From Bradyrhizobium zhengyangense (GTDB lineage Bacteria > Pseudomonadota > Alphaproteobacteria > Rhizobiales > Xanthobacteraceae), in assembly GCF_022012435.1 (NCBI RefSeq), contig NZ_JAKLUA010000001.1, positions 1,674,001-1,738,000 of the forward strand: a DNA stretch of 64,000 bases, read 5' to 3'. This document shows, piece by piece, positions 1 to 64,000 of this stretch (its first letter is position 1; each line of letters opens with the position of its first letter). The notes beneath the pieces were generated by a model. That model was not told where the DNA came from. It saw only the letters and a list, made by a program, of their open reading frames with translations, and ran no database searches. The position numbers and the translations under genes are program-made.

Positions 1-1286
1 CGCTCCGGCATATGGCAGGACGGACAGCCGGGCGGTGGCGAGACGTCGGCGTGGTGTCGATGCGCAGTCGATTGATACTTCTCGGGTGCATGGCACTGCG
101 CACAGACGCCATCCCCGGGGGCCTTCAGAGTCGCGCTGTGCGGGTCGTGGCAGTCGCTGCAGGTCACGCCTTTGGCGAACATCCTGCTCTGCTTGAAGGG
201 CGCGTAATTGTATGTCTCCTCGTCATCGCGCATCTGGCCGTCGGCATGAAAATGCTGGCGATCGAGCAGCGCGACCTGGTGGGTTTCCGAGAGCGGCCGT
301 CCTGGCGTCCAGTCTTCCGAAAGTTGACCGCGACGAGCATGACAGCGCCCGCAGGTCTCGACCTCCTTCCGCAGCGCCGCTGGCGGCGCACTGCGTGTCG
401 GCGTCATTGTTCCAGCCAAGGCCGACCAGGTGATGCCCGTGCGCTCGTCAAAGGCGACAAGCAGGCCGTCGTCAACGCCGCGCGACGCCGGCTTTCCGCG
501 CGCCCAGGCGACATGACGCGAGCCGGCACCATGGCACGCCTCGCAGCCGACGCTGATCTCGGAGAATGTGGTGGCGAACGTATCCTTGCCGGCATCGTAG
601 CCCTTGAGTACGCCGGTCGAGTGGCACTCGGCGCACATGAAATTCCAGTTCTGGTTCAGCTTCGTCCAGTGCAGCGGATCGTCATGCGTAATGGCGCCGT
701 CCGGATAGAGGTGAAACCAGCGCTGACCGCCCTGCTCCTTCGGCCGCGTGTCCCAGGCGATGGACAGGGCCTGGACGCGACCGTCGGGAAATTCGATCAG
801 GTACTGCTGCAGCGGATCGATACCGAAAGTGTATTTCACCTCGAAAGTCGCGAGCTTGCCGTCCGGGCCGTCTGTCTCGACCAAAAATCTCCCGTCCTGC
901 CGGAAGAAGCGCGAGCGCGTGCCCGCATATTCAAAGGCCGCGTCGTTGAAGTCGCCACGGACGGACGTGTCGTTCGCGTGATCCATGGCGTGACGATGTT
1001 GCGAGCTTTGCCACAGCCGCGTCTCCGCCTGGTGGCAGCCGCTGCACGCCTGGCTGCCGACAAAGCTCAGCCCTGCCTCGCGGGTCGGCTGAGAGGTGCC
1101 GGACGTCTTGAACCAGGACAGCCCGCTTGCCAGCAGAAAAAATAGCGCGCCGGCGCCGATTGCCAGCAGCGCGGCAGTTCGCCATCGGAAAGTTGGCGCG
1201 GGGCGTTGAGCAGGAGCCGAACGGTCTTGTTCGGGCCGGGCCTGGGCCTCCTGACGCCTGCGGCTCTTCCGAGAACCTTTCGTCAC
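1..1286 (-). CDS. Multiheme cytochrome c family protein (C-terminal part beyond window)
   Basis: This leftward reading frame is open to the window edge and therefore partial. It has a basic N-terminus, one hydrophobic segment (about residues 38-55, an uncleaved anchor or signal peptide) and then seven CXXCH haem-binding motifs: CSGCH, CAECH, CEACH, CGRCH, CSDCH, CAQCH and CPSCH. Such proteins are exported and carry covalent c-type haems. The layout resembles the cytochrome c554/c-prime-like multihaem proteins that often continue into TPR repeats; the TPR part would lie outside the window and is not seen. The GTG at 1286 is the chosen start, and further GTG/TTG codons lie just upstream. The electron partner is unknown. 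Confidence 0.8.
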   Translation of the reverse strand, partial: MTKGSRKSRRRQEAQARPEQDRSAPAQRPAPTFRWRTAALLAIGAGALFFLLASGLSWFKTSGTSQPTREAGLSFVGSQACSGCHQAETRLWQSSQHRHAMDHANDTSVRGDFNDAAFEYAGTRSRFFRQDGRFLVETDGPDGKLATFEVKYTFGIDPLQQYLIEFPDGRVQALSIAWDTRPKEQGGQRWFHLYPDGAITHDDPLHWTKLNQNWNFMCAECHSTGVLKGYDAGKDTFATTFSEISVGCEACHGAGSRHVAWARGKPASRGVDDGLLVAFDERTGITWSALAGTMTPTRSAPPAALRKEVETCGRCHARRGQLSEDWTPGRPLSETHQVALLDRQHFHADGQMRDDEETYNYAPFKQSRMFAKGVTCSDCHDPHSATLKAPGDGVCAQCHAPEKYQSTAHRHHADVSPPPGCPSCHMPE

Positions 1287-1319
1287 GTCCAACCACCCCA
1301 CGCACTGCCCCCGGAAGAC

Positions 1320-1772
1320 TTACACGCGCAGATCGTTGTCGTGAAGCGCAATTCGGGTTTCGCGGGCGAGGTCGATGAGAGAGGCGCAGAACGTCAGCAG
1401 CGCGGCCATGAACAGCAGTGCGACGCCATATTCATGGGCGACATTGAACAGCGCACTGATGAAGGCAACGATGATGATGAGCGCCGTGAGGATCGCAGAG
1501 AGGATGGAGCAGAACAGCGATCTGTTCAAGAGCAACGCCCGGTGTCGCAGCCGGGGAATATCCGCCTTGAGGTAAGCCTTTGAGGCATCATCATCGGTGA
1601 TGTCGTGAAGCAACCGAGCCCGGTCGACGACCCGGTTGATGCGGGAAATCAGGACCGAGATGAAGGACGCGACGGCACCCAGCAGGAAAGCCGGGGCCGC
1701 CACGTTGCCGATGATCCGTGCCAGTTGGTCGATTGAAGGCGCTACCGGCACCAACTGGATTACGTTCTCCAT
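1320..1772 (-). CDS. DUF2721 family membrane protein
   Basis: A 150-residue inner-membrane protein. A first transmembrane segment spans about residues 20-42 (PAFLLGAVASFISVLI), and a pair of strongly hydrophobic helices lies near residues 88-130. The segment between them is charged and rich in Arg and Asp (INRVVDRARLLHD), as in DUF2721 proteins, whose function is unknown. The start at 1772 follows a GGGAGA Shine-Dalgarno. The longer upstream frame would overlap the preceding DUF1254 gene and lacks family similarity. It is co-directional with the DUF1254 gene upstream (34 nt spacing). Confidence 0.75.
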   Translation of the reverse strand: MENVIQLVPVAPSIDQLARIIGNVAAPAFLLGAVASFISVLISRINRVVDRARLLHDITDDDASKAYLKADIPRLRHRALLLNRSLFCSILSAILTALIIIVAFISALFNVAHEYGVALLFMAALLTFCASLIDLARETRIALHDNDLRV

Positions 1773-1806
1773 CGTCGCTCGATTCTCCCGGTGGCCCGAA
1801 TGAAAA

Positions 1807-3216
1807 CTAAACGGTCCGCTGCATCGGAGGCTGCTTCCACGTCCCTTCGAGCGCCTCAGCTTTCGGCCAGTAGAGACGCATAACGACAAAGAAGCCCCCT
1901 TTGGGTGCGGGTAGCCAATTGGGCTGCTTGTCTGCTGCCGGAGCCTCGTTTTGGATATAGAAAGTAATTCCGCCGTCCCCGTCGCGCTTGAACTCTGACA
2001 GCATCGGCGAATTGAGCAAATAGCGGTTAATCGGATTGGCCGTGAGCAGGCTCGACGGCAGTTCGTACATGGTCAGCGACCAGAAGGCATTCACCGGTGG
2101 CAACTGGCCCGGTGCAAAGCGGACGGTGTAACGGTTCGCCCCGTCGAATTTCTTGCCGTCCGCATCTACAAGATACATCGGATACATCGCTTCCTGCTTG
2201 GAGTTGCCGTAGATTCCGAAAACGGCAGCGGCCATGCGGTAGAGATAATTGTTCTTCAAATATGCGCGGGTGCCGAAAGTATCCCCGCTGGTCACTTCCC
2301 CGGCATCCATTCGCTTCTGCAATTGGGCCAATGCCTGCCAGGCATCGGCCATACCCTGTTCAATGGCAGTTTTCAGTTCGGGCGTGAGATTGCCGGCGTT
2401 GAAGGTCTTGCCAGCACCAACGCCAATCTTGGCGAACCGCGCCATCAGCTCCTTCTCGGAGGGGTTCGTCGTACAGAACTGCAAGAGGAAGTTGACGATG
2501 TTGAAAAACTCAAGCGAGGTCTTTTCGGTCTCGGGCGTCAGCGGTTTGATGAAATCAATCGCCGGCGCGGCCTTCGGCGCTGGCGCGCCAAGGAAAGCCG
2601 AAAGCGTCTGCACCCTGTAGCCGGCTTGCACCTTCTTCACGTTGTCAATGTCAGCGGGGTTGAAAAGTTGCGTGCGGTACGCGGCCAGCGCAATTTCGGT
2701 CTCGGCACGTATCACCTTCGTCACACCGTTCGGGGGTGAGCCGTTCCAATGAGGTCCAGCGATGAGGAAGCTGCCGCCGTTGTTGCCGGTGCTGCGACTA
2801 CCGATGTAGTCGAAGTTGAACGTGTAGGCGTCAATGAGCTGAATGCTGAAATACCGTTCCTTTTCGATGACCGGAACGGTCAGCACGATGGGCTCTGTAC
2901 GCAAGTCCATACCGAGAAACGAGTAGGGAGTGTCCGAATTCGGCGTTTGGACCGCCTTGTCTTCCGGCGTGAAGACGCGCGAGAAGTTGCGAAGCTGGTT
3001 CCATGGCGCCTTATATTCGGGGCCATTCGCATCGACGAAATAGGCATATTGAATGCGGTAGCTGTCCACCATTGGGAAGCCGTAGATATAGGCTTCCTTG
3101 GCAATTGCGCCGGCTTCGGTGGGACTGACGGCGGTCTGCGCGCGCGCAAGCGCCGGACGGAACGACGGGAGCAGGGCCATCCCGCAGGCAAAAGCTCTCC
3201 GTGTTATGGATTTCAT
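1807..3216 (-). CDS. DUF1254/DUF1214 domain secreted protein
   Basis: A 469-residue protein with an N-terminal export signal starting MKSITRRAFACG (twin Arg, then a hydrophobic stretch ending at ARA near residue 26). The DUF1254 region follows (EAYIYGFPMVDSYR, with the conserved SDTPYSFLGMDL block). The C-terminal third matches DUF1214 (RYTVRFAPGQLPPVNAFWSLTMY). Family function is unknown; members are predicted periplasmic beta-rich proteins. The start at 3216 has GGAGAA eight bases upstream. A second, divergent DUF1254 paralogue lies at 3594-5072 with a small secreted protein between them, so the three genes probably form a locus. Confidence 0.88.
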   Translation of the reverse strand: MKSITRRAFACGMALLPSFRPALARAQTAVSPTEAGAIAKEAYIYGFPMVDSYRIQYAYFVDANGPEYKAPWNQLRNFSRVFTPEDKAVQTPNSDTPYSFLGMDLRTEPIVLTVPVIEKERYFSIQLIDAYTFNFDYIGSRSTGNNGGSFLIAGPHWNGSPPNGVTKVIRAETEIALAAYRTQLFNPADIDNVKKVQAGYRVQTLSAFLGAPAPKAAPAIDFIKPLTPETEKTSLEFFNIVNFLLQFCTTNPSEKELMARFAKIGVGAGKTFNAGNLTPELKTAIEQGMADAWQALAQLQKRMDAGEVTSGDTFGTRAYLKNNYLYRMAAAVFGIYGNSKQEAMYPMYLVDADGKKFDGANRYTVRFAPGQLPPVNAFWSLTMYELPSSLLTANPINRYLLNSPMLSEFKRDGDGGITFYIQNEAPAADKQPNWLPAPKGGFFVVMRLYWPKAEALEGTWKQPPMQRTV

Positions 3217-3293
3217 CGTCGCAATTCTCCTGTCCGAAAAGCCAGGATGGCCGCAGCGTGAACGGCCGGGATGACCTCGACCGACGCGCTCTG

Positions 3294-3512
3294 TCAGCGG
3301 CAGACGCGCACCCCGTTTACAATCGCGCATGCCGGGCGCACCACGGGTGCGACGACTGGCGCCGAGACGGCCGGACGGGGGGCGACAACCGCGCCATTGG
3401 GACCGGCACATCCCGCACGAACCACACCGCGTGCACAGACGACAGCATTGGCCTCGCTCGCAACACCGAGCGTGGCCAGGATCAGCAACAAGCCAGCGCA
3501 TATCTTGGTCAT
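3294..3512 (-). CDS. Small secreted cysteine-containing protein
   Basis: A 72-residue product beginning MTKICAGLLLILATLGVASEANA, a clear Sec signal peptide cleaved after about residue 23. The mature part is short, Val/Ala/Pro-rich and carries four cysteines (VVCARG, RAGCAGP, PACAIV, VCR), which suggests two disulfides in the periplasm. The start at 3512 has GGAG nine bases upstream; an ATG 15 bases earlier is the alternative. I do not know a function. It sits between two DUF1254 genes, all on the same strand. Confidence 0.65.
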   Translation of the reverse strand: MTKICAGLLLILATLGVASEANAVVCARGVVRAGCAGPNGAVVAPRPAVSAPVVAPVVRPACAIVNGVRVCR

Positions 3513-3593
3513 GTTCCATAGCTCCATTTCCGTCGCGGTTCTAATTCCGAGCTGGCCAGGACAAGTCCTCGCCGGCCTTAGGCTCGACGTCGT

Positions 3594-5072
3594 TCAGCTG
3601 CTCCGGACGCGCCGAATAGGCGGGATCTTGAACGTGCCGTCCTTGAGGGCCGTCTTGGGCTGATAGACCCTGACACTGAGATTGAAGGGCAGGCTCGGCG
3701 GACACGGCAGCCAATTGGTTTCCTTGTCCGCGCCTGGCGATTGCGCCTGGATATGGATATCGAGCGAGCCGTCCGGATTGTATTTGATCGGCATCGCCGA
3801 AGTTATGCCGTAGCGGTTGATCGCGTTGCGAACATAGAAATTCTCGCGATAGGGCGAGATCGACCAAACCCCGCTTTCGGAAGGGAATATCTCGTCCTTC
3901 TCGAGATGGAGAATATATTTCGCCGCGCCGTCCAGCACGTTGCCGTCGCCATCGACAAATGCGGTTGGATAGACCGCATCATCCGACGTCAGCGCGCCCA
4001 ATCCAAACCAGGCGATGAATGCCCGCGTGGTGTAGTCGGTACCGAAGCGACCGATATTCAGTGCGCCCTGCCAGCCGTTCACGGTCGGCGCAGTGTAGGG
4101 GCCTGTTTCCAGCTTGTACCAGACCTCGGCCGGCGCCCGGTTGATTCCACGCAGAACGGCCGGATCGATCTTGGACGGGTCGAAGTCCTTGCCGACCTCG
4201 ATCCCGATACGCTTGAGTTTGTCGATGGTCTTGGTGTCGTCGCGGTAGGGCGCATTGTCCTTCAACGCTGCGGCGAGGTGCTTGAAGAACATCTCGCCGG
4301 TCATGAGCCGCACCTGATCATACGGCGTCGCCGTTGTATCGACACTGGTGTCGATCGGTACGTCCGAAGGCGGCGTGTAGGGCTTGCCCCAGGCGCTGAG
4401 CGGCGTCAGTTGCAATTGATCCTGCAGCTTGTTGATCGCAGCAAACTCCGCGGGGCTATGGCACGCGATCTGGACCAGCACCGAGGCGTAGCGGGTTGTC
4501 GAACGGAACGTCTGCTTGATGCCGTTGGGCGCGACACCATTCCATGTCGGGCCGGCGATGAGGAAGTCTCCGGCGCCGGTCCCCGTCGTCCGGCTGCCCA
4601 CCGAGGCGAAATCGTCGGTCCACATGTTGAGTGCCTGCATGACGATGTAGCGCCCCTGGGTGTCGGGCTGCGAATAGACGAAAGGCTCTTTGTCCAGGTC
4701 GATGAACGAAAACGCCCAGAGAGAATTGACGCTGATGCGGACGCAATCCTTGAAATCCGGATCGACATAGGTCCGTATCCTGCCGAACTGGTTGATGGGC
4801 GCCTTGTACTGCTCGGACTTCGAGGTGGCCGTCATCACGGCTCGCGTTGCATCCATCATGACCAGCGGAAAGCCATAGACATAGCATTCCAATGCAAGAA
4901 CATACGCCAGCTCTTCCTCGGCATCGCCCTTCAGCTCGCCGAGCCCGCGCAGCAGCGGGCCCGCCGCTTCGCTCGTTGCTGGCGACAATGCCGCGCCCAG
5001 CCCGGCACCGAGCGCGGTTGCGATCAGATTGCGGCGACGAAGGGAAATCGGTCCCTGTTCGGTAGAAAGCAT
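3594..5072 (-). CDS. DUF1254/DUF1214 domain secreted protein (paralogue)
   Basis: A 492-residue protein with the same architecture as its neighbour at 1807-3216. It has an N-terminal Tat-like signal (SLRRRNLIATALGAG, ending SEAAG), a DUF1254 block with ECYVYGFPLVMMDATR and VNSLWAFSFIDLDKEP, and a C-terminal DUF1214 block (KYILHLEKDEIFPSESGVWSISPY). The start at 5072 is preceded by GGAGGT at optimal spacing, so the upstream 41 residues of open frame are not used. The two paralogues have diverged strongly outside the conserved blocks, so this is an old duplication or separate acquisition rather than a recent copy. Confidence 0.88.
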   Translation of the reverse strand: MLSTEQGPISLRRRNLIATALGAGLGAALSPATSEAAGPLLRGLGELKGDAEEELAYVLALECYVYGFPLVMMDATRAVMTATSKSEQYKAPINQFGRIRTYVDPDFKDCVRISVNSLWAFSFIDLDKEPFVYSQPDTQGRYIVMQALNMWTDDFASVGSRTTGTGAGDFLIAGPTWNGVAPNGIKQTFRSTTRYASVLVQIACHSPAEFAAINKLQDQLQLTPLSAWGKPYTPPSDVPIDTSVDTTATPYDQVRLMTGEMFFKHLAAALKDNAPYRDDTKTIDKLKRIGIEVGKDFDPSKIDPAVLRGINRAPAEVWYKLETGPYTAPTVNGWQGALNIGRFGTDYTTRAFIAWFGLGALTSDDAVYPTAFVDGDGNVLDGAAKYILHLEKDEIFPSESGVWSISPYRENFYVRNAINRYGITSAMPIKYNPDGSLDIHIQAQSPGADKETNWLPCPPSLPFNLSVRVYQPKTALKDGTFKIPPIRRVRSS

Positions 5073-5195
5073 AACTGACCTCCACATCTTTGCGACCGCG
5101 CGCGGGTCATGAAAACCGAAGCGGCGGAAGTTCTGAAAGCCTCCGTTGGTGCCGAGTAGCGGCGCAGGGGATCTGTTCCGCGACCTGAATGACAA

Positions 5196-5291
5196 TCACT
5201 CACGCGCAGCGGCGGCCTGCCGCGCCTTCTCGAGCTTCCGGATATCGGCGACATCCGCTTTGCAGTTCCCGCCTGAGTGGTGCTTTCTCAT
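5196..5291 (-). CDS. Possible 31-residue peptide overlapping the upstream gene
   Basis: A short frame (MRKHHSGGNCKADVADIRKL, then a basic Ala-rich helix) whose ATG overlaps the TGA of the preceding secreted protein gene as ATGA. The predicted peptide is hydrophilic and could form a helix. The overlap supports translational coupling, but length, lack of a recognised family and absence of a separate Shine-Dalgarno leave this uncertain. Confidence 0.25.
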   Translation of the reverse strand: MRKHHSGGNCKADVADIRKLEKARQAAAARE

Positions 5292-5569
5292 GGGACGGGT
5301 TCGACCTTTGCTGCCATGTCGGGCGCACGGCTGATCCGGTAGGTCGCATTGCCGCACGTCAGGGTCCATACGGCGTGGTCGGGCCTGGAGCGCTTCTTGT
5401 CTCTCAGCGCGCCGAGCGCCTTGTCGCAGACAAAGCCCTGGGCGCGAATCTGCGCGGCGAGCATGGTTTGCAGCGTTTCGTTTGCAACCGTTGCCTGCTG
5501 CGCTTGAGCCGCAGCACTGTACAATACCACTACGGCGGTCAGCGGCGCCGAAGCCATCGGTTTGAACAT
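5288..5569 (-). CDS. Small secreted protein of unknown function
   Basis: A 93-residue product with an N-terminal signal peptide (MFKPMASAPLTAVVVLYSAAAQAQQ, cleavage after AQA). The mature part contains two cysteines (FVCDKALGAL and TLTCGNATYRI) that could pair. The tail TLTCGNATYRISRAPDMAAKVEPV resembles small periplasmic proteins of rhizobia with no assigned role. It lies between the sulfatase and a DUF1254 gene on the same strand. Confidence 0.6.
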   Translation of the reverse strand: MFKPMASAPLTAVVVLYSAAAQAQQATVANETLQTMLAAQIRAQGFVCDKALGALRDKKRSRPDHAVWTLTCGNATYRISRAPDMAAKVEPVP

Positions 5570-5649
5570 GACGTTCGTTGCTCCGCTTTTGGGACGCGAT
5601 CGGGTGCGGGGAGTTGATGAACTCCCCGCGCCGTCTTACAGCCGCGGCC

Positions 5650-8340
5650 TCACTTCATGCAGTTTCGGACGAACTGGATCCTCTCGATCATCCCCACACC
5701 CAGCGCGTCTGCCTGTTTGCGACAGCCCTCGCGCTTATCGAGGCGCAGCTCGACCTTTTGCAGCACGCTGAGGCCGATATCGCCCGAGACTTGCGGCGCA
5801 GCGCCCTCGGCAGCGGCTTTGCCGGCATCGGCGGAAGGCCCATCCCCCGCGGCCCTTGCTGCGGCTTCAAGACGCTTGATGTCTTCCGGACTCAATTTCG
5901 GCCGGTCGATATTCAGCGAGATCTTGTTGAGCGTGCCGGTGAAGGTGAACGGCGTGCTGTAGTCGTTGTCGTCGACCGGGGTGCCGGTGTCGGCCCCGAT
6001 GTCCAGCGCCTCATCCCACTGCAGGATGAAAGGAAGCGTGTGCTCCATCGTCTCGGTTGCGACCGCATTGCCGTCGACTTTGAGGACGCCAGTGCCACCG
6101 CGGCCGATACCGCTATAGTCGCCAAAGGCCATCGTTGCCGCACCGAGACCGTCATACTTGAAATCGAACTCGATGACATGCTTGCCCGGCGTCAGCTCCG
6201 GTCCCTCCCAGCGCACGCGCTTGAGGTCGACCAAGTTCCACGTAAACACCGGTTTGTTCTTGAGAATATAGAAACCGTATCCGCCGAAACGTCCGCCCTG
6301 GGTAATCAGCATGCCTTCGGCGCCGCCCGGCGGTATCTCGACATCGATCTTGAAATTATAGGAGGCGTTGAGGATGCTCGGCGCGTCACCGTTCGGCGTG
6401 CCCGTGAGCGGCCGCGTCCAGGTGAAAGAGGTGCGGCCAGCACTTAGGCTCGGCCGCGGTATGACCAGCCGGCCAGCCACCGAGGAATCCAGCGGCAGGA
6501 CCTGATATTTCTGCGCCTCTTTCCAGAACAAATCCTGCATCTCCTTCAGCTTGGCAGGATTCTTGGCCGCGATATCTTCATACTGCGTCCAGTCGTTCTT
6601 GAGATCGTAGAGCTCCCAGGGATATTCGGCCGGGTCCGGCAGCTTGATTCCAGCCGTCACCCACGGCGGCCGCAATACCTTGGTGCTGGCGATCCAGCCG
6701 TCGTCGTAGATCGCGCGATCGGCGAACATCTCGAAATACTGGGTCTTGTGCGTCGAGGGTGCGTTCGCGTTGGCCTTGTCGAATGTGTACATCATGCTGA
6801 CACCCTCGATCGGGCTCTGCTTGATGCCGTCCACTATGTCGGGCTGCTTGATGTGCGCGGCTTCGAGAATGGTCGGCACGACGTCGATGACATGGTGGAA
6901 CTGGCTGCGAATGCCGCCCTTGTCCGTGATGACCTTCGGCCAGGAGATTGCCATGCCTTGGCGGGTGCCGCCGAAATGCGACACGATCTGCTTGGTCCAG
7001 GAGAACGGCGTGTCGAACGCCCAGGCCCAGCCGATCGACATGTGGTTGTAGGTGCGGTCGGTGCCCCAGGCGTCATAAAAATACTTCAGCTGCTCCTCGA
7101 CCCCGGGATTGGCTCCGTTGAACATCGCGACTTCGTTCGGCGTGCCGTTCGGCTGGCCTTCGGCGCTCGTTCCGTTGTCGCCGTTGATGTAGATGATCAG
7201 CGTGTTGTCGAGCTTGCCGAGGTCGTCGATCGCCTGGATCACGCGGCCGATCTCGTTGTCGGCGTAGGCGACATAAGCAGCGAAGATTTCGACCTGCCGG
7301 ATGAAGAGCTTCCTTTCGTCGGCGTTGAGCTGGTCCCACTCCTTGATCAGGTCTTTCGGCCAGGGCGTCAGCTTGGCGTCCTGCGGAATGACACCGAGCT
7401 TCTTCTGGTTGGCGAAGATCGTCTCGCGCAGCTTGTTCCAGCCGGCATCGAACAGCTTCATTTCGCTGATCTTCTGGACCCATTCCTTGGTCGGATGATG
7501 CGGCGCGTGGGTGGCGCCCGGCGCGAACTTGATCAAAAAGGGCTGGTCCGGCGAGAGCGCGTTGATGCGGTTGACGTAGTCGATCGCCTCGTCGGCCATC
7601 GCCGTCATCAAATTCCAGCCGGGCTTGCCGACGTAAGGATAGATCGGCGTGGTATTGCGGACGAGATTGCCTGGCTCCCACTGATTGGTGTCGCCGCCCA
7701 TGAAGCCGTAGAAATATTCAAAGCCCATGCCGGTCGGCCACTGATCGAACGGTCCGGCCTGGCTTGCCTGGTATTCCGGAGTATTGTGGTTCTTGCCGAA
7801 CCACGCGGTGTGGTAGCCGTTTTCCTTCAGGATGCGTCCAATCGTGGCCTTGTCTTTGGTGATGACGCTGTCATAGCCCGGATAGCCGGTCGCCTGTTCG
7901 GCAACGACGCCGTAGCCAGCCGAATGATGATTGCGGCCGGTGATCAGTGCCGCACGGGTTGGCGAACACAGCGCTGTCGAATGGAAGTTGGTATAACGCA
8001 GGCCGTCCTTCGCGATCCGATCGAGCGCCGGGGTCGGGATCACTCCGCCGAACGTCGACGGCACGCCGTAGCCGGAATCGTCGGTGATGATCAGAAGAAC
8101 GTTCGGCGCGCCTTTGGGCGGAACGACACGCGCAGGCCAAAATGGTGTCGACTTCGTCGCATCGCGTTCGATCTTGCCACCGAATTTTTGCGGCGGTGGT
8201 GGAAGCTGATCGCCGGGAATGGTGATGGTTGCTGCCGGCGAGCCCGGCGGCGGCGTGGTCGGTTGCGCTTGCTGAGCAAACGCAGGGGCGGATAGCGCCG
8301 ATGTCAAAAACAGTATGGAAGCAATCACACGAAAATTCAT
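5650..8340 (-). CDS. Arylsulfatase (exported, formylglycine-dependent)
   Basis: An 896-residue sulfatase with a signal peptide (cleaved after AFAQ, near residue 23) and a Pro-rich linker. Metal-binding Asp87/Asp88 lie in NVLLIITDDSGYG. The signature CSPTR begins at Cys125, the residue converted to formylglycine in this family. The GRNHHSAGYG segment follows. The C-terminal 250 residues (LNASYNFKIDVEIPPGGAEG onward) are a beta-rich extension beyond the usual catalytic domain. It should hydrolyse a sulfate ester in the periplasm; the substrate is unknown. The start at 8340 is preceded by GGGAGGG. No maturase gene is seen nearby. An FNR/FixK-like box lies about 73 bases upstream. Confidence 0.93.
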   Translation of the reverse strand: MNFRVIASILFLTSALSAPAFAQQAQPTTPPPGSPAATITIPGDQLPPPPQKFGGKIERDATKSTPFWPARVVPPKGAPNVLLIITDDSGYGVPSTFGGVIPTPALDRIAKDGLRYTNFHSTALCSPTRAALITGRNHHSAGYGVVAEQATGYPGYDSVITKDKATIGRILKENGYHTAWFGKNHNTPEYQASQAGPFDQWPTGMGFEYFYGFMGGDTNQWEPGNLVRNTTPIYPYVGKPGWNLMTAMADEAIDYVNRINALSPDQPFLIKFAPGATHAPHHPTKEWVQKISEMKLFDAGWNKLRETIFANQKKLGVIPQDAKLTPWPKDLIKEWDQLNADERKLFIRQVEIFAAYVAYADNEIGRVIQAIDDLGKLDNTLIIYINGDNGTSAEGQPNGTPNEVAMFNGANPGVEEQLKYFYDAWGTDRTYNHMSIGWAWAFDTPFSWTKQIVSHFGGTRQGMAISWPKVITDKGGIRSQFHHVIDVVPTILEAAHIKQPDIVDGIKQSPIEGVSMMYTFDKANANAPSTHKTQYFEMFADRAIYDDGWIASTKVLRPPWVTAGIKLPDPAEYPWELYDLKNDWTQYEDIAAKNPAKLKEMQDLFWKEAQKYQVLPLDSSVAGRLVIPRPSLSAGRTSFTWTRPLTGTPNGDAPSILNASYNFKIDVEIPPGGAEGMLITQGGRFGGYGFYILKNKPVFTWNLVDLKRVRWEGPELTPGKHVIEFDFKYDGLGAATMAFGDYSGIGRGGTGVLKVDGNAVATETMEHTLPFILQWDEALDIGADTGTPVDDNDYSTPFTFTGTLNKISLNIDRPKLSPEDIKRLEAAARAAGDGPSADAGKAAAEGAAPQVSGDIGLSVLQKVELRLDKREGCRKQADALGVGMIERIQFVRNCMK

Positions 8341-8412
8341 TGCAGCCCTCCCGTGAGGCGCGCGCAATCACGCAGATGTTCATCACTCTCAAGGACGATG
8401 CAAGGATCGACG

Positions 8413-8426
8413 TTGACGCAGATCAA
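8413..8426 (-). promoter_or_regulatory. FixK/FNR-type box upstream of sulfatase
   Basis: TTGACGCAGATCAA matches the FNR/FixK pattern TTGAY-N4-RTCAA as an imperfect dyad. It lies 73 bases before the sulfatase start, a distance compatible with class II activation and a short leader. Similar sites occur at 10347, 16851 and 20615. Confidence 0.5.
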
Positions 8427-8701
8427 CCTATGCAACGAAAGGTACCTAAGGGCAGATTGGATCGCCTGGCTGCGCGATCCGGCGGCGCACGCTCATCTTA
8501 TCTAGGGATCTGCCGGCGTCACTCCGATCAAGCATCTGCAAAAAGTCATCCAATATTGAAGAGCGGAACATGCGCTCACACTCGTCATCGTGCTGCACGG
8601 ACAAGTCGAACAGCGGACCTTGAGCGAAATCAACGGGAAGAAATGTCTGGAGCTCACACTTCAAATAACGAGCTTCCGGGTCTTCACCTTGGATCGACAG
8701 C

Positions 8702-9026
8702 ATGCTCGCTCACAAGCTCAATCATCCGGTCGCCGGCGCCGTGCTCGCGATCACCTTGGTCGCAGCAATTTCACTGGTTCCTTGGCCGAAGCTTCCTGCG
8801 AAGCCTAGGCTTGGGATAAAGAGCGATCGTCTGGAGCAGAGCGATCGCCGTGAGTTGGGGAATGGCTGTACGCAGACTGCGTGGCCCTATGGATGTGGTT
8901 GGCAGCTGCCGCGGGAAAGACGAGAGACCAAAGGACATTCACCCAAACGGCGGCAAGGACTGTCTTGGTTTCTCTGATGATCAAGCTCGAGGTGTTCCTG
9001 CCCACCGGCCGGCGTGAAGTTCAGTA
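8702..9026 (+). pseudogene. Probable frameshifted small secreted protein gene
   Basis: The frame from 8702 begins like a small membrane or secreted protein (MLAHKLNHPVAGAVLAITLVAAISL). It continues to a CTQTAWPY block that I associate with short rhizobial proteins ending in a conserved Arg/Val-rich tail. The expected tail appears in another frame just downstream (about 8892-8985, AARTVLVSL), so a frameshift after TGGCCCTAT is likely. The family assignment is from memory and is tentative. Confidence 0.3.
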
Positions 9027-9260
9027 AAGGAATAATCGGTATCTAGCGGCTCTCAAAATCACAGCGACAGGATTTTCCCGTAGGATGGTACCCGCACAAG
9101 CGATAGCACAGCGTGGTATTGTGCCCCTTTTGCTACATCTGGTTGCCAAATATTCCCGCCATCATGACGGCTATCGCCCGGCGCGGCGCGCCCTGTCATA
9201 TTGTCAGCATCATATTGGGCGCGCACGCGAGCGAGGCTCGTGGTTCGGCGGGGGATTGCC

Positions 9261-10316
9261 ATGCGAATGACGAGAGCATTTGCCGCCATTGCATTTGCGG
9301 CCGTTGCAGCAGCACCAACGATCGTCGCGGCCGATGAGAGCGGCATCAGCTTCTGGATTCCGGGCACATTTGGCAGCCTCGCTGCCACGCCTCAGCAGCC
9401 AGGCTGGACGGCAGCCGCGATCTACTATCACACCTCGGTGTCCGCCGGCGGCGACGTGGCGCGCGCCCGCGAAATTCAGATCGGCCGCATTCCCGTGAAT
9501 TTGACGGCGACCTTGAGCGCAAACGTCAATGCGAACGTGGATCTCGGGTTGTTGAACGCGACCTACGTTTTTGCAACACCGGTGCTGGGCGGTCAGGCGT
9601 CTGCCAGTCTCATAGGAATCTATGGCGCAAACACCACCTCGCTTAACGGAACGGTGACAGGAACGCTGACGCTGCCGGGCGGCGGCACGATTCCCTTCTC
9701 GCGCGCCGATTCCATCAGTGATTCCGTGATGGCCTTCGGCGATCTGATACCGCAGTTCGCGTTGCGCTGGAATGCCGGTGTCAACAACTACATGACCTAT
9801 GTCATGGGCGACATCCCGGTCGGGGCTTACCAGTCGACCCGCCTCGCTAATATCGGGCTCGGGCATGGAGCGATCGATACGGGTGGCGGTTATACCTATT
9901 TCAATCCGCAGACCGGGCATGAACTGTCCGGCGTGCTCGGCTTCACCTACAATTTCAAGAACACCGACACGCAGTATCAGAGCGGCGTCGACATGCATTT
10001 CGACTGGGGCGCCTCACAATTCCTGACCAAGCAAGTCCAGGTCGGTCTCGTAGGTTACGTCTACAAGCAACTCGGTTGCGACAGCGGCTCCGGCGATCGC
10101 GTCGGTTGCTTCCGCTCGCAGGTCGCGGCCGCGGGCCCGCAGGTTGGCTTCATCTTCCCGGTGGGCGACATGCAGGGCTATCTGAACCTGAAGGCTTACA
10201 AGGAGTTCGCCGCGGAAAACCGGCCCGAGGGCTGGAATGCCTGGGTGACCTTTGTCATCTCGCCTGCAGCACCGCCCCCGGCGGTGACGCCGACAAAGCA
10301 CGTCATCACGAAGTGA
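9261..10316 (+). CDS. SphA-like outer-membrane transporter (phenol/MetA degradation type)
   Basis: A 351-residue protein with a signal peptide (MRMTRAFAAIAFAAVAAAPTI, cleaved near VAADES). The mature part is rich in alternating hydrophobic/aromatic beta strands and Gly, typical of an outer-membrane barrel. The opening motif SGISFWIPGTFGSLAA is characteristic of the SphA/phenol_MetA_deg family, which includes proteins linked to uptake of hydrophobic or aromatic compounds. The ATG at 9261 has GGGGGA upstream; the longer frame from 9201 has no signal sequence. Its substrate is unknown. Confidence 0.8.
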   Translation: MRMTRAFAAIAFAAVAAAPTIVAADESGISFWIPGTFGSLAATPQQPGWTAAAIYYHTSVSAGGDVARAREIQIGRIPVNLTATLSANVNANVDLGLLNATYVFATPVLGGQASASLIGIYGANTTSLNGTVTGTLTLPGGGTIPFSRADSISDSVMAFGDLIPQFALRWNAGVNNYMTYVMGDIPVGAYQSTRLANIGLGHGAIDTGGGYTYFNPQTGHELSGVLGFTYNFKNTDTQYQSGVDMHFDWGASQFLTKQVQVGLVGYVYKQLGCDSGSGDRVGCFRSQVAAAGPQVGFIFPVGDMQGYLNLKAYKEFAAENRPEGWNAWVTFVISPAAPPPAVTPTKHVITK

Positions 10317-10346
10317 GAGGCGCGGCATCGCCAGGCGTTGTTTGGG

Positions 10347-10360
10347 TTGATCTGCATCAA
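10347..10360 (+). promoter_or_regulatory. FixK/FNR-type box (perfect dyad)
   Basis: TTGATCTGCATCAA has perfect TTGAT/ATCAA half-sites separated by four bases, the FNR/FixK consensus. It precedes the two small secreted protein genes at 10476 and 10732 and follows the SphA-like gene. Confidence 0.6.
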
Positions 10361-10475
10361 CGTCGATCCCGAAATACCGTGGCTCCCTGCGCAGGACCCA
10401 TATTGGTTGCAGCGTCCGGGCGGCGCGGGCACTGTCAAGCGATCCGCCCCTTATTCTCGATCGTTGAGTACAGCC

Positions 10476-10718
10476 ATGACAAGCGTTCGCTTTCTTGCCG
10501 TGCTTGCGACTTTTCAAATTGGGCTCGCTCCGCCAGTCCATGCGACGGACAATCACGATCGCCTAACTGGTGCAAAGGCTCAGGTCTTGCGTTCACCGTC
10601 CCCTGCCTCTCCAGCCAGGCGCGGCTTCGTGTTGCGACAGGATCTGTTTGATCGTGCCAATCCAAACAATCTCAGGTCCGATTGGCCCTCACCGCCCGCG
10701 CAACCGGGGCAATTCTAG
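10476..10718 (+). CDS. Small secreted protein of unknown function
   Basis: An 80-residue product with a signal peptide (MTSVRFLAVLATFQIGLAPPVHA, cleaved after VHA) and a mature, Arg/Pro/Asn-rich hydrophilic tail with no recognised domain. The start has only a weak Shine-Dalgarno. It ends 13 bases before the next secreted protein gene, so the two are probably co-transcribed from the FixK-type promoter region near 10350. Confidence 0.4.
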   Translation: MTSVRFLAVLATFQIGLAPPVHATDNHDRLTGAKAQVLRSPSPASPARRGFVLRQDLFDRANPNNLRSDWPSPPAQPGQF

Positions 10719-10731
10719 CAAGGAGACACAG

Positions 10732-11103
10732 ATGAACAGCGCCCTGCTTTCACTTGCACTGCTTGCGGGTTCAATGGCCATACCGGCTTCTGATCGCGTT
10801 CCCGAACTGAAGGTCGAAGCGCTTTGCAAGGCGACGTCGGAAACGGACAAGTCGATGGGACTGGCGTTGGCTCAAAGCTTTACCGATTGCATGCGTGATG
10901 AAACGACAGCGCAGCAGCAACTCGGCACCGTGTGGTCGTCAGCCAAGCCCGCTGTCCGCGACGCCTGCGAAGGTGAGGCCACAGCAGGCGGAACTCAAAG
11001 CTATGTCGATTTGCTCACCTGCATCCAGATGACCGAGACCGCAACTGCGCTGGCATCGACGCCGCCGCTCAGAGGGGCCAGCAAGAACCGAAACAAGCAA
11101 TAG
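10732..11103 (+). CDS. Secreted protein of unknown function
   Basis: A 123-residue protein with a short signal peptide (MNSALLSLALLAGSMAIPAS) and a helical mature part. Four cysteines lie in the segments ALCKATSE, TDCMRDET, DACEGEA and LTCIQMTE, a spacing that suggests two disulfide-linked helices, much like small periplasmic helical-hairpin proteins. The start follows an AAGGAGA Shine-Dalgarno. A strong hairpin plus T-run at 11183-11210 ends this unit. Confidence 0.65.
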   Translation: MNSALLSLALLAGSMAIPASDRVPELKVEALCKATSETDKSMGLALAQSFTDCMRDETTAQQQLGTVWSSAKPAVRDACEGEATAGGTQSYVDLLTCIQMTETATALASTPPLRGASKNRNKQ

Positions 11104-11182
11104 TGGGCGGGCAGACCGCTCGTTGACCGGGCCGGAGCCACGCCAGTCGCTTGGCATGTCCGGCCCGAAGAAAGCAAGTTCG

Positions 11183-11210
11183 AAAAGCCGCCGGTTTCGG
11201 CGGCTTTTTT
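11183..11210 (+). terminator. Rho-independent terminator
   Basis: Ten-base arms (AAAAGCCGCC and GGCGGCTTTT) enclose a six-base loop and run into six T residues. It follows the secreted protein gene at 11103 and lies inside the longest frame of the next MFS gene, which argues that the MFS protein starts further downstream. Confidence 0.85.
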
Positions 11211-11321
11211 GTTGGCCCCGGGGCTGGTCTCCTCTACCCTTGGTTTCACCTTGAGCGGGACCAGCCCAGGCCTGGCCTTCGGCGTTTCCAGAGAATTCAT
11301 CTTTACCGAAGGGATTTGGCC

Positions 11322-12599
11322 TTGCTTGCTGAGTTCATTGCGCGACAGGCCACGGCCCGGAACATTCACTATGGCTGGGTGATGGCCGCGCTGGGATTTC
11401 TCTATGGGCTGTTTGCGAGCTCGGCCCTCGGTGTGCCCAGTGTCCTGATGCGAGACATCGCGGCTGACCTCCACGTCAGCATGAGCGAGCTGTCTGCGTC
11501 GCAAGGACTTCGTTTTGCACTATTCGGATTGGTGGCACCGTTCGCCGGCGGCATGATGCTCCGATATGGCCCCAGGGTGATGCTGGCGATCGCCGGCACG
11601 ATGACTCTGACGGGATTGCTGCTCACGATCTTCATGACGAACCGGTTCGAAATGTGGCTGGGACTCGGGCTCATTCTCGGCATCGCGCCGGGGCTCACCG
11701 CCCTGCAACTCGCCACGATCATTTCGGTGCGCTGGTTCACGACCCATCGTGGATTGGTCGTCGGTCTCCTGAACGGATCGGTCGCAACCGGCACCTTGAT
11801 CTTCGTGCCGATGGGCGCATGGATCACCGAGCATTGGGGCTGGCGCCTCGCGCTTGTTCCGTCCGGACTTGGTCTTCTTCTCGCACTCATCCTTTTTCTG
11901 TTGCTCGGAAAGGACCGTCCCCAGGAATTGGGACTGGCGTCACTCGGCGAGACGGCAATGGCGCCAATCCCCGCGGTGCCGCGACGGAATTTTGTGGCGC
12001 TCAGCTTTCACGGCCTGCGCCTGGCGTCGACCCGCCTGGTGTTCTGGGTGTTGGCTCTGACGTTCCTGATCTGTGGCGTGTCCAGCTACGGGCTGACATC
12101 GACCCACTTCGTGCCCTTCTGCGGCGATCTCGGCTTGCCGGCCGTGACATCGGCAGGCCTGCTCGCCATGATCGGCGTGTTCGATCTGATCGGCACGGTC
12201 GGATCGGGATGGCTGTCCGATCGCTTCGACAACAGATGGCTGCTCGCAATCTATTACGGTTTTCGTGGGCTCTCCTTGATCTGGCTCGTAGAATCCAACG
12301 CGACGATCGTGACGATGAGCGCGTTTGCGATGCTCTACGGGCTGGACTTCATCGCGACGGTTCCGCCGACGGTCAGATTGACGGTTGGGACGTTTGGACG
12401 GGAGATGGGGCCGGTGGTGTTCGGTTGGATCTTTGCCGCTCACCAGCTCGGCGTCGGCCTGATGGCATTTGCCGCTGGCGTCAGCAGAGATGCACTCGGG
12501 ACTTATGTGCCGGCTTTCCTTTTCGCCGGGATCCTCTGCCTGTTGGCCGCTGCGGCCTTTACGCTGGTGAAGCGTCCAGGGGTGCCGGCTCCGGCTTAA
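11322..12599 (+). CDS. MFS transporter
   Basis: A 425-residue major facilitator protein with about twelve hydrophobic segments. It starts near LLAEFIARQATARNIHYGWVMAALGF and has the MFS cytoplasmic loop block (GMMLRYGPRVML) between helices 2 and 3 and a second block (GWLSDRFDNRWLL) in the C-terminal half. It resembles the monocarboxylate/oxalate-formate branch of MFS; the substrate is not determinable. The TTG at 11322 is chosen because a terminator ends at 11210 and AAGGGA precedes it; the ATG of MAALGF near 11382 would cut the first helix. It converges on the hydrolase gene at 12660. Confidence 0.82.
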   Translation: MLAEFIARQATARNIHYGWVMAALGFLYGLFASSALGVPSVLMRDIAADLHVSMSELSASQGLRFALFGLVAPFAGGMMLRYGPRVMLAIAGTMTLTGLLLTIFMTNRFEMWLGLGLILGIAPGLTALQLATIISVRWFTTHRGLVVGLLNGSVATGTLIFVPMGAWITEHWGWRLALVPSGLGLLLALILFLLLGKDRPQELGLASLGETAMAPIPAVPRRNFVALSFHGLRLASTRLVFWVLALTFLICGVSSYGLTSTHFVPFCGDLGLPAVTSAGLLAMIGVFDLIGTVGSGWLSDRFDNRWLLAIYYGFRGLSLIWLVESNATIVTMSAFAMLYGLDFIATVPPTVRLTVGTFGREMGPVVFGWIFAAHQLGVGLMAFAAGVSRDALGTYVPAFLFAGILCLLAAAAFTLVKRPGVPAPA

Positions 12600-12630
12600 C
12601 GGGGTCTCGACTTCTTTTTCGTCGCCCAAT

Positions 12631-12658
12631 AGCGGCCTGATGTCCCCTGTTGGCCGCT
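12631..12658. terminator. Possible bidirectional terminator hairpin
   Basis: AGCGGCC and GGCCGCT arms, separated by 14 bases, lie between convergent MFS and hydrolase genes. The T-runs are weak, so the call is tentative. Confidence 0.35.
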
Positions 12659-12659
12659 T

Positions 12660-13559
12660 CTAGTGGCTGGCGATGAAGGAAAGCACGGCCTCGTCGTAGG
12701 CTTGAGGGGCTTCTCCCGGCACCGTGTGGGATGAGCCGGAAATCTCCACCCGAGTTCGCCGAGGCAGGCATCGTACCAATTCGTCGACGATGCGATGGAA
12801 GAATTCCGGACTGTGATCGCCGTTGGTCACGAGCGTGGGTGCCGAGATGCGCTTCGCCATGTCGCAGGTAAACATCGGGCGCGGGCGGGTCGCTATTGCA
12901 TCCGCAACGGCCGACAACGCGTTGTCCGCCATCATCTTGCGCTCGCTCTCGGACCGCCGATCGTAGGTGCCTGGCCCGCCGACGGCTTCTGCAAAGAACC
13001 GCAGCCCTGCATCGAGATCGTCCTTTTCGAAGGCTTGCCGCGCGGGAGCAAACCTCGCGCCCCATTGCTTCAGAACATCATTCCCGCCGGGAGCTCCGGC
13101 GAGCAACGCCGCGGCAGGAGGCTCGTTGATGACGAGCGTTCGCACCGCCTCGGGGTGGTTGGCGGCGAAGAACAGCGCAGCATGCGCGCCGGAGGAGTGG
13201 GCGACAATGTGCGCGCTCGCAATGCCAAGCGCGGCCAGCAAGGCGGCCAGGTCCTCGCCATGCACGTCTGCGGCGCCATCGGGCAGACCGTCCTTGCTCG
13301 TCGCATTCGGAAAATGGTTCTGCCGACTATAGGCGATGACCCGATGGCTTTTGGCGAACACCGGAAGATGCGAATTCCAGAAGCGGTAATCCTGAAGCCC
13401 ACCGTGCACCAGAACAACGGGATCGCCCTGCCCGGCCTCGACGTAGGCGAATTGCTTTCCGTTGACGCTGACCTGCTTGATATCGGCGCCGATGGCCGGC
13501 GCCAAATTCAACAGGCACAGAACGAGGCCAGCCATCAGGATCTTGGCTTTGAAGTTCAT
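12660..13559 (-). CDS. Alpha/beta hydrolase, exported
   Basis: A 299-residue alpha/beta hydrolase with a signal or anchor segment (MNFKAKILMAGLVLCLLNLAPAIGA). The oxyanion-hole motif is VLVHGG and the nucleophile elbow is AHSSGAHAA (Ser in HSSG). An acidic residue in TNGDHSPEF and a late His in GSSHTVPGE complete a probable triad. The start at 13559 is preceded by GGGAGGG, but this Shine-Dalgarno is also coding sequence of an upstream DUF1127 frame that lacks a stop and continues into this gene. The substrate is unknown. Confidence 0.85.
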   Translation of the reverse strand: MNFKAKILMAGLVLCLLNLAPAIGADIKQVSVNGKQFAYVEAGQGDPVVLVHGGLQDYRFWNSHLPVFAKSHRVIAYSRQNHFPNATSKDGLPDGAADVHGEDLAALLAALGIASAHIVAHSSGAHAALFFAANHPEAVRTLVINEPPAAALLAGAPGGNDVLKQWGARFAPARQAFEKDDLDAGLRFFAEAVGGPGTYDRRSESERKMMADNALSAVADAIATRPRPMFTCDMAKRISAPTLVTNGDHSPEFFHRIVDELVRCLPRRTRVEISGSSHTVPGEAPQAYDEAVLSFIASH

Positions 13560-13790
13560 GGCACCCTCCCGCGGATCGACAAAGTGGCTCGAGACAACGT
13601 AGTCGACCTCGCCGCGTGCGATGGCGATGTCCTGAAGCTCCCGGTCATCCAGAGCGCACAGATCCCTGCGCAGCTTCCCGCGCCTGCGCCACTCCTGAAA
13701 CTCGTCACGATATCTTCCGAAGAGGCTGATGAGATGCCGCCTCATTCGGGTCGTCGCGGAAAAGGCGGTCGTGCTGAAGGTCGTGGTCAT
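12660..13790 (-). CDS. DUF1127 domain reading into the hydrolase (in-frame fusion)
   Basis: From the ATG at 13790 (AAGGAGG upstream) the frame encodes a typical DUF1127 protein for 77 residues: a basic N-terminus, an Arg-rich helix (EFQEWRRRGKLRRDL), then LCALDDRELQDIAIARGEVDYVV. DUF1127 proteins normally end about here, but this frame has no stop. After VDPREGA it runs in frame into the start methionine and signal peptide of the alpha/beta hydrolase, giving a 376-residue product. Both a fused protein and a separately initiated hydrolase are possible. The DUF1127 part would be expected in the cytoplasm and the hydrolase outside it, so separate initiation seems likelier for function. Confidence 0.6.
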   Translation of the reverse strand: MTTTFSTTAFSATTRMRRHLISLFGRYRDEFQEWRRRGKLRRDLCALDDRELQDIAIARGEVDYVVSSHFVDPREGAMNFKAKILMAGLVLCLLNLAPAIGADIKQVSVNGKQFAYVEAGQGDPVVLVHGGLQDYRFWNSHLPVFAKSHRVIAYSRQNHFPNATSKDGLPDGAADVHGEDLAALLAALGIASAHIVAHSSGAHAALFFAANHPEAVRTLVINEPPAAALLAGAPGGNDVLKQWGARFAPARQAFEKDDLDAGLRFFAEAVGGPGTYDRRSESERKMMADNALSAVADAIATRPRPMFTCDMAKRISAPTLVTNGDHSPEFFHRIVDELVRCLPRRTRVEISGSSHTVPGEAPQAYDEAVLSFIASH

Positions 13791-13882
13791 TGCAGCGCCT
13801 CCTTGACGAAGTGGTTCGTCGTTTCGGAATTCGGCACGGCAGCAGCGCGAAATGTCCGGGCTTCGCGCGGACGAAATAGGCA

Positions 13883-13931
13883 TTGACGGCATAGTAACTG
13901 ATATATAGTGTACTAGTCAATGCATACACTA
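13883..13931 (+). promoter_or_regulatory. Promoter and operator of the GntR gene, overlapping its start codon
   Basis: A -35-like TTGACG (13883-13888) and a -10-like TATAGT (13904-13909) are followed by an inverted repeat TAGTGTA (13906-13912) and TACACTA (13925-13931) with 12 bases between. The repeat straddles the ATG at 13920. It suits autorepression by a YtrA-type GntR protein and leaves almost no room for a leader. Confidence 0.55.
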
Positions 13932-14309
13932 CTAGAATCGCTTCGTCTCGATAATTCGGGTGTTCCGATCTACATCCAGCTTCGGGACCAGATCCTGCGC
14001 AATCTCGGCGCGGGCGTGCTGGCTCGCGGCGACCAGATGCCGACGATGCGCGAAGTCGCAGTTGCCCTGAAGATCGACCTCAATACGGTCCGGCATGCCT
14101 ACGACGAGCTGGAACGAATTGGCGCCATCACCCTGGTTCGGGGCCGGGGTAGCTTTGTCGCGGAGCCCCCGCCCGCAACCAGCGTACGTGAACAAGCCAA
14201 GCAGATTGACGGTCTGGCGAAACAGACGCTCGCTACGGCCGCCGCCGCGGGCATCGATCCCGTTGCCCTGGCCGATCGGATAAAGGCCCTCGCAAGACAG
14301 AAGGAATAG
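13920..14309 (+). CDS. GntR family regulator, YtrA subfamily
   Basis: A 129-residue regulator: an N-terminal winged helix (PIYIQLRDQILRNLGAGVLARGDQMPTMREVAVALKID region; residues about 15-80, ending RGRGSFVA) followed only by a short helical dimerisation tail. That short C-terminus defines the YtrA type, which usually represses its own operon. No Shine-Dalgarno precedes the ATG and the putative -10 is 11 bases away, so the mRNA may be leaderless. It ends five bases before the slipin gene, so the two are one operon and slipin expression is probably under its control. Confidence 0.88.
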   Translation: MHTLLESLRLDNSGVPIYIQLRDQILRNLGAGVLARGDQMPTMREVAVALKIDLNTVRHAYDELERIGAITLVRGRGSFVAEPPPATSVREQAKQIDGLAKQTLATAAAAGIDPVALADRIKALARQKE

Positions 14310-14314
14310 TCGTC

Positions 14315-15208
14315 ATGCACAACTATTTTAAGGCAAGCGGCGGAAGTCGATTCTCTCTACTCCTTGCAGCAGTGGCTCTCGCAGCTGCGGCGCTCGTCGC
14401 CTCGCTCGCCTACGACGGAGGTTCTCGCAGCCTCTATGCCGTCGCGGCTGGCCTCGTGATCGTCGCATTCCTGATTCCACAGGCCGTCCTGGTTGCAGGC
14501 CAGTGGGAGCGCGCGGTCGTGCTTCGCCTCGGCAAGCTGTCGGCAATTCGCGGCCCCGGCCTGTTCGTGATCGTACCGTTCATCGACGAGGTGGCCTCAT
14601 GGCTCGATCAGCGCATTCAGACCACGGAAATCAATGCCGAGAAGGCGCTGAGCAAGGACACCGTGCCGGTGAATATCGACGCGATCGTATTCTGGCAGAT
14701 CCATGATCCCGAGCGTGCCGCGCTCGAGATTGCGAACTACCGTCAGGCCATCACCCAGGTCGCACAAACCTCATTGCGCGAAATGGTGGGATCGTCGCTG
14801 CTGTCGACGCTGCTGGCCGAGCGCAAGCAGGGCGATCAGTTGCTGCGCGATGATATCGGGCGCAAGACCGCTGATTGGGGCGTAGCCGTGATCTCGGTCG
14901 AGATCAAGGACATCGGCGTGCCGCCTGGATTGCAGGACGCGATGAGCCGACAGGCGCAGGCCGAGCGAGAGAGACTGGCGCGCGTGCTGCTCGGCCAGGC
15001 CGAACAGGAGATAGCCCAGAAATTCGTGGAGGCCGCCGACATCTACGCGCGTAGTCCGGCAGCACTTCAGCTGCGCGCCATGAACATCATCTATGAGACG
15101 ACCAAGGAGCGTGGCGCCACGATCCTCATTCCCACGGCGATGATCGATGCCATGAATCCCGGCACGACAATGGGCATCGTTGCTGCCGCGCAGCCGGCGC
15201 CAGGTTGA
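14315..15208 (+). CDS. Slipin / SPFH-band-7 membrane protein
   Basis: A 297-residue stomatin-like protein. Two hydrophobic segments at residues 15-33 and 40-60 form the membrane hairpin, then the SPFH domain starts at QWERAVVLRLGKLSAIRGPGLF. It contains the slipin hallmarks (LDQRIQTTEINAEKALSKDTVPVNIDA-type block and TSLREMVGS) and ends with a coiled coil (QAQAERERLARVLLGQAEQEIAQKF). Proteins of this family oligomerise at the inner membrane and organise microdomains, sometimes with an NfeD-type protease partner; no such partner is adjacent here. It is translationally close to the GntR regulator. Confidence 0.9.
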   Translation: MHNYFKASGGSRFSLLLAAVALAAAALVASLAYDGGSRSLYAVAAGLVIVAFLIPQAVLVAGQWERAVVLRLGKLSAIRGPGLFVIVPFIDEVASWLDQRIQTTEINAEKALSKDTVPVNIDAIVFWQIHDPERAALEIANYRQAITQVAQTSLREMVGSSLLSTLLAERKQGDQLLRDDIGRKTADWGVAVISVEIKDIGVPPGLQDAMSRQAQAERERLARVLLGQAEQEIAQKFVEAADIYARSPAALQLRAMNIIYETTKERGATILIPTAMIDAMNPGTTMGIVAAAQPAPG

Positions 15209-15311
15209 GCCGGGTGGCAAGAGGCCGTACCGCAACTCGGGTTGACTGCTGCGGGGACGTGACGAAAAGCCGTCGACGGCGCGCCCACGAACAGGTTCTG
15301 ATCCACCCAGG

Positions 15312-16658
15312 CTATGATACCCTGATAACCTCCGGCTGCACGGCGGACGATGAGTGGCCCCGCGCGATGATGGCGCGACGAACCAGGCGGATGTGCTCAC
15401 GGAGCGTATAGGCCTCGCTCGCGAAGCCGGCCGGCGTGCGTATTCTGGCAACGGCCTCTTCGATGCGGGCGAGGTCAGCCTCCCACTTGTCTCTCGGCAA
15501 ATCGCCTGTGCGCGCGGCGACATCCCGCTCGAGCAGAGCCAGCTCGCCGTACCACCGGTAGATGCGCGAGCGGACATGCCAGCGGACCAATTGAGGCAAA
15601 TAGTGGAAAAGCGGCAACAGGATTGCCGCCAGAGGCAACAATATGATGATTGCACGCTCGCCCCACGCCGCGATCCAGAACGGCAGATATTGGTAGAGGA
15701 TCGTGCGGCCGAAGCGTCGATGCTGATCGGCATCGGTCGAAACAGGCAGATCCACCTGGGCGGTGCTTGGAAATTCGCCTGCCTCCTCGAAAAGACCTTG
15801 CCGACCGTGGATCTCCCTTGCGGCGTCGACCAATAAATGTGTGATGGCCGGATGGAGATCCTCGCGCGTTGCAAGCATCACCTTGGTCCCGATCAGGTCA
15901 ATATCCTTTTCCGGAAGGTGGTCCGCCAGGTCGATCACACCCGATGGCAATTTGAGCGTGCTGATGAAGTTGAGCCGTCGTCGATAGGCCTCGGCTCTCG
16001 CGAAGCTCAGCACGCTCAGGGTCGGATCGCGCAGCGCGTTCCAGACGGCAGGATTGTCCGCACCGTCGACAAAGACGACGGCGTCCAGCTCGCCCGCGCG
16101 CAGCGCAATCAGCGCCGGCAGATTGCTCAAGGGCTCCATCGTGACATTGTCGGGCGTCAGACCGTTGAGCGCGAAAACGGACTCACTGAACGAACGTGCC
16201 CCGCTGCCGGGAACACCGACGGCGACCTTGCGATTGCGCAATTCATCGACGTAGTTCAGCGGCTCTGATTTGCGGTAGAAAATCCACAACGGCACATAAT
16301 AGAGACTCGCAATCATGACCACGCCCCTGGCGTCGGACGCCTGCGACAGGCCGCCTTGAGTGAAGCCTATGTCCACGCCGGACTTCGGATCTCGCAACAC
16401 TGCCAGATTGTCTTCTGCACCGTTGGTGATCCGCTCTTCAACCGTGACGCCGGAACGTGCCAGAATTTCGATGTAGCGTTTGGCATATTGGTGCAGAAGG
16501 CCGTCTTCCAGACCGGACGCCAGGACGATGTGGCGCGACGGAGCGGTCTGCCAAACATGCACCACCGCCCAGATCGTCGCAGCGATCGATGCCAGGACGA
16601 CGATCGCGAGGCTCAAGCGGCCACGTGGCGAGAGATGAGCGAGGTATTCGGTCCTCAC
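15312..16658 (-). CDS. TAXI family solute-binding protein with membrane anchors
   Basis: A 448-residue protein: one transmembrane anchor (LSLAIVVLASIAATIWAVVHVW), then a TAXI-type solute-binding fold (HIVLASGLEDGLLHQYAKRYIEIL, VDIGFTQGG, VAVGVPGSGARSFSESV). A second transmembrane stretch lies around residues 330-355 (ERAIIILLPLAAILLPLF), followed by a charged helical tail of about 90 residues. Classical TAXI proteins are secreted receptors of TRAP transporters; here no DctQ/DctM permease is adjacent and the extra membrane segment is unusual, so a sensory or scaffold role is possible. The GTG at 16658 is chosen; the frame is open to 16745, overlapping the small upstream gene. Confidence 0.75.
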   Translation of the reverse strand: MRTEYLAHLSPRGRLSLAIVVLASIAATIWAVVHVWQTAPSRHIVLASGLEDGLLHQYAKRYIEILARSGVTVEERITNGAEDNLAVLRDPKSGVDIGFTQGGLSQASDARGVVMIASLYYVPLWIFYRKSEPLNYVDELRNRKVAVGVPGSGARSFSESVFALNGLTPDNVTMEPLSNLPALIALRAGELDAVVFVDGADNPAVWNALRDPTLSVLSFARAEAYRRRLNFISTLKLPSGVIDLADHLPEKDIDLIGTKVMLATREDLHPAITHLLVDAAREIHGRQGLFEEAGEFPSTAQVDLPVSTDADQHRRFGRTILYQYLPFWIAAWGERAIIILLPLAAILLPLFHYLPQLVRWHVRSRIYRWYGELALLERDVAARTGDLPRDKWEADLARIEEAVARIRTPAGFASEAYTLREHIRLVRRAIIARGHSSSAVQPEVIRVS

Positions 16659-16668
16659 AACGGACGCT

Positions 16669-16809
16669 TCAGTGACGGGCGAAAGAGCGGCAGGCGCGCA
16701 TGACGTCGGACATGCATCGCTCCTGCGACATAGGCAGCGGCACACCGCGCATGTTCATGAGCCTGCGGAAAGTCAGGAGTAATTTCATTGCACGCCGCCT
16801 TCCGTTCAT
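16669..16809 (-). CDS. 46-residue basic protein upstream of the TAXI gene
   Basis: A short frame with a strong Shine-Dalgarno (GGGAGGG, eight bases before the ATG at 16809). It encodes a basic, Met-rich peptide (MNGRRRAMKLLLTFRRLMNM) with Cys in the second half, and ends 10 bases before the TAXI start. A FixK/FNR-type box lies 42 bases upstream of its ATG. The function is unknown; it could be a leader peptide or a small regulatory protein. The good ribosome site and placement are the only support. Confidence 0.4.
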   Translation of the reverse strand: MNGRRRAMKLLLTFRRLMNMRGVPLPMSQERCMSDVMRACRSFARH

Positions 16810-16850
16810 GAAGAAGCCCTCCCTTTTGGGGAGCTCGCACCATCAAGCGC

Positions 16851-16864
16851 TTGACATAGGTCAA
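16851..16864 (-). promoter_or_regulatory. FixK/FNR-type box upstream of small ORF and TAXI gene
   Basis: TTGACATAGGTCAA is a perfect dyad TTGAC/GTCAA with four bases between. Its centre lies near -49 relative to the start of the 46-residue frame, consistent with an activated promoter. Confidence 0.55.
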
Positions 16865-16988
16865 AGCCTCGCGACGACCTCGACGGCGAACGGCGGATCC
16901 GTCAGCACCAGCCGAGGAACGGATTTTGCCAAGCGGCGAATGTTGTCCGGCCGAACGGACCACCACATGCCATTCATTTCGTTCCGAT

Positions 16989-18119
16989 CTACCCCGGGGC
17001 CACAACCTGCCCGACCGCATAGAGCGAGCATTCCTTCCAGGCAGCCACGCATTGCCGCAACGCCTCGTTCTTCGCATCATCGACGGTTCGCTGCGCAGCG
17101 GTAACCGACGTACAATGACCATCGCGATTCCAGGCATAGGCCTTGGCGTCGGTCCATGCCTTCACATAGGCATCGAAATAGCCGGCGCACGCCGCGTTGA
17201 GCGGTGTCGGCGGCGGAATTGCTGCGGGCGACGGCAGATCGACCAGCACTGATGTCGGCAGATGCAACTGCTTGAGGAAACTCTCCACCGCGGGCCACCA
17301 AAGATCAGCAGGGCCCATCGGCACCATGGCGTGCCCGTCGACACCGAACGGCGGCAAGATCTGAAACTGCGCTGGCGCACCTGACGCGACGTAAGCATCG
17401 AACATGCGACGGCCGAGCGCCGGCGGCGCACTGCGATCGTTTTCCGCATAAAGCCAGAGCGCCGGAATTCGCGCAGTGCGGCCAAAGATGCCGGCGTCCG
17501 CGACGAGATGATCCGGACTGCATGTGCGACCCGGGATGGAACCGTGAGCCGCCTCGAAATTGAGAACACCGATGACGCCCGCTGGATTGTCCGCCGCCGT
17601 CGCGGTCACGGCAAAGCCCCCGGTGGAATGCCCCATCAGCACGATCTGATCAGGCTCGACCCAGGCCTCGCCGCGGAGCGCGGCAAGAGCGCCGGTGACG
17701 TCCTCGGCCGCGATCCGCGCGACGGCGAGATAGTCGCGATCGTCGCAGGATCCGGACAGTGTCTCCGCAAACGGTCCGCTTGAATGTCCAAACCCCCGGC
17801 GCATGATCGATGCAACGGCATAACCACGTTGGGCAAACGCCACGGCCGGATTAAGGAGACTGGTCGGCGTTTCCCGCGCCAGCGCTGCGCGAAAGGCATC
17901 GCCAGTGCCGGGAATTGTCCCGTGAACCAGCAGCACCAGCGGAAACCGCCCCGGTCGATCCGGCCGTAGGATCATGGTCTCGAGCCTGACTTGACTGCCA
18001 TCAGCAAGCGTGATCGGCACCATCAGATCCTGCCGAACGAGGCCCGGTAGCACGGGATCGGCCGCGGCCGGAGACAGCAGAAGTGCAAGCAAGCCGATCA
18101 CGCAGCCAAGTTGCCTCAT
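16989..18119 (-). CDS. Alpha/beta hydrolase with Cys-containing C-terminal extension, exported
   Basis: A 376-residue secreted protein (signal MRQLGCVIGLLALLLSPAAA). The hydrolase core has LVLLVHGTIPGTG, a nucleophile elbow LMGHSTGGFA, an acidic residue near ENDRSAPP and His in VDGHAMVP, giving a plausible Ser-Asp-His triad of the dienelactone-hydrolase/peptidase S9-like kind. About 80 residues follow the core (from PTPLNAACAGYFDAYVKAW), with four cysteines, possibly a separate disulfide-bonded domain. GGAGGCGGGG precedes the ATG at 18119. It lies 25 bases downstream of a second exported hydrolase on the same strand. Confidence 0.8.
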   Translation of the reverse strand: MRQLGCVIGLLALLLSPAAADPVLPGLVRQDLMVPITLADGSQVRLETMILRPDRPGRFPLVLLVHGTIPGTGDAFRAALARETPTSLLNPAVAFAQRGYAVASIMRRGFGHSSGPFAETLSGSCDDRDYLAVARIAAEDVTGALAALRGEAWVEPDQIVLMGHSTGGFAVTATAADNPAGVIGVLNFEAAHGSIPGRTCSPDHLVADAGIFGRTARIPALWLYAENDRSAPPALGRRMFDAYVASGAPAQFQILPPFGVDGHAMVPMGPADLWWPAVESFLKQLHLPTSVLVDLPSPAAIPPPTPLNAACAGYFDAYVKAWTDAKAYAWNRDGHCTSVTAAQRTVDDAKNEALRQCVAAWKECSLYAVGQVVAPG

Positions 18120-18144
18120 CCCCGCCTCCTCGCGAACGTGAAGC

Positions 18145-19149
18145 TCACTGATCTCCGCCGGCGAGCTGCTCATGAAAGAACTTCACCACCGCCGCATTGA
18201 ACTCGCGGTGAAAACCTGCCCGGTCGAACTCCGCCGGCGTATCGGTGCAGATGCGCGGGACGGCCGCGGCCTGCTCCGGCGTGCACGGGGCGAGGTAGGC
18301 GAAGTGGCCGGCCGGAACGACGTGCATCTCGGGCTTGCCCTCCAGCCAACCCGCGACGCGCGCCACGGGCGTGCCGTCGCCCACGCCGGGACCGCCGAAC
18401 TGCGACCGCCAGAACTGGAAAGGGATTTTGACCGCGGCAAGATTCTTGCGGGTCAGAACCGCCGGTGCAGGATCGACGATCACCGCCGTGCGGATTCGAG
18501 CGTCCTGCGACGGGTCAGGCAGCGTTTCTCCGTTGTGGAGCTGGGCACATGTTCCTGATGTCTCCTTGCAGTGCTCGGCGAGCCAGGCGAAATCCGGCTT
18601 GAGGCCCATCAGCGCCAGACCGGTATAGCCACCAAGCGAGAAGCCGAAGAAGCCCACTTTGGCCGGATCGATCACCGCCCTGTCCTTCCAGTCCTTCAGC
18701 ATGAAATCGAGCAGGCGAACCATGTCCGCCGGGCGCGATCCCCACACCGGCAGCGTATCGCGCCGCGACGAATCGTTGGTGGTGTCACCGGGATGATTGA
18801 TGGCGGCGACGATGAAGCCGGCCTCGGCCAGCGCCTCCTCCGTGTCATGGTTTGCACCGAACCACCCGCCCCGGCCGTGCGAGAAGATCACCAGCGGCAG
18901 CTTGGCGCCCGTCACCGGACAATCCTTCGCGCCCTTCAGGTCGAACTCGGCGCCCACTGAAAGCTTGCCCAGCGCCACATGCGTCGGCTCGGTCGCGCAA
19001 GGATACCAGATCGCGCCTGACAGCGCCGGATCGGAATCGAGAAGCTGAATGCCTGCGGCCCTGGCCGGCACGCCAAGACCCGGTACGCCAAGACCCGGTA
19101 CGCCAAGACACAGCAGCGCGATGGCGGAAGCCCAAATCGTCCTGTGCAA
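18145..19149 (-). CDS. Dienelactone-hydrolase-like alpha/beta hydrolase, exported
   Basis: A 334-residue secreted hydrolase beginning at a TTG (19149) preceded by GGGGGGA. The signal sequence contains three consecutive GLGVP/GVP units encoded by a 15-base direct repeat. The catalytic core shows VIFSHGRGGW (oxyanion hole), FFGFSLGGYTG (Ser elbow), Asp in VIVDPAPAV and His in VPAGHFAYL, typical of platelet-activating-factor acetylhydrolase/dienelactone hydrolase-type enzymes. It probably forms an operon with the hydrolase downstream. Substrate unknown. Confidence 0.82.
   Translation of the reverse strand: MHRTIWASAIALLCLGVPGLGVPGLGVPARAAGIQLLDSDPALSGAIWYPCATEPTHVALGKLSVGAEFDLKGAKDCPVTGAKLPLVIFSHGRGGWFGANHDTEEALAEAGFIVAAINHPGDTTNDSSRRDTLPVWGSRPADMVRLLDFMLKDWKDRAVIDPAKVGFFGFSLGGYTGLALMGLKPDFAWLAEHCKETSGTCAQLHNGETLPDPSQDARIRTAVIVDPAPAVLTRKNLAAVKIPFQFWRSQFGGPGVGDGTPVARVAGWLEGKPEMHVVPAGHFAYLAPCTPEQAAAVPRICTDTPAEFDRAGFHREFNAAVVKFFHEQLAGGDQ
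19068..19110 (-). repeat. 15-bp direct repeats inside a signal-peptide coding region
   Basis: Nearly three consecutive copies of CGGTACGCCAAGACC (plus-strand reading) encode repeated GLGVP in the hydrophobic core of the hydrolase signal peptide. Because 15 is a multiple of three, slippage would change signal length without a frameshift. Confidence 0.8.
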
Positions 19150-19352
19150 AGGAAGTCCCCCCGATTTCGCGCAGGAGTTGAGCGGGCAACGATAGCGGAA
19201 TTGTGGCTTCCATCGACCAGACGTAGAGACGCGCCGCAGAGGCTCGCCAGAAAATCCGGGACGGCATGTCGGGTCTTCGACGCCTCGTTCGTCCTCGGGC
19301 CATGATCGGCCCCTAGACCTCGACGGCCCGTCAGTTCATGAGGATAACAACC

Positions 19353-19796
19353 ATGCCCAACACTGTCCGCCTGCACCGCGTTCTCGCCACCAGCCCCGAG
19401 AAGGTCTATCGGGCCTTCGTTGAGGCTGATGCGTTGGCGAAATGGCTTCCGCCCAACGGCTTCACCTGCACCGTCCACCATCTGGAAGCCAAGGTCGGCG
19501 GCACGTTCAAGATGTCGTTCCGGAATTTCACGACGGGCAACGGCCATTCGTTCGGCGGCGAATACCTCGAGCTCGTCGCTGGCGAACGTCTTCGCTACAC
19601 CGACAGGTTCGACGATCCGAACCTGCCGGGCCTGATCGAGGTGACCGTGATCCTGAAGAAAGTCCTTGTCGGCACCGAGGTCGACATCACACAGGCCGGA
19701 CTTCCCGACGCGATCCCGCCGGAGGCCTGCTATCTCGGCTGGCAGGAATCGCTGCGCAACCTTGCGCGCCTCGTCGAGCCCGAGATCAAGCCGTAA
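19353..19796 (+). CDS. SRPBCC / AHSA1 family protein
   Basis: A 147-residue single-domain START-like protein. The motif order is typical: VRLHRVLATSPEKVYRAFVEADALAKWLPP at the N-terminus, GGTFKMSFRNF and GEYLELVAGERLRYTDRF in the middle, and a final helix with LGWQESLRNLARLVEPE. Members bind hydrophobic ligands in a deep cavity, but the ligand cannot be predicted. AGGA lies nine bases before the ATG at 19353; an ATG at 19338 is the alternative. Confidence 0.88.
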   Translation: MPNTVRLHRVLATSPEKVYRAFVEADALAKWLPPNGFTCTVHHLEAKVGGTFKMSFRNFTTGNGHSFGGEYLELVAGERLRYTDRFDDPNLPGLIEVTVILKKVLVGTEVDITQAGLPDAIPPEACYLGWQESLRNLARLVEPEIKP

Positions 19797-19819
19797 CTCC
19801 CTGCTCCGGCCTCGCGATG

Positions 19820-19851
19820 GGCGGCTCGACGCATCAGTGGAGCGAGCCGCC
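19820..19851 (+). terminator. Possible terminator hairpin
   Basis: GGCGGCTCG and CGAGCCGCC form a nine-base stem between convergent genes, followed by TCTTCGCACCTTTT. The interrupted T-run makes this a moderate call; it could serve both strands. Confidence 0.5.
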
Positions 19852-19876
19852 TCTTCGCACCTTTTGGGATCACGCT

Positions 19877-20143
19877 CTAGCTGGGACCGCCTTGTCGTCG
19901 CCTGGAGTTGCGGCCAGACGGTCCCTGCCAATATGGATTCTCCTGGCACATGGCCGAGAGTCCCGAAGCCGTCACTCGACATTCATCGATCGAATGATAG
20001 CTGCAGTCGAAGGTGATGAGGCCCCGCTCGTGCCATCTCTGCAGGCACACCGGAAAGCGCGGATCGTAACGTTGAGCCGTGGCCGGGACAGCGCCGAAGA
20101 GCGTTGTCGCACCCACCAGGATCATCCAGCGCAGCAGACGCAT
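19877..20143 (-). CDS. DUF3551 small secreted protein
   Basis: An 88-residue protein with a signal peptide (MRLLRWMILVGATTLFGAVPATA) and a mature part with the DUF3551 signature: YDPRFPVCLQRW, then FDCSYHSIDECRVTASG and MCQENPYW, four cysteines in the family spacing. DUF3551 proteins are abundant in Bradyrhizobium and have no known role. The start at 20143 removes 17 N-terminal residues of open frame that lack signal character. Confidence 0.8.
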   Translation of the reverse strand: MRLLRWMILVGATTLFGAVPATAQRYDPRFPVCLQRWHERGLITFDCSYHSIDECRVTASGLSAMCQENPYWQGPSGRNSRRRQGGPS

Positions 20144-20200
20144 CTCTTGGCCTATCCTGAATTTCAAATCGACCGGCCAGTGCGAACGACGCATCTTCGC

Positions 20201-20560
20201 CTATTCGATCGTTGCGTTCACCGTGATGACCGACCGCCCTGAGCCATACGGACCTTTTCCTGATCCGTAGATGGAAAACGTATCGCTGCCCTTGTAGCCG
20301 CGCGGAGCCGTATAGGTAAAGGTCGTGATGTTGACCTGCCTCAGCGTTCCCTGCGCGGGCTTTTGCGCGATGCCTGAAGCCGTCATCATGCCGGGAATTC
20401 TGATCGGAAACTTGCAGGTTTCACCGGATCTGACGGCAAAGAAAGCGACCATGTCCACGCCAAAAGCGGATGGATCTCCCGTGACCCGACAATCGGCCGC
20501 GCGCGCCGGATCGGCGACTACACCGAACGCAATCACGATCAGGACGAAGAACCGATGCAT
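20201..20560 (-). CDS. Secreted Ig-like beta-sandwich protein of unknown function
   Basis: A 119-residue protein with a signal peptide (MHRFFVLIVIAFGVVADPARA). The mature part ends with TLRQVNITTFTYTAPRGYKGSDTF and SVITVNATIE, the pattern of a bacterial Ig-like/cadherin-like fold (tyrosine-rich FTYTAP.GYKGSDTF). Two cysteines (DCRVTG and ETCKFPI) may pair. An FNR/FixK-type box lies 55 bases upstream. The role is unknown. Confidence 0.7.
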   Translation of the reverse strand: MHRFFVLIVIAFGVVADPARAADCRVTGDPSAFGVDMVAFFAVRSGETCKFPIRIPGMMTASGIAQKPAQGTLRQVNITTFTYTAPRGYKGSDTFSIYGSGKGPYGSGRSVITVNATIE

Positions 20561-20614
20561 GGCTGACCTTCCGTAGCGACAGGGAAAGTCAAAGTCGGAT
20601 CCGATCGATCACCA

Positions 20615-20628
20615 TTGATCTGCGTCAA
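20615..20628 (-). promoter_or_regulatory. FixK/FNR-type box
   Basis: TTGATCTGCGTCAA fits TTGAY-N4-RTCAA and lies 55 bases before the start of the Ig-like secreted protein gene, in the short spacer after the Hsp70-like gene. Confidence 0.5.
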
Positions 20629-20651
20629 CGGTTCGCAACGCCGACAAAAGG

Positions 20652-21977
20652 TTATGCGCGCGCCTTCAGCCCGCCATCGGCGGTCCAGCGATCCGGCTCG
20701 GGACTGTGCCCGATCAGCGCGAGGCCGTAGGCGATCGACTCGAACTGGTCGCCCGACATCAGCCGCTCATTGCCGAACCTGTCGGCGAACAGTTTTCGCA
20801 CCGCCGGCACGAACGAGGTGCCGCCGGTCAAGAACACCTTCTCCACCTCGCGCGCGGTGATGCGGGCTTCGCCCAGCACCTTGTCGACGGTGGCGCCGAG
20901 CCGCGCGATGTCGTCGGCGATCCAGGAATCGAACTTCTTGCGCGTGATGGCCGAACCGATGTCGACGCCGCCGCCCTTGAAGCGGAAATCCACTTCGTCC
21001 TTGGCCGACAGCGCGACCTTGGCGTCGGAGACTGCGCGATACAGCGAAAAGCCGAGGTCGAGGTCGACGATGGTGATGAAATCCTCGAGCTGATCCGGCT
21101 TGAGCGCGGTGCGCGCAAGCTCGCGCAACTCGCGCAGGTCGCCATTGCTCTTCATCATTGCGAGCTGATGCCAGCGCGCGAGGTTGGTGTAGTGGCTGTT
21201 CGGGATTGGCAGCACCTTGTCGAACGAGCGGAAGCTCGAGCCCTTGCCGAGCCGCGGCGAGACGACGTGATCGACGATGCGGTAGTCGAACGTGTCGCCT
21301 GCAATGCCGATGCCGGCGTGGCCGAGCGGCTCGGCGCGCAGATGGCCTCCGGCGCGGGAAAAGCGCATCACCGAGAAATCGCTGGTGCCGCCGCCGAAAT
21401 CCGCAACCAGCACGGTGGCATCGCGCTCGAGCCTTCGGGCGAAGGAGAATGCCGCACCTACGGGCTCGTAGACATAGCGGGCATGACCGGCACCGAGACG
21501 CTCAAAGGCGGCGCGGTAACGCTGCATGGCGAGATCATCGTCGGGATTGCCGCCGGCAAAACGCACGGGACGGCCGACGGTGATGTTCGCCGCCTCGAAG
21601 CCGAATTTGTCGCCGCCATGGCGCGCCAGCGTGCGCAGGAACGCCGCCAGGATATCCTCGAACTTGAAGCGCTGCCGGAACACTTGCGTGGTGTTGAAGC
21701 TCGAGCTGGCCGCGAAGGTCTTGAAGGACTGCAGGAAGCGATAGACGTGGCGCCCTTCGAGAAACTGCTCGATCGCCCACGGCCCGCCCTCGGCCTGGGC
21801 GCCGGCGCCCGGCCGGTCCTCCCAGAAGCACAGCGCCGAGACGTAGGTGCTGTGGCGCTGTCCGCCGTGCTCGAAGCGGATGGCCTCGACCCGGCGATCG
21901 TCGGCCGCGAGGGCGACGACGGTATTGCTGGTTCCAAAATCGATGCCGATCGAGACGGCGGGCGAGGCGCTCGACAT
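20652..21977 (-). CDS. Hsp70-family protein (YegD-like, no substrate-binding domain)
   Basis: A 441-residue actin-fold ATPase. Phosphate-1 motif IGIDFGTSNTVVAL is at residues 9-22; phosphate-2 is VLVADFGGGTSDFSVMRF; the adenosine motif is FLTGGTSFVPAVRKLF. The protein ends soon after the nucleotide-binding domain, unlike DnaK, which has a further 200-residue peptide-binding part; this matches the YegD group. It is cytoplasmic and its client is unknown. The start at 21977 is the methionine directly before the ATPase domain; a start 63 bases upstream would add a segment without family similarity. Confidence 0.88.
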   Translation of the reverse strand: MSSASPAVSIGIDFGTSNTVVALAADDRRVEAIRFEHGGQRHSTYVSALCFWEDRPGAGAQAEGGPWAIEQFLEGRHVYRFLQSFKTFAASSSFNTTQVFRQRFKFEDILAAFLRTLARHGGDKFGFEAANITVGRPVRFAGGNPDDDLAMQRYRAAFERLGAGHARYVYEPVGAAFSFARRLERDATVLVADFGGGTSDFSVMRFSRAGGHLRAEPLGHAGIGIAGDTFDYRIVDHVVSPRLGKGSSFRSFDKVLPIPNSHYTNLARWHQLAMMKSNGDLRELRELARTALKPDQLEDFITIVDLDLGFSLYRAVSDAKVALSAKDEVDFRFKGGGVDIGSAITRKKFDSWIADDIARLGATVDKVLGEARITAREVEKVFLTGGTSFVPAVRKLFADRFGNERLMSGDQFESIAYGLALIGHSPEPDRWTADGGLKARA

Positions 21978-22078
21978 GAACCACGCTGACAGTTGGGTGA
22001 AAGGGGGCGCACCACTAACGGCTTTGCATAGCGCTGGCAAGGCCTTGATCCGCCGCGCCGGCCCCCTTCCTCATCGCC

Positions 22079-22573
22079 TCAAGCGCGTTGAAAGCTCCCG
22101 TACGCCCCCTTGTGGAACACGAGCGGATTGCACATGGACTCCTCGCCCGAGATCACCTCGCCCAGAATGATGTCGTGATCGCCAGCCTTGTGAACGGTGG
22201 CAACGCGACAGCACAGCCGGGCCGCTGCACCCTGCAAGAGCGGCAGGCCGTCGGCGCTGAACGCCGGGGCCAAATCATCGAAGCGGCTCTTCAACTGCCC
22301 GGTAAAGCGATGGGACAGTTCGGATTGATGCTGACCCAGAATATTCACCGAGAACAGGCCGCGCCGCCGGATGGCGGCTCCCGTCGCACTCCCCTCATTC
22401 GTGCAGAACAGCAGCATGCAGGGGGCGAGCGAGACCGATGTCAGCGAATTGATCGTCGCGCCGAACAGTTCGCCGTTCCATTCGGTCGCGATGATTGCGA
22501 CGCCGGTCGGAAATGTTCCCATCATCGACCGGAAGCGCTTGGAATCGACGGCGCCGCTCAGCATCGATCTCAC
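22079..22573 (-). CDS. Flavin reductase (HpaC-like)
   Basis: A 164-residue flavin reductase-like protein: [36 protein letters not shown] is the usual FMN-binding start, [18 protein letters not shown] follows, and [13 protein letters not shown] closes the fold. It should reduce FMN or FAD with NAD(P)H and supply it to the monooxygenase encoded directly upstream. The start is a GTG at 22573 that overlaps the TGA of the HpaB-like gene, indicating translational coupling; an ATG nine bases later is possible. Confidence 0.9.
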
Positions 22574-24159
22574 TTTCGCAGCATGTGATAGCTGAGCTCG
22601 CCGGGATCGGTGAGGTCAGGCACCTTCCAGCCGTCGAGGTCGTATTCGGCCATGCAGTCCTCGGCAAACCCCTTGAACCGATCGGCATTGCCGGAGGCTT
22701 GGGCGCCGAACAGGCAATAGCGGCGTATCTCCTCGGTCGAACCGCCATAGTTGATTTCGTAGAGCTCGTGGCGACCGCCGAACTCGCTGCCGATGCAGTC
22801 CCACAACAGTTTGAGCAGCTTGACCCGCTCCTCGGCCTTGTAGCCGTTGGAGCCGCGCAAGTATCGATCGAGATAGGGGCGGATCTCGGGATTCTTGAAG
22901 TCGCTGGAATGGCTGTTGAGATAGATCAGGCCGGAGGCGACCGTCTGTTCGATCAGGTACTTCACCTTGGTGTAGGCCATGGTGGCGATGATCTGGTAGG
23001 CGTTGCCGGGATCCATGTTCGGCAGCACGTAGTCGCCGATCCATGGCTTGGGATCGCGCACCATCGCGTCCGACAGGCTCCAGAACAGGTTTCGCCAGGC
23101 GATCACTTCGCCGACATTGGCCTGCACGCCGCGATAGTCCTTGGTGCCGGCGGCCTCAGTTGCCTTGAGCAGCAGCCCGCTGATGAAGTCGAGCTTGACC
23201 GCGAGGCGCGTGCAGCCATGCACGACGAAGCGAGGAAGGAAGCCGGTGCGCGGGAAGAAATTGTTCGCCTTCTCGATGTCGCCGTAAACGAAGACGTTCT
23301 CCCAGGGCACCAGTACCTTGTCCATGATGAACACGGCATCGTTCTCGTCGAGCCGGCTCGAGATCGGATAGTCGAACGGACTTCCCATCACGCTCGCGCT
23401 CATCTCATAGGACGTGCGGCAGATGAACTTCACGCCGGGCGCGTTGGTCGGCACCATGAACACGGCTGCGAACTTCTTGTCCTGCAGCGGGATCAGGCCG
23501 TGATGCGCGACAAAGGTGTAGTTCGTCAGCACGGATCCCGTTGCCACCACCTTGGCACCCGACACGATCAGCCCGGCGTCAGTCTCTTTCTCGATATGAC
23601 AGCAGACGTCGGCGACCTCGTTCGGCGGACGGTCGCGATCGACAGGCGGATGGATGATCGCGTGATTGATGAAGGGCACGCGCTCCTGGCTGAATTTGTA
23701 CCAGCGCTTGGCGTTCTCTTGATACGGATCGTAGAAATCGGCGTTCGCGCCCAGCGTCGCGAGGAATGCGGCCTTGTAGTCGGGCGCGCGGCCCATCCAG
23801 CCATAGGTGATCTTGGCCCATTCCGCGATCGCATCGCGCCCGGCGATCAGATCCTGCATCGACTTCGGCGCCTTGAAGAAGGCGTGCGTCATGCTGCCAT
23901 TGCCGGTGTCGGTCGGCAGCAGCAGCTTGTCCTTGTGCTTGTCGTCGTGCAGCGCGTCGTAGAGGCGGGCCACCATGCGCGCAGTGTTGCGAAAGGCGGG
24001 GTGCGTGGTGACGTCTTTCACCCGCTCCCCGTAAATGTAGACCTCGCGATCGTCGCGCAGCGAGTCCAGGTATTCCGCGCCGTTTTGCGGACGCGTGACT
24101 TTGACGTTGCCGGTGTGCTCCGGCGGAACGGCCCCGACGCCCTGCGCCTTGCCTGCCAT
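22570..24159 (-). CDS. 4-hydroxyphenylacetate 3-hydroxylase-family monooxygenase (HpaB-like)
   Basis: A 529-residue FADH2-dependent monooxygenase. It shows the HpaB N-terminal block ([27 protein letters not shown]), the central ligand-binding region ([13 protein letters not shown]) and the C-terminal HpaB helical domain ([33 protein letters not shown]). The family hydroxylates phenolic rings ortho to the hydroxyl, using reduced flavin from a separate reductase, here the overlapping downstream gene. The true substrate may not be 4-hydroxyphenylacetate. GGGGAGA precedes the ATG at 24159, and a 15-base palindrome sits 21 bases upstream, a likely IclR operator. Confidence 0.92.
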
Positions 24160-24180
24160 CGTGCAATCTCCCCTCAATTT

Positions 24181-24214
24181 GTTCGATTATCGAACTCATG
24201 TCCGTATTTCGAAC
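24181..24214. promoter_or_regulatory. IclR-type operator upstream of the monooxygenase gene
   Basis: GTTCGATTATCGAAC (24181-24195) is a 15-base dyad with GTTCG/CGAAC arms, followed by a further CGAAC half-site at 24210-24214. A nearly identical palindrome occurs at 25145-25159. Confidence 0.6.
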
Positions 24215-24275
24215 TTGATGCGACGATACGGCCGCTCCTGCTGAATGGCAAGGGTCGGAAGCCGGGGTGTGCGCC

Positions 24276-25085
24276 TCAGATGGTCATCGACGAGATCTGC
24301 TCGCTGATGCGGTTGAGCTCGGGCAGGAAATGCTCGCGCATTTCGTTGCGGGTCGTTCGCGTCGAATGCGTCGAGAGATTGATGGCGCCGACGATCTGGC
24401 CGCTGCGATCGAGCACCGGCACGGCAAGCGCGCGAAGACCGCGCTCGAGCTCCTCGTCGACGATCGAGAATCGTTGGGCGCGGTCGGCGCGGATACGGTC
24501 GAACAGGGCTTGCAGGTCGGTGATGGTCTGCGGCGTGTAGGCCTCGATCCGCCGCGACTTGAGCCGCCGCCAGATCTCCTCCTCGTCGAGATAGCCGAAC
24601 AGGACGCGCCCCAATGCGGTGTGTAGCGCGGGCAGCCGGCTTCCGACCGACAATGCGGCGGACATGATGCGGCGCGCCGGCACGCGCGCGACATAGACAA
24701 TGTCCGCGTCCTGGAGGATGGCCGCCGAGCAGGATTCGCCGAGCCGCTCGCTGAGCTCGCGCATCAGAGGCAGGGCGCGGTCGATCCAGCTCTGCGTCGA
24801 CAGATAGGCAAAGCCGAGGTCCAGGATCTGCGGCGACAACGCAAAGGTGCGGCCGTCCTGTACGACGTAACCGAGCAGGGTCAGCGTGCGCAGGACCCTG
24901 CGTGCGGTGGCACGCGACAGATCTGCGACGCTGGCGGCCTCCGACAAAGTCATGGTCGGGCGCTGGCGACCGAAGGCTCCGAGCACGGCCAGCCCCTTGG
25001 CCAGCGTGGTCATGAACTCCTTATCGTCGGGCTCGCTTTTGCGATGCCCGGGATCCGCCTTGTGGCGTTCTGATGCCTGCGTCAT
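24276..25085 (-). CDS. IclR family transcriptional regulator (PcaR/PobR type)
   Basis: A 269-residue regulator: an N-terminal winged helix-turn-helix (LAKGLAVLGAFGRQRPTMTLSEAASVADLSRATARRVLRTLTLLGYV, residues about 28-75) and a C-terminal IclR effector domain (SCSAAILQDADIVYVARVP, LPALHTALGRVLFGYL, ALAVPVLDRSGQIVGAINLS). This subgroup usually controls aromatic catabolism. It reads away from the ABC importer and toward the monooxygenase genes, and palindromes lie upstream of both. Start at 25085; an alternative start 39 bases upstream exists. Confidence 0.9.
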   Translation of the reverse strand: MTQASERHKADPGHRKSEPDDKEFMTTLAKGLAVLGAFGRQRPTMTLSEAASVADLSRATARRVLRTLTLLGYVVQDGRTFALSPQILDLGFAYLSTQSWIDRALPLMRELSERLGESCSAAILQDADIVYVARVPARRIMSAALSVGSRLPALHTALGRVLFGYLDEEEIWRRLKSRRIEAYTPQTITDLQALFDRIRADRAQRFSIVDEELERGLRALAVPVLDRSGQIVGAINLSTHSTRTTRNEMREHFLPELNRISEQISSMTI

Positions 25086-25135
25086 GCGGCGGCCTGTTGA
25101 CTCCGTTTGGGCGCTAGAAGACACTGGTCGAATTA

Positions 25136-25159
25136 CGAACGTATGTTCGAATATCGAAC
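25136..25159. promoter_or_regulatory. IclR-type operator between regulator and ABC importer
   Basis: Three alternating half-sites, CGAAC (25136), GTTCG (25145) and CGAAC (25155), include the full palindrome GTTCGAATATCGAAC (25145-25159). It sits in the divergent spacer and could control both the regulator and the importer operon. Confidence 0.65.
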
Positions 25160-25219
25160 GCCGGCCGGTGTGTCAAATCACGCTGAGAATCCGGCGCATC
25201 CATAGGGGAGGACGCGCAG

Positions 25220-26548
25220 ATGACTCGCAGCAGGATCAGCTTGGCTGATCGTCATTCCATCAATCGCCGCACGCTCCTGAAATATTCGGCCGCGACCGGG
25301 GCCGCGCTCTCGGTCGGATTGAAGTCGCCGGCGATCGCCCAGACGCGCGCGATCAAGCTCGGCTACGTCTCACCGCTGACCGGTCCCCTCGCCGCCTTTG
25401 CCGAGGCCGACAATTTCATCCTCGCCAATTTCAAGGAGGCGACCAAGGCGGGCATCAAGGTCGGCAACGCCACGGTCCCGGTCGAGGTGATCGTCAAGGA
25501 CAGCCAGTCCAATCCGAACCGCGCCGCAGAGGTCGCCAAGGATCTGATCGTTCAGGACAAGATCGATCTCATGCTGGTGGCATCCACACCGGAGACCACC
25601 AATCCGGTCTCGACCCAATGCGAGATCGAAGAGGTGCCGTGCATCTCGACGGTCGCGCCCTGGCAACCCTGGTTCATCGGTCGCCAGGAGAATCCCGGTG
25701 GCGGGCCGCCGGCGTGGAAGGGCTTCAACTACACCTATCACTTCTTCTGGGGTCTCGAGGACGTCATCGCCGTCTTCACCAACATGTGGAGCCAGGTCGC
25801 GACCAATAAATCCGTCGGCGGACTGTTTCCCAACGATGGCGACGGCAACGCCTGGGGCGACAAGGTGGTTGGATTCCCGCCGGCGCTCGACAAAGGCGGC
25901 TACAAGCTCACCGATCCAGGCCGCTACCAGAATCTCACCGACAATTTCTCCGCGCAGATCGGCGCGTTCAAGTCGGCCAATTGCGAGATCATCACCGGTG
26001 TCGTGCTGCCGCCGGACTTCACCACGTTCTGGAAGCAATCGTTGCAGCAGGGCTTCAAGCCCAAGGTTGCATCGATCGGCAAGGCGATCCTGTTTCCGGT
26101 CGCCGTCGAGGCACTGGGCAAGGACGGTCACAATTTGTCCTCCGAAGTCTGGTGGACACCGAACCATCCCTTCAAGTCGTCGCTGACCGGCATGAGCGCG
26201 AAGGATCTCGCGGGCGCCTATGAAAGCGCCACCAAGAAGCAATGGACGCAGCCGATCGGCTTCGTCCATGCATTGTTCGAAGTCGCCGTCGACGTCCTGA
26301 AGCGCGCTCCTGATCGCGACGGAAAAGCGATCGCCGCAACGATCGCCGCTACCAATCTCGACACCGTCGTCGGCAAGCTGCAATGGGGCTCTTCGAGCCT
26401 GCCGCCCTTTGCCGCCAAGAACGTCGCCAAGACGCCGCTCGTCGGCGGTCAGTGGCGGTTCAAGGACGGCAAGTACGACATCGTCATCACCGACAACAGG
26501 ACGGCGCCGGCAATTCCCGCTGGCGGCAAGATGGAGCCGATTGCCTGA
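25220..26548 (+). CDS. ABC transporter substrate-binding protein (Liv/aromatic acid type)
   Basis: A 442-residue periplasmic receptor with a twin-arginine signal (NRRTLLKYSAATGAALSVG, cleaved near AIAQ). The mature part starts IKLGYVSPLTGPLAAFAEADNF, the standard opening of type I periplasmic binding proteins of the branched-chain amino acid family, and includes VIVKDSQSNPNRAAEVAKDLI. It is longer than LivJ, as in receptors for aromatic compounds. It is first in a five-gene importer operon divergent from the IclR gene, so uptake of the monooxygenase substrate is the likeliest role. Confidence 0.9.
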   Translation: MTRSRISLADRHSINRRTLLKYSAATGAALSVGLKSPAIAQTRAIKLGYVSPLTGPLAAFAEADNFILANFKEATKAGIKVGNATVPVEVIVKDSQSNPNRAAEVAKDLIVQDKIDLMLVASTPETTNPVSTQCEIEEVPCISTVAPWQPWFIGRQENPGGGPPAWKGFNYTYHFFWGLEDVIAVFTNMWSQVATNKSVGGLFPNDGDGNAWGDKVVGFPPALDKGGYKLTDPGRYQNLTDNFSAQIGAFKSANCEIITGVVLPPDFTTFWKQSLQQGFKPKVASIGKAILFPVAVEALGKDGHNLSSEVWWTPNHPFKSSLTGMSAKDLAGAYESATKKQWTQPIGFVHALFEVAVDVLKRAPDRDGKAIAATIAATNLDTVVGKLQWGSSSLPPFAAKNVAKTPLVGGQWRFKDGKYDIVITDNRTAPAIPAGGKMEPIA

Positions 26549-26570
26549 TCGCGCGGCGCGCTGAAGACCC

Positions 26571-27287
26571 ATGCTGCTGGAAATCGCCGGCCTCAGAAAG
26601 AGCTTCGGGGCGATCGTCGTGGCCGACGATCTGGACCTGACCATCGCGCATTCCGAGGCCGTCGGCATCATCGGGCCCAACGGCGCCGGCAAGACCACGC
26701 TGTTCAACCTGATCGCCGGCGGCTTGTCGCCGAGCGCCGGCCGCATGCGCTTCGACGGACGCGACCTTGCGGGCCTGCCGCCGCAGGGACGCTGCCGCGC
26801 CGGTATTGGTCGCACACACCAGATTCCGCAGCCGTTCGAGAATCTCACCGTGTTCGAAAATCTCCTGGTCGGCGCCGTTCACGGCCGGCGCAAGAGCGAG
26901 CGCGAGGCCGCACAGGCCTGCGGCGAGATTCTCGCCCAGCTTGGCCTGCTCAAGCGTGCGAACGTGCTCGCGGGCTCCCTGACACTGCTCGAGCGCAAGC
27001 GGCTGGAAATGGCTCGCGCGCTCGCCAGCGCCCCAAGGCTGCTGCTGCTCGATGAGATCGCCGGCGGACTGACCGAGGGCGAATGCGCCGAGCTCGTCGC
27101 GACGATCGGCGAGATCCGGAAATCCGGTGTCGCGATCCTGTGGATCGAGCACGTTGTGCATGCCTTGTTTGCCGTCATCGATCGCCTCGTCGTGCTCAAC
27201 TTTGGACGCAAGATCGCGGAAGGCCCGCCAAAGGAGGTCATGCAGCGACCCGACGTGCACCAGATCTATATCGGCATCGAGGCGTGA
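26571..27287 (+). CDS. ABC transporter ATP-binding protein (LivG-like)
   Basis: A 238-residue ATPase: Walker A GPNGAGKTTLFN (residues about 33-44), the LivG-specific GRTHQIPQPFENLTVFENLLVGA, then the signature region LTLLERKRLEMARALA (a degenerate signature in place of LSGGQ), and Walker B LLLLDEIAGGL. It ends with ADP-binding His in WIEHVVHALFAVIDR. The atypical signature is worth noting, although LivG-type ATPases vary here. It lies 22 bases after the receptor gene and 3 bases before the next ATPase. Confidence 0.9.
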   Translation: MLLEIAGLRKSFGAIVVADDLDLTIAHSEAVGIIGPNGAGKTTLFNLIAGGLSPSAGRMRFDGRDLAGLPPQGRCRAGIGRTHQIPQPFENLTVFENLLVGAVHGRRKSEREAAQACGEILAQLGLLKRANVLAGSLTLLERKRLEMARALASAPRLLLLDEIAGGLTEGECAELVATIGEIRKSGVAILWIEHVVHALFAVIDRLVVLNFGRKIAEGPPKEVMQRPDVHQIYIGIEA

Positions 27288-27290
27288 CGC

Positions 27291-27989
27291 ATGCCGTTGC
27301 TCAGCACACACGATCTCACGGCCTTCTACGGCGACTTCCAGGCACTTTACGGCATCGATCTCAGCTTCGATGCGGGCGAGACCATCGCCATCATCGGAGC
27401 GAACGGCGCGGGCAAGTCGACCTTCCTGAAGGCGATCGCAGGCCTTATCCCGTCTCGCCCGGACAGCGTGCTGCTCGACGGCCATCCGATCGGGGCGAAG
27501 CGTGCTGCCGAGATCGTCAAGCTCGGAATTGCGCTGGTGCCGGAGGGGCGACGGCTGTTTCCCTCGCTGACCGTGGAAGAGAACCTTCTGATCGGCGGGC
27601 ACGGCCGCAAGCTTCCTGGACCCTGGACGCTCGACCGGGTCTATGGCCTGTTCCCGATCCTGAAGGAGCGGCGGGCGTCGGCCGCACCGATTCTTTCGGG
27701 CGGCCAGCAGCAGATGGCCGCGATCGGCCGCGCCCTGATGTCCAATCCCCGCATCCTGCTGTGCGACGAGATCAGCCTCGGGCTCGCGCCGATCGTCATC
27801 GCCGACATCTACGCCGCACTTCCGCAGATCAAGGCCGAGGGCACCAGCGTCGTGCTGGTCGAGCAGGACATCGTCCAGGCGATGAAGGCCGCCGATCGCG
27901 TCTACTGCTTCCAGGAGGGGCGGGTCTCGCTCGAAGGCCGCCCCGGCGAACTCTCGCGCGATCAGATTCACCGCGCTTATTTCGGATGA
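27291..27989 (+). CDS. ABC transporter ATP-binding protein (LivF-like)
   Basis: A 232-residue ATPase with Walker A GANGAGKSTFLKAIAG, VPEGRRLFPSLTVEENLLIG (LivF hallmark), signature ILSGGQQQMAAIGRALMSNP, Walker B ILLCDEISLGL and switch His replaced by Gln in VLVEQDIVQAM, as is usual for LivF. It pairs with the preceding LivG-like protein. Its stop is four bases from the permease start. Confidence 0.93.
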   Translation: MPLLSTHDLTAFYGDFQALYGIDLSFDAGETIAIIGANGAGKSTFLKAIAGLIPSRPDSVLLDGHPIGAKRAAEIVKLGIALVPEGRRLFPSLTVEENLLIGGHGRKLPGPWTLDRVYGLFPILKERRASAAPILSGGQQQMAAIGRALMSNPRILLCDEISLGLAPIVIADIYAALPQIKAEGTSVVLVEQDIVQAMKAADRVYCFQEGRVSLEGRPGELSRDQIHRAYFG

Positions 27990-27993
27990 TGCA

Positions 27994-28863
27994 ATGATCG
28001 GCCTTCTCGACGCGATCATCCAGGGAATCCTGCTCGGCGGCCTCTATGCGCTCTTCGCGACCGGGCTCTCACTGATGTTCGGCGTGATGCGGCTGGTCAA
28101 TCTTGCCCACGGCGACCTCATCGTGCTCGCAGCCTTTGTCATTCTGGCGGTGACGGAAAAACTCGGCGTCGATCCATTTGCCGCAGTGCTCCTTGCAGCC
28201 CCGATCCTGTTTGCGATCGGCTTCGGCCTCCAGCACGTGCTTTTGAATCGGACGCTGGGACGCGACCTTCTGCCGCCGCTGCTCGTCACTTTTGGACTCT
28301 CGATCATCGTCCAGAACGGGCTGTTGCAGATGTTCTCGGCTGACAGCCGCCGCCTGCGGTCCGGTGCGATCGAAACCGCGTCTGTGTCGCTGGGCGGAGA
28401 CATCGCCGTGGGCGTCGTTCCACTGCTGACGCTGGTGTCCGCGATCGCCGTGATCGTGGCTCTCAACTTCATCTTCTATCGGACGTCGATCGGCCGGGCC
28501 TTTCGGGCAACCTCTGACGATCTCGACGTCGCGCAGCTCATGGGGATCGACGTCAACCGCACATTCGCGATGGCAATGGGCATCGCGTTCGTCGTCATCG
28601 CGATCGCGGCACTCTATCTGGGCCTGCGGGCGAATTTCGATCCCACCATCGGCCCGGCGCGACTGCTGTATGCCTTCGAGGCCGTGATCATCGGCGGGCT
28701 CGGCAGCTTCTGGGGCACGCTTGCCGGCGGCATCATTCTTGGCCTCGCCCAGACCATCGGCGCGCGCATCGATCCGGAATGGCAGATCCTGTCGGGCCAC
28801 CTCGCGTTTCTCCTGGTGCTGGTGATCAGGCCGCGCGGACTGTTTCCGCGCGCGATCGATTGA
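27994..28863 (+). CDS. ABC transporter permease (LivH-like)
   Basis: A 289-residue permease with about eight hydrophobic helices. It starts MIGLLDAIIQGILLGGLYALFATGLSLMFGVMRLVNLAHGDLIVL, the characteristic LivH opening, and contains the conserved loop FRATSDDLDVAQLMGIDVN that couples to the ATPases, then GLGSFWGTLAGGIILG. It forms the membrane channel with the LivM-like protein encoded next. Confidence 0.93.
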   Translation: MIGLLDAIIQGILLGGLYALFATGLSLMFGVMRLVNLAHGDLIVLAAFVILAVTEKLGVDPFAAVLLAAPILFAIGFGLQHVLLNRTLGRDLLPPLLVTFGLSIIVQNGLLQMFSADSRRLRSGAIETASVSLGGDIAVGVVPLLTLVSAIAVIVALNFIFYRTSIGRAFRATSDDLDVAQLMGIDVNRTFAMAMGIAFVVIAIAALYLGLRANFDPTIGPARLLYAFEAVIIGGLGSFWGTLAGGIILGLAQTIGARIDPEWQILSGHLAFLLVLVIRPRGLFPRAID

Positions 28864-28871
28864 GGCGCGGA

Positions 28872-29945
28872 ATGATGGATCCAGGCACGGCCAAGCCGAA
28901 GCAGATCTTTCGTATCGCGACCGCGCACGGCGTGTCGCGCCCGGCCGCGGCCATCGCCTGCATTGTCCTTCTCGGGCTCGTCCTGCTGCCGACCTTCGCC
29001 GGCCGCAATCTCATTCAGGATCTGATCTTCCTGTTCTACATGCTGGCGTTGGCGCAATGCTGGAATCTGCTCGCGGGTTATGCCGGCCTGATCTCGGTCG
29101 GCCAGCAGGCGTTCGTCGGATTGGGCGGCTACGTCCTGTTCGCGCTGACGCTTGTCGCCGGCCTTAATCCACTGCTCGCGATTCCGGTCGCGGGCATCGT
29201 GTCGGCGGCACTCGCCTTGCCGACGGCGCTGATCGTCTTCCGCTTGCGTGGCGCCTATTTCGCGATCGGCACATGGGTCGTGGCCGAGGTCTATCGTCTT
29301 GGTTTCGCGCAAGTGAAGGCGCTTGGCGGCGGCACCGGGACCTCGCTTACTCCATCCGTCACCGCGTCCGTGCCTGGGATTGAGTGGATCAAGACATTGC
29401 TCGACGTGCGCACGCCGGCCGCGCGTGACATTGCCTCGTACTGGCTGGCGCTGGCTTTGGTGGTCGGCACACTCGCCTTCGTCTATTTCCTGCTGCGTTC
29501 GCGCCAGGGCCTGGCGCTGGGTGCGATCCGCGACCGCGAGGCTGCGGCCGCGAGCCTCGGCGTCGACATCACCAGCATCAAGCTCGCCGTCTATGTTGCG
29601 ACCGCCACCATGACCGGCATGATCGGTGCCCTGATCTACCTTCAGAAGGCGCGCATCTCTCCGGACGCCGCTTTCTCGGTGCTCGATTGGACCGCCTATG
29701 TCATCTTCATCACGGTGATCGGGGGCATCGGGACGATCGAGGGCCCGATCATCGGCGCCGTCGTCTTCTACCTGATGCAGCGCTACCTCGCCGATTTTGG
29801 TGCGTGGTACCTCATTCTTCTCGGCACCCTCGGGATCCTCGTCATGCTGCTCGCTCCTCGCGGGCTCTGGGGCCTTCTTTCCCGGCGATATGATCTGACG
29901 CTGTTCCCGACCCGACGCCGGCTTGAGACGGAACCAGACGAATAA
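28872..29945 (+). CDS. ABC transporter permease (LivM-like)
   Basis: A 357-residue permease. After a cytoplasmic N-terminus come the helices typical of LivM (LAQCWNLLAGYAGLISVGQQAFVGLGGY) and the coupling loop IRDREAAAASLGVDITSIKLAVY, then IGGIGTIEGPIIGAVVFY. The start at 28872 (GAGGCGCGG upstream) is nine bases after the LivH stop; an upstream open frame of 31 codons overlaps livH and is rejected. It completes a full five-component importer. Confidence 0.92.
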   Translation: MMDPGTAKPKQIFRIATAHGVSRPAAAIACIVLLGLVLLPTFAGRNLIQDLIFLFYMLALAQCWNLLAGYAGLISVGQQAFVGLGGYVLFALTLVAGLNPLLAIPVAGIVSAALALPTALIVFRLRGAYFAIGTWVVAEVYRLGFAQVKALGGGTGTSLTPSVTASVPGIEWIKTLLDVRTPAARDIASYWLALALVVGTLAFVYFLLRSRQGLALGAIRDREAAAASLGVDITSIKLAVYVATATMTGMIGALIYLQKARISPDAAFSVLDWTAYVIFITVIGGIGTIEGPIIGAVVFYLMQRYLADFGAWYLILLGTLGILVMLLAPRGLWGLLSRRYDLTLFPTRRRLETEPDE

Positions 29946-30047
29946 TGGCCGAGCCTTAGGTCTTAGCCCCAGAACGGCCGCTTTAACGCATCATTATGCT
30001 GCAATGCGGTATCATCCATGCTGCTATGCGATGGCATACATGGACAT

Positions 30048-30064
30048 TGGCATCTGGTATACAT
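30048..30064 (+). promoter_or_regulatory. 17-bp inverted-repeat element, copy 1
   Basis: TGGCAT-CTGGT-ATACAT, one of four related elements (others at 30439, 31938 and 33533), all upstream of genes of the oxalate locus. It lies 56 bases before the 45-residue peptide gene. Half-sites resemble TGGTAT/ATACCA, as bound by FadR-type GntR proteins, but no such regulator is in the window. Confidence 0.5.
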
Positions 30065-30120
30065 AGAACAACCTTCGAAATGAGACAGCAATACTGACTG
30101 TCTCGAGAAAGGGAATTCCG

Positions 30121-30258
30121 ATGTCCAAGACCGCTTCCGTCGCGCTGGCGCCCTCCGCCTCGCTGTTCGCCCGCTTCATGGCCGCCGTCGACCGCTTCCT
30201 GATGGCCAGCGCGGAGATCTCCAACCAGAACGGCGACCTGCCCCGCTTCGGGCTGTAA
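30121..30258 (+). CDS. 45-residue conserved-looking peptide in the oxalate locus
   Basis: MSKTASVALAPSASLFARFM begins a 45-residue protein with a middle amphipathic helix (AAVDRFLMASAEISNQNG) and a C-terminus ending DLPRFGL. It has an AGGGA Shine-Dalgarno with good spacing, a strong terminator downstream (30330) and the shared 17-bp element upstream. Codon usage matches the neighbouring high-GC genes. I have no assigned function; association with oxalate carriers suggests a small regulatory or stress role. Confidence 0.6.
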   Translation: MSKTASVALAPSASLFARFMAAVDRFLMASAEISNQNGDLPRFGL

Positions 30259-30329
30259 GCGCCATCTGAGGTCGCCGCGCGTCGAATTGTCGCGCCGGTT
30301 GTAATTTCTGCGAATTCCTACTTTTGAAG

Positions 30330-30360
30330 AATGGCTCCGCGCTGCGGAGCCATTTCTATT
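30330..30360 (+). terminator. Rho-independent terminator
   Basis: Eleven-base perfect arms AATGGCTCCGC and GCGGAGCCATT around a GCT loop, followed by TCTATTT. It separates the small peptide gene from the first oxalate carrier gene. Confidence 0.8.
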
Positions 30361-30438
30361 TGGGATCAGGCACATTCGTGCAGCCTCGCCAACGAGGTTG
30401 CGTCATAAGCGCACAATGGGCCTCGCGCGCTTGATGCT

Positions 30439-30455
30439 TGGCATAATGAATACAA
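30439..30455 (+). promoter_or_regulatory. 17-bp inverted-repeat element, copy 2
   Basis: TGGCAT-AATGA-ATACAA, 50 bases before the first oxlT gene. It also shares flanking bases (CGCTTGA upstream) with copy 4 at 33533. Confidence 0.5.
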
Positions 30456-30505
30456 GAATGCCGCCAACGCTCGCTTAAAAAACAGAAGCGCTCATTGGAG
30501 GATTC

Positions 30506-31795
30506 ATGACGGACATGGTGCAGGCCACAACAGCCCCTTCAGCCGCACGCGTCAGCGATACGTATCGCTGGGCACAATTGGCGATCGGCGTGGCGGCGAT
30601 GGTGATGATCGCCAACTACCAATATGGCTGGACGTTCTTCGTCCCCGACATCCAGAAGACATTCGGTTGGGATCGCGCCTCGATCCAATGGGCCTTTACG
30701 TTGTTTGTTTTGTTCGAGACCTGGCTGGTGCCGGTCGAAGGATGGTTTGTCGATAAATACGGTCCGCGCATCGTCGTGCTGGTCGGCGGCGTGCTCTGCG
30801 CGATCGGCTGGGCGGTCAACGCGCAAGCCACCACGCTCAACGGCTACTATCTCGGCATGATCATCGCGGGCATCGGCGCCGGCGGCGTCTACGGCACCTG
30901 CGTCGGCAATGCGCTGAAATGGTTTCCCGACAAGCGCGGTCTTGCCGCGGGCATTACCGCCGCCGGTTTCGGCGCCGGCTCTGCGCTCACCGTCGCGCCG
31001 ATCCAGGCCATGATCAAGGATAGCGGCTTCCAGACCACCTTCCTCTATTTCGGCCTCGGACAAGGCATCATCATCTGCATTCTCGCCTTCTTCCTGCTGG
31101 CGCCGAAGCCGGGCCAGGTGCCGGCGGTGGTGGCGAATGCGGCTCTTGCGCAGACCCGGCGCAACTACCAGCCGACGGAAGTTTTGCGTCAGCCGATCTT
31201 CTGGCTGATGTACTTCATGTTCGTGATCGTCGGCGCCGGCGGGCTGATGGTGACGGCGAATCTGAAGCCGATCGCGGTCGACTGGAAGGTCGACGCCGTG
31301 CCCGTGACGCTGATCGGCATGACCATGACCGCGGTGACCTTCGCAGCGACCATCGACCGCGTGCTCAACGGATTGACGCGTCCGTTCTTCGGCTGGATCT
31401 CCGACATGATCGGCCGCGAGAACACGATGTTCATCGCCTTCGGCATGGAGGGCTTCGGCATCTGGATGCTCTACCTCTGGGGCCACGATCCGATCTGGTT
31501 CGTGATCCTCTCAGGCTTCGTGTTCTTTGCCTGGGGCGAGATCTACTCGCTGTTCCCCTCGACCTGCACCGACACGTTCGGCGCGAAGTTCGCAACCACC
31601 AATGCCGGCCTGCTCTACACCGCCAAGGGCACGGCCGCGTTGCTGGTGCCGCTGGCGAACTATGTGCAGCAAAGCTCCGGCCATTGGGACAACGTGTTCA
31701 TCCTAGCTGCCGGCGCCAACATCCTGGCCTCGCTGCTGGCGCTCTTGGTGCTGAAACCCTGGCGCAAGGTCGTGGTCGCGCAATCGGCCATCTGA
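30506..31795 (+). CDS. oxlT: Oxalate/formate antiporter (OxlT-type MFS), copy 1
   Basis: A 429-residue MFS carrier with twelve predicted helices. It has the OxlT-family opening (IGVAAMVMIANYQYGWTFFVPDIQKTFGWDRASIQWAFTLFV), the loop VDKYGPRIVVLVGG, GVYGTCVGNALKWFPDKRGLAAGIT, and Arg/Lys in the C-terminal half near FATTNAGLLYTAKGTAALLV. OxlT exchanges oxalate for formate. GGAGG precedes the ATG at 30506. A second, similar copy follows at 32055, each with its own terminator and upstream 17-bp element, so they are separately transcribed and possibly differently expressed. Confidence 0.9.
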   Translation: MTDMVQATTAPSAARVSDTYRWAQLAIGVAAMVMIANYQYGWTFFVPDIQKTFGWDRASIQWAFTLFVLFETWLVPVEGWFVDKYGPRIVVLVGGVLCAIGWAVNAQATTLNGYYLGMIIAGIGAGGVYGTCVGNALKWFPDKRGLAAGITAAGFGAGSALTVAPIQAMIKDSGFQTTFLYFGLGQGIIICILAFFLLAPKPGQVPAVVANAALAQTRRNYQPTEVLRQPIFWLMYFMFVIVGAGGLMVTANLKPIAVDWKVDAVPVTLIGMTMTAVTFAATIDRVLNGLTRPFFGWISDMIGRENTMFIAFGMEGFGIWMLYLWGHDPIWFVILSGFVFFAWGEIYSLFPSTCTDTFGAKFATTNAGLLYTAKGTAALLVPLANYVQQSSGHWDNVFILAAGANILASLLALLVLKPWRKVVVAQSAI

Positions 31796-31827
31796 CCTCG
31801 CACCCGCAACATTAACGTCGCGCCTCG

Positions 31828-31859
31828 CGCCCGGCCTCACCGCCGGGCGTTTTCGTTTT
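31828..31859 (+). terminator. Rho-independent terminator
   Basis: CGCCCGGC and GCCGGGCG arms with a CTCACC-type loop, followed by TTTTCGTTTTC, directly after the first oxlT gene. Confidence 0.8.
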
Positions 31860-31937
31860 CCCGAATACCTTAATACCGCAAACCCGAAGGAACCCTGCAC
31901 TTTTCTTGAGCTTGATCCGAAGATAGGGCTTGCATTC

Positions 31938-31954
31938 TGGAATATGGTATACCA
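31938..31954 (+). promoter_or_regulatory. 17-bp inverted-repeat element, copy 3
   Basis: TGGAAT-ATGGT-ATACCA, containing a perfect TGGTATACCA palindrome (31945-31954). It lies 100 bases before the second oxlT gene. Confidence 0.55.
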
Positions 31955-32054
31955 AGCTGCCCGCCGCGCTTGCGACCATAAGCCACAAGATTTGCGACAC
32001 TCCGTCATATAGGCGGCAGACGTCGCCACCAGACAAGCGCTTGGGAGGTTGTTG

Positions 32055-33389
32055 ATGATTTCAGGCACGGATGGCGCCGTCACGGCCGCGCCTCTTCGCA
32101 CAGGTTTCCGTTGGCTCCAGCTCGGCATGGGCATCGTCTGCATGGCGATGATCGCCAACCTGCAATATGGCTGGACGCTGTTCGTCGATCCGATCGACGC
32201 GAAGTACCATTGGGGTCGCGCGGCGATCCAGCTCGCCTTCACCATCTTCGTCGTCACCGAAACCTGGCTGGTGCCGGTCGAGGCCTGGTTCGTCGACAAA
32301 TACGGCCCGCGCATCGTCATCATGTTCGGCGGCGTGATGATCGCACTGTCCTGGTTGCTCAACTCCTACGCCGATAGCCTTCCCCTGCTCTATACCGCGG
32401 CTGTGGTCGGCGGCATGGGTGCAGGCGCGGTGTACGGCACCTGCGTCGGCAACGCGCTGAAATGGTTTCCTGATCGCCGCGGCCTCGCCGCCGGCGCGAC
32501 AGCGGCCGGCTTCGGTGCGGGTGCAGCTCTCACCGTGGTGCCGATCGCGGCCATGATCGCATCTTCAGGCTATCAACACGCGTTCCTCACCTTCGGCATC
32601 GGCCAGGGCGTGATCGTGTTCGTGCTCGCCTTCTTCATCCAGCCGCCGCGACTCTCGATCCCGCCGAAGAAGAAGCAGCTTAATCTGCCGCAGACCAAGA
32701 TCGACTTCACGCCACCGCAAGTACTGCGCGCCCCTATTTTCTGGATCATGTATCTCGTCTTCGTCATGGTCGCCTCCGGCGGCCTGATGACTGCGGCCCA
32801 GATCGCGCCGATCGCGCACGACTTCAAGATCGCCGACACGCCAGTCTCGCTTGCCGGTTTCCAGATGGCGGCACTGACCTTCGCGATCTCGCTCGACCGC
32901 ATCTTCGACGGCTTCGGCCGCCCGTTCTTCGGCTTCGTGTCCGACACGATCGGTCGCGAGAACACCATGTTCATCGCCTTCGGCACCGCCGCATTGATGC
33001 TGCTGACGCTATCGGCCTACGGTCACGTTCCGCTCGTGTTCGTGCTCGCGACCGCGGTCTATTTCGGCGTGTTCGGCGAAATCTACTCGCTGTTCCCCGC
33101 CACCTGCGGCGACACCTTCGGCTCGAAGTTCGCGACCACCAACAACGGCATGCTCTACACCGCAAAGGGCACCGCCTCCCTGCTGGTCCCGCTCGCCAGC
33201 GTGATCTCGACGGCCTATGGCTGGAAGGCCGTGTTCGTGGTGGCCGTGGCGCTGAACGCGACGGCCGCGCTGATGGCGCTGTTCGTGATCAAGCCGCTGC
33301 GCCGCTCGTTCATCCTCGGCAACGAGACCGAGAGCACCAACCCCGCAACCGCCAATGCCGAGACTCGCGCCAAGACCGGGACGGCGTAA
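32055..33389 (+). CDS. oxlT: Oxalate/formate antiporter (OxlT-type MFS), copy 2
   Basis: A 444-residue carrier clearly paralogous to copy 1 across its length (shared MIANLQYGWTLFV, ETWLVPVEAWFVDKYGPRIV, GAVYGTCVGNALKWFPD, FATTNNGMLYTAKGTASLLVPLA). It has a longer C-terminal tail rich in Thr/Asn/Ala. The ATG at 32055 follows GGAGGT; TTG codons 3 and 6 bases upstream are less likely. The tandem arrangement could give two affinities or substrates among C1-C2 carboxylates. Confidence 0.9.
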   Translation: MISGTDGAVTAAPLRTGFRWLQLGMGIVCMAMIANLQYGWTLFVDPIDAKYHWGRAAIQLAFTIFVVTETWLVPVEAWFVDKYGPRIVIMFGGVMIALSWLLNSYADSLPLLYTAAVVGGMGAGAVYGTCVGNALKWFPDRRGLAAGATAAGFGAGAALTVVPIAAMIASSGYQHAFLTFGIGQGVIVFVLAFFIQPPRLSIPPKKKQLNLPQTKIDFTPPQVLRAPIFWIMYLVFVMVASGGLMTAAQIAPIAHDFKIADTPVSLAGFQMAALTFAISLDRIFDGFGRPFFGFVSDTIGRENTMFIAFGTAALMLLTLSAYGHVPLVFVLATAVYFGVFGEIYSLFPATCGDTFGSKFATTNNGMLYTAKGTASLLVPLASVISTAYGWKAVFVVAVALNATAALMALFVIKPLRRSFILGNETESTNPATANAETRAKTGTA

Positions 33390-33418
33390 GCCGCCACGCG
33401 TTGGTACAACGGTTAAAG

Positions 33419-33446
33419 AGGGGCGCAGCGATGCGCCCCTTTTTCT
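33419..33446 (+). terminator. Rho-independent terminator
   Basis: AGGGGCGC and GCGCCCCT arms around AGCGAT, followed by TTTTTCTTT, after the second oxlT gene. Confidence 0.9.
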
Positions 33447-33532
33447 TTGCCGCGTTCTTCTGCTGGCAGCGACAAATGTCAGCATTGCTGCCGCAAGATT
33501 TTTCGGATCAACCAAATCCAGCGCTTGACGAT

Positions 33533-33549
33533 TGGCATTATGTATACCA
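33533..33549 (+). promoter_or_regulatory. 17-bp inverted-repeat element, copy 4
   Basis: TGGCAT-TATGT-ATACCA, the best match to the derived consensus TGGCAT-N5-ATACCA, 34 bases before the CBS-domain gene. Confidence 0.55.
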
Positions 33550-33583
33550 CACTTCTCCCATCGTTCACCCCAGGGAGGTTGCC

Positions 33584-34012
33584 ATGCTGGTCGGAGACAT
33601 TCTGCGCAAGAAGACGCCGCGCGTTGTCACGGTGCGAATGAACGAAACGGTGGGTATTGCCGCCAAGCTGATGCGGGCCAACAACATCAGCGCGCTGGTG
33701 GTGAAGGACGTGGTCCGCTCGGAAGGAAACACTGCGGTCGGCATGTTCACCGAGCGAGACGTGGTGCGGGCGGTCGCCGAGCACGGCGCGAACGCCGTCA
33801 ACGTCAAGGTCTCGCAGCTCGTCTCGGTGCAGCAGCTGGTCTCCTGCACCTCCTCAGACACGATCGAGCATGTCCGGCATCTGATGAACCGGAATCACAT
33901 CCGGCACCTGCCCGTGATCGACGACTACAGCCTCGTCTCCGTCATCAGCATGCGCGACATCGCCGCTGCCGTTGACGAGGCCCTCAACGGCGCGCCGCAA
34001 GCGGCAGCCTAA
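33584..34012 (+). CDS. CBS-domain pair protein
   Basis: A 142-residue stand-alone CBS pair: first repeat around VTVRMNETVGIAAKLMRANNISALVVKD with GMFTERDVVRAVAEHG, second around VSCTSSDTIEHVRHLMNRNHIRHLPVIDDYSLVSVISMRDI. Such modules bind adenosine nucleotides and tune a partner protein. It shares the upstream 17-bp element with the oxalate carriers, which suggests energy-state control of the same pathway. GGGAGG precedes the ATG at 33584. Confidence 0.88.
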   Translation: MLVGDILRKKTPRVVTVRMNETVGIAAKLMRANNISALVVKDVVRSEGNTAVGMFTERDVVRAVAEHGANAVNVKVSQLVSVQQLVSCTSSDTIEHVRHLMNRNHIRHLPVIDDYSLVSVISMRDIAAAVDEALNGAPQAAA

Positions 34013-34041
34013 ACGTCTCACTTCCCCTGCGACTACCGGCC

Positions 34042-34065
34042 CCGGCTCGGACGCATCCGAGCCGG
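34042..34065 (+). other. Hairpin between CBS and reductase genes
   Basis: CCGGCTCGGA and TCCGAGCCGG form a ten-base stem with a CGCA loop, without a T-run. It could be a weak terminator or an mRNA-stabilising structure. Confidence 0.45.
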
Positions 34066-34110
34066 ACCGGATCCTTCGTCCCAAAATTCCGGTACCCCCG
34101 GGAGGATTTC

Positions 34111-35130
34111 ATGAAGATCTGCATCTACGGCGCCGGCGCGATCGGCGGATATCTCGGCGTGCAGCTGGCACGCGCAGGCGCCGATGTCAGCCTGGTCGCG
34201 CGCGGCGCGCACCTCGCTGCGATGCGCGAGCGCGGCCTGACCTTGCTCGCCGGCGAGGAGACACACACCGTCCATCCCCGCTGCACCGACAACCCGGCCG
34301 AGCTCGGCGTGCAGGACTATGTCATCGTCACGCTGAAGGCGCATTCGATCACCGGCGTGATCGAGAAGATGCAGCCACTGCTCGGGCCGCACACCCGCAT
34401 CGTCACCGCGGTCAACGGCATCCCCTATTGGTACTTCTACAAGCACGGCGGCGCGTATGAGAACGCGACCTTGGAGAGCATCGATCCCGGCGGGCGGCAG
34501 TGGCGCGAGATCGGGGCCGAGCGTGCGATCGGCTGCATCGTCTATCCCGCGACCGAGATCGAGGCGCCCGGCGTGATCCGCCACGTCTATGGCAACAATT
34601 TTCCGCTCGGCGAACCTTCCGGTGAAATCACCGCCGACGTGAAGCGCCTCGCCGACCTCTTCGTCGCGGCCGGCCTGAAGGCGCCGGTGCTCGACCGCAT
34701 CCGCGACGAGATCTGGCTGAAGCTCTGGGGCAATGTCTGCTTCAACCCGATCAGTGCGCTGACCCACGCAACGCTCGACGTGATCTGCACCGATCCCGCC
34801 ACGCGGGCGCTATCGCGCGCGATCATGGTGGAGACGCAAGCCATCGCCGAAACCTTCGGCGTCAAGTTCCGCGTCGATGTCGAGCGCCGCATCGAGGGCG
34901 CCCGCAAGGTCGGCGCGCACAAGACCTCGATGCTGCAGGATCTCGAGCGTGGCCGCCCGATGGAGATCGACCCGCTCGTCACTGTCGTGCAGGAGATGGG
35001 CCGCCTGACCAAGATTCCGACGCCTGCCCTCGACTCGGTGCTGGCGATGGTGACCCAGCGCGCGCGCATCGCCGGCCTCTATGACGGCATCTCCGCGCCC
35101 ACGGATCCTCGCGCGCTGGCGGTGGCGTGA
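34111..35130 (+). CDS. 2-dehydropantoate 2-reductase family (ApbA/PanE)
   Basis: A 339-residue NADPH-dependent reductase: the Rossmann motif GAGAIGGYLGVQLARAGADVSLVARG at the N-terminus, then DYVIVTLKAHSI, TAVNGIPYWYF and the catalytic Lys region with WLKLWGNVCFNPISALTHATLD in the C-terminal helical domain. Family members reduce ketopantoate to pantoate, but the location next to a FAH-family enzyme and oxalate carriers allows another 2-oxoacid substrate. GGGAGG precedes the ATG; its stop overlaps the next start by one base. Confidence 0.87.
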   Translation: MKICIYGAGAIGGYLGVQLARAGADVSLVARGAHLAAMRERGLTLLAGEETHTVHPRCTDNPAELGVQDYVIVTLKAHSITGVIEKMQPLLGPHTRIVTAVNGIPYWYFYKHGGAYENATLESIDPGGRQWREIGAERAIGCIVYPATEIEAPGVIRHVYGNNFPLGEPSGEITADVKRLADLFVAAGLKAPVLDRIRDEIWLKLWGNVCFNPISALTHATLDVICTDPATRALSRAIMVETQAIAETFGVKFRVDVERRIEGARKVGAHKTSMLQDLERGRPMEIDPLVTVVQEMGRLTKIPTPALDSVLAMVTQRARIAGLYDGISAPTDPRALAVA

Positions 35131-35915
35131 TGAGCACCGAGACGACAAAATGGCTGCGCTTCCGCCACGCTGGCACCACCGGCTTCGGCACGCTGGAATC
35201 GTCAGGCATCAGCGTGCATGAAGGCGAGATGTTTGGCCGCAACGCGGCGACCGGCAGGACGCTTGCGCTGTCGGAGGTCGAGCTGCTGGCGCCCTGCGCG
35301 CCCAGCAAGATCGTCGCGCTCTGGAATAATTTTCACGCGCTCGCGGCAAAGCTCAATCAGCCCGAGCCACTCGCGCCGCTCTATCTGCTCAAGGCCACCA
35401 CCACCATCACGACACCAGGCGCGGTGATCCGCCGTCCCTCCTACTACGACGGCAAGACCACCTATGAGGGTGAGCTCGGCATCGTCATCGGCAAGACCTG
35501 CGCCCGCGTCTCGCCTGATGAGGCCGACCGCTTCATCTTCGGCTACACCTGCGTCAACGACATCACCGCAAACGACATCCTGACCAGCGACCCCACCTTT
35601 CCGCAATGGGCCCGCGCCAAGGGCATCGACGATTACGGCCCGTTCGGCCCCGTCATCGCGACCGGCCTCGATCCGGCCAAGCTCACGGTGCGCACCATTC
35701 TCAACGGCGCGGAGCGACAGAACTATCCGATCTCCGACATGATCTTTTCCGCGCAAGCCCTGGTGAGCAAGATCTCCCACGACATGACCCTGCTCCCCGG
35801 CGACCTCATCGCGGTCGGCACCTCGGTCGGCGTCGGCGTGATGAAGGAGCCGGTGAATATTGTGACGGTGGCGATCGACGGCATCGGCGAGCTGACGAAC
35901 GAGTTTCGGCTGTAG
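35130..35915 (+). CDS. Fumarylacetoacetate hydrolase family protein
   Basis: A 261-residue FAH-type enzyme. The family core shows KIVALWNNFHALAAKL, the metal-ligand motif YEGELGIVIGK (Glu ligands) with later FGYTCVNDITANDIL, and GPFGPVIATG followed by GDLIAVGTSVGVG. Members hydrolyse or decarboxylate acylpyruvate-like compounds with a divalent metal. It is coupled to the upstream reductase (TGATG overlap), so the two likely act on one pathway, which the sequence does not identify. Confidence 0.9.
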   Translation: MSTETTKWLRFRHAGTTGFGTLESSGISVHEGEMFGRNAATGRTLALSEVELLAPCAPSKIVALWNNFHALAAKLNQPEPLAPLYLLKATTTITTPGAVIRRPSYYDGKTTYEGELGIVIGKTCARVSPDEADRFIFGYTCVNDITANDILTSDPTFPQWARAKGIDDYGPFGPVIATGLDPAKLTVRTILNGAERQNYPISDMIFSAQALVSKISHDMTLLPGDLIAVGTSVGVGVMKEPVNIVTVAIDGIGELTNEFRL

Positions 35916-35923
35916 CTCCCCGC

Positions 35924-36004
35924 CATTCCGGGGCGCGACAAAGTCGCGAACTACGGTGCGCAATTGCGCACCGCAGCTCGGCGCTTACGCGCCGCCCCGG
36001 AATG
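35924..36004. repeat. REP-like palindromic element with cruciform potential
   Basis: Outer arms CATTCCGGGGCG and CGCCCCGGAATG (12 bases) enclose three further stems: CGCGAC/GTCGCG, an 18-base perfect palindrome GGTGCGCAATTGCGCACC (35955-35972), and GGCGC/GCGCC. The boundary sequence recurs in elements at 39448 and 41738. Confidence 0.7.
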
Positions 36005-36140
36005 ACGATGGAGGATATCGACGCGCCCGGCTGTGGATGGCGCCTTCTGACGCGTCCGGCAGCCCGCGCGCCCCTTGATCTCGGTTGCGCTCTCCAATAG
36101 CAATTATGGCGAAAATGTGCGCGGGCGTGAGGGCGTCGGC

Positions 36141-37547
36141 ATGTGGCTGTTTTTCCTGGTTGCCTGGTTTGTCCTGCTCGCCGCCATCGCGTTCCTCGCC
36201 CCGCAGGCGTTTGGTTACGACGTCACCCATTTGCCCGCCGCCTTCATCGCGCTGCCGGTGCCGCAGCGCATCGCGGCCGGCGCGATCGTCGTGGTCGGAC
36301 TGGCGCTGATCGGCGCCTCGGTCTTTCGGCTCTCACGCCAGGACCGCCGCCTCGACAGCTTGCGCGACCGCCTCAAGAAGACCCGGGAAGACGTCGTCGT
36401 CGCGCACGCCCTGCAAAATCACCTCGACGCCACCGTTCAGCACCTGATCGAGAGCGATCCCAGGGAGGCTGTCTCCGCACTGCACGACAAGCTTGGCGAG
36501 ACCGAGCAACGCGCGCTGCTCCAGCAGGGCCGCAACCAGTCCACCGACATGCAAGATCAGCTGGCCGAGATCCGCCGCCGCCAGCAGACGGTGCGCGAGA
36601 TGGTCGGCAAGGTCGCCGATCAGCGCCGCGCAGTCGAGCCCGTCTTCACCGAGATCCGCGACCGCCAGAACCAGCTCGAACGCGCGCTGCTCGACCTCGA
36701 AACCGACGACCGCAAGAACAACCTCGCCGACCGGCTGAAAGATATTGCGCGCGACGTATCGACGCTGCTCGGCCGGGTGAACGCAGTGCAGGGTACGTTC
36801 GCGACACTCAACCAGTACAAGGAAGATCTGGCGAAATCCCATGCCGAGCTGGTGCCGCTGCGCTCGTCCGACGCCGGCATCAACGCCCTGATCGGCGAGC
36901 TCGGCCTCAGCCACGATCGTCTCGCCAAGACCGTCGACGAGATCGAGACCGGCGGCGAGGCGCCGCTCAACGCACGCGTCGAAACGCTGTCGAAAAACAA
37001 GAACGAGATCGAGCAGCGCCTCGCCCGCATCGACGACAGCGCCAACATCCTGAAAAGCATCCGGCTCGATTTCGAGGAGCTCGCCCAGCGCCAGGCCCAG
37101 CTCGAACGCTCGCTCGCGGAGGTCGAGACCGATACTGACGGCAGGACCCTCGTCGACCGCCAGAACGCGCTGAACGATTTCGTGCTCCAGTCGCGCCAGC
37201 GTCTCGGCGCCTTGCAGGAGACGCTGGCGACGCTGAACGCCTTCAAGGCGGAAATGTCGAAATCGCAGGCCGATCTCGTGCCGCTGAAGGCGCCGGTGTT
37301 CGGCATCGAGGCCATGATCGCCGAGGTCAGCGCCACCCGCGATCTGCTCGCCAAGACCGTCGGCGAGATCGAGGCGAGCGGCGATGTCACCCTCACCTCG
37401 CGCGTCGATGCGCTTACCAAGAGCAAGCGCGAGGTCGAAGACCGCCTCGCCCGCATCTTCGACAATTTCAACGCCCTTGACGCCTTGCGCAAGGACATCG
37501 GCGGCATCTTCTCGACCATCCGCAACAGCCTGAACCGGATCGGGTGA
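36141..37547 (+). CDS. Membrane-anchored coiled-coil protein with internal duplication
   Basis: A 468-residue protein with two N-terminal transmembrane helices (MWLFFLVAWFVLLAAIAFLA and IAAGAIVVVGLALIGASVF), then about 400 residues of Glu/Arg/Leu-rich coiled coil. Two copies of a repeat of about 135 residues are visible: QNQLERALLDLE to ILKSI and QAQLERSLAEVE to LRKDI, sharing TLN.[YF]K.[ED][LM].KS.A[ED]LVPL and LAKTV.EIE. The start at 36141 precedes the first helix. The function is unknown; a scaffold or tether to the inner membrane is plausible. Confidence 0.8.
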   Translation: MWLFFLVAWFVLLAAIAFLAPQAFGYDVTHLPAAFIALPVPQRIAAGAIVVVGLALIGASVFRLSRQDRRLDSLRDRLKKTREDVVVAHALQNHLDATVQHLIESDPREAVSALHDKLGETEQRALLQQGRNQSTDMQDQLAEIRRRQQTVREMVGKVADQRRAVEPVFTEIRDRQNQLERALLDLETDDRKNNLADRLKDIARDVSTLLGRVNAVQGTFATLNQYKEDLAKSHAELVPLRSSDAGINALIGELGLSHDRLAKTVDEIETGGEAPLNARVETLSKNKNEIEQRLARIDDSANILKSIRLDFEELAQRQAQLERSLAEVETDTDGRTLVDRQNALNDFVLQSRQRLGALQETLATLNAFKAEMSKSQADLVPLKAPVFGIEAMIAEVSATRDLLAKTVGEIEASGDVTLTSRVDALTKSKREVEDRLARIFDNFNALDALRKDIGGIFSTIRNSLNRIG

Positions 37548-37598
37548 ATGCTGAAATGACTGTCAGGTTCGAACCGCGATAAATCTGCGCGCGACCAA

Positions 37599-38321
37599 GT
37601 GCACATGCGCATCATTCTCGGCATCCTCTCCGGCCTGCTCGGCGCTCTCGCCGGCTGGTCCGGCCTGGCTGCCCTGGTGGTCATGCTGGCGGGACCGGAC
37701 CGCGACGGCGGCATCGCCATGGGGGCCTTCTTCGACATCGGTCCGATCGGAGGCGTGGTCGGCCTGATCGCCGGCGTCTGGCTGTTCGTGCGCTTCGGCC
37801 TGGTCCGCAACACAGCGCCGGCACCTGCTGGAGAGATCCCGGATGCGGCGCCTCCCGGCGCCTCCCGGCTCTCCTTCCCGTTCGCCGTCACCGTGCTGCT
37901 CGTCGTGGCTGGGCTGGGCTATCGGGGATGGTACGAGTTGATCCGCTCGCCCAATCTCAGCCACGGCTTCATGACGCTCCAGGTCGAGTTTCGGCTTCCC
38001 CCGGGCATGACCCTGCCGGACAAGGAAGAGGACGTGCACATCGAGGTCGAGGAAGCGTCAGGCTATGCCAACGCCATGTTGCCGCCGAACTGGCGCGCGC
38101 ATGACGGTGACCGCAAAGCGATCATTTCCACTGTTTCGCTGATGTACAAGACGCGCCACCGCGCCGTCAGCCTGACACTGCCTGATGTGCCCACGCAACG
38201 CTGGTCGATCGATCTTCCGTCCGATCCGGATCCCACGCCCGGCTTCTCGCCGTGGCGCACTGGAAGCGAGCCATCGCCGGCAAGGATCGAGATGCATTTT
38301 CGGCTGAGCGCCGATCGCTGA
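37599..38321 (+). CDS. Membrane protein with periplasmic domain, unknown function
   Basis: A 240-residue protein with helices at residues about 4-30 and 45-66, and a third around 94-110 (FPFAVTVLLVVAGLGYRGW). A soluble beta-rich C-terminal domain follows (FMTLQVEFRLPPGMTLPDKEEDVHIEVE), continuing to QRWSIDLPSDPDPTPGFSPW. I recognise no family. The start is a GTG at 37599 or the ATG at 37605. It follows the coiled-coil gene by 51 bases and may be co-transcribed. Confidence 0.7.
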   Translation: MHMRIILGILSGLLGALAGWSGLAALVVMLAGPDRDGGIAMGAFFDIGPIGGVVGLIAGVWLFVRFGLVRNTAPAPAGEIPDAAPPGASRLSFPFAVTVLLVVAGLGYRGWYELIRSPNLSHGFMTLQVEFRLPPGMTLPDKEEDVHIEVEEASGYANAMLPPNWRAHDGDRKAIISTVSLMYKTRHRAVSLTLPDVPTQRWSIDLPSDPDPTPGFSPWRTGSEPSPARIEMHFRLSADR

Positions 38322-38492
38322 CGATTGCGCGGCGCGCCCGAAACATTCCGACCCACATCACATCTGCGCGCGCCCAGGAGATGCCGCCAACATGTCGCTG
38401 ATGTGCCGCAACTTGGTCGCATTCGGCCGCCCATGTGGAAGGCGTGTCTGGGGGCACGGCTCGGCCGTGTTTGGACCAAACCTGCTAGGGGT

Positions 38493-38696
38493 ATGACTGT
38501 GAAGAAGATTGTATTTGTTCTGGGTGCGACGCTTGCTCTGGTGACGGCTGCAAGCGCTGCGGACCTGCCGCGCCGCCAGCCCGTGCCGGTCTATCCGGCC
38601 GAGCAGGCCCCGATCGGCAAGATGCCCATCGGCAAGGGCCCTGTTGGCAAGGCCCCGATCGGCAAGGCGCCGGGCCCGGTTGCTGCGCGCTACTGA
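38493..38696 (+). CDS. Small secreted protein with PIGK repeats
   Basis: A 67-residue product with a signal peptide (KKIVFVLGATLALVTAASAA) and a mature tail of tandem P-[IV]-G-K-x units (APIGKMPIGKGPVGKAPIGKAPGP). The repeat is degenerate at DNA level. The basic, Pro/Gly-rich tail suggests an extended, surface-binding peptide. The start at 38493 (TAGGGGT upstream) removes 56 codons of open frame without signal features. Function unknown. Confidence 0.6.
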   Translation: MTVKKIVFVLGATLALVTAASAADLPRRQPVPVYPAEQAPIGKMPIGKGPVGKAPIGKAPGPVAARY

Positions 38697-38756
38697 GGCG
38701 CTCAGCGAACCACGCGCAAGATTTGCGTAAGCGGCCGACAGTCGAAGGGGCGTTGC

Positions 38757-39419
38757 GTGACCAACAAACGTGATCGATCGGGATCCTGCATCCTTGCGGG
38801 CCTCGCGCTTGCGACCATGATCGCATGCATGATGCCGCAGGCTTCGGCCCAAGAAGCGAAACACGAATCGAACAAGCGCATGGCCGATGCCAGTGCGCTT
38901 GTCTCGACCGACACCGCATCGCGCTCCACAGCGCAAGCGACGCGGCGCTCGGTCACGCGGGCGGAGAAAGGCCCCTACTACGTCGACTTCCGCGCGCGGA
39001 CGGCGGCGAGCTGGGGCCATGCCTTCGTGTGGTACGGCAAGACCAGCGAGCGCGCCGTCGAGGTCGCAGGCCTGACGCCGGCCGGTGACACCTGGTCCTA
39101 CGTGCTCGGCTATTTCACCTGGGTGCCATCAGAGACCGGCGCGAGTTACGGCGATCTCGACCCTGACTATCTGACCGCGAGCTATCGCGTCTACCTGAAC
39201 GAAGCCGACGCCAAGCGCGTGTTCGCCCACATCGAGAAGCTGAAGGCAAGCTCGCCGGTCTGGAATGCCGAGACCACCAATTGCACCGGCTTCATCGGCG
39301 ACATCGCGGAGTACATGGGCCTCAAGGTCCCCAACCGCTGGCAGCGCCCGGAAAACTTCGTTAACGCCCTCAAGGAAATGAACGGCGGTCGCCAGCTGGT
39401 GCGGCTGTCGGCGGAGTAG
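38757..39419 (+). CDS. Secreted protein, possible permuted papain-like fold
   Basis: A 220-residue secreted protein (signal to about residue 31, ending ASAQE). The mature domain shows a His motif AASWGHAFVWYG followed 100 residues later by TTNCTGFIGDIAEYMGL, a His-then-Cys order typical of circularly permuted NlpC/P60-like hydrolases. That fold is an inference from motif order only. The start is a GTG at 38757. No partner is evident; it follows the PIGK peptide gene by 60 bases. Confidence 0.65.
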   Translation: MTNKRDRSGSCILAGLALATMIACMMPQASAQEAKHESNKRMADASALVSTDTASRSTAQATRRSVTRAEKGPYYVDFRARTAASWGHAFVWYGKTSERAVEVAGLTPAGDTWSYVLGYFTWVPSETGASYGDLDPDYLTASYRVYLNEADAKRVFAHIEKLKASSPVWNAETTNCTGFIGDIAEYMGLKVPNRWQRPENFVNALKEMNGGRQLVRLSAE

Positions 39420-39447
39420 CTGTTCGCTCCATACCTCCATACTCGGT

Positions 39448-40737
<1,290 letters not shown>

Positions 40738-40762
40738 TCACTGCAAGAAGCGAGAGCAATTC

Positions 40763-41731
40763 ATGAAGGCTTATGTCTACGGTGCTGAAGGCGCTCGGAT
40801 TTCCGACGTCGCTCAACCAAAGCCTAAGGGCACGCAGGTCCTCGTCAAGGTCCGTGCCTGTGGTCTCAACCGCGCCGACACCGGCATGCGCAAGGGTCAC
40901 GCCCACGGCGCGGCCGGCGGCGCCGGCACCGTTCTCGGCATGGAATGGGCTGGCGAAGTGGCCGAGCTCGGACCGGATGCGAAAGGCTTAAAGGTCGGCG
41001 ACCGCATCATGGGTTCGGGCGGCGCGGCATTCGCGGAGTACACGCTCGCCGACCACGGCCGGGTGTTCCGCGCGCCCTCGAACATGAATTTCGAGGAAGC
41101 CGCCACGCTGCCCGTCGCGCTCGCCACGATGCACAATGCCGTCGTCACCGTGGGCGGGGTGCAGCCCGGGCGGGCCGTGCTGATCCAGGGCGCCAGCTCC
41201 GGCGTCGGCCTGATGGCGATGCAAATTGCAAAGCTCAAGGGCGCAAAGCTCGTGATCGGCTCCTCGACCGATCCCTATCGCCGCGGCCGGCTGAAGGACT
41301 ACGGCGCCGACCTCGCGGTCGATTCTTCCGATCCCAACTGGGTCGAGGAGGTGCTGAAGGCGACTGGCGGCGAAGGCGTCGATCTCATCGTCGATCAAGT
41401 CTCGGGCAAGGTCGCCAACCAGAACTTGGCTGCAACGAAGATCCTGGGCCGCATCGTCAATGTCGGCCGGCTCGGCGGCACCCATGCCGACTTCAACTTC
41501 GACCTCCATGCCGCCCGCCGCATCTCCTATATCGGCGTCACCTTCCGCACCCGCAGCATCGAGGAGGTCCGCACGATCTTCGAGGAGGTCAGGAAGGACA
41601 TCTGGGGCGCAGTGGAATCGCGAAAGCTCCAGCTGCCGATCGACAAGGTGTACGCCTTCGACGACATCGACAAGGCGTTCGAGCACATGGAGGCCAACAA
41701 GCATCTGGGGAAGATCGTGGTGACCGTGTAG
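40763..41731 (+). CDS. NADPH:quinone oxidoreductase-like (MDR family)
   Basis: A 322-residue medium-chain dehydrogenase without the structural zinc cysteines: GroES part with VLVKVRACGLNRADTGMR, then AVLIQGASSGVGLMAMQIAKLKGAKLVIGSS (nucleotide-binding motif GxSxGVG) and a C-terminal ..KVYAFDDIDKAFEHMEANKHLGKIVVTV typical of the quinone-reductase group. Probably NADPH-dependent reduction of enone or quinone substrates; the actual substrate is unknown. Confidence 0.9.
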   Translation: MKAYVYGAEGARISDVAQPKPKGTQVLVKVRACGLNRADTGMRKGHAHGAAGGAGTVLGMEWAGEVAELGPDAKGLKVGDRIMGSGGAAFAEYTLADHGRVFRAPSNMNFEEAATLPVALATMHNAVVTVGGVQPGRAVLIQGASSGVGLMAMQIAKLKGAKLVIGSSTDPYRRGRLKDYGADLAVDSSDPNWVEEVLKATGGEGVDLIVDQVSGKVANQNLAATKILGRIVNVGRLGGTHADFNFDLHAARRISYIGVTFRTRSIEEVRTIFEEVRKDIWGAVESRKLQLPIDKVYAFDDIDKAFEHMEANKHLGKIVVTV

Positions 41732-41737
41732 GATCAT

Positions 41738-41813
41738 GTCATTCCCGGGCGATGCGAAGCATCGAACCCGGAATCTCGAAATTCCGGGTTTGCCTGCGGC
41801 GTCCCGGAATGAC
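41738..41813. repeat. REP-like palindromic element
   Basis: GTCATTCCCGGG and CCCGGAATGAC ends enclose a central stem AACCCGGAAT/ATTCCGGGTT. It lies in the spacer between the oxidoreductase and cation transporter genes. Confidence 0.7.
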
Positions 41814-41908
41814 GGGACTTCAGGGCGCATTCGCTCCTGCAACTCACTCGCGACTACGTCTGTGGATCGTCGCTTGATGTTCGCGAATGCCCTGCTAAAT
41901 CCTGCGCC

Positions 41909-43282
41909 ATGAGCGGACAACATGACAAGACATCGGTCGCGGCCATCTCGATCCTCGCCAGCGGCGGCATGGCGGCGGCCAAGTTCGTGGTCGGCATTGC
42001 GATCGGATCGCTGGCGCTGATTTCCGAGGCACTGCACTCCTCGATCGACCTGGTCGCGACCATCATCACCTGGGCGGTGGTGCGGGTGTCGGACAAGCCG
42101 GCCGACGACGAGCATCATTACGGCCACGGCAAGCTCGAGAGCATCTCCGCGCTTGGCGTGACCGCGCTGCTCTATGTGCTGGCCGGCGGCATCCTGGTCG
42201 AATCTTACAGCCGGCTGCGCGAGGGAACTCCGCCGCCGACGATCTCGGCCGTGCCGTTCGTGGTGCTGGTGATCGACATCCTCGTCAACCTCTGGCGCGC
42301 CCGCGCCCTGCACCGCGCCGCGCGAGAGACGAGGAGCGAGGCCCTGGCTGCGGATGCGCTGCACTTTGCGTCCGACGTGATGGGCTCGTGCGCCGTCATC
42401 GTCGGCCTCGTTCTCGCGGCCTTCGGCTTCTGGTGGGGTGACGCGGCCGCCGCCGCGGCCGTGGCGGTGATGATCGCCCTGCTCGGCCTGCGGATGGCAA
42501 GCTCAACGGTGCACACGCTGGTCGACCGCGCCCCGGAAGGGGCACAGGAAAAGGCCACCGCCGCGATTCGCAGCGTGCCCGGCGTGATCGACGTCGACCG
42601 GTTGCGCGTGCGCATGGTCGGGGCGACCACCTTCATCGACAGCATCGTCAAGGTACCCAGGACCTACCCGATCGACCGCGTCGAGGAGATCAAGCGCAAC
42701 GCAGAGGCCGCCGTCAGCAAGGCGTTCGACGATGCCGACCTCACCTTCACTGCGGTGCCGGTCGCGCGCGACAACGAGACCGTGCGCGATCGCATCATGG
42801 TGATCGCACATAATTCAGGCCTCGCCATCCACCACGTCACGGTGCACGATCTCGGAGCCAAGCTGATCGTCAGCATCGACCTCGAGGTTGACGCCGGCAT
42901 GCAGCTCGAGGCCGCCCACGACATCGCCAACACGCTGGAACGCAGCATCCAGGAGGAGTTCGGCGCTGACGTCGAAGTCGACGTCCATATCGAGCCGCTG
43001 GAACCGGAACTGCCGTTCGGCGTCGATGCCGTGACGGAGCGGGTGCAGACCATCGCCGCCGCGCTGACCGAATATGCCGCCGGCGGCGAGATCCACGACA
43101 TCCATAATGTGCGTGTCCGCAACACCGACGCCGGCGAGATCGTCAACTTCCACTGCCGCGCCACGCCGTCGATGAGCGTGATCAAGGTGCACGAGCATGT
43201 CGATGCGATCGAGCGCCGCTTGCGCCGTGCGTTCCCGAGCGTGAAGCGCGTCATCAGCCACGCCGAGCCGCCGCGCGCGTGA
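41909..43282 (+). CDS. Cation diffusion facilitator family transporter
   Basis: A 457-residue CDF transporter. The N-terminal membrane domain has six helices with the metal-binding motif ISEALHSSIDLVATIITW and H[HY]xxGHGKLE (DDEHHYGHGKLESISA) in TM2-3 and ALAADALHFASDVMGSCAV in TM5. The C-terminal cytoplasmic part is duplicated: VPGVIDVDRLRVRMVGATTFIDSIVKVP resembles a first MTP-like ferredoxin domain, and ITHDIHNVRVRNTDAGEIVNFHC-type sequence near the end a second, so it is longer than the usual 300 residues. Metal ion (Zn2+, Mn2+ or Fe2+) not determined. Confidence 0.9.
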   Translation: MSGQHDKTSVAAISILASGGMAAAKFVVGIAIGSLALISEALHSSIDLVATIITWAVVRVSDKPADDEHHYGHGKLESISALGVTALLYVLAGGILVESYSRLREGTPPPTISAVPFVVLVIDILVNLWRARALHRAARETRSEALAADALHFASDVMGSCAVIVGLVLAAFGFWWGDAAAAAAVAVMIALLGLRMASSTVHTLVDRAPEGAQEKATAAIRSVPGVIDVDRLRVRMVGATTFIDSIVKVPRTYPIDRVEEIKRNAEAAVSKAFDDADLTFTAVPVARDNETVRDRIMVIAHNSGLAIHHVTVHDLGAKLIVSIDLEVDAGMQLEAAHDIANTLERSIQEEFGADVEVDVHIEPLEPELPFGVDAVTERVQTIAAALTEYAAGGEIHDIHNVRVRNTDAGEIVNFHCRATPSMSVIKVHEHVDAIERRLRRAFPSVKRVISHAEPPRA

Positions 43283-43387
43283 GGCGGAACGCGAGGAGTC
43301 ACACGTTCTCGTTTCGGACTCCCGATGCACGTGAGTTTGCGGAGTAGAACGCGCGCAAACTCTGCATTGGATAAGAATTATTTCGCG

Positions 43388-43402
43388 TTAACCTTTCGTT
43401 GA
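43388..43402 (+). promoter_or_regulatory. Possible CtrA box upstream of the histidine kinase
   Basis: TTAACCTTTCGTTGA approximates the CtrA consensus TTAA-N7-TTAA with one mismatch and lies about 105 bases before the kinase start. Confidence 0.35.
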
Positions 43403-43506
43403 CTCTCGACAGCCTGCGCAAACTGGATTCAAATCGCTGTGATTCGAAAGCGTTGTGGGGCTGCTTTCGAACTTAGTTGCAGACAGGTTTTCAGGGGGCC
43501 GAAGGC

Positions 43507-45837
<2,331 letters not shown>

Positions 45838-45840
45838 ATC

Positions 45841-46734
45841 TTACGATTGCAACGTCGGCGCCACTTCGCGGGCGATATTGACCAGTGCTGCAATCAGCGG
45901 CGTCATCGGATCACGCTGCGGGATCACCAGGCCAATGCTGTAATTGACCTCGGGGTCGACGATCGGGATGGTGCGCACCTTGTCGGACAGGCCGAGCGTC
46001 TCGGCGAGCTTGGCCGGCATCACGCTCGCCCACCGCCCGGTCTTGACGTGGGTGAACAGCACCAGCAGCGAGTTCGAGGTCAGCGTCGGCGTCGCCTCGG
46101 CGCCGACCGAGCGCAGCGCACGGTCGATGATGCGGCGGTTCTGCATATCAGGCGTCAGCAGGCACAGCGGCACCTGCCCGACCTCGGTCCAGGTCACCGT
46201 CTCGCGGTCCCCGAACATCCCGTCGGGCGCGGTGAGCAGGCGATAGCTCTCGTTGTAGAGCGGAATGGTGCGCACCTTGCCGATCGGCTCGTTCTCGATA
46301 TAGGTCAGCCCCGCATCGACCTCGAGATTTTCGAGAAGTCCCAGCACCTCCGATGAGGTCGTCGAGCGGATGCTGAAACGCACCTCGGGATGCCGCGCAC
46401 GGAACGGCGTCGTCAGCGACGCAACCATGCCGAGCGCCGTCGGGATCGCCGCGATGCGGATCTCGCCGGAGAGCTTATGCTTCAGTCCGTTGATCTCGTC
46501 GCGCATGGCGCGGGCATCGCCGACGATGCGCCGCGCCCAGTCGAGCGCCCGCTCGCCCTCGGGGGTGAAACCCTGGAAACGGGAGCCGCGCTGGACCAGC
46601 ATCACGCCGAGGATCTCCTCGAGCTGCTTCAGCCCGGTCGACATGGTCGGCTGGGTGACGCCGCAGGCTTCTGCCGCCCGTCCAAAATGCCGCTCTTTGG
46701 CCAGCGCCAGCAGCAGTTCAAGCTTGTCGATCAA
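45841..46734 (-). CDS. LysR family regulator of the formate dehydrogenase operon
   Basis: A 297-residue LysR regulator: a winged helix (LELLLALAKERHFGRAAEACGVTQPTMSTGLKQLEEILGVMLVQRG) and a periplasmic-binding-protein-like effector domain from residue 90 (SGEIRIAAIPTALGMV). It is divergent from fdsG, the classic arrangement for an activator of an adjacent operon; formate or a related anion is the likely effector. It ends three bases after the kinase stop on the other strand. The shared spacer holds an inverted repeat with ATTG-N7-CAAT. Confidence 0.9.
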   Translation of the reverse strand: MIDKLELLLALAKERHFGRAAEACGVTQPTMSTGLKQLEEILGVMLVQRGSRFQGFTPEGERALDWARRIVGDARAMRDEINGLKHKLSGEIRIAAIPTALGMVASLTTPFRARHPEVRFSIRSTTSSEVLGLLENLEVDAGLTYIENEPIGKVRTIPLYNESYRLLTAPDGMFGDRETVTWTEVGQVPLCLLTPDMQNRRIIDRALRSVGAEATPTLTSNSLLVLFTHVKTGRWASVMPAKLAETLGLSDKVRTIPIVDPEVNYSIGLVIPQRDPMTPLIAALVNIAREVAPTLQS

Positions 46735-46841
46735 CCGTCCGTCCTCTCGAATTCCATCGTGGCATGCAAGCTATCACGCCGGGCCTGCGCCAACACGCAA
46801 AAACCGGCACTCGATACAAGTTTCATTACGCGATCGTATCG

Positions 46842-46864
46842 ATCGATTGCACTTTCCAATCGAT
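46842..46864 (+). promoter_or_regulatory. LysR-type operator in the divergent fds/regulator spacer
   Basis: ATCGATTG-CACTTTC-CAATCGAT is an eight-base perfect inverted repeat with a seven-base centre, containing the LysR-preferred ATTG-N7-CAAT (T-N11-A type). It lies 95 bases before fdsG and 108 bases before the regulator start. Confidence 0.6.
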
Positions 46865-46958
46865 CTGAATTCGCAATCGCAGCATGAGACAGCTTTATTG
46901 ATCTTCGAATGATTCCAAATAGTTTGCGCGAAAGGGACGCTCAATCTGAGAACGAAGA

Positions 46959-47435
46959 ATGACAGCGGTTTTTGAACCTTGGGACGAGACGCGCGGCGCG
47001 GAGATCATCGCCGAACATGCCAGCCAGGAAGGCGCGACGCTGGTGATTCTGCACGCTCTCCAGGAAGCATTCGGCTTCGTGCCGGAGGCCGCGATTCCCA
47101 TGGTGGCGCAGGCGCTGAACCTGTCGCGCGCCGAGGTCCATGGCGTCTTTACGTTCTATCATGACTTCCGCCACAAGCCGGCCGGCCGCCACGTGCTGAA
47201 GCTGTGCCGCGCCGAGGCCTGCCAGGCCGCCGGCGGCGATGCGCTGGCCGCGCGCGCTGAATCGAAGCTCGGCGTTTCGCTTGGCAACACCACAGCGGAT
47301 GATCGGGTCACGCTGGAGCCGATCTACTGCCTCGGCCTGTGCTCGACCGCGCCGTCGGCGATGCTCGACGGTCGCCTCGTCGGCCGGCTCGACGAGAAGC
47401 GCCTCGATGCGCTGGTTGCGGAGGCGCAGCGATGA
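46959..47435 (+). CDS. fdsG: NAD-dependent formate dehydrogenase gamma subunit
   Basis: A 158-residue NuoE-like [2Fe-2S] protein: AEHASQEGATLVILHALQEAFGFVPEAAIPMVAQAL helical start, then cysteines in LKLCRAEACQAAGGD and PIYCLGLCSTAPSAMLDGRLVGRLD, the four-Cys ferredoxin-type cluster site. In soluble FDS it passes electrons between FdsA and the FMN site of FdsB. Its stop overlaps the fdsB start (ATGA). Confidence 0.95.
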   Translation: MTAVFEPWDETRGAEIIAEHASQEGATLVILHALQEAFGFVPEAAIPMVAQALNLSRAEVHGVFTFYHDFRHKPAGRHVLKLCRAEACQAAGGDALAARAESKLGVSLGNTTADDRVTLEPIYCLGLCSTAPSAMLDGRLVGRLDEKRLDALVAEAQR

Positions 47436-48988
47436 ACATGAAGATTTTCGTTCCCCGGGATGCGACGGCCGTTGCAGTCGGTGCCGATGAAGTCGTCACA
47501 GCGCTCGAACAGATCGCGCAGCAGCGTGGCTTGTCGATCGAGATCATCAGGACCGGCTCGCGCGGATTGCATTGGCTGGAGCCGATGATCGAGGTGGCGA
47601 CGCCTGGGGGCCGCGTTGCCTACGGCCCCGTCGGCACCGAGGACGTCGCCTCCGTGCTTGAATCCATGGCGAACAATGGTCCGCACGCCCTGCGGCTCGG
47701 CATCGCCGACAAAATCCCCTGGCTGAAGCGCCAGACCCGCCTCACCTTCGCCCGCTGCGGCGTGATCGATCCGCGCTCGCTCGACGACTACCGCGCCCAT
47801 GGCGGCTACAAAGGTTTTGAGCGCGCGCTGTCGCTCGGCCCGGACGCGATCCTCAACGAAGTGACGGCGTCGGGCCTGCGCGGCCGCGGCGGCGCAGGCT
47901 TCCCGACCGGCATCAAATGGAAGACGGTGGCGCAGGCCAAGGCCGACCGCAAATTCATCGTCTGCAATGCCGACGAAGGCGATAGCGGGACCTTTGCCGA
48001 TCGCATGATCATGGAAGGCGATCCCTTCCTGGTCATCGAGGGCATGACCACCGCCGGCATCACCGTCGGCGCCACCAAAGGCTACATCTACATCCGCAGC
48101 GAATATCCGCATGCGGTCGAGGCGATGAATGCCGCGATCAAGGCAGCGCGGCGTGGCGGCTATCTCGGCGACAAGATCGGCGGTTCGACCTATAGCTTTG
48201 ACATGGAAGTGCGCGTCGGCGCCGGCGCTTACGTTTGCGGCGAGGAGACCTCGCTGCTGGAGAGCCTCGAAGGCCGTCGTGGCCTGGTGCGCGCAAAACC
48301 GCCGCTGCCGGCGCATTACGGCCTGTTCGGCAAACCGACCGTCATCAACAACGTGCTGTCGTTTGCGGCCATCCCCTTCATCCTCGCCGAAGGCGCCAAG
48401 GCCTATGCCGATTTCGGCATGGGGCGCTCGCGGGGCACGATGCCGATCCAGCTCGCGGGCAACATCCGCCACGGCGGCTTGTTCGAGACGGCGTTCGGCG
48501 TGACGCTGGGCGAGCTCGTCGACGACATCGGCGGCGGCACGTTCACGGGACGCCCGGTGCGCGCGGTGCAGGTCGGTGGCCCGCTCGGTGCCTATTTCCC
48601 CCGCGCCCTGTTCGACACGCCGTTCGACTACGAGGCCTTCGCGGCGCGCGACGGCCTGATCGGCCATGGCGGCATCGTCGTGTTCGACGACAGCGTCGAC
48701 ATGCGCAAGCAGGCACGTTTCGCCATGGAATTCTGCGCCGTCGAATCCTGCGGCAAGTGCACGCCCTGCCGGATCGGCTCGACCCGCGGCGTCGAGACCA
48801 TCGAGAAGATCATCAACGGCGAACGCGTGGCTGAAAACCTCGCGCTGGTCGGAGACCTCTGCAACACCATGAAATTCGGCTCGCTCTGCGCACTCGGCGG
48901 CTTCACGCCCTACCCCGTGCTCAGCGCATTGAAGCACTTCCGGGAAGATTTTATCCCGGCCCCGACCACGCTTCAGGCCGCGGAATAG
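47432..48988 (+). CDS. fdsB: NAD-dependent formate dehydrogenase beta subunit (NuoF-like)
   Basis: A 518-residue flavoprotein with a short N-terminal thioredoxin-like domain. The core has the NADH site ASGLRGRGGAGFPTGIKWK, FMN-contact CNADEGDSGTFADR, AYVCGEETSLLESLEG, and the [4Fe-4S] cysteines ESCGKCTPCRIGSTRG followed by a later Cys in GDLCNTMKFGSLCALGG. It reduces NAD+ with electrons from formate. It begins within fdsG (ATGA overlap) and ends ten bases before fdsA. Confidence 0.95.
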   Translation: MNMKIFVPRDATAVAVGADEVVTALEQIAQQRGLSIEIIRTGSRGLHWLEPMIEVATPGGRVAYGPVGTEDVASVLESMANNGPHALRLGIADKIPWLKRQTRLTFARCGVIDPRSLDDYRAHGGYKGFERALSLGPDAILNEVTASGLRGRGGAGFPTGIKWKTVAQAKADRKFIVCNADEGDSGTFADRMIMEGDPFLVIEGMTTAGITVGATKGYIYIRSEYPHAVEAMNAAIKAARRGGYLGDKIGGSTYSFDMEVRVGAGAYVCGEETSLLESLEGRRGLVRAKPPLPAHYGLFGKPTVINNVLSFAAIPFILAEGAKAYADFGMGRSRGTMPIQLAGNIRHGGLFETAFGVTLGELVDDIGGGTFTGRPVRAVQVGGPLGAYFPRALFDTPFDYEAFAARDGLIGHGGIVVFDDSVDMRKQARFAMEFCAVESCGKCTPCRIGSTRGVETIEKIINGERVAENLALVGDLCNTMKFGSLCALGGFTPYPVLSALKHFREDFIPAPTTLQAAE

Positions 48989-48998
48989 GAGAACGACA

Positions 48999-51872
48999 AT
49001 GTCTCTGATCGAAGAAATCGACTTCGGCACGCCGCGTTCCAAATCGACCACGATGGTCACGCTGACCATCGACGGCAACGAGGTCACGGTGCCCGAGGGC
49101 ACCTCGATCATGCGCGCCGCGATGGATGCTGGCCACCAGATCCCGAAACTCTGCGCGACCGACATGGTCGACGCGTTCGGCTCCTGCCGGCTTTGCGTCG
49201 TCGAGATCGAGGGCCGCGCCGGCACGCCGGCCTCCTGCACCACGCCCGTGCTGAACGGCCTCGTCGTCCACACCCAGAGCGAACGGCTGAAGAGGCTGCG
49301 CAAGGGCGTGATGGAGCTCTACATCTCCGACCATCCGCTCGACTGCCTCACCTGCGGCGCCAATGGCGATTGCGAATTGCAGGACATGGCCGGCGCGGTG
49401 GGCTTGCGCGAAGTACGCTACGGCTATGAGGGCGAGAACCACGTCTTCGCCAAGACCCATGGCGAGGTCAATCCCGCCTGGATGCCGAAGGACGAGTCCA
49501 ACCCCTACTTCACCTACGATCCCTCGAAGTGCATCGTCTGCTCGCGCTGCGTCCGCGCCTGCGAAGAGGTGCAGGGCACCTTCGCACTGACCATTTCTGG
49601 CCGCGGCTTCGACAGCCGCGTCTCGCCCGGCATGAGCGAGAGCTTTCTTGGTTCCGAATGCGTGTCCTGCGGCGCCTGCGTGCAAGCCTGCCCGACCGCA
49701 ACGCTGACGGAAAAATCCGTGATCGAGATCGGCCAGCCCGAGCACTCCGTCGTCACCACCTGCGCCTATTGCGGCGTCGGCTGCGCCTTCAAGGCGGAGA
49801 TGCGCGGCGAGGAAGTGGTGCGCATGGTGCCGTACAAGGACGGCAAGGCCAATCGCGGCCATTCCTGCGTCAAGGGCCGCTTCGCCTGGGGCTATACCAA
49901 CCACAAGGAACGCATTCTCAAGCCGATGATCCGCGAGCGGATCGAGGATCCCTGGAAGGAGGTGTCCTGGGACGAGGCGTTCTCGTTTGCCGCCGCCAAG
50001 ATGCGCGGCATCCAGACGAAGTACGGGCGCGATGCCATCGGCGGCATCACCTCCTCCCGCTGCACCAATGAAGAAACCTATCTGGTGCAGAAGCTGATCC
50101 GCGCCGGCTTCGGCAACAACAACGTCGACACCTGCGCCCGCGTCTGCCACTCGCCGACCGGCTATGGCCTGTCCCAGACCTTCGGCACCTCGGCCGGCAC
50201 ACAGGACTTCGACTCGGTCGAGGACACCGACGTTGCCGTCATCATCGGCGCCAATCCGGCCTCGGCTCACCCCGTGTTCGCCTCCCGCCTGAAGAAGCGG
50301 CTGCGCCAAGGCGCAAAGCTGATCGTGATCGATCCTCGCCGCACCGAGATGGTGGAATCGCCGCATGTGAAGGCGCTGCATCTGCCGCTGATGCCCGGCA
50401 CCAACGTCGCCGTCGTGACGGCGCTGGCACATGTCATCGTCACCGAGGGGCTGGTCAACGAAGCCTTCGTGCGGGAGCGCTGCGACTGGAGCGAATTCGA
50501 GGAATGGGCCGCCTTCGTGGCCCAGCCCAGGCACAGCCCGGAAGCGACCGCGATCCTGACCGGCGTCGATCCGAACGTGCTGCGCGAAGCCGCCCGCATC
50601 TACGCCACCGGCGGCAACGGTGCGATCTATTACGGCCTCGGCGTCACCGAGCACAGCCAGGGCTCGACCACCGTGATCGCGATTGCGAACCTCGCGATGG
50701 CGACCGGCAATATCGGCCGTCCCGGCGTCGGCGTGAACCCGCTGCGCGGCCAGAACAACGTGCAGGGCTCCTGCGACATGGGCTCGTTCCCGCACGAGCT
50801 GCCCGGCTATCGTCATATCTCGGGCGATGCCGTGCGCGACCAGTTCGAGGCGCTCTGGAACGTCAAGCTCAACCCGGAGCCGGGCCTGCGCATTCCCAAC
50901 ATGTTCGATGCTGCTATCGAAGGCACGTTCATGGGCCTCTATGTGCAAGGCGAGGACATTCTCCAGTCCGATCCCAACACCAAGCACGTCGTGGCGGCGC
51001 TGTCGGCGATGCAGTGCGTCATCGTCCACGACCTCTTCCTGAACGAGACCGCGAACTACGCTCACGTCTTCCTGCCCGGCTCGAGCTTCCTCGAGAAGGA
51101 CGGCACCTTCACAAACGCCGAGCGCCGCATCCAGCGCGTGCGCAAGGTGATGACGCCGAAGAACGGCATGGCCGACTGGGAGGTTACCATCGGCCTCGCC
51201 AAGGCGATGGGCTTCGAGATGAACTACAGCCATCCCTCCGAGATCATGGACGAGATCGCGGCGCTGACGCCGACCTTCACCGGTGTCTCCTACGCCAAGC
51301 TCGACGAACTCGGCTCGGTGCAGTGGCCCTGCAACGAGAAGGCGCCGGAAGGCACGCCAGTGATGCATATCGACGGCTTCGTCCGCGGCAAGGGCAAGTT
51401 CATCGTCACCGAATATGTCGCAACCGACGAGCGCACCGGCCCCCGCTTCCCGCTGCTGCTCACCACGGGCCGCATCCTCAGCCAGTACAATGTCGGCGCG
51501 CAGACAAGGCGCACCGAGAACGTGGTCTGGCATGGCGAGGACCGGCTCGAGATCCATCCGCACGACGCCGAGCTCCGCGGCGTGCGCGACGGCGACTGGG
51601 TGCGTCTGACGAGCCGGGCCGGCGAGACCACGCTGCGCGCTGAAATCACCGACCGCGTCTCGCCTGGCGTCGTCTACACCACCTTCCACCACCCGGACAC
51701 GCAGGCCAACGTCATCACCACAGACTATTCGGACTGGGCCACCAACTGCCCGGAATACAAGGTCACGGCGGTGCAGATCTCGCCCTCGAACGGGCCGTCC
51801 GATTGGCAGAAGAGCTACGACGAGCAGGCCCGGCACTCCCGCCGCATCGCGCCCGCTGAGGCCGCGGAGTAA
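48999..51872 (+). CDS. fdsA: NAD-dependent formate dehydrogenase alpha subunit
   Basis: A 957-residue molybdoenzyme. An N-terminal NuoG-like [2Fe-2S] region (CRLCVVEIEGRAGTPASC) is followed by the HxxxCxxC-type cluster site near HPLDCLTCGANGDC and two [4Fe-4S] ferredoxin motifs (CIVCSRCVRACEEVQ and CVSCGACVQACPTATLT). The molybdopterin part starts with a further cluster CAYCGVGCAFKAE and a catalytic Cys in VDTCARVCHSPT; there is no selenocysteine. It oxidises formate to CO2 in the cytoplasm as part of FdsABGD. Mo-bis-MGD insertion requires FdhD, encoded next. Confidence 0.96.
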   Translation: MSLIEEIDFGTPRSKSTTMVTLTIDGNEVTVPEGTSIMRAAMDAGHQIPKLCATDMVDAFGSCRLCVVEIEGRAGTPASCTTPVLNGLVVHTQSERLKRLRKGVMELYISDHPLDCLTCGANGDCELQDMAGAVGLREVRYGYEGENHVFAKTHGEVNPAWMPKDESNPYFTYDPSKCIVCSRCVRACEEVQGTFALTISGRGFDSRVSPGMSESFLGSECVSCGACVQACPTATLTEKSVIEIGQPEHSVVTTCAYCGVGCAFKAEMRGEEVVRMVPYKDGKANRGHSCVKGRFAWGYTNHKERILKPMIRERIEDPWKEVSWDEAFSFAAAKMRGIQTKYGRDAIGGITSSRCTNEETYLVQKLIRAGFGNNNVDTCARVCHSPTGYGLSQTFGTSAGTQDFDSVEDTDVAVIIGANPASAHPVFASRLKKRLRQGAKLIVIDPRRTEMVESPHVKALHLPLMPGTNVAVVTALAHVIVTEGLVNEAFVRERCDWSEFEEWAAFVAQPRHSPEATAILTGVDPNVLREAARIYATGGNGAIYYGLGVTEHSQGSTTVIAIANLAMATGNIGRPGVGVNPLRGQNNVQGSCDMGSFPHELPGYRHISGDAVRDQFEALWNVKLNPEPGLRIPNMFDAAIEGTFMGLYVQGEDILQSDPNTKHVVAALSAMQCVIVHDLFLNETANYAHVFLPGSSFLEKDGTFTNAERRIQRVRKVMTPKNGMADWEVTIGLAKAMGFEMNYSHPSEIMDEIAALTPTFTGVSYAKLDELGSVQWPCNEKAPEGTPVMHIDGFVRGKGKFIVTEYVATDERTGPRFPLLLTTGRILSQYNVGAQTRRTENVVWHGEDRLEIHPHDAELRGVRDGDWVRLTSRAGETTLRAEITDRVSPGVVYTTFHHPDTQANVITTDYSDWATNCPEYKVTAVQISPSNGPSDWQKSYDEQARHSRRIAPAEAAE

Positions 51873-51876
51873 CCGC

Positions 51877-52707
51877 ATGCACGTGCCGGTCCAGGCTATC
51901 GACCGCGAAAACTGGCGCGACGGTGTCACGTCGGAAGGGACACGGCTGGTCCCGGAGGAGACGCCGCTGGCGCTGACCTATAATGGCGGCACCTATGCCG
52001 TCATGATGGGGACGCCGCAGAACCTCGAAGATTTCGCCGTCGGCTTCAGCCTGGACGAAGGCATCATCAAATCGGTCGACGACATCAAGTCGCTCGATGT
52101 AGTCCGTCTCGATGACGGCATCGAGCTGCGCATGTGGTTGGAGTCAGAGAACGCCGCGCGCATCAGCGAGCGCCGCCGCCACATCGCAGGTCCCACCGGC
52201 TGCGGCATCTGCGGCGTCGAGTCCATCGCCGAGGCCATACGGCCCGCGGCGATCGTGCGAGAGGGTCAGATATTCACGCCGCAACAGATCATGATTGCGA
52301 TGCAGGCGATCGCTCCCCTTCAATCGATCAACATGCAGACCCGCGCGGTTCACGCCGCCGCGTTCTGGTCGCCGCCGAACGGCATCGTGGCGCTGCGCGA
52401 AGATGTCGGCCGCCACAACGCACTCGACAAACTCGCGGGCTCGCTGGCCCGCAGCCGCACGGATGCAAGCGCCGGCATGGTGTTGCTGACGAGCCGCGTC
52501 TCGGTCGAGATGGTGCAGAAGACGGCTGCGATCGGTGCGCCTGTGATGGTCGCGGTCTCCGCACCGACCGCGCTTGCGGTCCGCACCGCGGAGGCTGCCG
52601 GCATCACGCTGATTGCAATTGCCCGCAGCGACGGGTTTGAAGTGTTCACGCACCAGGGCCGCGTCGCGGCTCATTGTGCTCAGGAGATCATCGATGTCGT
52701 CGCCTGA
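51877..52707 (+). CDS. fdhD: Formate dehydrogenase accessory sulfurtransferase
   Basis: A 276-residue FdhD/FdsC protein. The mobile-loop cysteines are seen at CGIC (Cys109 and Cys112 in PTGCGICGVES). Further family blocks are EDFAVGFSLDEGII and LREDVGRHNALDKLAG, plus VLLTSRVSVEMVQKTAAIGAPV. It transfers sulfur from IscS to the molybdenum centre of FdsA. It starts five bases after fdsA and overlaps fdsD by 14 bases. Confidence 0.95.
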   Translation: MHVPVQAIDRENWRDGVTSEGTRLVPEETPLALTYNGGTYAVMMGTPQNLEDFAVGFSLDEGIIKSVDDIKSLDVVRLDDGIELRMWLESENAARISERRRHIAGPTGCGICGVESIAEAIRPAAIVREGQIFTPQQIMIAMQAIAPLQSINMQTRAVHAAAFWSPPNGIVALREDVGRHNALDKLAGSLARSRTDASAGMVLLTSRVSVEMVQKTAAIGAPVMVAVSAPTALAVRTAEAAGITLIAIARSDGFEVFTHQGRVAAHCAQEIIDVVA

Positions 52708-52930
52708 CCGCCTCGTCTACATGGCCAACCAGATCGGCACCTTCTTCCGCAGCCAGGGCCACGACAAGGCCGTGCCAGGCATCGCCGACCACATCAAGAA
52801 ATTCTGGGATCCCCGGATGAAGCGCGCGATCTTCGCACATCTCGATGCCGGCGGCGCGGGCCTGGAGCCGAACGTGCTCGAAGCCCTCACCTCGCTCAAG
52901 CAGACGGCTTCCCTTCCAGAAGCGCACTGA
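52694..52930 (+). CDS. fdsD: NAD-dependent formate dehydrogenase delta subunit
   Basis: A 78-residue cytoplasmic protein typical of FdsD: MANQIGTFFRSQGHDKAVPGIADHIKKFWDPRMKRAIFAHLDAGGAGL, matching the family signature of helix, WDPRM turn and helix. It is needed for formation of active soluble formate dehydrogenase. The gene starts inside fdhD, and its last 35 bases overlap the end of glnE on the other strand. Confidence 0.93.
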   Translation: MSSPDRLVYMANQIGTFFRSQGHDKAVPGIADHIKKFWDPRMKRAIFAHLDAGGAGLEPNVLEALTSLKQTASLPEAH

Positions 52931-55874
52931 ACACGCTCCGCACCTCGCTTTGCGTCTCCTTCACGCGCGCCTCCAGCGAGGAAAAATCCGGCGCATCGCC
53001 GGCGCGCGCCATCACGCGCTGAAGATCGGTGCCCGCCGTTTCCGGCTTGAAGCGGTCGCTGACGCAGAGCCGCAGGATCTGCGTCAAATCGTGGTAGAGC
53101 CGCGCGGCCGCCCGCAGGATCTCCGCTTCCGACTGCGGCAGAACGCCGAGTCTGGCTGCATTCTCCAGCACCTGCACCGTCGAGACATCGAGAATGTCAG
53201 GCTTGTCGTGGGCATGGACGAGCTGGAGATATTGGGCGATGAAATCGATATCGACCATGCCGCCCGACGCGTACTTCAAGTCCCAATAATCGGTCTCGCC
53301 CTTCTCCTGCGCGATCGCGCGGCGCATGTCGGCGACGTCGTTGGCGGTGGTGACCGGATCGCGACGGCGGGTCAGGACGTCGCGGATGATGCTCTCGATG
53401 CGCGCCGTGAATTCTCCCGACGCCGACACCACGCGCGCGCGCGTCAATGCCATGTGCTCCCAGGTCCAGGCCTCATTGGCCTGGTAGTCCGCGAAGGAGA
53501 CAAGGCTCGATGCCACGGGACCTGCGCGCCCCGAGGGCCGCAGCCGCATGTCGATCTCGTAGAGCACGCCGTAATTGGTGCGGGTCGTGAAGGCGCTGAT
53601 CAGGCGCTGGGTGAGGCGAGCGAAATAGTGCGCGCCCTGCAGTGACCTCTCGCCGTCCGAGTCCGGATTATCGCTGTCGAAATCGTACAGCAGGATCAGA
53701 TCGAGATCCGATGACGCGGTCATCTCGCGGCTGCCGAGCCGGCCCATGGCGATGATCGCCGTCTCCTGCCCCTTGATCCGGCCGTGCTGGGCAGCAAAGC
53801 GATCGGCGACGAGACCGTGCACGGTGTGAACGATGCCCTCGGCGACGTCGGCAAAAGCCGTGCTCGCCTGCTGCGCCGAGACGGTGCCGGACAAGATGCG
53901 CGTGCCGATCAGGAACAGGCTCTCTTGTCCGAACAGGCGCAGCCGATCCAGAAACTCCTCATAGGAGCCCGCGTCCTGCACCGTGGTCGCAAGCCGTGCC
54001 GACAATTCCTGACGATCCGGCATAGCGCCGAAGAAGCGCGGATCGATCAGACCGTCCATCAACTGCGGTTGCCGCGCCAGCATCTCGCCGAGCCGGGGCG
54101 CCGCGCCAAGCACCAGCGCCACCAGCGCGACGAGATCGCGGTTCTGGCTCAGCAGCGTGATCAGCCTGCCGCCGCGCTGGAGCGCCCTCAGGAAGTGATC
54201 GAATGCCGTCACCGCGCGGTCCGGCTCCTCCGCATGCGCCAGGCCCTCTATCAAAGCCGGCACGAACTCGACGAAAGCGCTGCGCGTCTGCTTGTTGCGG
54301 AATACGCGATAGTCGCCGGTGAGCCAGTCGCAGACGGTCTGGGCCACGGCAGCGGGCTTCTTGAAGCCGAGCGTCGTCAAGTGCTGAAGCAGGCGCGGAT
54401 CATCGGGACCGGCGCGATAGTCGATCGCCGGCAGGCTTGCCGTGCCGGTGGGATCATCGCCCTCGAACAGCTTTTCGTAATGCCCCTGGACGATCTCGAG
54501 CTGGCGCAACAGGTCGCGCGCGAAGGCCTCGCGGCTGGCATAACCGAAGAACCAGGCGAAGCGCTCGACCGCCTCCTTGTCCTCCGGCAGCGCATGGGTC
54601 TGCTCGTCGGCGATCATCTGGAGACGATGTTCGACCCGGCGCAGGAATTCATAGGCCGTGGTCAGCTCGTCGCGGGCCGCAGAGGTGATCCAGTTGCGAG
54701 CGGCGAGGATATTGAGCGCGGCCAGCGTCGGCCGTACCCGCAGCTCCGGATGGCGGCCGCCCGCGATCAGCTGCTGGGTCTGGGCGAAGAACTCGATCTC
54801 GCGGATGCCCCCGCGGCCGACCTTGACGTTGTGACCCTCGACCGCGATCTCGCTCTGGCCGCGATAGGTCTGCATCTGGCGCTTCATGTCGTGCACGTCG
54901 GCAAGCGCAGCGAAGTCGAGATGCTTGCGCCAGACGAAGGGTGCGATTTCGGCGAGCAGCGCCTCGCCCGCTCTGGGGTCGCCGGCACACGCCCGCGCCT
55001 TGATCATCGCGGCGCGCTCCCAGGTGCGCCCTTCCCGCTCGTAATAGTTCAGCGCGGCGTCGCGCGAGATCGCGACTTGCGTCGAGGATGGATCGGGCCG
55101 CAGCCGCAGATCGACGCGGAACACGTAACCGTCATAGGTGCGCTGCTGGAGGATGCGCGCCATGCCTTGCGTCACCCGGACGAAGAACGGCTGCGGCTCG
55201 ATATCGGGCACAAGCGTCGTGGCATCGGGGTCGAAGAACACAATAAGATCGATGTCGCTGGAATAGTTCAGCTCGCCGGCGCCCATCTTGCCCATGGCGA
55301 GAACGATCAGGCCGCAGCCGACCTCCGGCGCTTCCAGATCGGGCGGCAGAATTTTCCCGCGTGCGGCTTCCTGACGCAGCAGGTACTGGAGCGCCGCCTG
55401 CACCGAGGAAACCGCGAGATCGGTCAATGCCGCCGTCACCCGCATCACCGGCCAGACCCCGCCGATATCGCACAGCGCGATCAGCAGCGCGGCCTCCGCC
55501 TTCATGCGGCGAAGCAGCCGCATCACCTCGGCCTCGTCAGGTGCGGCAATCACGGCACCCCTCGCCTCCGCGATCAGCGCGGCGAGATGCGCATCCGGAT
55601 CGCATTCGAGCAATCGGATCAGGCGGATCGGATCGGCGCGCACCAGATCGAACAAATAAGGCGAGAATTCCGCGATGGCGGCGAGAATAGTCCGGACAAG
55701 CGGATGGACCAGCAGCGCGTCCAGACGGGCTGATGGTGCCGGCTCGAGCCCGGCCAGCCAGCCTTCAAAGCGTCGTTCGTCTGATGCGGAAGCGGCAATA
55801 TGGGGAGCCTCCGCGAAGCGCGCGGCCAGGCTCTCACCATGCTTGTCCGCGTTTCCCGGCGCGGAGTGGTTCAT
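52896..55874 (-). CDS. glnE: Bifunctional glutamine synthetase adenylyltransferase/deadenylylase
   Basis: A 992-residue enzyme with two nucleotidyltransferase domains, both with the GSxxMxxxSDxDL-type pattern: MGAGELNYSSDIDLIVFFDP in the N-terminal half and MGRLGSREMTASSDLDLILLYDFD in the C-terminal half. The C-terminal domain adds AMP to glutamine synthetase and the N-terminal domain removes it, under PII control. Its start overlaps the stop of the upstream sensor kinase (ATGA). It converges with fdsD, sharing 35 bases. Confidence 0.97.
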   Translation of the reverse strand: MNHSAPGNADKHGESLAARFAEAPHIAASASDERRFEGWLAGLEPAPSARLDALLVHPLVRTILAAIAEFSPYLFDLVRADPIRLIRLLECDPDAHLAALIAEARGAVIAAPDEAEVMRLLRRMKAEAALLIALCDIGGVWPVMRVTAALTDLAVSSVQAALQYLLRQEAARGKILPPDLEAPEVGCGLIVLAMGKMGAGELNYSSDIDLIVFFDPDATTLVPDIEPQPFFVRVTQGMARILQQRTYDGYVFRVDLRLRPDPSSTQVAISRDAALNYYEREGRTWERAAMIKARACAGDPRAGEALLAEIAPFVWRKHLDFAALADVHDMKRQMQTYRGQSEIAVEGHNVKVGRGGIREIEFFAQTQQLIAGGRHPELRVRPTLAALNILAARNWITSAARDELTTAYEFLRRVEHRLQMIADEQTHALPEDKEAVERFAWFFGYASREAFARDLLRQLEIVQGHYEKLFEGDDPTGTASLPAIDYRAGPDDPRLLQHLTTLGFKKPAAVAQTVCDWLTGDYRVFRNKQTRSAFVEFVPALIEGLAHAEEPDRAVTAFDHFLRALQRGGRLITLLSQNRDLVALVALVLGAAPRLGEMLARQPQLMDGLIDPRFFGAMPDRQELSARLATTVQDAGSYEEFLDRLRLFGQESLFLIGTRILSGTVSAQQASTAFADVAEGIVHTVHGLVADRFAAQHGRIKGQETAIIAMGRLGSREMTASSDLDLILLYDFDSDNPDSDGERSLQGAHYFARLTQRLISAFTTRTNYGVLYEIDMRLRPSGRAGPVASSLVSFADYQANEAWTWEHMALTRARVVSASGEFTARIESIIRDVLTRRRDPVTTANDVADMRRAIAQEKGETDYWDLKYASGGMVDIDFIAQYLQLVHAHDKPDILDVSTVQVLENAARLGVLPQSEAEILRAAARLYHDLTQILRLCVSDRFKPETAGTDLQRVMARAGDAPDFSSLEARVKETQSEVRSVFSALLEGKPSA

Positions 55875-57331
55875 GCCACCTTCTGTGGCACATCCGCTAC
55901 TGGAGGAGCAACCCTGTCGCCGGCCCCCGCGCGTGCCGGCAGCACCAGCGTGGCGACAAGACCGGGCTGGGCATCGCTCAGCCGCAATTCGCCACCGTGC
56001 AATGTGGCCACGGCAGACGCGAGGCTGAGGCCGAGGCCGGAGCCGGGCATGGTGCGGCTCGCTTCCAGCCGCACGAAGCGCTCGACGACGTGCTTGCGAT
56101 CGCCTTCCGGAATTCCGGGGCCCCGATCGGTGACGCTGAGTAGCACCTGATCGCCTTCGCGCCTCGCCTCGATCGTGATCTGCCTCGAGTCCATGCTAAC
56201 CACTGACCCCGCCGGCTGCGCGGCCGGCTTGCCGTACTTGATCGCATTCTCGACCAGATTGGCGAGCGCCTGGCTGATCAATTCGCGATTGCCGTGGATG
56301 GGCGCTGCTTCCGTCTTGACCTTCAAGGTCATGCCGTCGTCCTCGGCGAGCGGCTCGTAGAGCTCGTGAATGCCGCCTGCGACGTCGGCGGCATCGAAAT
56401 CGTCCATGTTGCCGCGCGCCTGACCGGACTCCGCGCGTGCGATCATCAGAAGCGCGTTGAAGGTGCGGATCAGCCCGTCGGACTCCTCGATGGTCCGCTC
56501 CAGCGCGGCGCGATAGTCGGCCTCGCAACCGGATTTCGCCAGCGCCTCCTCGGCGCGGTTGCGCAACCGTGTCAGCGGCGTCTTGAGGTCATGGGCGATG
56601 TTGTCGGAGACCTCCTTGAGCCCCGACATCAGCGCCTCGATCCGCTCGAGCATGGCGTTGAGGTTCTCGGCGAGGCGGTCGAGCTCGTCGCCGCTGCGCC
56701 CGACCGGCAGGCGCTCGCTGAGATCGCCGATCATGATGCGGTGCGCCGTGCCGGACATCGCGTCGATGCGCGTCAACACCCTGCGCGCGACGAAGACGCC
56801 GCCGCCGAGGCCGAGCACGACGACGATCAAGATCGACCATTGCGCGGCCTTGGCGACGATGCCGAACAGCCGCCGCCGCTCGGCGAGGTCGCGGCCGATC
56901 AAAAGGCGAAAGCCATTTTCCAATTCGGTGACCCGAACGAGCGCGCGATGGTCGCGGTCATCCGTATCCTCGATCCGCCGATAGGCGGTCTCGGACCAGC
57001 CAATGGTCGCCATCACGCCCGGTGCCAGCGAGCCGACATTGCCGGCGATCGCCTGGCCGGTGGGCGAGGTCAGGAGGTAGAGATTGGCGCCCGGCCGCAA
57101 CGACCGGTACTCGATTGCACGCGCGACGAAGAACAGGCCGCGACGGCCGTAGATCTCGTTGATCTCCGAGGTCTCGGCATTCACCGTCTGCGTGATCTCT
57201 TCGGTAATCAGCCGCCGCGTATTCCAGGCGAAATAGCCGAGCAGCGAGGCCGCGAAAATCGCGAACAGGAACAGGTAGACCAGCGTCAGCCGGAATGCCG
57301 TGGTGCGGACGAGTTTACCGAATGCCGTCAC
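55871..57331 (-). CDS. HAMP-domain sensor histidine kinase separated from its regulator
   Basis: A 486-residue kinase: two transmembrane helices (LTLVYLFLFAIFAASLLGYFAW and SILIVVVLGLGGGVFVARRVL) around a periplasmic sensor, then a HAMP domain (DAMSGTAHRIMIGDLSERLPV). The H-box SDNIAHDLKTPLTRLRNRAE is at about residue 246, and the ATPase has NLVENAIKYG, DRGPGIPEGDR and GSGLGLSLASAVATLHGG. The start GTG at 57331 gives MTAFGKLVRTT; an ancestral ATG just before GCATTCGG seems to have been replaced by insertion of the S8 cassette. The likely regulator is at 60339. It is coupled to glnE downstream. Confidence 0.9.
   Translation of the reverse strand: MTAFGKLVRTTAFRLTLVYLFLFAIFAASLLGYFAWNTRRLITEEITQTVNAETSEINEIYGRRGLFFVARAIEYRSLRPGANLYLLTSPTGQAIAGNVGSLAPGVMATIGWSETAYRRIEDTDDRDHRALVRVTELENGFRLLIGRDLAERRRLFGIVAKAAQWSILIVVVLGLGGGVFVARRVLTRIDAMSGTAHRIMIGDLSERLPVGRSGDELDRLAENLNAMLERIEALMSGLKEVSDNIAHDLKTPLTRLRNRAEEALAKSGCEADYRAALERTIEESDGLIRTFNALLMIARAESGQARGNMDDFDAADVAGGIHELYEPLAEDDGMTLKVKTEAAPIHGNRELISQALANLVENAIKYGKPAAQPAGSVVSMDSRQITIEARREGDQVLLSVTDRGPGIPEGDRKHVVERFVRLEASRTMPGSGLGLSLASAVATLHGGELRLSDAQPGLVATLVLPARAGAGDRVAPPVADVPQKVA
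57319..57326. repeat. 8-bp direct repeat, left end of inserted cassette
   Basis: CGAATGCC, identical to 60343-60350, flanks the lower-GC cassette. Here it is codons 3-5 of the kinase gene. Confidence 0.65.
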
Positions 57332-57669
57332 GATTATACATCCGTCCAGAACCCGATGCGACGACAGGAAAGCCGGCGCCCCAATTTCCGACTTTGTTTC
57401 AATGATTTAGTCTCGCTAATTATGCCATACAGTGTTGCTGGGCTCTAACCAAATTAAATCGAAGAAAGCTGGCGCCCTACTCTGGTCGCGCCGCCCTTCT
57501 AACCAGCAGTCCGGAAAAGTGGCGGGTGCGGGGGACCGCCACACTTGAAGAATGCTTACCGCAGATGCCGCCTTGTCCTCGGCCGCGGCTCTGGCGTTCG
57601 TAAGCCAAAATCGGCAAAGCTGATCGGAATTGAAGGAACGCAACGGTGCGGGTTACGGAGTACCGCAAT
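57332..57669. other. Non-coding flank of the inserted cassette
   Basis: About 340 bases between the S8 protease stop and the kinase start. No supported gene, RNA or clear terminator was found. It may hold the present kinase promoter; the sequence around 57400-57440 is AT-rich. Confidence 0.4.
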
Positions 57670-59400
57670 TTAGCTCTTCTGCTTATGGTATCCAAACCGA
57701 GGATTCCAATTCGGCAATGCCTTAAGTCCGTAGGTCTCGACCAGTAACGTAGCAACATCCGTGCACTTTGAACGCTTGGCCGAATTAAGCGTCACGACAG
57801 CATCAGCGCATGCACGAGGACTCGCAAAGCTGGTTCCATATTCTCCTCCGGCAAGATCGGCCAGGTGCGCCATGTAAGGAGACCCGGTAGGATTTCGCGT
57901 TCTATCATACTCGGCCGACGGCCCTCGGGATGAACCTTCCCACATTTGACCGGAAGCCCGCAGGCCAGCAACGCTAAGAACCTTTTCCTCTGTAGCAGGC
58001 ACCGAGATGCTTCCCTCCGGTCCCCCCTCCACAAATGCTGTAACGCCAGAAGCATCCTCCGCAATCACGATCCAGCTATTGACCGCAACATCCTGTGTCG
58101 CTTCCAACTTGAAGCGCACCAACATCTGGGGCAATGCTGACGCTAGTCCTATCGCGCTCAGGGCGAAAGCAATGCAACTGAAATTGTTTTGGCATTTCGC
58201 CGTGAAGAGGGAGTGCGTCGCGAGCGTTCCTGGAAGGCCAATCGAAGCAGTGGTGAGAAGCGAGCCTGCGATCGACCCATCGATCGTCAGCGTGCCATGG
58301 TTGATGGGCGAACCACCTCCGACGATTTCATAGATATCGGCGTCGATCGAAACCCCCTTGGCCGAAGATTCATCCCACCAAAATTCGACAAGGACTTCCT
58401 TGCAATTCGCTGCGATGCGTAGCGGGAGATACTCAGGCTCATTTGCTAATATTGTCCGCTTGCCGGAGCATCCCTTGCCCCCCTCATTACCGGCAGCAGC
58501 GACAACGTAACGATCGGATGTGACGAATGTCGTGGCTATGTAATCTTCAAGCGGTGAAGAGCCATTGTGCGGCCCTACGTGAGTGCCTAGCGACATATTG
58601 ACGGCAACGGGAATCCCGTCCGCGGTCAGTTGAGGCTCGAGAGCCTGCAAGGCGCTAAGTACTTCTGGCGTGCAGGCTTGATCGAAGCATGGACGCCCAA
58701 GTCCGATCTGATGCGAAGGAGGTTTGACCAGGGCGCAGCTTATCGTTGTATCCTTCAAATCTCCTTTGTGATCCAGGCGATCCAGCAGGACGGAAAGCAC
58801 TTTTTCCGCGTGGTCCGAGAGCTCAACTCCTGAAGTCACCGCATGCCGCAGTTTTCCGCCATAGTCATCGGGCGCGACGAGCGACGTAACCCCCATATCA
58901 ACTATGGCAGCGCCAACTTTCGCAGGACGTCCGCCAAGATTGCTTGGCGAATCAGCAGCTTTTCCCAGTAAGGCGCGACAGCGCTGATCATATGTTGAGC
59001 CGCTACCTAACGCACGAACCGGCGTGCCCAGGTCGAGATATTCGGTATCAGAAGGAACCGCGTACGACGATGCAAAAAGATCGCTGAGCCGATCGAGCGG
59101 CACCCGTCCCCAAAAGAACTGTCCTGTCTCAAATCTCCGATACTCGATAGCACCTTTTGTAGCGCTTCCAAGCAACTCTTCCACGGAGCGAGTCGTACGA
59201 CCATTGACCGGAAGCGCGGGCCATGGACCCGGTCTGTGGCGAATAACGGACAGCAGCTCTTTAGCTATTTCTTCCAACGAACACCGAACCAAACACTTCG
59301 GCTTTGGAGAAATTGGAAATGGCAGAGGGAACAGAGATTGCTCGCTTGATCCCGGCCCAAGACTGTGAATCATCATAGAGATGAGACTGGGACTGAACAT
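57670..59400 (-). CDS. Subtilisin-family (S8) serine protease, cytoplasmic
   Basis: A 576-residue protein without a signal peptide. The subtilisin triad is visible: Asp168 in GAAIVDMGV, His197 in SDHAEKVLS, Ser524 in GGEYGTSFASPRA. The oxyanion Asn305 is in VAAAGNEGGKG, and VAVNMSLGTH is a family block. Some 160 residues precede the catalytic domain (DUF-like N-terminal region with FFWGRVPLDRLSDLF), and about 200 residues lie between Asn305 and Ser524, far more than in subtilisin, so a beta-rich insertion domain (about 330-465) is present. It starts 14 bases after the upstream gene ends, so both are one operon. Target and trigger are unknown. Confidence 0.85.
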   Translation of the reverse strand: MFSPSLISMMIHSLGPGSSEQSLFPLPFPISPKPKCLVRCSLEEIAKELLSVIRHRPGPWPALPVNGRTTRSVEELLGSATKGAIEYRRFETGQFFWGRVPLDRLSDLFASSYAVPSDTEYLDLGTPVRALGSGSTYDQRCRALLGKAADSPSNLGGRPAKVGAAIVDMGVTSLVAPDDYGGKLRHAVTSGVELSDHAEKVLSVLLDRLDHKGDLKDTTISCALVKPPSHQIGLGRPCFDQACTPEVLSALQALEPQLTADGIPVAVNMSLGTHVGPHNGSSPLEDYIATTFVTSDRYVVAAAGNEGGKGCSGKRTILANEPEYLPLRIAANCKEVLVEFWWDESSAKGVSIDADIYEIVGGGSPINHGTLTIDGSIAGSLLTTASIGLPGTLATHSLFTAKCQNNFSCIAFALSAIGLASALPQMLVRFKLEATQDVAVNSWIVIAEDASGVTAFVEGGPEGSISVPATEEKVLSVAGLRASGQMWEGSSRGPSAEYDRTRNPTGSPYMAHLADLAGGEYGTSFASPRACADAVVTLNSAKRSKCTDVATLLVETYGLKALPNWNPRFGYHKQKS

Positions 59401-59414
59401 CGCCGTTCCGTCCC

Positions 59415-59996
59415 TCAGTCTGGCTGCCAACCAAATTTGAAATTTCGCGATTTAAATCTTATGAGATCTCCCTCTCGCTCAATCATATCGACGTCGGACA
59501 ATTTTTCCAGGACCTTGTCCATCCATTTTCCTTGCCTGGCTTGGCTAGCTCGAGCGAAGCGATCAGCGGATATGCGGAGATACCAGGAGAGTTCATCGCG
59601 ATTTTCTCCATGATCCAGCAAATCGTTCACAGCCGACTCTAGCTCGGCTTGGGTCATGCCAGCAGGTTTTTGCGAGAGAACTATGTAGGTGACGTAGTCG
59701 ATTGGACGCATCGTCTGAACAAGCGACTCAAGAATCGTGTGCGCCGCGCTGATCGATTCCACTCCAATCTCTAGCATTGTCGCCAAATCGGGCGCCGTAT
59801 AGAGGGCAAGTTTGACTTTGGCAGCGATCTTTATCGTCTCCCACGTGGCTTGGAGAGCTTTCAAAAGGTCAAGCCGTAAGTTGACCCCGCGAAATGCCGC
59901 CTTCTCTGGACCGGCTGGCGTACTTTCGGTGATTGCAGCGCCAGACCAAGCTCGCTGGAGCGAATTCTTTTCCTCAACAGTTATTGAATCCAACAT
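59415..59996 (-). CDS. Winged-helix-like partner of the S8 protease, unknown function
   Basis: A 193-residue protein with a helical N-terminal half (VNLRLDLLKALQATWETIKIAAKVKLALYTAPDLATMLEIGVES) and a C-terminal half that reads like a winged helix: YVTYIVLSQKPAGMTQAELESAVNDLL (helix-turn-helix), a long helix, then VLEKLSDVDMIEREGDLIRFKS (wing). This is pattern recognition, not a database match. AGGAG lies seven bases before the ATG at 59996. It directly precedes and probably controls or activates the protease gene. Lower GC than neighbours. Confidence 0.65.
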   Translation of the reverse strand: MLDSITVEEKNSLQRAWSGAAITESTPAGPEKAAFRGVNLRLDLLKALQATWETIKIAAKVKLALYTAPDLATMLEIGVESISAAHTILESLVQTMRPIDYVTYIVLSQKPAGMTQAELESAVNDLLDHGENRDELSWYLRISADRFARASQARQGKWMDKVLEKLSDVDMIEREGDLIRFKSRNFKFGWQPD

Positions 59997-60056
59997 GCGC
60001 ATACTCCTGATCGGAGAAGCAAATAAACGACTGGCTATTTCGAGCCGCGCCCACAA

Positions 60057-60338
60057 TTGTTCTTCGGGTTACATCGGCTGCAAAACCAGCCGGTGAACTG
60101 ATCTAACGGGAGCTGCCCTTCAAACAAAACGGGGACGTAGATCAAATCTAAAATCGCCCAACAATAGCAGCGAGCGTCATACAACTTCAAGGGGTATGTT
60201 TTACTTTTCTCAAGTAGACCGCCCCTGACCGCAATGGCAATTGCGGTTTCAGACCATGCTCAACCACCGAGACGCAGCAGCCCACCGACGAGCACATGGG
60301 CGCAGGAATGCAGTGCGCCGCAGCGGCGCTCAAGGCTT
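60057..60338. other. Spacer upstream of the cassette genes
   Basis: About 280 bases between the cassette partner gene and the response-regulator stop. It probably holds the cassette promoter (leftward) and the right boundary of the insertion. No RNA gene or terminator was recognised. Confidence 0.4.
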
Positions 60339-61019
60339 CTATCGAATGCCATCTCTTATCATGTACCCGGCGCCGCGGATCGTGTGCAGCAGCGGCCGCT
60401 CGAAGCCCTTGTCGATCTTGGAGCGCAGCCGCGAAATGTGCACGTCGATCACGTTGGTCTGCGGATCGAAATGATAGTCCCAGACATTCTCCAGCAGCAT
60501 GGTGCGCGTCACCACCTGGCCGGCATGCTTCATCAGATATTCGAGCAGGCGGAATTCGCGCGGCTGCAGCGTCAGCTCGTCCTTGCCGCGGGCGACGCGG
60601 TGGGAGAGCCGGTCCAGCTCGAGGTCGCCGACGCGATAGAGCGTGTCCTCGGCGGGTCCGCCGCGACGGCGCGACAGCACCTCGACGCGGGCCAGCAGCT
60701 CGGCGAAGGAATAGGGCTTTGGCAGATAGTCGTCGCCGCCGGCACGCAGACCCTTGATGCGGTCGTCGACCTGACCGAGCGCGGAGAGAATCAAAACCGG
60801 CGTCGTGTCGCCCTTGTCGCGCAGCGCGCCGATCAGCGACAGCCCGTCGCGCTTGGGCAGCATGCGATCGACCACCAGCACGTCGTAATCGCCGCCCTCG
60901 GCCATGGCGAGGCCTTCCTCGCCGTCAGCGGCGTGGTCGGCAATGTGCCCGACCTCGCGAAACGCCTTCACGAGATAGTCGGCGGATTCGCGGTCGTCTT
61001 CGATGATGAGGAGGCGCAT
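60339..61019 (-). CDS. OmpR-family response regulator
   Basis: A 226-residue regulator: receiver domain with acidic pocket IIEDDRESA, phospho-acceptor Asp in VLVVDRMLPKRDG, Thr/Ser and Lys in LILSALG and LPKPYSF. The DNA-binding winged helix shows LTLQPREFRLLEYLMKHAGQVVTRTMLLENVW and VDVHISRLRSKIDKGFERPLLHTIRGAGYMIRDG. It ends with the disrupted overlap region (GGCATTCGATAG). Its cognate kinase is probably the gene at 55871-57331, now separated by the S8 cassette. GAGGAG precedes the start. Confidence 0.93.
   Translation of the reverse strand: MRLLIIEDDRESADYLVKAFREVGHIADHAADGEEGLAMAEGGDYDVLVVDRMLPKRDGLSLIGALRDKGDTTPVLILSALGQVDDRIKGLRAGGDDYLPKPYSFAELLARVEVLSRRRGGPAEDTLYRVGDLELDRLSHRVARGKDELTLQPREFRLLEYLMKHAGQVVTRTMLLENVWDYHFDPQTNVIDVHISRLRSKIDKGFERPLLHTIRGAGYMIRDGIR
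60343..60350. repeat. 8-bp direct repeat, right end of inserted cassette
   Basis: CGAATGCC, the second copy, inside the last codons of the response-regulator gene. Three bases after it also match the left copy at two positions. Confidence 0.65.
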
Positions 61020-61199
61020 CGTGCGTTCGGCGGCGGTCAAGGAGGTCAACCTTCTCTAAACATGGCGCGAGCGGCAATCGCATGCAAGCCGAGTGAACGA
61101 GACCCGGGTAGTCAAAAAGGCGGGCGGTGAAGCTGGGGGGACCTCACCGCCCTAGGCCTTCCGACGGAGGGGGGCGTATTTCCACCGGAAGGTAGGTAT

Positions 61200-61225
61200 G
61201 GGGAGCAAGCGTTGCGCTGCTCCCC
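61200..61225. other. Hairpin in the degP-regulator spacer
   Basis: GGGGAGCA and TGCTCCCC form an eight-base stem with a ten-base loop between degP and the response regulator. There is no T-run, so it may stabilise or attenuate the message rather than terminate. Confidence 0.35.
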
Positions 61226-61302
61226 GGAAGAGTGCCGGCGGCGGGGGCGACTGATGCCGGCGACACCCTTCACGTCGTAAGCTTCCTGAGACTCAGCCCT
61301 CG

Positions 61303-62883
61303 TTAACCCTTGGCGATGGGCACTGCGACGAAGCGCGACTGGCCGCCGCTCTTCACGCGCATCAGGACGCTGTTCTTGTTGTCGGTCCGCGCCGTGTTGA
61401 TGGCGTCGCGGACGTCGCCGGCGGTGCTCACGCTCTTGCCGCCGACTTCGAGAATCACGTCGCCTTCCTTGAAGCCGCGTTCGGCCGCGGCGCTCTTCGG
61501 ATCGACTTCGGTGACCACGACGCCGTCCTTGCCGGCGCCGGCCACGGAGTTGGCGGGCGCAACGGTCATGCCGAGCTTCGGCACGTCGGTGCCCTTGCTG
61601 GCGCCCTTGCCGTTATCGTTATCGGTGTCGGCCTTGGCCTCGACCGTGTTCGGCAGCTGGCCCAGGGTGAGGTTCACGACCTTGTCCTGGCCCTTGTGCA
61701 GCACGTTGAGCTTCACGGACGCGCCGGGCGCCATGCCGCCGATGGTGCGGGCGAGCTCGCGCGCATCCTTGACGGAGTCGCCGTTGACCGACGTGATCAC
61801 GTCGCCGGATTCGATGCCCGCCTTCGCGGCCGGACCATCCTTCTGAGGCTCCGCAACCAGCGCGCCTTCGGCCTTCTTCATGCCGAGGCTGTCCGCGATA
61901 TCAGAGGTGACGGGCTGGATCTGCACGCCGATCCAGCCGCGGCTGACCGAGCCCTTGTCCTTGAGCTGAGCGACGACGCTCTTCACCGTGGCGGCGGGGA
62001 TCGAGAAGGCGATGCCGACGCTGCCGCCGGAGGGCGAGTAGATCGCGGTGTTGACGCCCATCACCTCGCCGTTGGTGTCGAACGCCGGACCACCGGAATT
62101 GCCCTTGTTCACGGGAGCGTCGATCTGGATGAAATCGTCATAGGGGCCGTTGCCGATGTCGCGACCGCTGGCCGAGACGATACCCGCGGTAACGGTACCG
62201 CCGAGACCGAAGGGATTGCCGACCGCGAGCACCCAGTCGCCGATCCGCGGCTTGCTGTCCGCGAGCTTGGCGAACGGGAAGTTCGAGCCGCCCTCGACCT
62301 TGATCAGCGCGAGATCGGTCCGCTGGTCGGTGCCGATCACCTTGGCGCTGTAGGTCTTGCCGTCATCGGTGGTGACCTCGACCTTGTCGGCGCCGTCGAC
62401 CACGTGGTTGTTGGTCACCGCAAAGCCGTCAGCCGAGATGAAGAAGCCTGAGCCCTGGCCTTGCACAACGCGGCCACGACCACCGCCCTTCAGGCCGGGA
62501 ATGCCATCCGGACCGCCGAAGCGGCGGAAGAAGCGCTCCATCGGCGAGCCCGGCTGGAACGGCGACTGCGCGTCGTCGCCGTCATCGTTGCTCGCGGCCT
62601 TCTCCTTGATGTTGACCTTGACCGAGATCACCGAGGGCTTCACGCGCTCGACGATGTCGGCGAAACCGATCGGACGCTCGACCTTCTTGACTTCGTTGTT
62701 GACCTGCGCGTGCGCCGGGCTCGAGAACAGGTCCGCAGGCGACGTCGACGGGCTGAAGCCGTGGACGGCGATGCCGAGACCGGCGACGACCGAGGCCATC
62801 AGCGCGATCCTGCGGGCTGACAACACCGAGCGGCGGGGCTGCCGGTAGGAGGGAAGGTTCGTGAGGTCGGGACGGTCGGTCAT
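61303..62883 (-). CDS. degP: Do-family periplasmic serine protease
   Basis: A 526-residue HtrA/DegP protease. A basic N-terminus and hydrophobic segment (residues 24-44) with later AHAQ give export. The catalytic triad is His160 (TNNHVVDG), Asp190 (TDLALIKV) and Ser263 (GNSGGPAF). Two PDZ domains follow (GALVAEPQKDGPAAKAGIESGDVITSVNG and DGVVVTEVDPKSAAAERGFKEGDVILEVGG). It degrades or refolds misfolded envelope proteins. It precedes a two-component system, so envelope stress is a plausible signal for that system. Confidence 0.96.
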   Translation of the reverse strand: MTDRPDLTNLPSYRQPRRSVLSARRIALMASVVAGLGIAVHGFSPSTSPADLFSSPAHAQVNNEVKKVERPIGFADIVERVKPSVISVKVNIKEKAASNDDGDDAQSPFQPGSPMERFFRRFGGPDGIPGLKGGGRGRVVQGQGSGFFISADGFAVTNNHVVDGADKVEVTTDDGKTYSAKVIGTDQRTDLALIKVEGGSNFPFAKLADSKPRIGDWVLAVGNPFGLGGTVTAGIVSASGRDIGNGPYDDFIQIDAPVNKGNSGGPAFDTNGEVMGVNTAIYSPSGGSVGIAFSIPAATVKSVVAQLKDKGSVSRGWIGVQIQPVTSDIADSLGMKKAEGALVAEPQKDGPAAKAGIESGDVITSVNGDSVKDARELARTIGGMAPGASVKLNVLHKGQDKVVNLTLGQLPNTVEAKADTDNDNGKGASKGTDVPKLGMTVAPANSVAGAGKDGVVVTEVDPKSAAAERGFKEGDVILEVGGKSVSTAGDVRDAINTARTDNKNSVLMRVKSGGQSRFVAVPIAKG

Positions 62884-63093
62884 GCAGGTCTCCAGGGCCT
62901 AGAAATCCATGTGGTGCCTGATGGCGGCACCTTTACGGACCTGAACATGGGGACTTGCGCCTTACCGCGCGCTGACGGGCGGGTTAAACTTTTGTAATAA
63001 ACACCGTGCCGGCATGCGGCAGTTTAGCGCAGACCGAAAATCGTGATCTGACAGGAACTTAACACGGTTCCGGAGATCGGCGCCGAAGCGCTC

Positions 63094-64000
63094 TCAGCTC
63101 GCCCGAACGCTGGCGATGAATTCATCAACTTCACGCTTCAGGGTTTCGGCCTGCTGCGACAGGTCGACGGCGGAATCCCGGGCCTCGGCAGCCATGCGGC
63201 CGGTCTCCGCCGACGTCGAGGTGATCTGGACGATGTGGTTGGAGACGTCGAGCGTGCCGCGCGCGGCGTCCTGGACGCTGCGGCTGATGTCCTGCGTGGC
63301 GTTGCGCTGCTGGGCTGTGTCGACCTCGATCCCGGACATGATCGACGAGATCTCCGACAGCGTCTTCGAGATGGCGTCGATCGCGCCGCGCGTCTCCGCG
63401 GTGATGCCCTGGATGCTGGCGACGTGCGAGGTGATCTCCTCGGTCGCCTTGCTGGTTTGGTCCGCGAGGCTCTTCACTTCGGAAGCCACCACGGCAAAGC
63501 CCTTGCCGGCCTCGCCTGCACGCGCCGCCTCGATCGTGGCGTTGAGCGCGAGCAGATTGGTCTGCGATGCGATCGCCTGCACGAGCTGAACGACCTCGCC
63601 GATCTTGTCGGCGGCATCCGAGAGCGCGTGGATGGTATCGCGGCTCTTTCCGGCCTGGGTTGCGGCGCCCTCGGCGCGCTGGGTCGCATCCGTGACGCGC
63701 CGGCTGATCGTGCCGATCGAGGTCGTCATCTCCTCGGCCGAGCCCGCGACCGTCTGCACGCTGGCGCTGGCCTGGCTCGCACCGCTCGCGACCGCATTGG
63801 CCTTTGTGCTGGTGTCGTTGACAGTCTGCGACAGCGTCTCGGCATTGCGCTTCAGGTGCACAGCCGACGATGCCACGCTGTCGACCACGCTGGCGACGAG
63901 TTCGTTGAAGCGCTTGATCCGCGCGTCCAGGAATTTCGACCGTTTGGCCTGGTGCTGCGCTTCGTGCAATTGCTGCTCGGTCAGACGCCGCCGCTCGAGC
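63094..64000 (-). CDS. Methyl-accepting chemotaxis protein, C-terminal part
   Basis: The frame is open to the right window edge, so the N-terminus is missing. The visible part is the cytoplasmic signalling region: the hairpin tip [26 protein letters not shown]-type sequence ([20 protein letters not shown]) that contacts CheA and CheW, with flanking coiled-coil helices and a terminal segment ([23 protein letters not shown]). The sensory domain lies beyond the window. A linker [20 protein letters not shown] suggests a HAMP or soluble sensor upstream. Confidence 0.92.

Follow-up and report, generated by a model that had tools for sequence, protein, structure and literature searches.

We found that the overlap between a response-regulator gene and a histidine-kinase gene is an integration hotspot in Bradyrhizobium, and that the 3-kb cassette which parts these two genes in the stretch of 64,000 nucleotides analysed here (the window) is very probably the remnant of a site-specific mobile element, similar to a cis-mobilizable element (CIME), that has lost its integrase and kept its ends and a subtilase cargo. 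According to the mechanism that we propose, the attachment site, with the core CATGATCCGTGACGG, would be the overlap of the regulator 3' end with the kinase 5' end, and the elements using it would form a family with a tyrosine integrase of the Arm-DNA-bind_3 type. Each element would bear a copy of the last codons of the regulator, so that the regulator is restored on integration, and the displaced native end would still supply the start of the kinase. The window cassette would be such an element after decay: its two ends and a cargo of two genes, the subtilase and its partner, would remain, and of the integrase only the beginning of the gene. As to the order of events, we infer that a larger element came first.

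The genes at this locus are arranged in the order DegP/Do-type protease, response regulator, histidine kinase and glnE (Table 1). A first-pass annotation, made from the letters of the window, had described the cassette as a foreign insert of low GC content between two copies of an 8-bp repeat. Both exact copies of CGAATGCC and the two interior genes lie where it had placed them, and the GC content is indeed lower inside (54.0% for 57327-60342) than in the remaining window (63.5%). Codon usage, which it had proposed to examine, deviates in the same way, with a GC3 of 0.54-0.55 in the two cassette genes versus 0.82-0.89 in glnE, kinase, regulator and degP. The 8-bp repeat sits inside a 14-nt imperfect direct repeat, identical at 12 of 14 positions. 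Among 1200 pairs of 40-nt windows lying about 3.0 kb apart in the 64-kb window, 51 also have some 8-mer in common, so that the 8-bp repeat alone is weak evidence. No inverted repeat pairing the two ends of the cassette was present among the longest 25 of 48 inverted pairs, and a promoter scan gave one site, with 1.8 expected.

Table 1. Features of the regulator/kinase locus and of the cassette, in window positions.
Feature	Position	Strand	Basis
Inserted element	57333..60357	.	Limits from empty-site comparison; exact crossover inferred
8-bp repeat, kinase-side copy	57319..57326	.	Exact sequence match
8-bp repeat, regulator-side copy	60343..60350	.	Exact sequence match
Kinase-side attachment end, native CGTGACGGCATTCG	57319..57332	-	Same as empty sites; holds kinase GTG 57329-57331
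Regulator-side attachment end CATGATAAGAGATGGCATTCGATAG	60339..60363	-	About 60339-60357 element-borne, CATGAT native
Histidine-kinase gene, intact	55871..57331	-	HATPase_c, HAMP and HisKA over cut-off
OmpR-type response-regulator gene with element-patched 3' end	60339..61019	-	Response_reg and Trans_reg_C over cut-off
Vestige of integrase gene 5' end	57431..57553	+	nhmmer profile; strongest part 57431-57477
Subtilase (peptidase S8) gene, 576 aa	57670..59400	-	PF00082, 39.3 bits (cut-off 21.8)
Partner gene, 195 aa, without known family	59415..60002	-	G106 homolog in same place

Using the genomes of 265 congeners, we found a match to the kinase in 259 and to the regulator in 262. The site was surveyed in the 129 genomes in which both genes were located (150 places were listed per gene), a sample biased toward genomes most like the window. 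Emptiness was scored from gene spacing, and five empty sites were also read as sequence. Regulator and kinase overlap, and the site is therefore empty, in 98 of the 129 genomes, by 14 nt in 97 of them and by 11 nt in one. In 26, the window genome counted in, the two genes share contig and strand and have an insert between them, and in five the genes lie on different contigs or strands. Three of these five (G034, G169, G135) have occupied-type ends and are scored as occupied, unlike the other two (G206, G016), which gives 29 occupied genomes out of 129. The first-pass annotation had held that an arrangement common to the whole genus, or a lack of genomes with the two genes adjacent, would speak against an insertion; since empty sites exist beside varied occupied arrangements, neither is the case. 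A busy hotspot is exposed, targeted at the place where two signalling genes overlap.

The inserts differ widely in size. The spacings are 389, 391, 391, 1874, 1901, 1924 and 3010 bp for the small ones (3010 bp being the window), 3336, 4125, 4439, 7088, 7099, 7109 and 8449 bp for those of middle size, and 21 to 174 kb for 12 large ones; the content of the 14 inserts read whole is of several unrelated kinds. The foreign insert postulated in the first pass thus exists, though not as a solitary precise insertion: the cassette would be a decayed member of a varied set of elements at one attachment site. Ten of the other ends read there belong to different types and carry no integrase end of the Arm-DNA-bind_3 family, so that elements of several kinds share the site, which weighs against our reading.

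Several of the smaller inserts fall into groups. Those of 389-391 bp (L034, L035 and L036, in G110, G234 and G249) have one open reading frame for a protein of 117-128 aa, and the 117-aa protein of G249 matched no Pfam family. These inserts are 74-79% identical to each other, versus 93-95% for their regulators. In the 1.9-kb inserts (L037, L038 and L039, in G213, G092 and G082), the open reading frame tested, that of L038, matches DUF1254 and DUF1214, and a unit similar to them stands in tandem after the large island of G007 (L075). The 7.1-kb inserts (L043, L044 and L045, in G160, G119 and G086) show 91-93% mutual identity, contain what look by eye like genes for a TetR-type regulator and a transporter, and bear integrase-side ends of the Arm-DNA-bind_3 family.

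The two ends of the cassette are not equivalent. At the five empty sites, GG(A/G)TACATGATCCGTGACGGCATTCGGTAA runs on into kinase sequence, and the regulator, ending in RDGIR and a stop, overlaps in another frame the kinase start GTG ACG GCA TTC GGT AA(A/G). The ancestral overlap reconstructed in the first-pass annotation is thus real and survives intact in relatives; the codons given for it, however, are a hybrid of both copies. On its kinase side the window reads GTG ACG GCA TTC GGT AAA, and in relatives the regulator reads CGT GAC GGC ATT CGG TAA over that same kinase start; an ATG start was quoted because the quoted GAT GGC comes from the non-native regulator-side copy. On the regulator side, the window has ATAAGAGATGGCATTCGATAG where relatives have ATCCGTGACGGCATTCGGTAA, with synonymous changes and a different stop codon, which argues that this flank is a gene end supplied by the element. 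Six of 25 nt at this end differ from the empty-site sequence, and the protein end MIRDGIR is unchanged.

The same pattern recurs in the occupied genomes. All 29 keep native-like sequence on the kinase side, and their regulators end in MIRDGIR (26), MIRDGMR (2) or MIRDGLR (1). The regulator end departs from the native 25 nt in 27 of the 29, the exceptions being G110 and G249, and in none of the five empty sites read. Such changed regulator ends are the mark of a site-specific integrase whose element carries a spare gene end (attP). The target duplication put forward in the first pass was rejected: a duplicated target site would keep both flanks native through the 8-bp copies, whereas the regulator-side copy is not native. 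In the window, the ATGAT/TATAAT segment is the most likely place of the crossover, rather than the 8-bp repeat, and the repeat would therefore be duplicated coding sequence and not the point of exchange. If the cassette is a remnant, no close relative free of the insert is expected to have AAGAGATGGCATTCGATAG as its native regulator end. Against a remnant, the window has a degenerate kinase-side end, which reads TATAATCGTGACGG where the core is CATGATCCGTGACGG.

In five relatives (G128, G152, G112, G007 and G169) a tyrosine integrase adjoins the kinase-side end. That of G169 has two in-frame stops, and that of G007 lies at an inner end, adjoining the second insert. Arm-DNA-bind_3 and Phage_int_M are over cut-off in both the G128 and the G112 protein; Phage_integrase exceeds its cut-off in G128 and falls short of it in G112. 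Partial tblastn matches (E 0.001 or better) occur at eight further loci of the site (L042, L048, L060, L062, L064, L068, L071, L085). At E <= 1e-60 the integrase was found in 5 of 32 genomes, in all five at the regulator/kinase site, and at E <= 1e-80 in 18 of 242 congeners. Twelve of these loci were read, and in all 12 no more than 0.3 kb separates the integrase start from the core (with at most four substitutions); the core runs into kinase-like sequence in ten and into a further insert in two (G077, G007). The Arm-DNA-bind_3 integrase family is thus linked to this site. The other process that the first-pass annotation had considered, a cargo island captured in a site-specific way, is supported. 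Taken together, core sequence and integrase family can serve as a marker by which islands in these genomes are found and delimited. We also noticed inverted copies of the core motif ATCCGTGACGG lying between the core and the start of the integrase gene, for example in L095, L096 and L105; they are present in 3 of the 12 loci at the tolerance used, with more seen by eye, and might be binding or control sites of the integrase.

The first-pass annotation had seen no recognisable recombinase in the cassette. This holds for an intact gene, as a tblastn search of the window with the G128 integrase yielded a single match, outside the cassette and with E 0.85, but the decayed 5' end of an integrase gene is detectable by profile. 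An nhmmer profile of 19 other integrase-side ends, built with the window excluded and including the inner end of the G007 island, matches the strongest part of the vestige with E 1.9e-4, and a profile of longer ends matches the whole of it with E 3.8e-6. These E-values may be somewhat flattering because the 19 ends were picked after pairwise scores against the window end. The vestige is the only match of the profile in the 64-kb window and lies on the expected side and strand. In a leave-one-out test, all 19 family ends matched, the window end scored E 8.3e-6, and nothing in the window outside the cassette was found. Of the ten ends of other types, with the G206 end among them, none matched on that strand and two matched weakly on the opposite one (E 0.010 and 0.014). 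At the DNA level, 25 of 29 bp are identical to the integrase starts of G128 and G152.

At the protein level, LGSNQIKSKKAGA in the vestige matches LNSSQVKSKQPGA. With two query proteins, the observed score was reached in 0 of 500 shuffles of the terminal 350 bp for each. Against a remnant, the two queries attained it in 11 and 2 of 300 trials when the whole cassette was shuffled, and with 0 and 6 of 109 tiles of the window. The profile is a stronger test than these shuffles. When the vestige was read in another frame, no Pfam family matched. Three further observations speak against the remnant reading: the vestige lies nearer the core than do the integrase starts in relatives, no shared element DNA was found in the regulator-side interior, and no intermediate element with integrase and subtilase together was found.

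Because the attachment site is the overlap of a two-component pair, each integration must save two proteins and parts the kinase from its regulator. The hotspot is also a natural experiment in which the kinase has been moved up to 174 kb away. One may even think of the elements as a reversible switch on the signalling pair, with the element end driving kinase expression and integrase-less cassettes riding on the integrases of larger islands, which we regard as unlikely. Quite unlikely, too, is a related idea by which the window cassette would be a working satellite, a small integrase-less element with functional ends that is moved by the integrases of larger elements at the site. Other small inserts do have clean ends, those of 390 bp and 1.9 kb lack an integrase start, and each of these two sizes recurs in three genomes, one 1.9-kb type being also found in tandem with the large island of G007. 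The 389-391-bp inserts moreover differ more than their regulators, a gap which could equally stem from faster evolution of the small inserts. The window genome, however, has no integrase of the Arm-DNA-bind_3 family at E <= 1e-60, the ends in the window are degenerate compared with those of other inserts, the cassette was found nowhere else at the site, and the integrase vestige fits decay.

It is very doubtful that a different integrase used the same overlap and that the short match to an integrase start is due to chance or is the trace of an earlier occupant. The ten other ends at the site that are of other types would agree with this, as would the degenerate core in the window and the shuffle test at the protein level, which is not decisive; the profile match, however, lies at the expected place and strand and is the sole one in the window. 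Transposition with an 8-bp target-site duplication, by a transposase acting in trans or since lost, would explain the exact repeat and the sharp GC borders but is highly improbable, since the regulator-side flank is a synonymous variant and not native, no inverted repeat among those inspected pairs the ends, many unrelated inserts use the same site, and 8-mer matches of this kind occur in 51 of 1200 pairs in the window; a transposon of that type would have native flanks at both ends and terminal inverted repeats.

As a decayed element with its ends kept, the cassette can be compared with several known systems. In the part of the source available to us, a CIME is described as a decayed ICE or IME that has lost its integration and transfer genes and kept attL and attR (PMC5704250). 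Like a CIME, the cassette keeps both attachment ends, which, though degenerate, can be recognised by comparison with empty and occupied relatives, and it has no integration or transfer gene, only two conserved genes and an integrase vestige. Accretion at one site is likewise seen in G007, with its island and second insert. In contrast, an ICE or IME origin belongs to the definition of a CIME, whereas the ancestry of the cassette is traced to an integrase-bearing element only; the place that it targets is where two signalling genes overlap, and mobility in cis is a feature of CIMEs, whereas the cassette is known from sequence alone.

Islands with a tyrosine integrase restore the target gene that they split, a principle stated for tRNA and tmRNA genes in the part of the source that we could consult (PMC4383910), and this general principle accounts for the puzzling insert. 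As in such islands, the target is restored on one side and the displaced native fragment lies on the other (29 occupied genomes), and an integrase adjoins one end in the five relatives named above. Unlike in the islands as described in that part of the source, the target is a protein gene and the displaced fragment still serves as the start of the next gene; moreover, the window cassette has no intact integrase. The symbiosis ICEs of Bradyrhizobium are large site-specific islands of the same genus, but the sites named for them in the portion of the source at hand are tRNA-Val, tRNA-Ile, tRNA-Glu, tRNA-Gln, tRNA-Pro, tRNA-Arg and ybgC, and the regulator/kinase overlap is not among them (PMC9174649). 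The integration process itself is already known; the landing site was not found described in those parts of the literature on islands and integration sites that we had at hand, PMC7656271 and PMC11476347 besides the sources cited here, which is no proof of its absence.

The larger cassette gene was assigned to the predicted peptidases S8 (subtilases), with the PF00082 match and the catalytic motifs both present. The Asp, His, Asn and Ser residues that we take to be those of the subtilase motifs are invariant between the two sequences compared, from the window and from G106. Its best sequence match among solved structures is the germination protease CspB (E 1e-10); the matched stretches carry the subtilase fold signature, but they are short and the partner gene differs from that of CspB and related germination subtilases. 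The structure model of the subtilase has a mean pLDDT of 33.5. The partner gene precedes the subtilase gene both in the window and in G106, where the homologs are 25% identical (two-sequence E 3e-15). For the partner protein no Pfam, NCBIfam or PADLOC family was over cut-off, no PADLOC anti-phage model matched either cassette protein at E <= 1, and a literature search for paired subtilases in phage defence listed no work on these two genes. The C-terminal half of the partner model consists of helices followed by two strands and might be a winged helix, which is a guess because the mean pLDDT is 56.1 and no match in the PDB was better than E 0.34. The two cargo genes probably encode a cytoplasmic protease and a partner which either controls the protease or serves as its substrate, a guess drawn from the pairing of the genes.

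The putative subtilase and its partner are a rare two-gene module, small and uncharacterised and open to testing. A search for the cassette elsewhere, as proposed in the first pass, gave none at this site in other genomes, but the subtilase was found in 3 of 257 congeners; among 385 genomes of the class, the only one with it was the window's own. Within 60 relatives there were two weak partial matches to the subtilase (G016, G055). Plasmids, phages and viral contigs gave no match, and a genome-contig collection gave none with a single-protein query and one with a two-row alignment query. At the DNA level, the cassette matches G143 with 65% identity over 0.8 kb and G011 over 39 bp. G143 (L087, L090) has the C-terminal half of the subtilase only, 67% identical to that of the window, and this fragment adjoins what look like insertion-sequence genes. 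The subtilase of G106 lies at another variable locus, whose flanks are 3.4 kb apart in G106 versus 95 bp in G235; five other genomes have spacings of 0.8 to 18 kb there. At L089:5800-5900 in G106 there is a dispersed repeat of about 80 bp; among the matches listed, each of the six congeners searched has numerous copies of it, on either strand.
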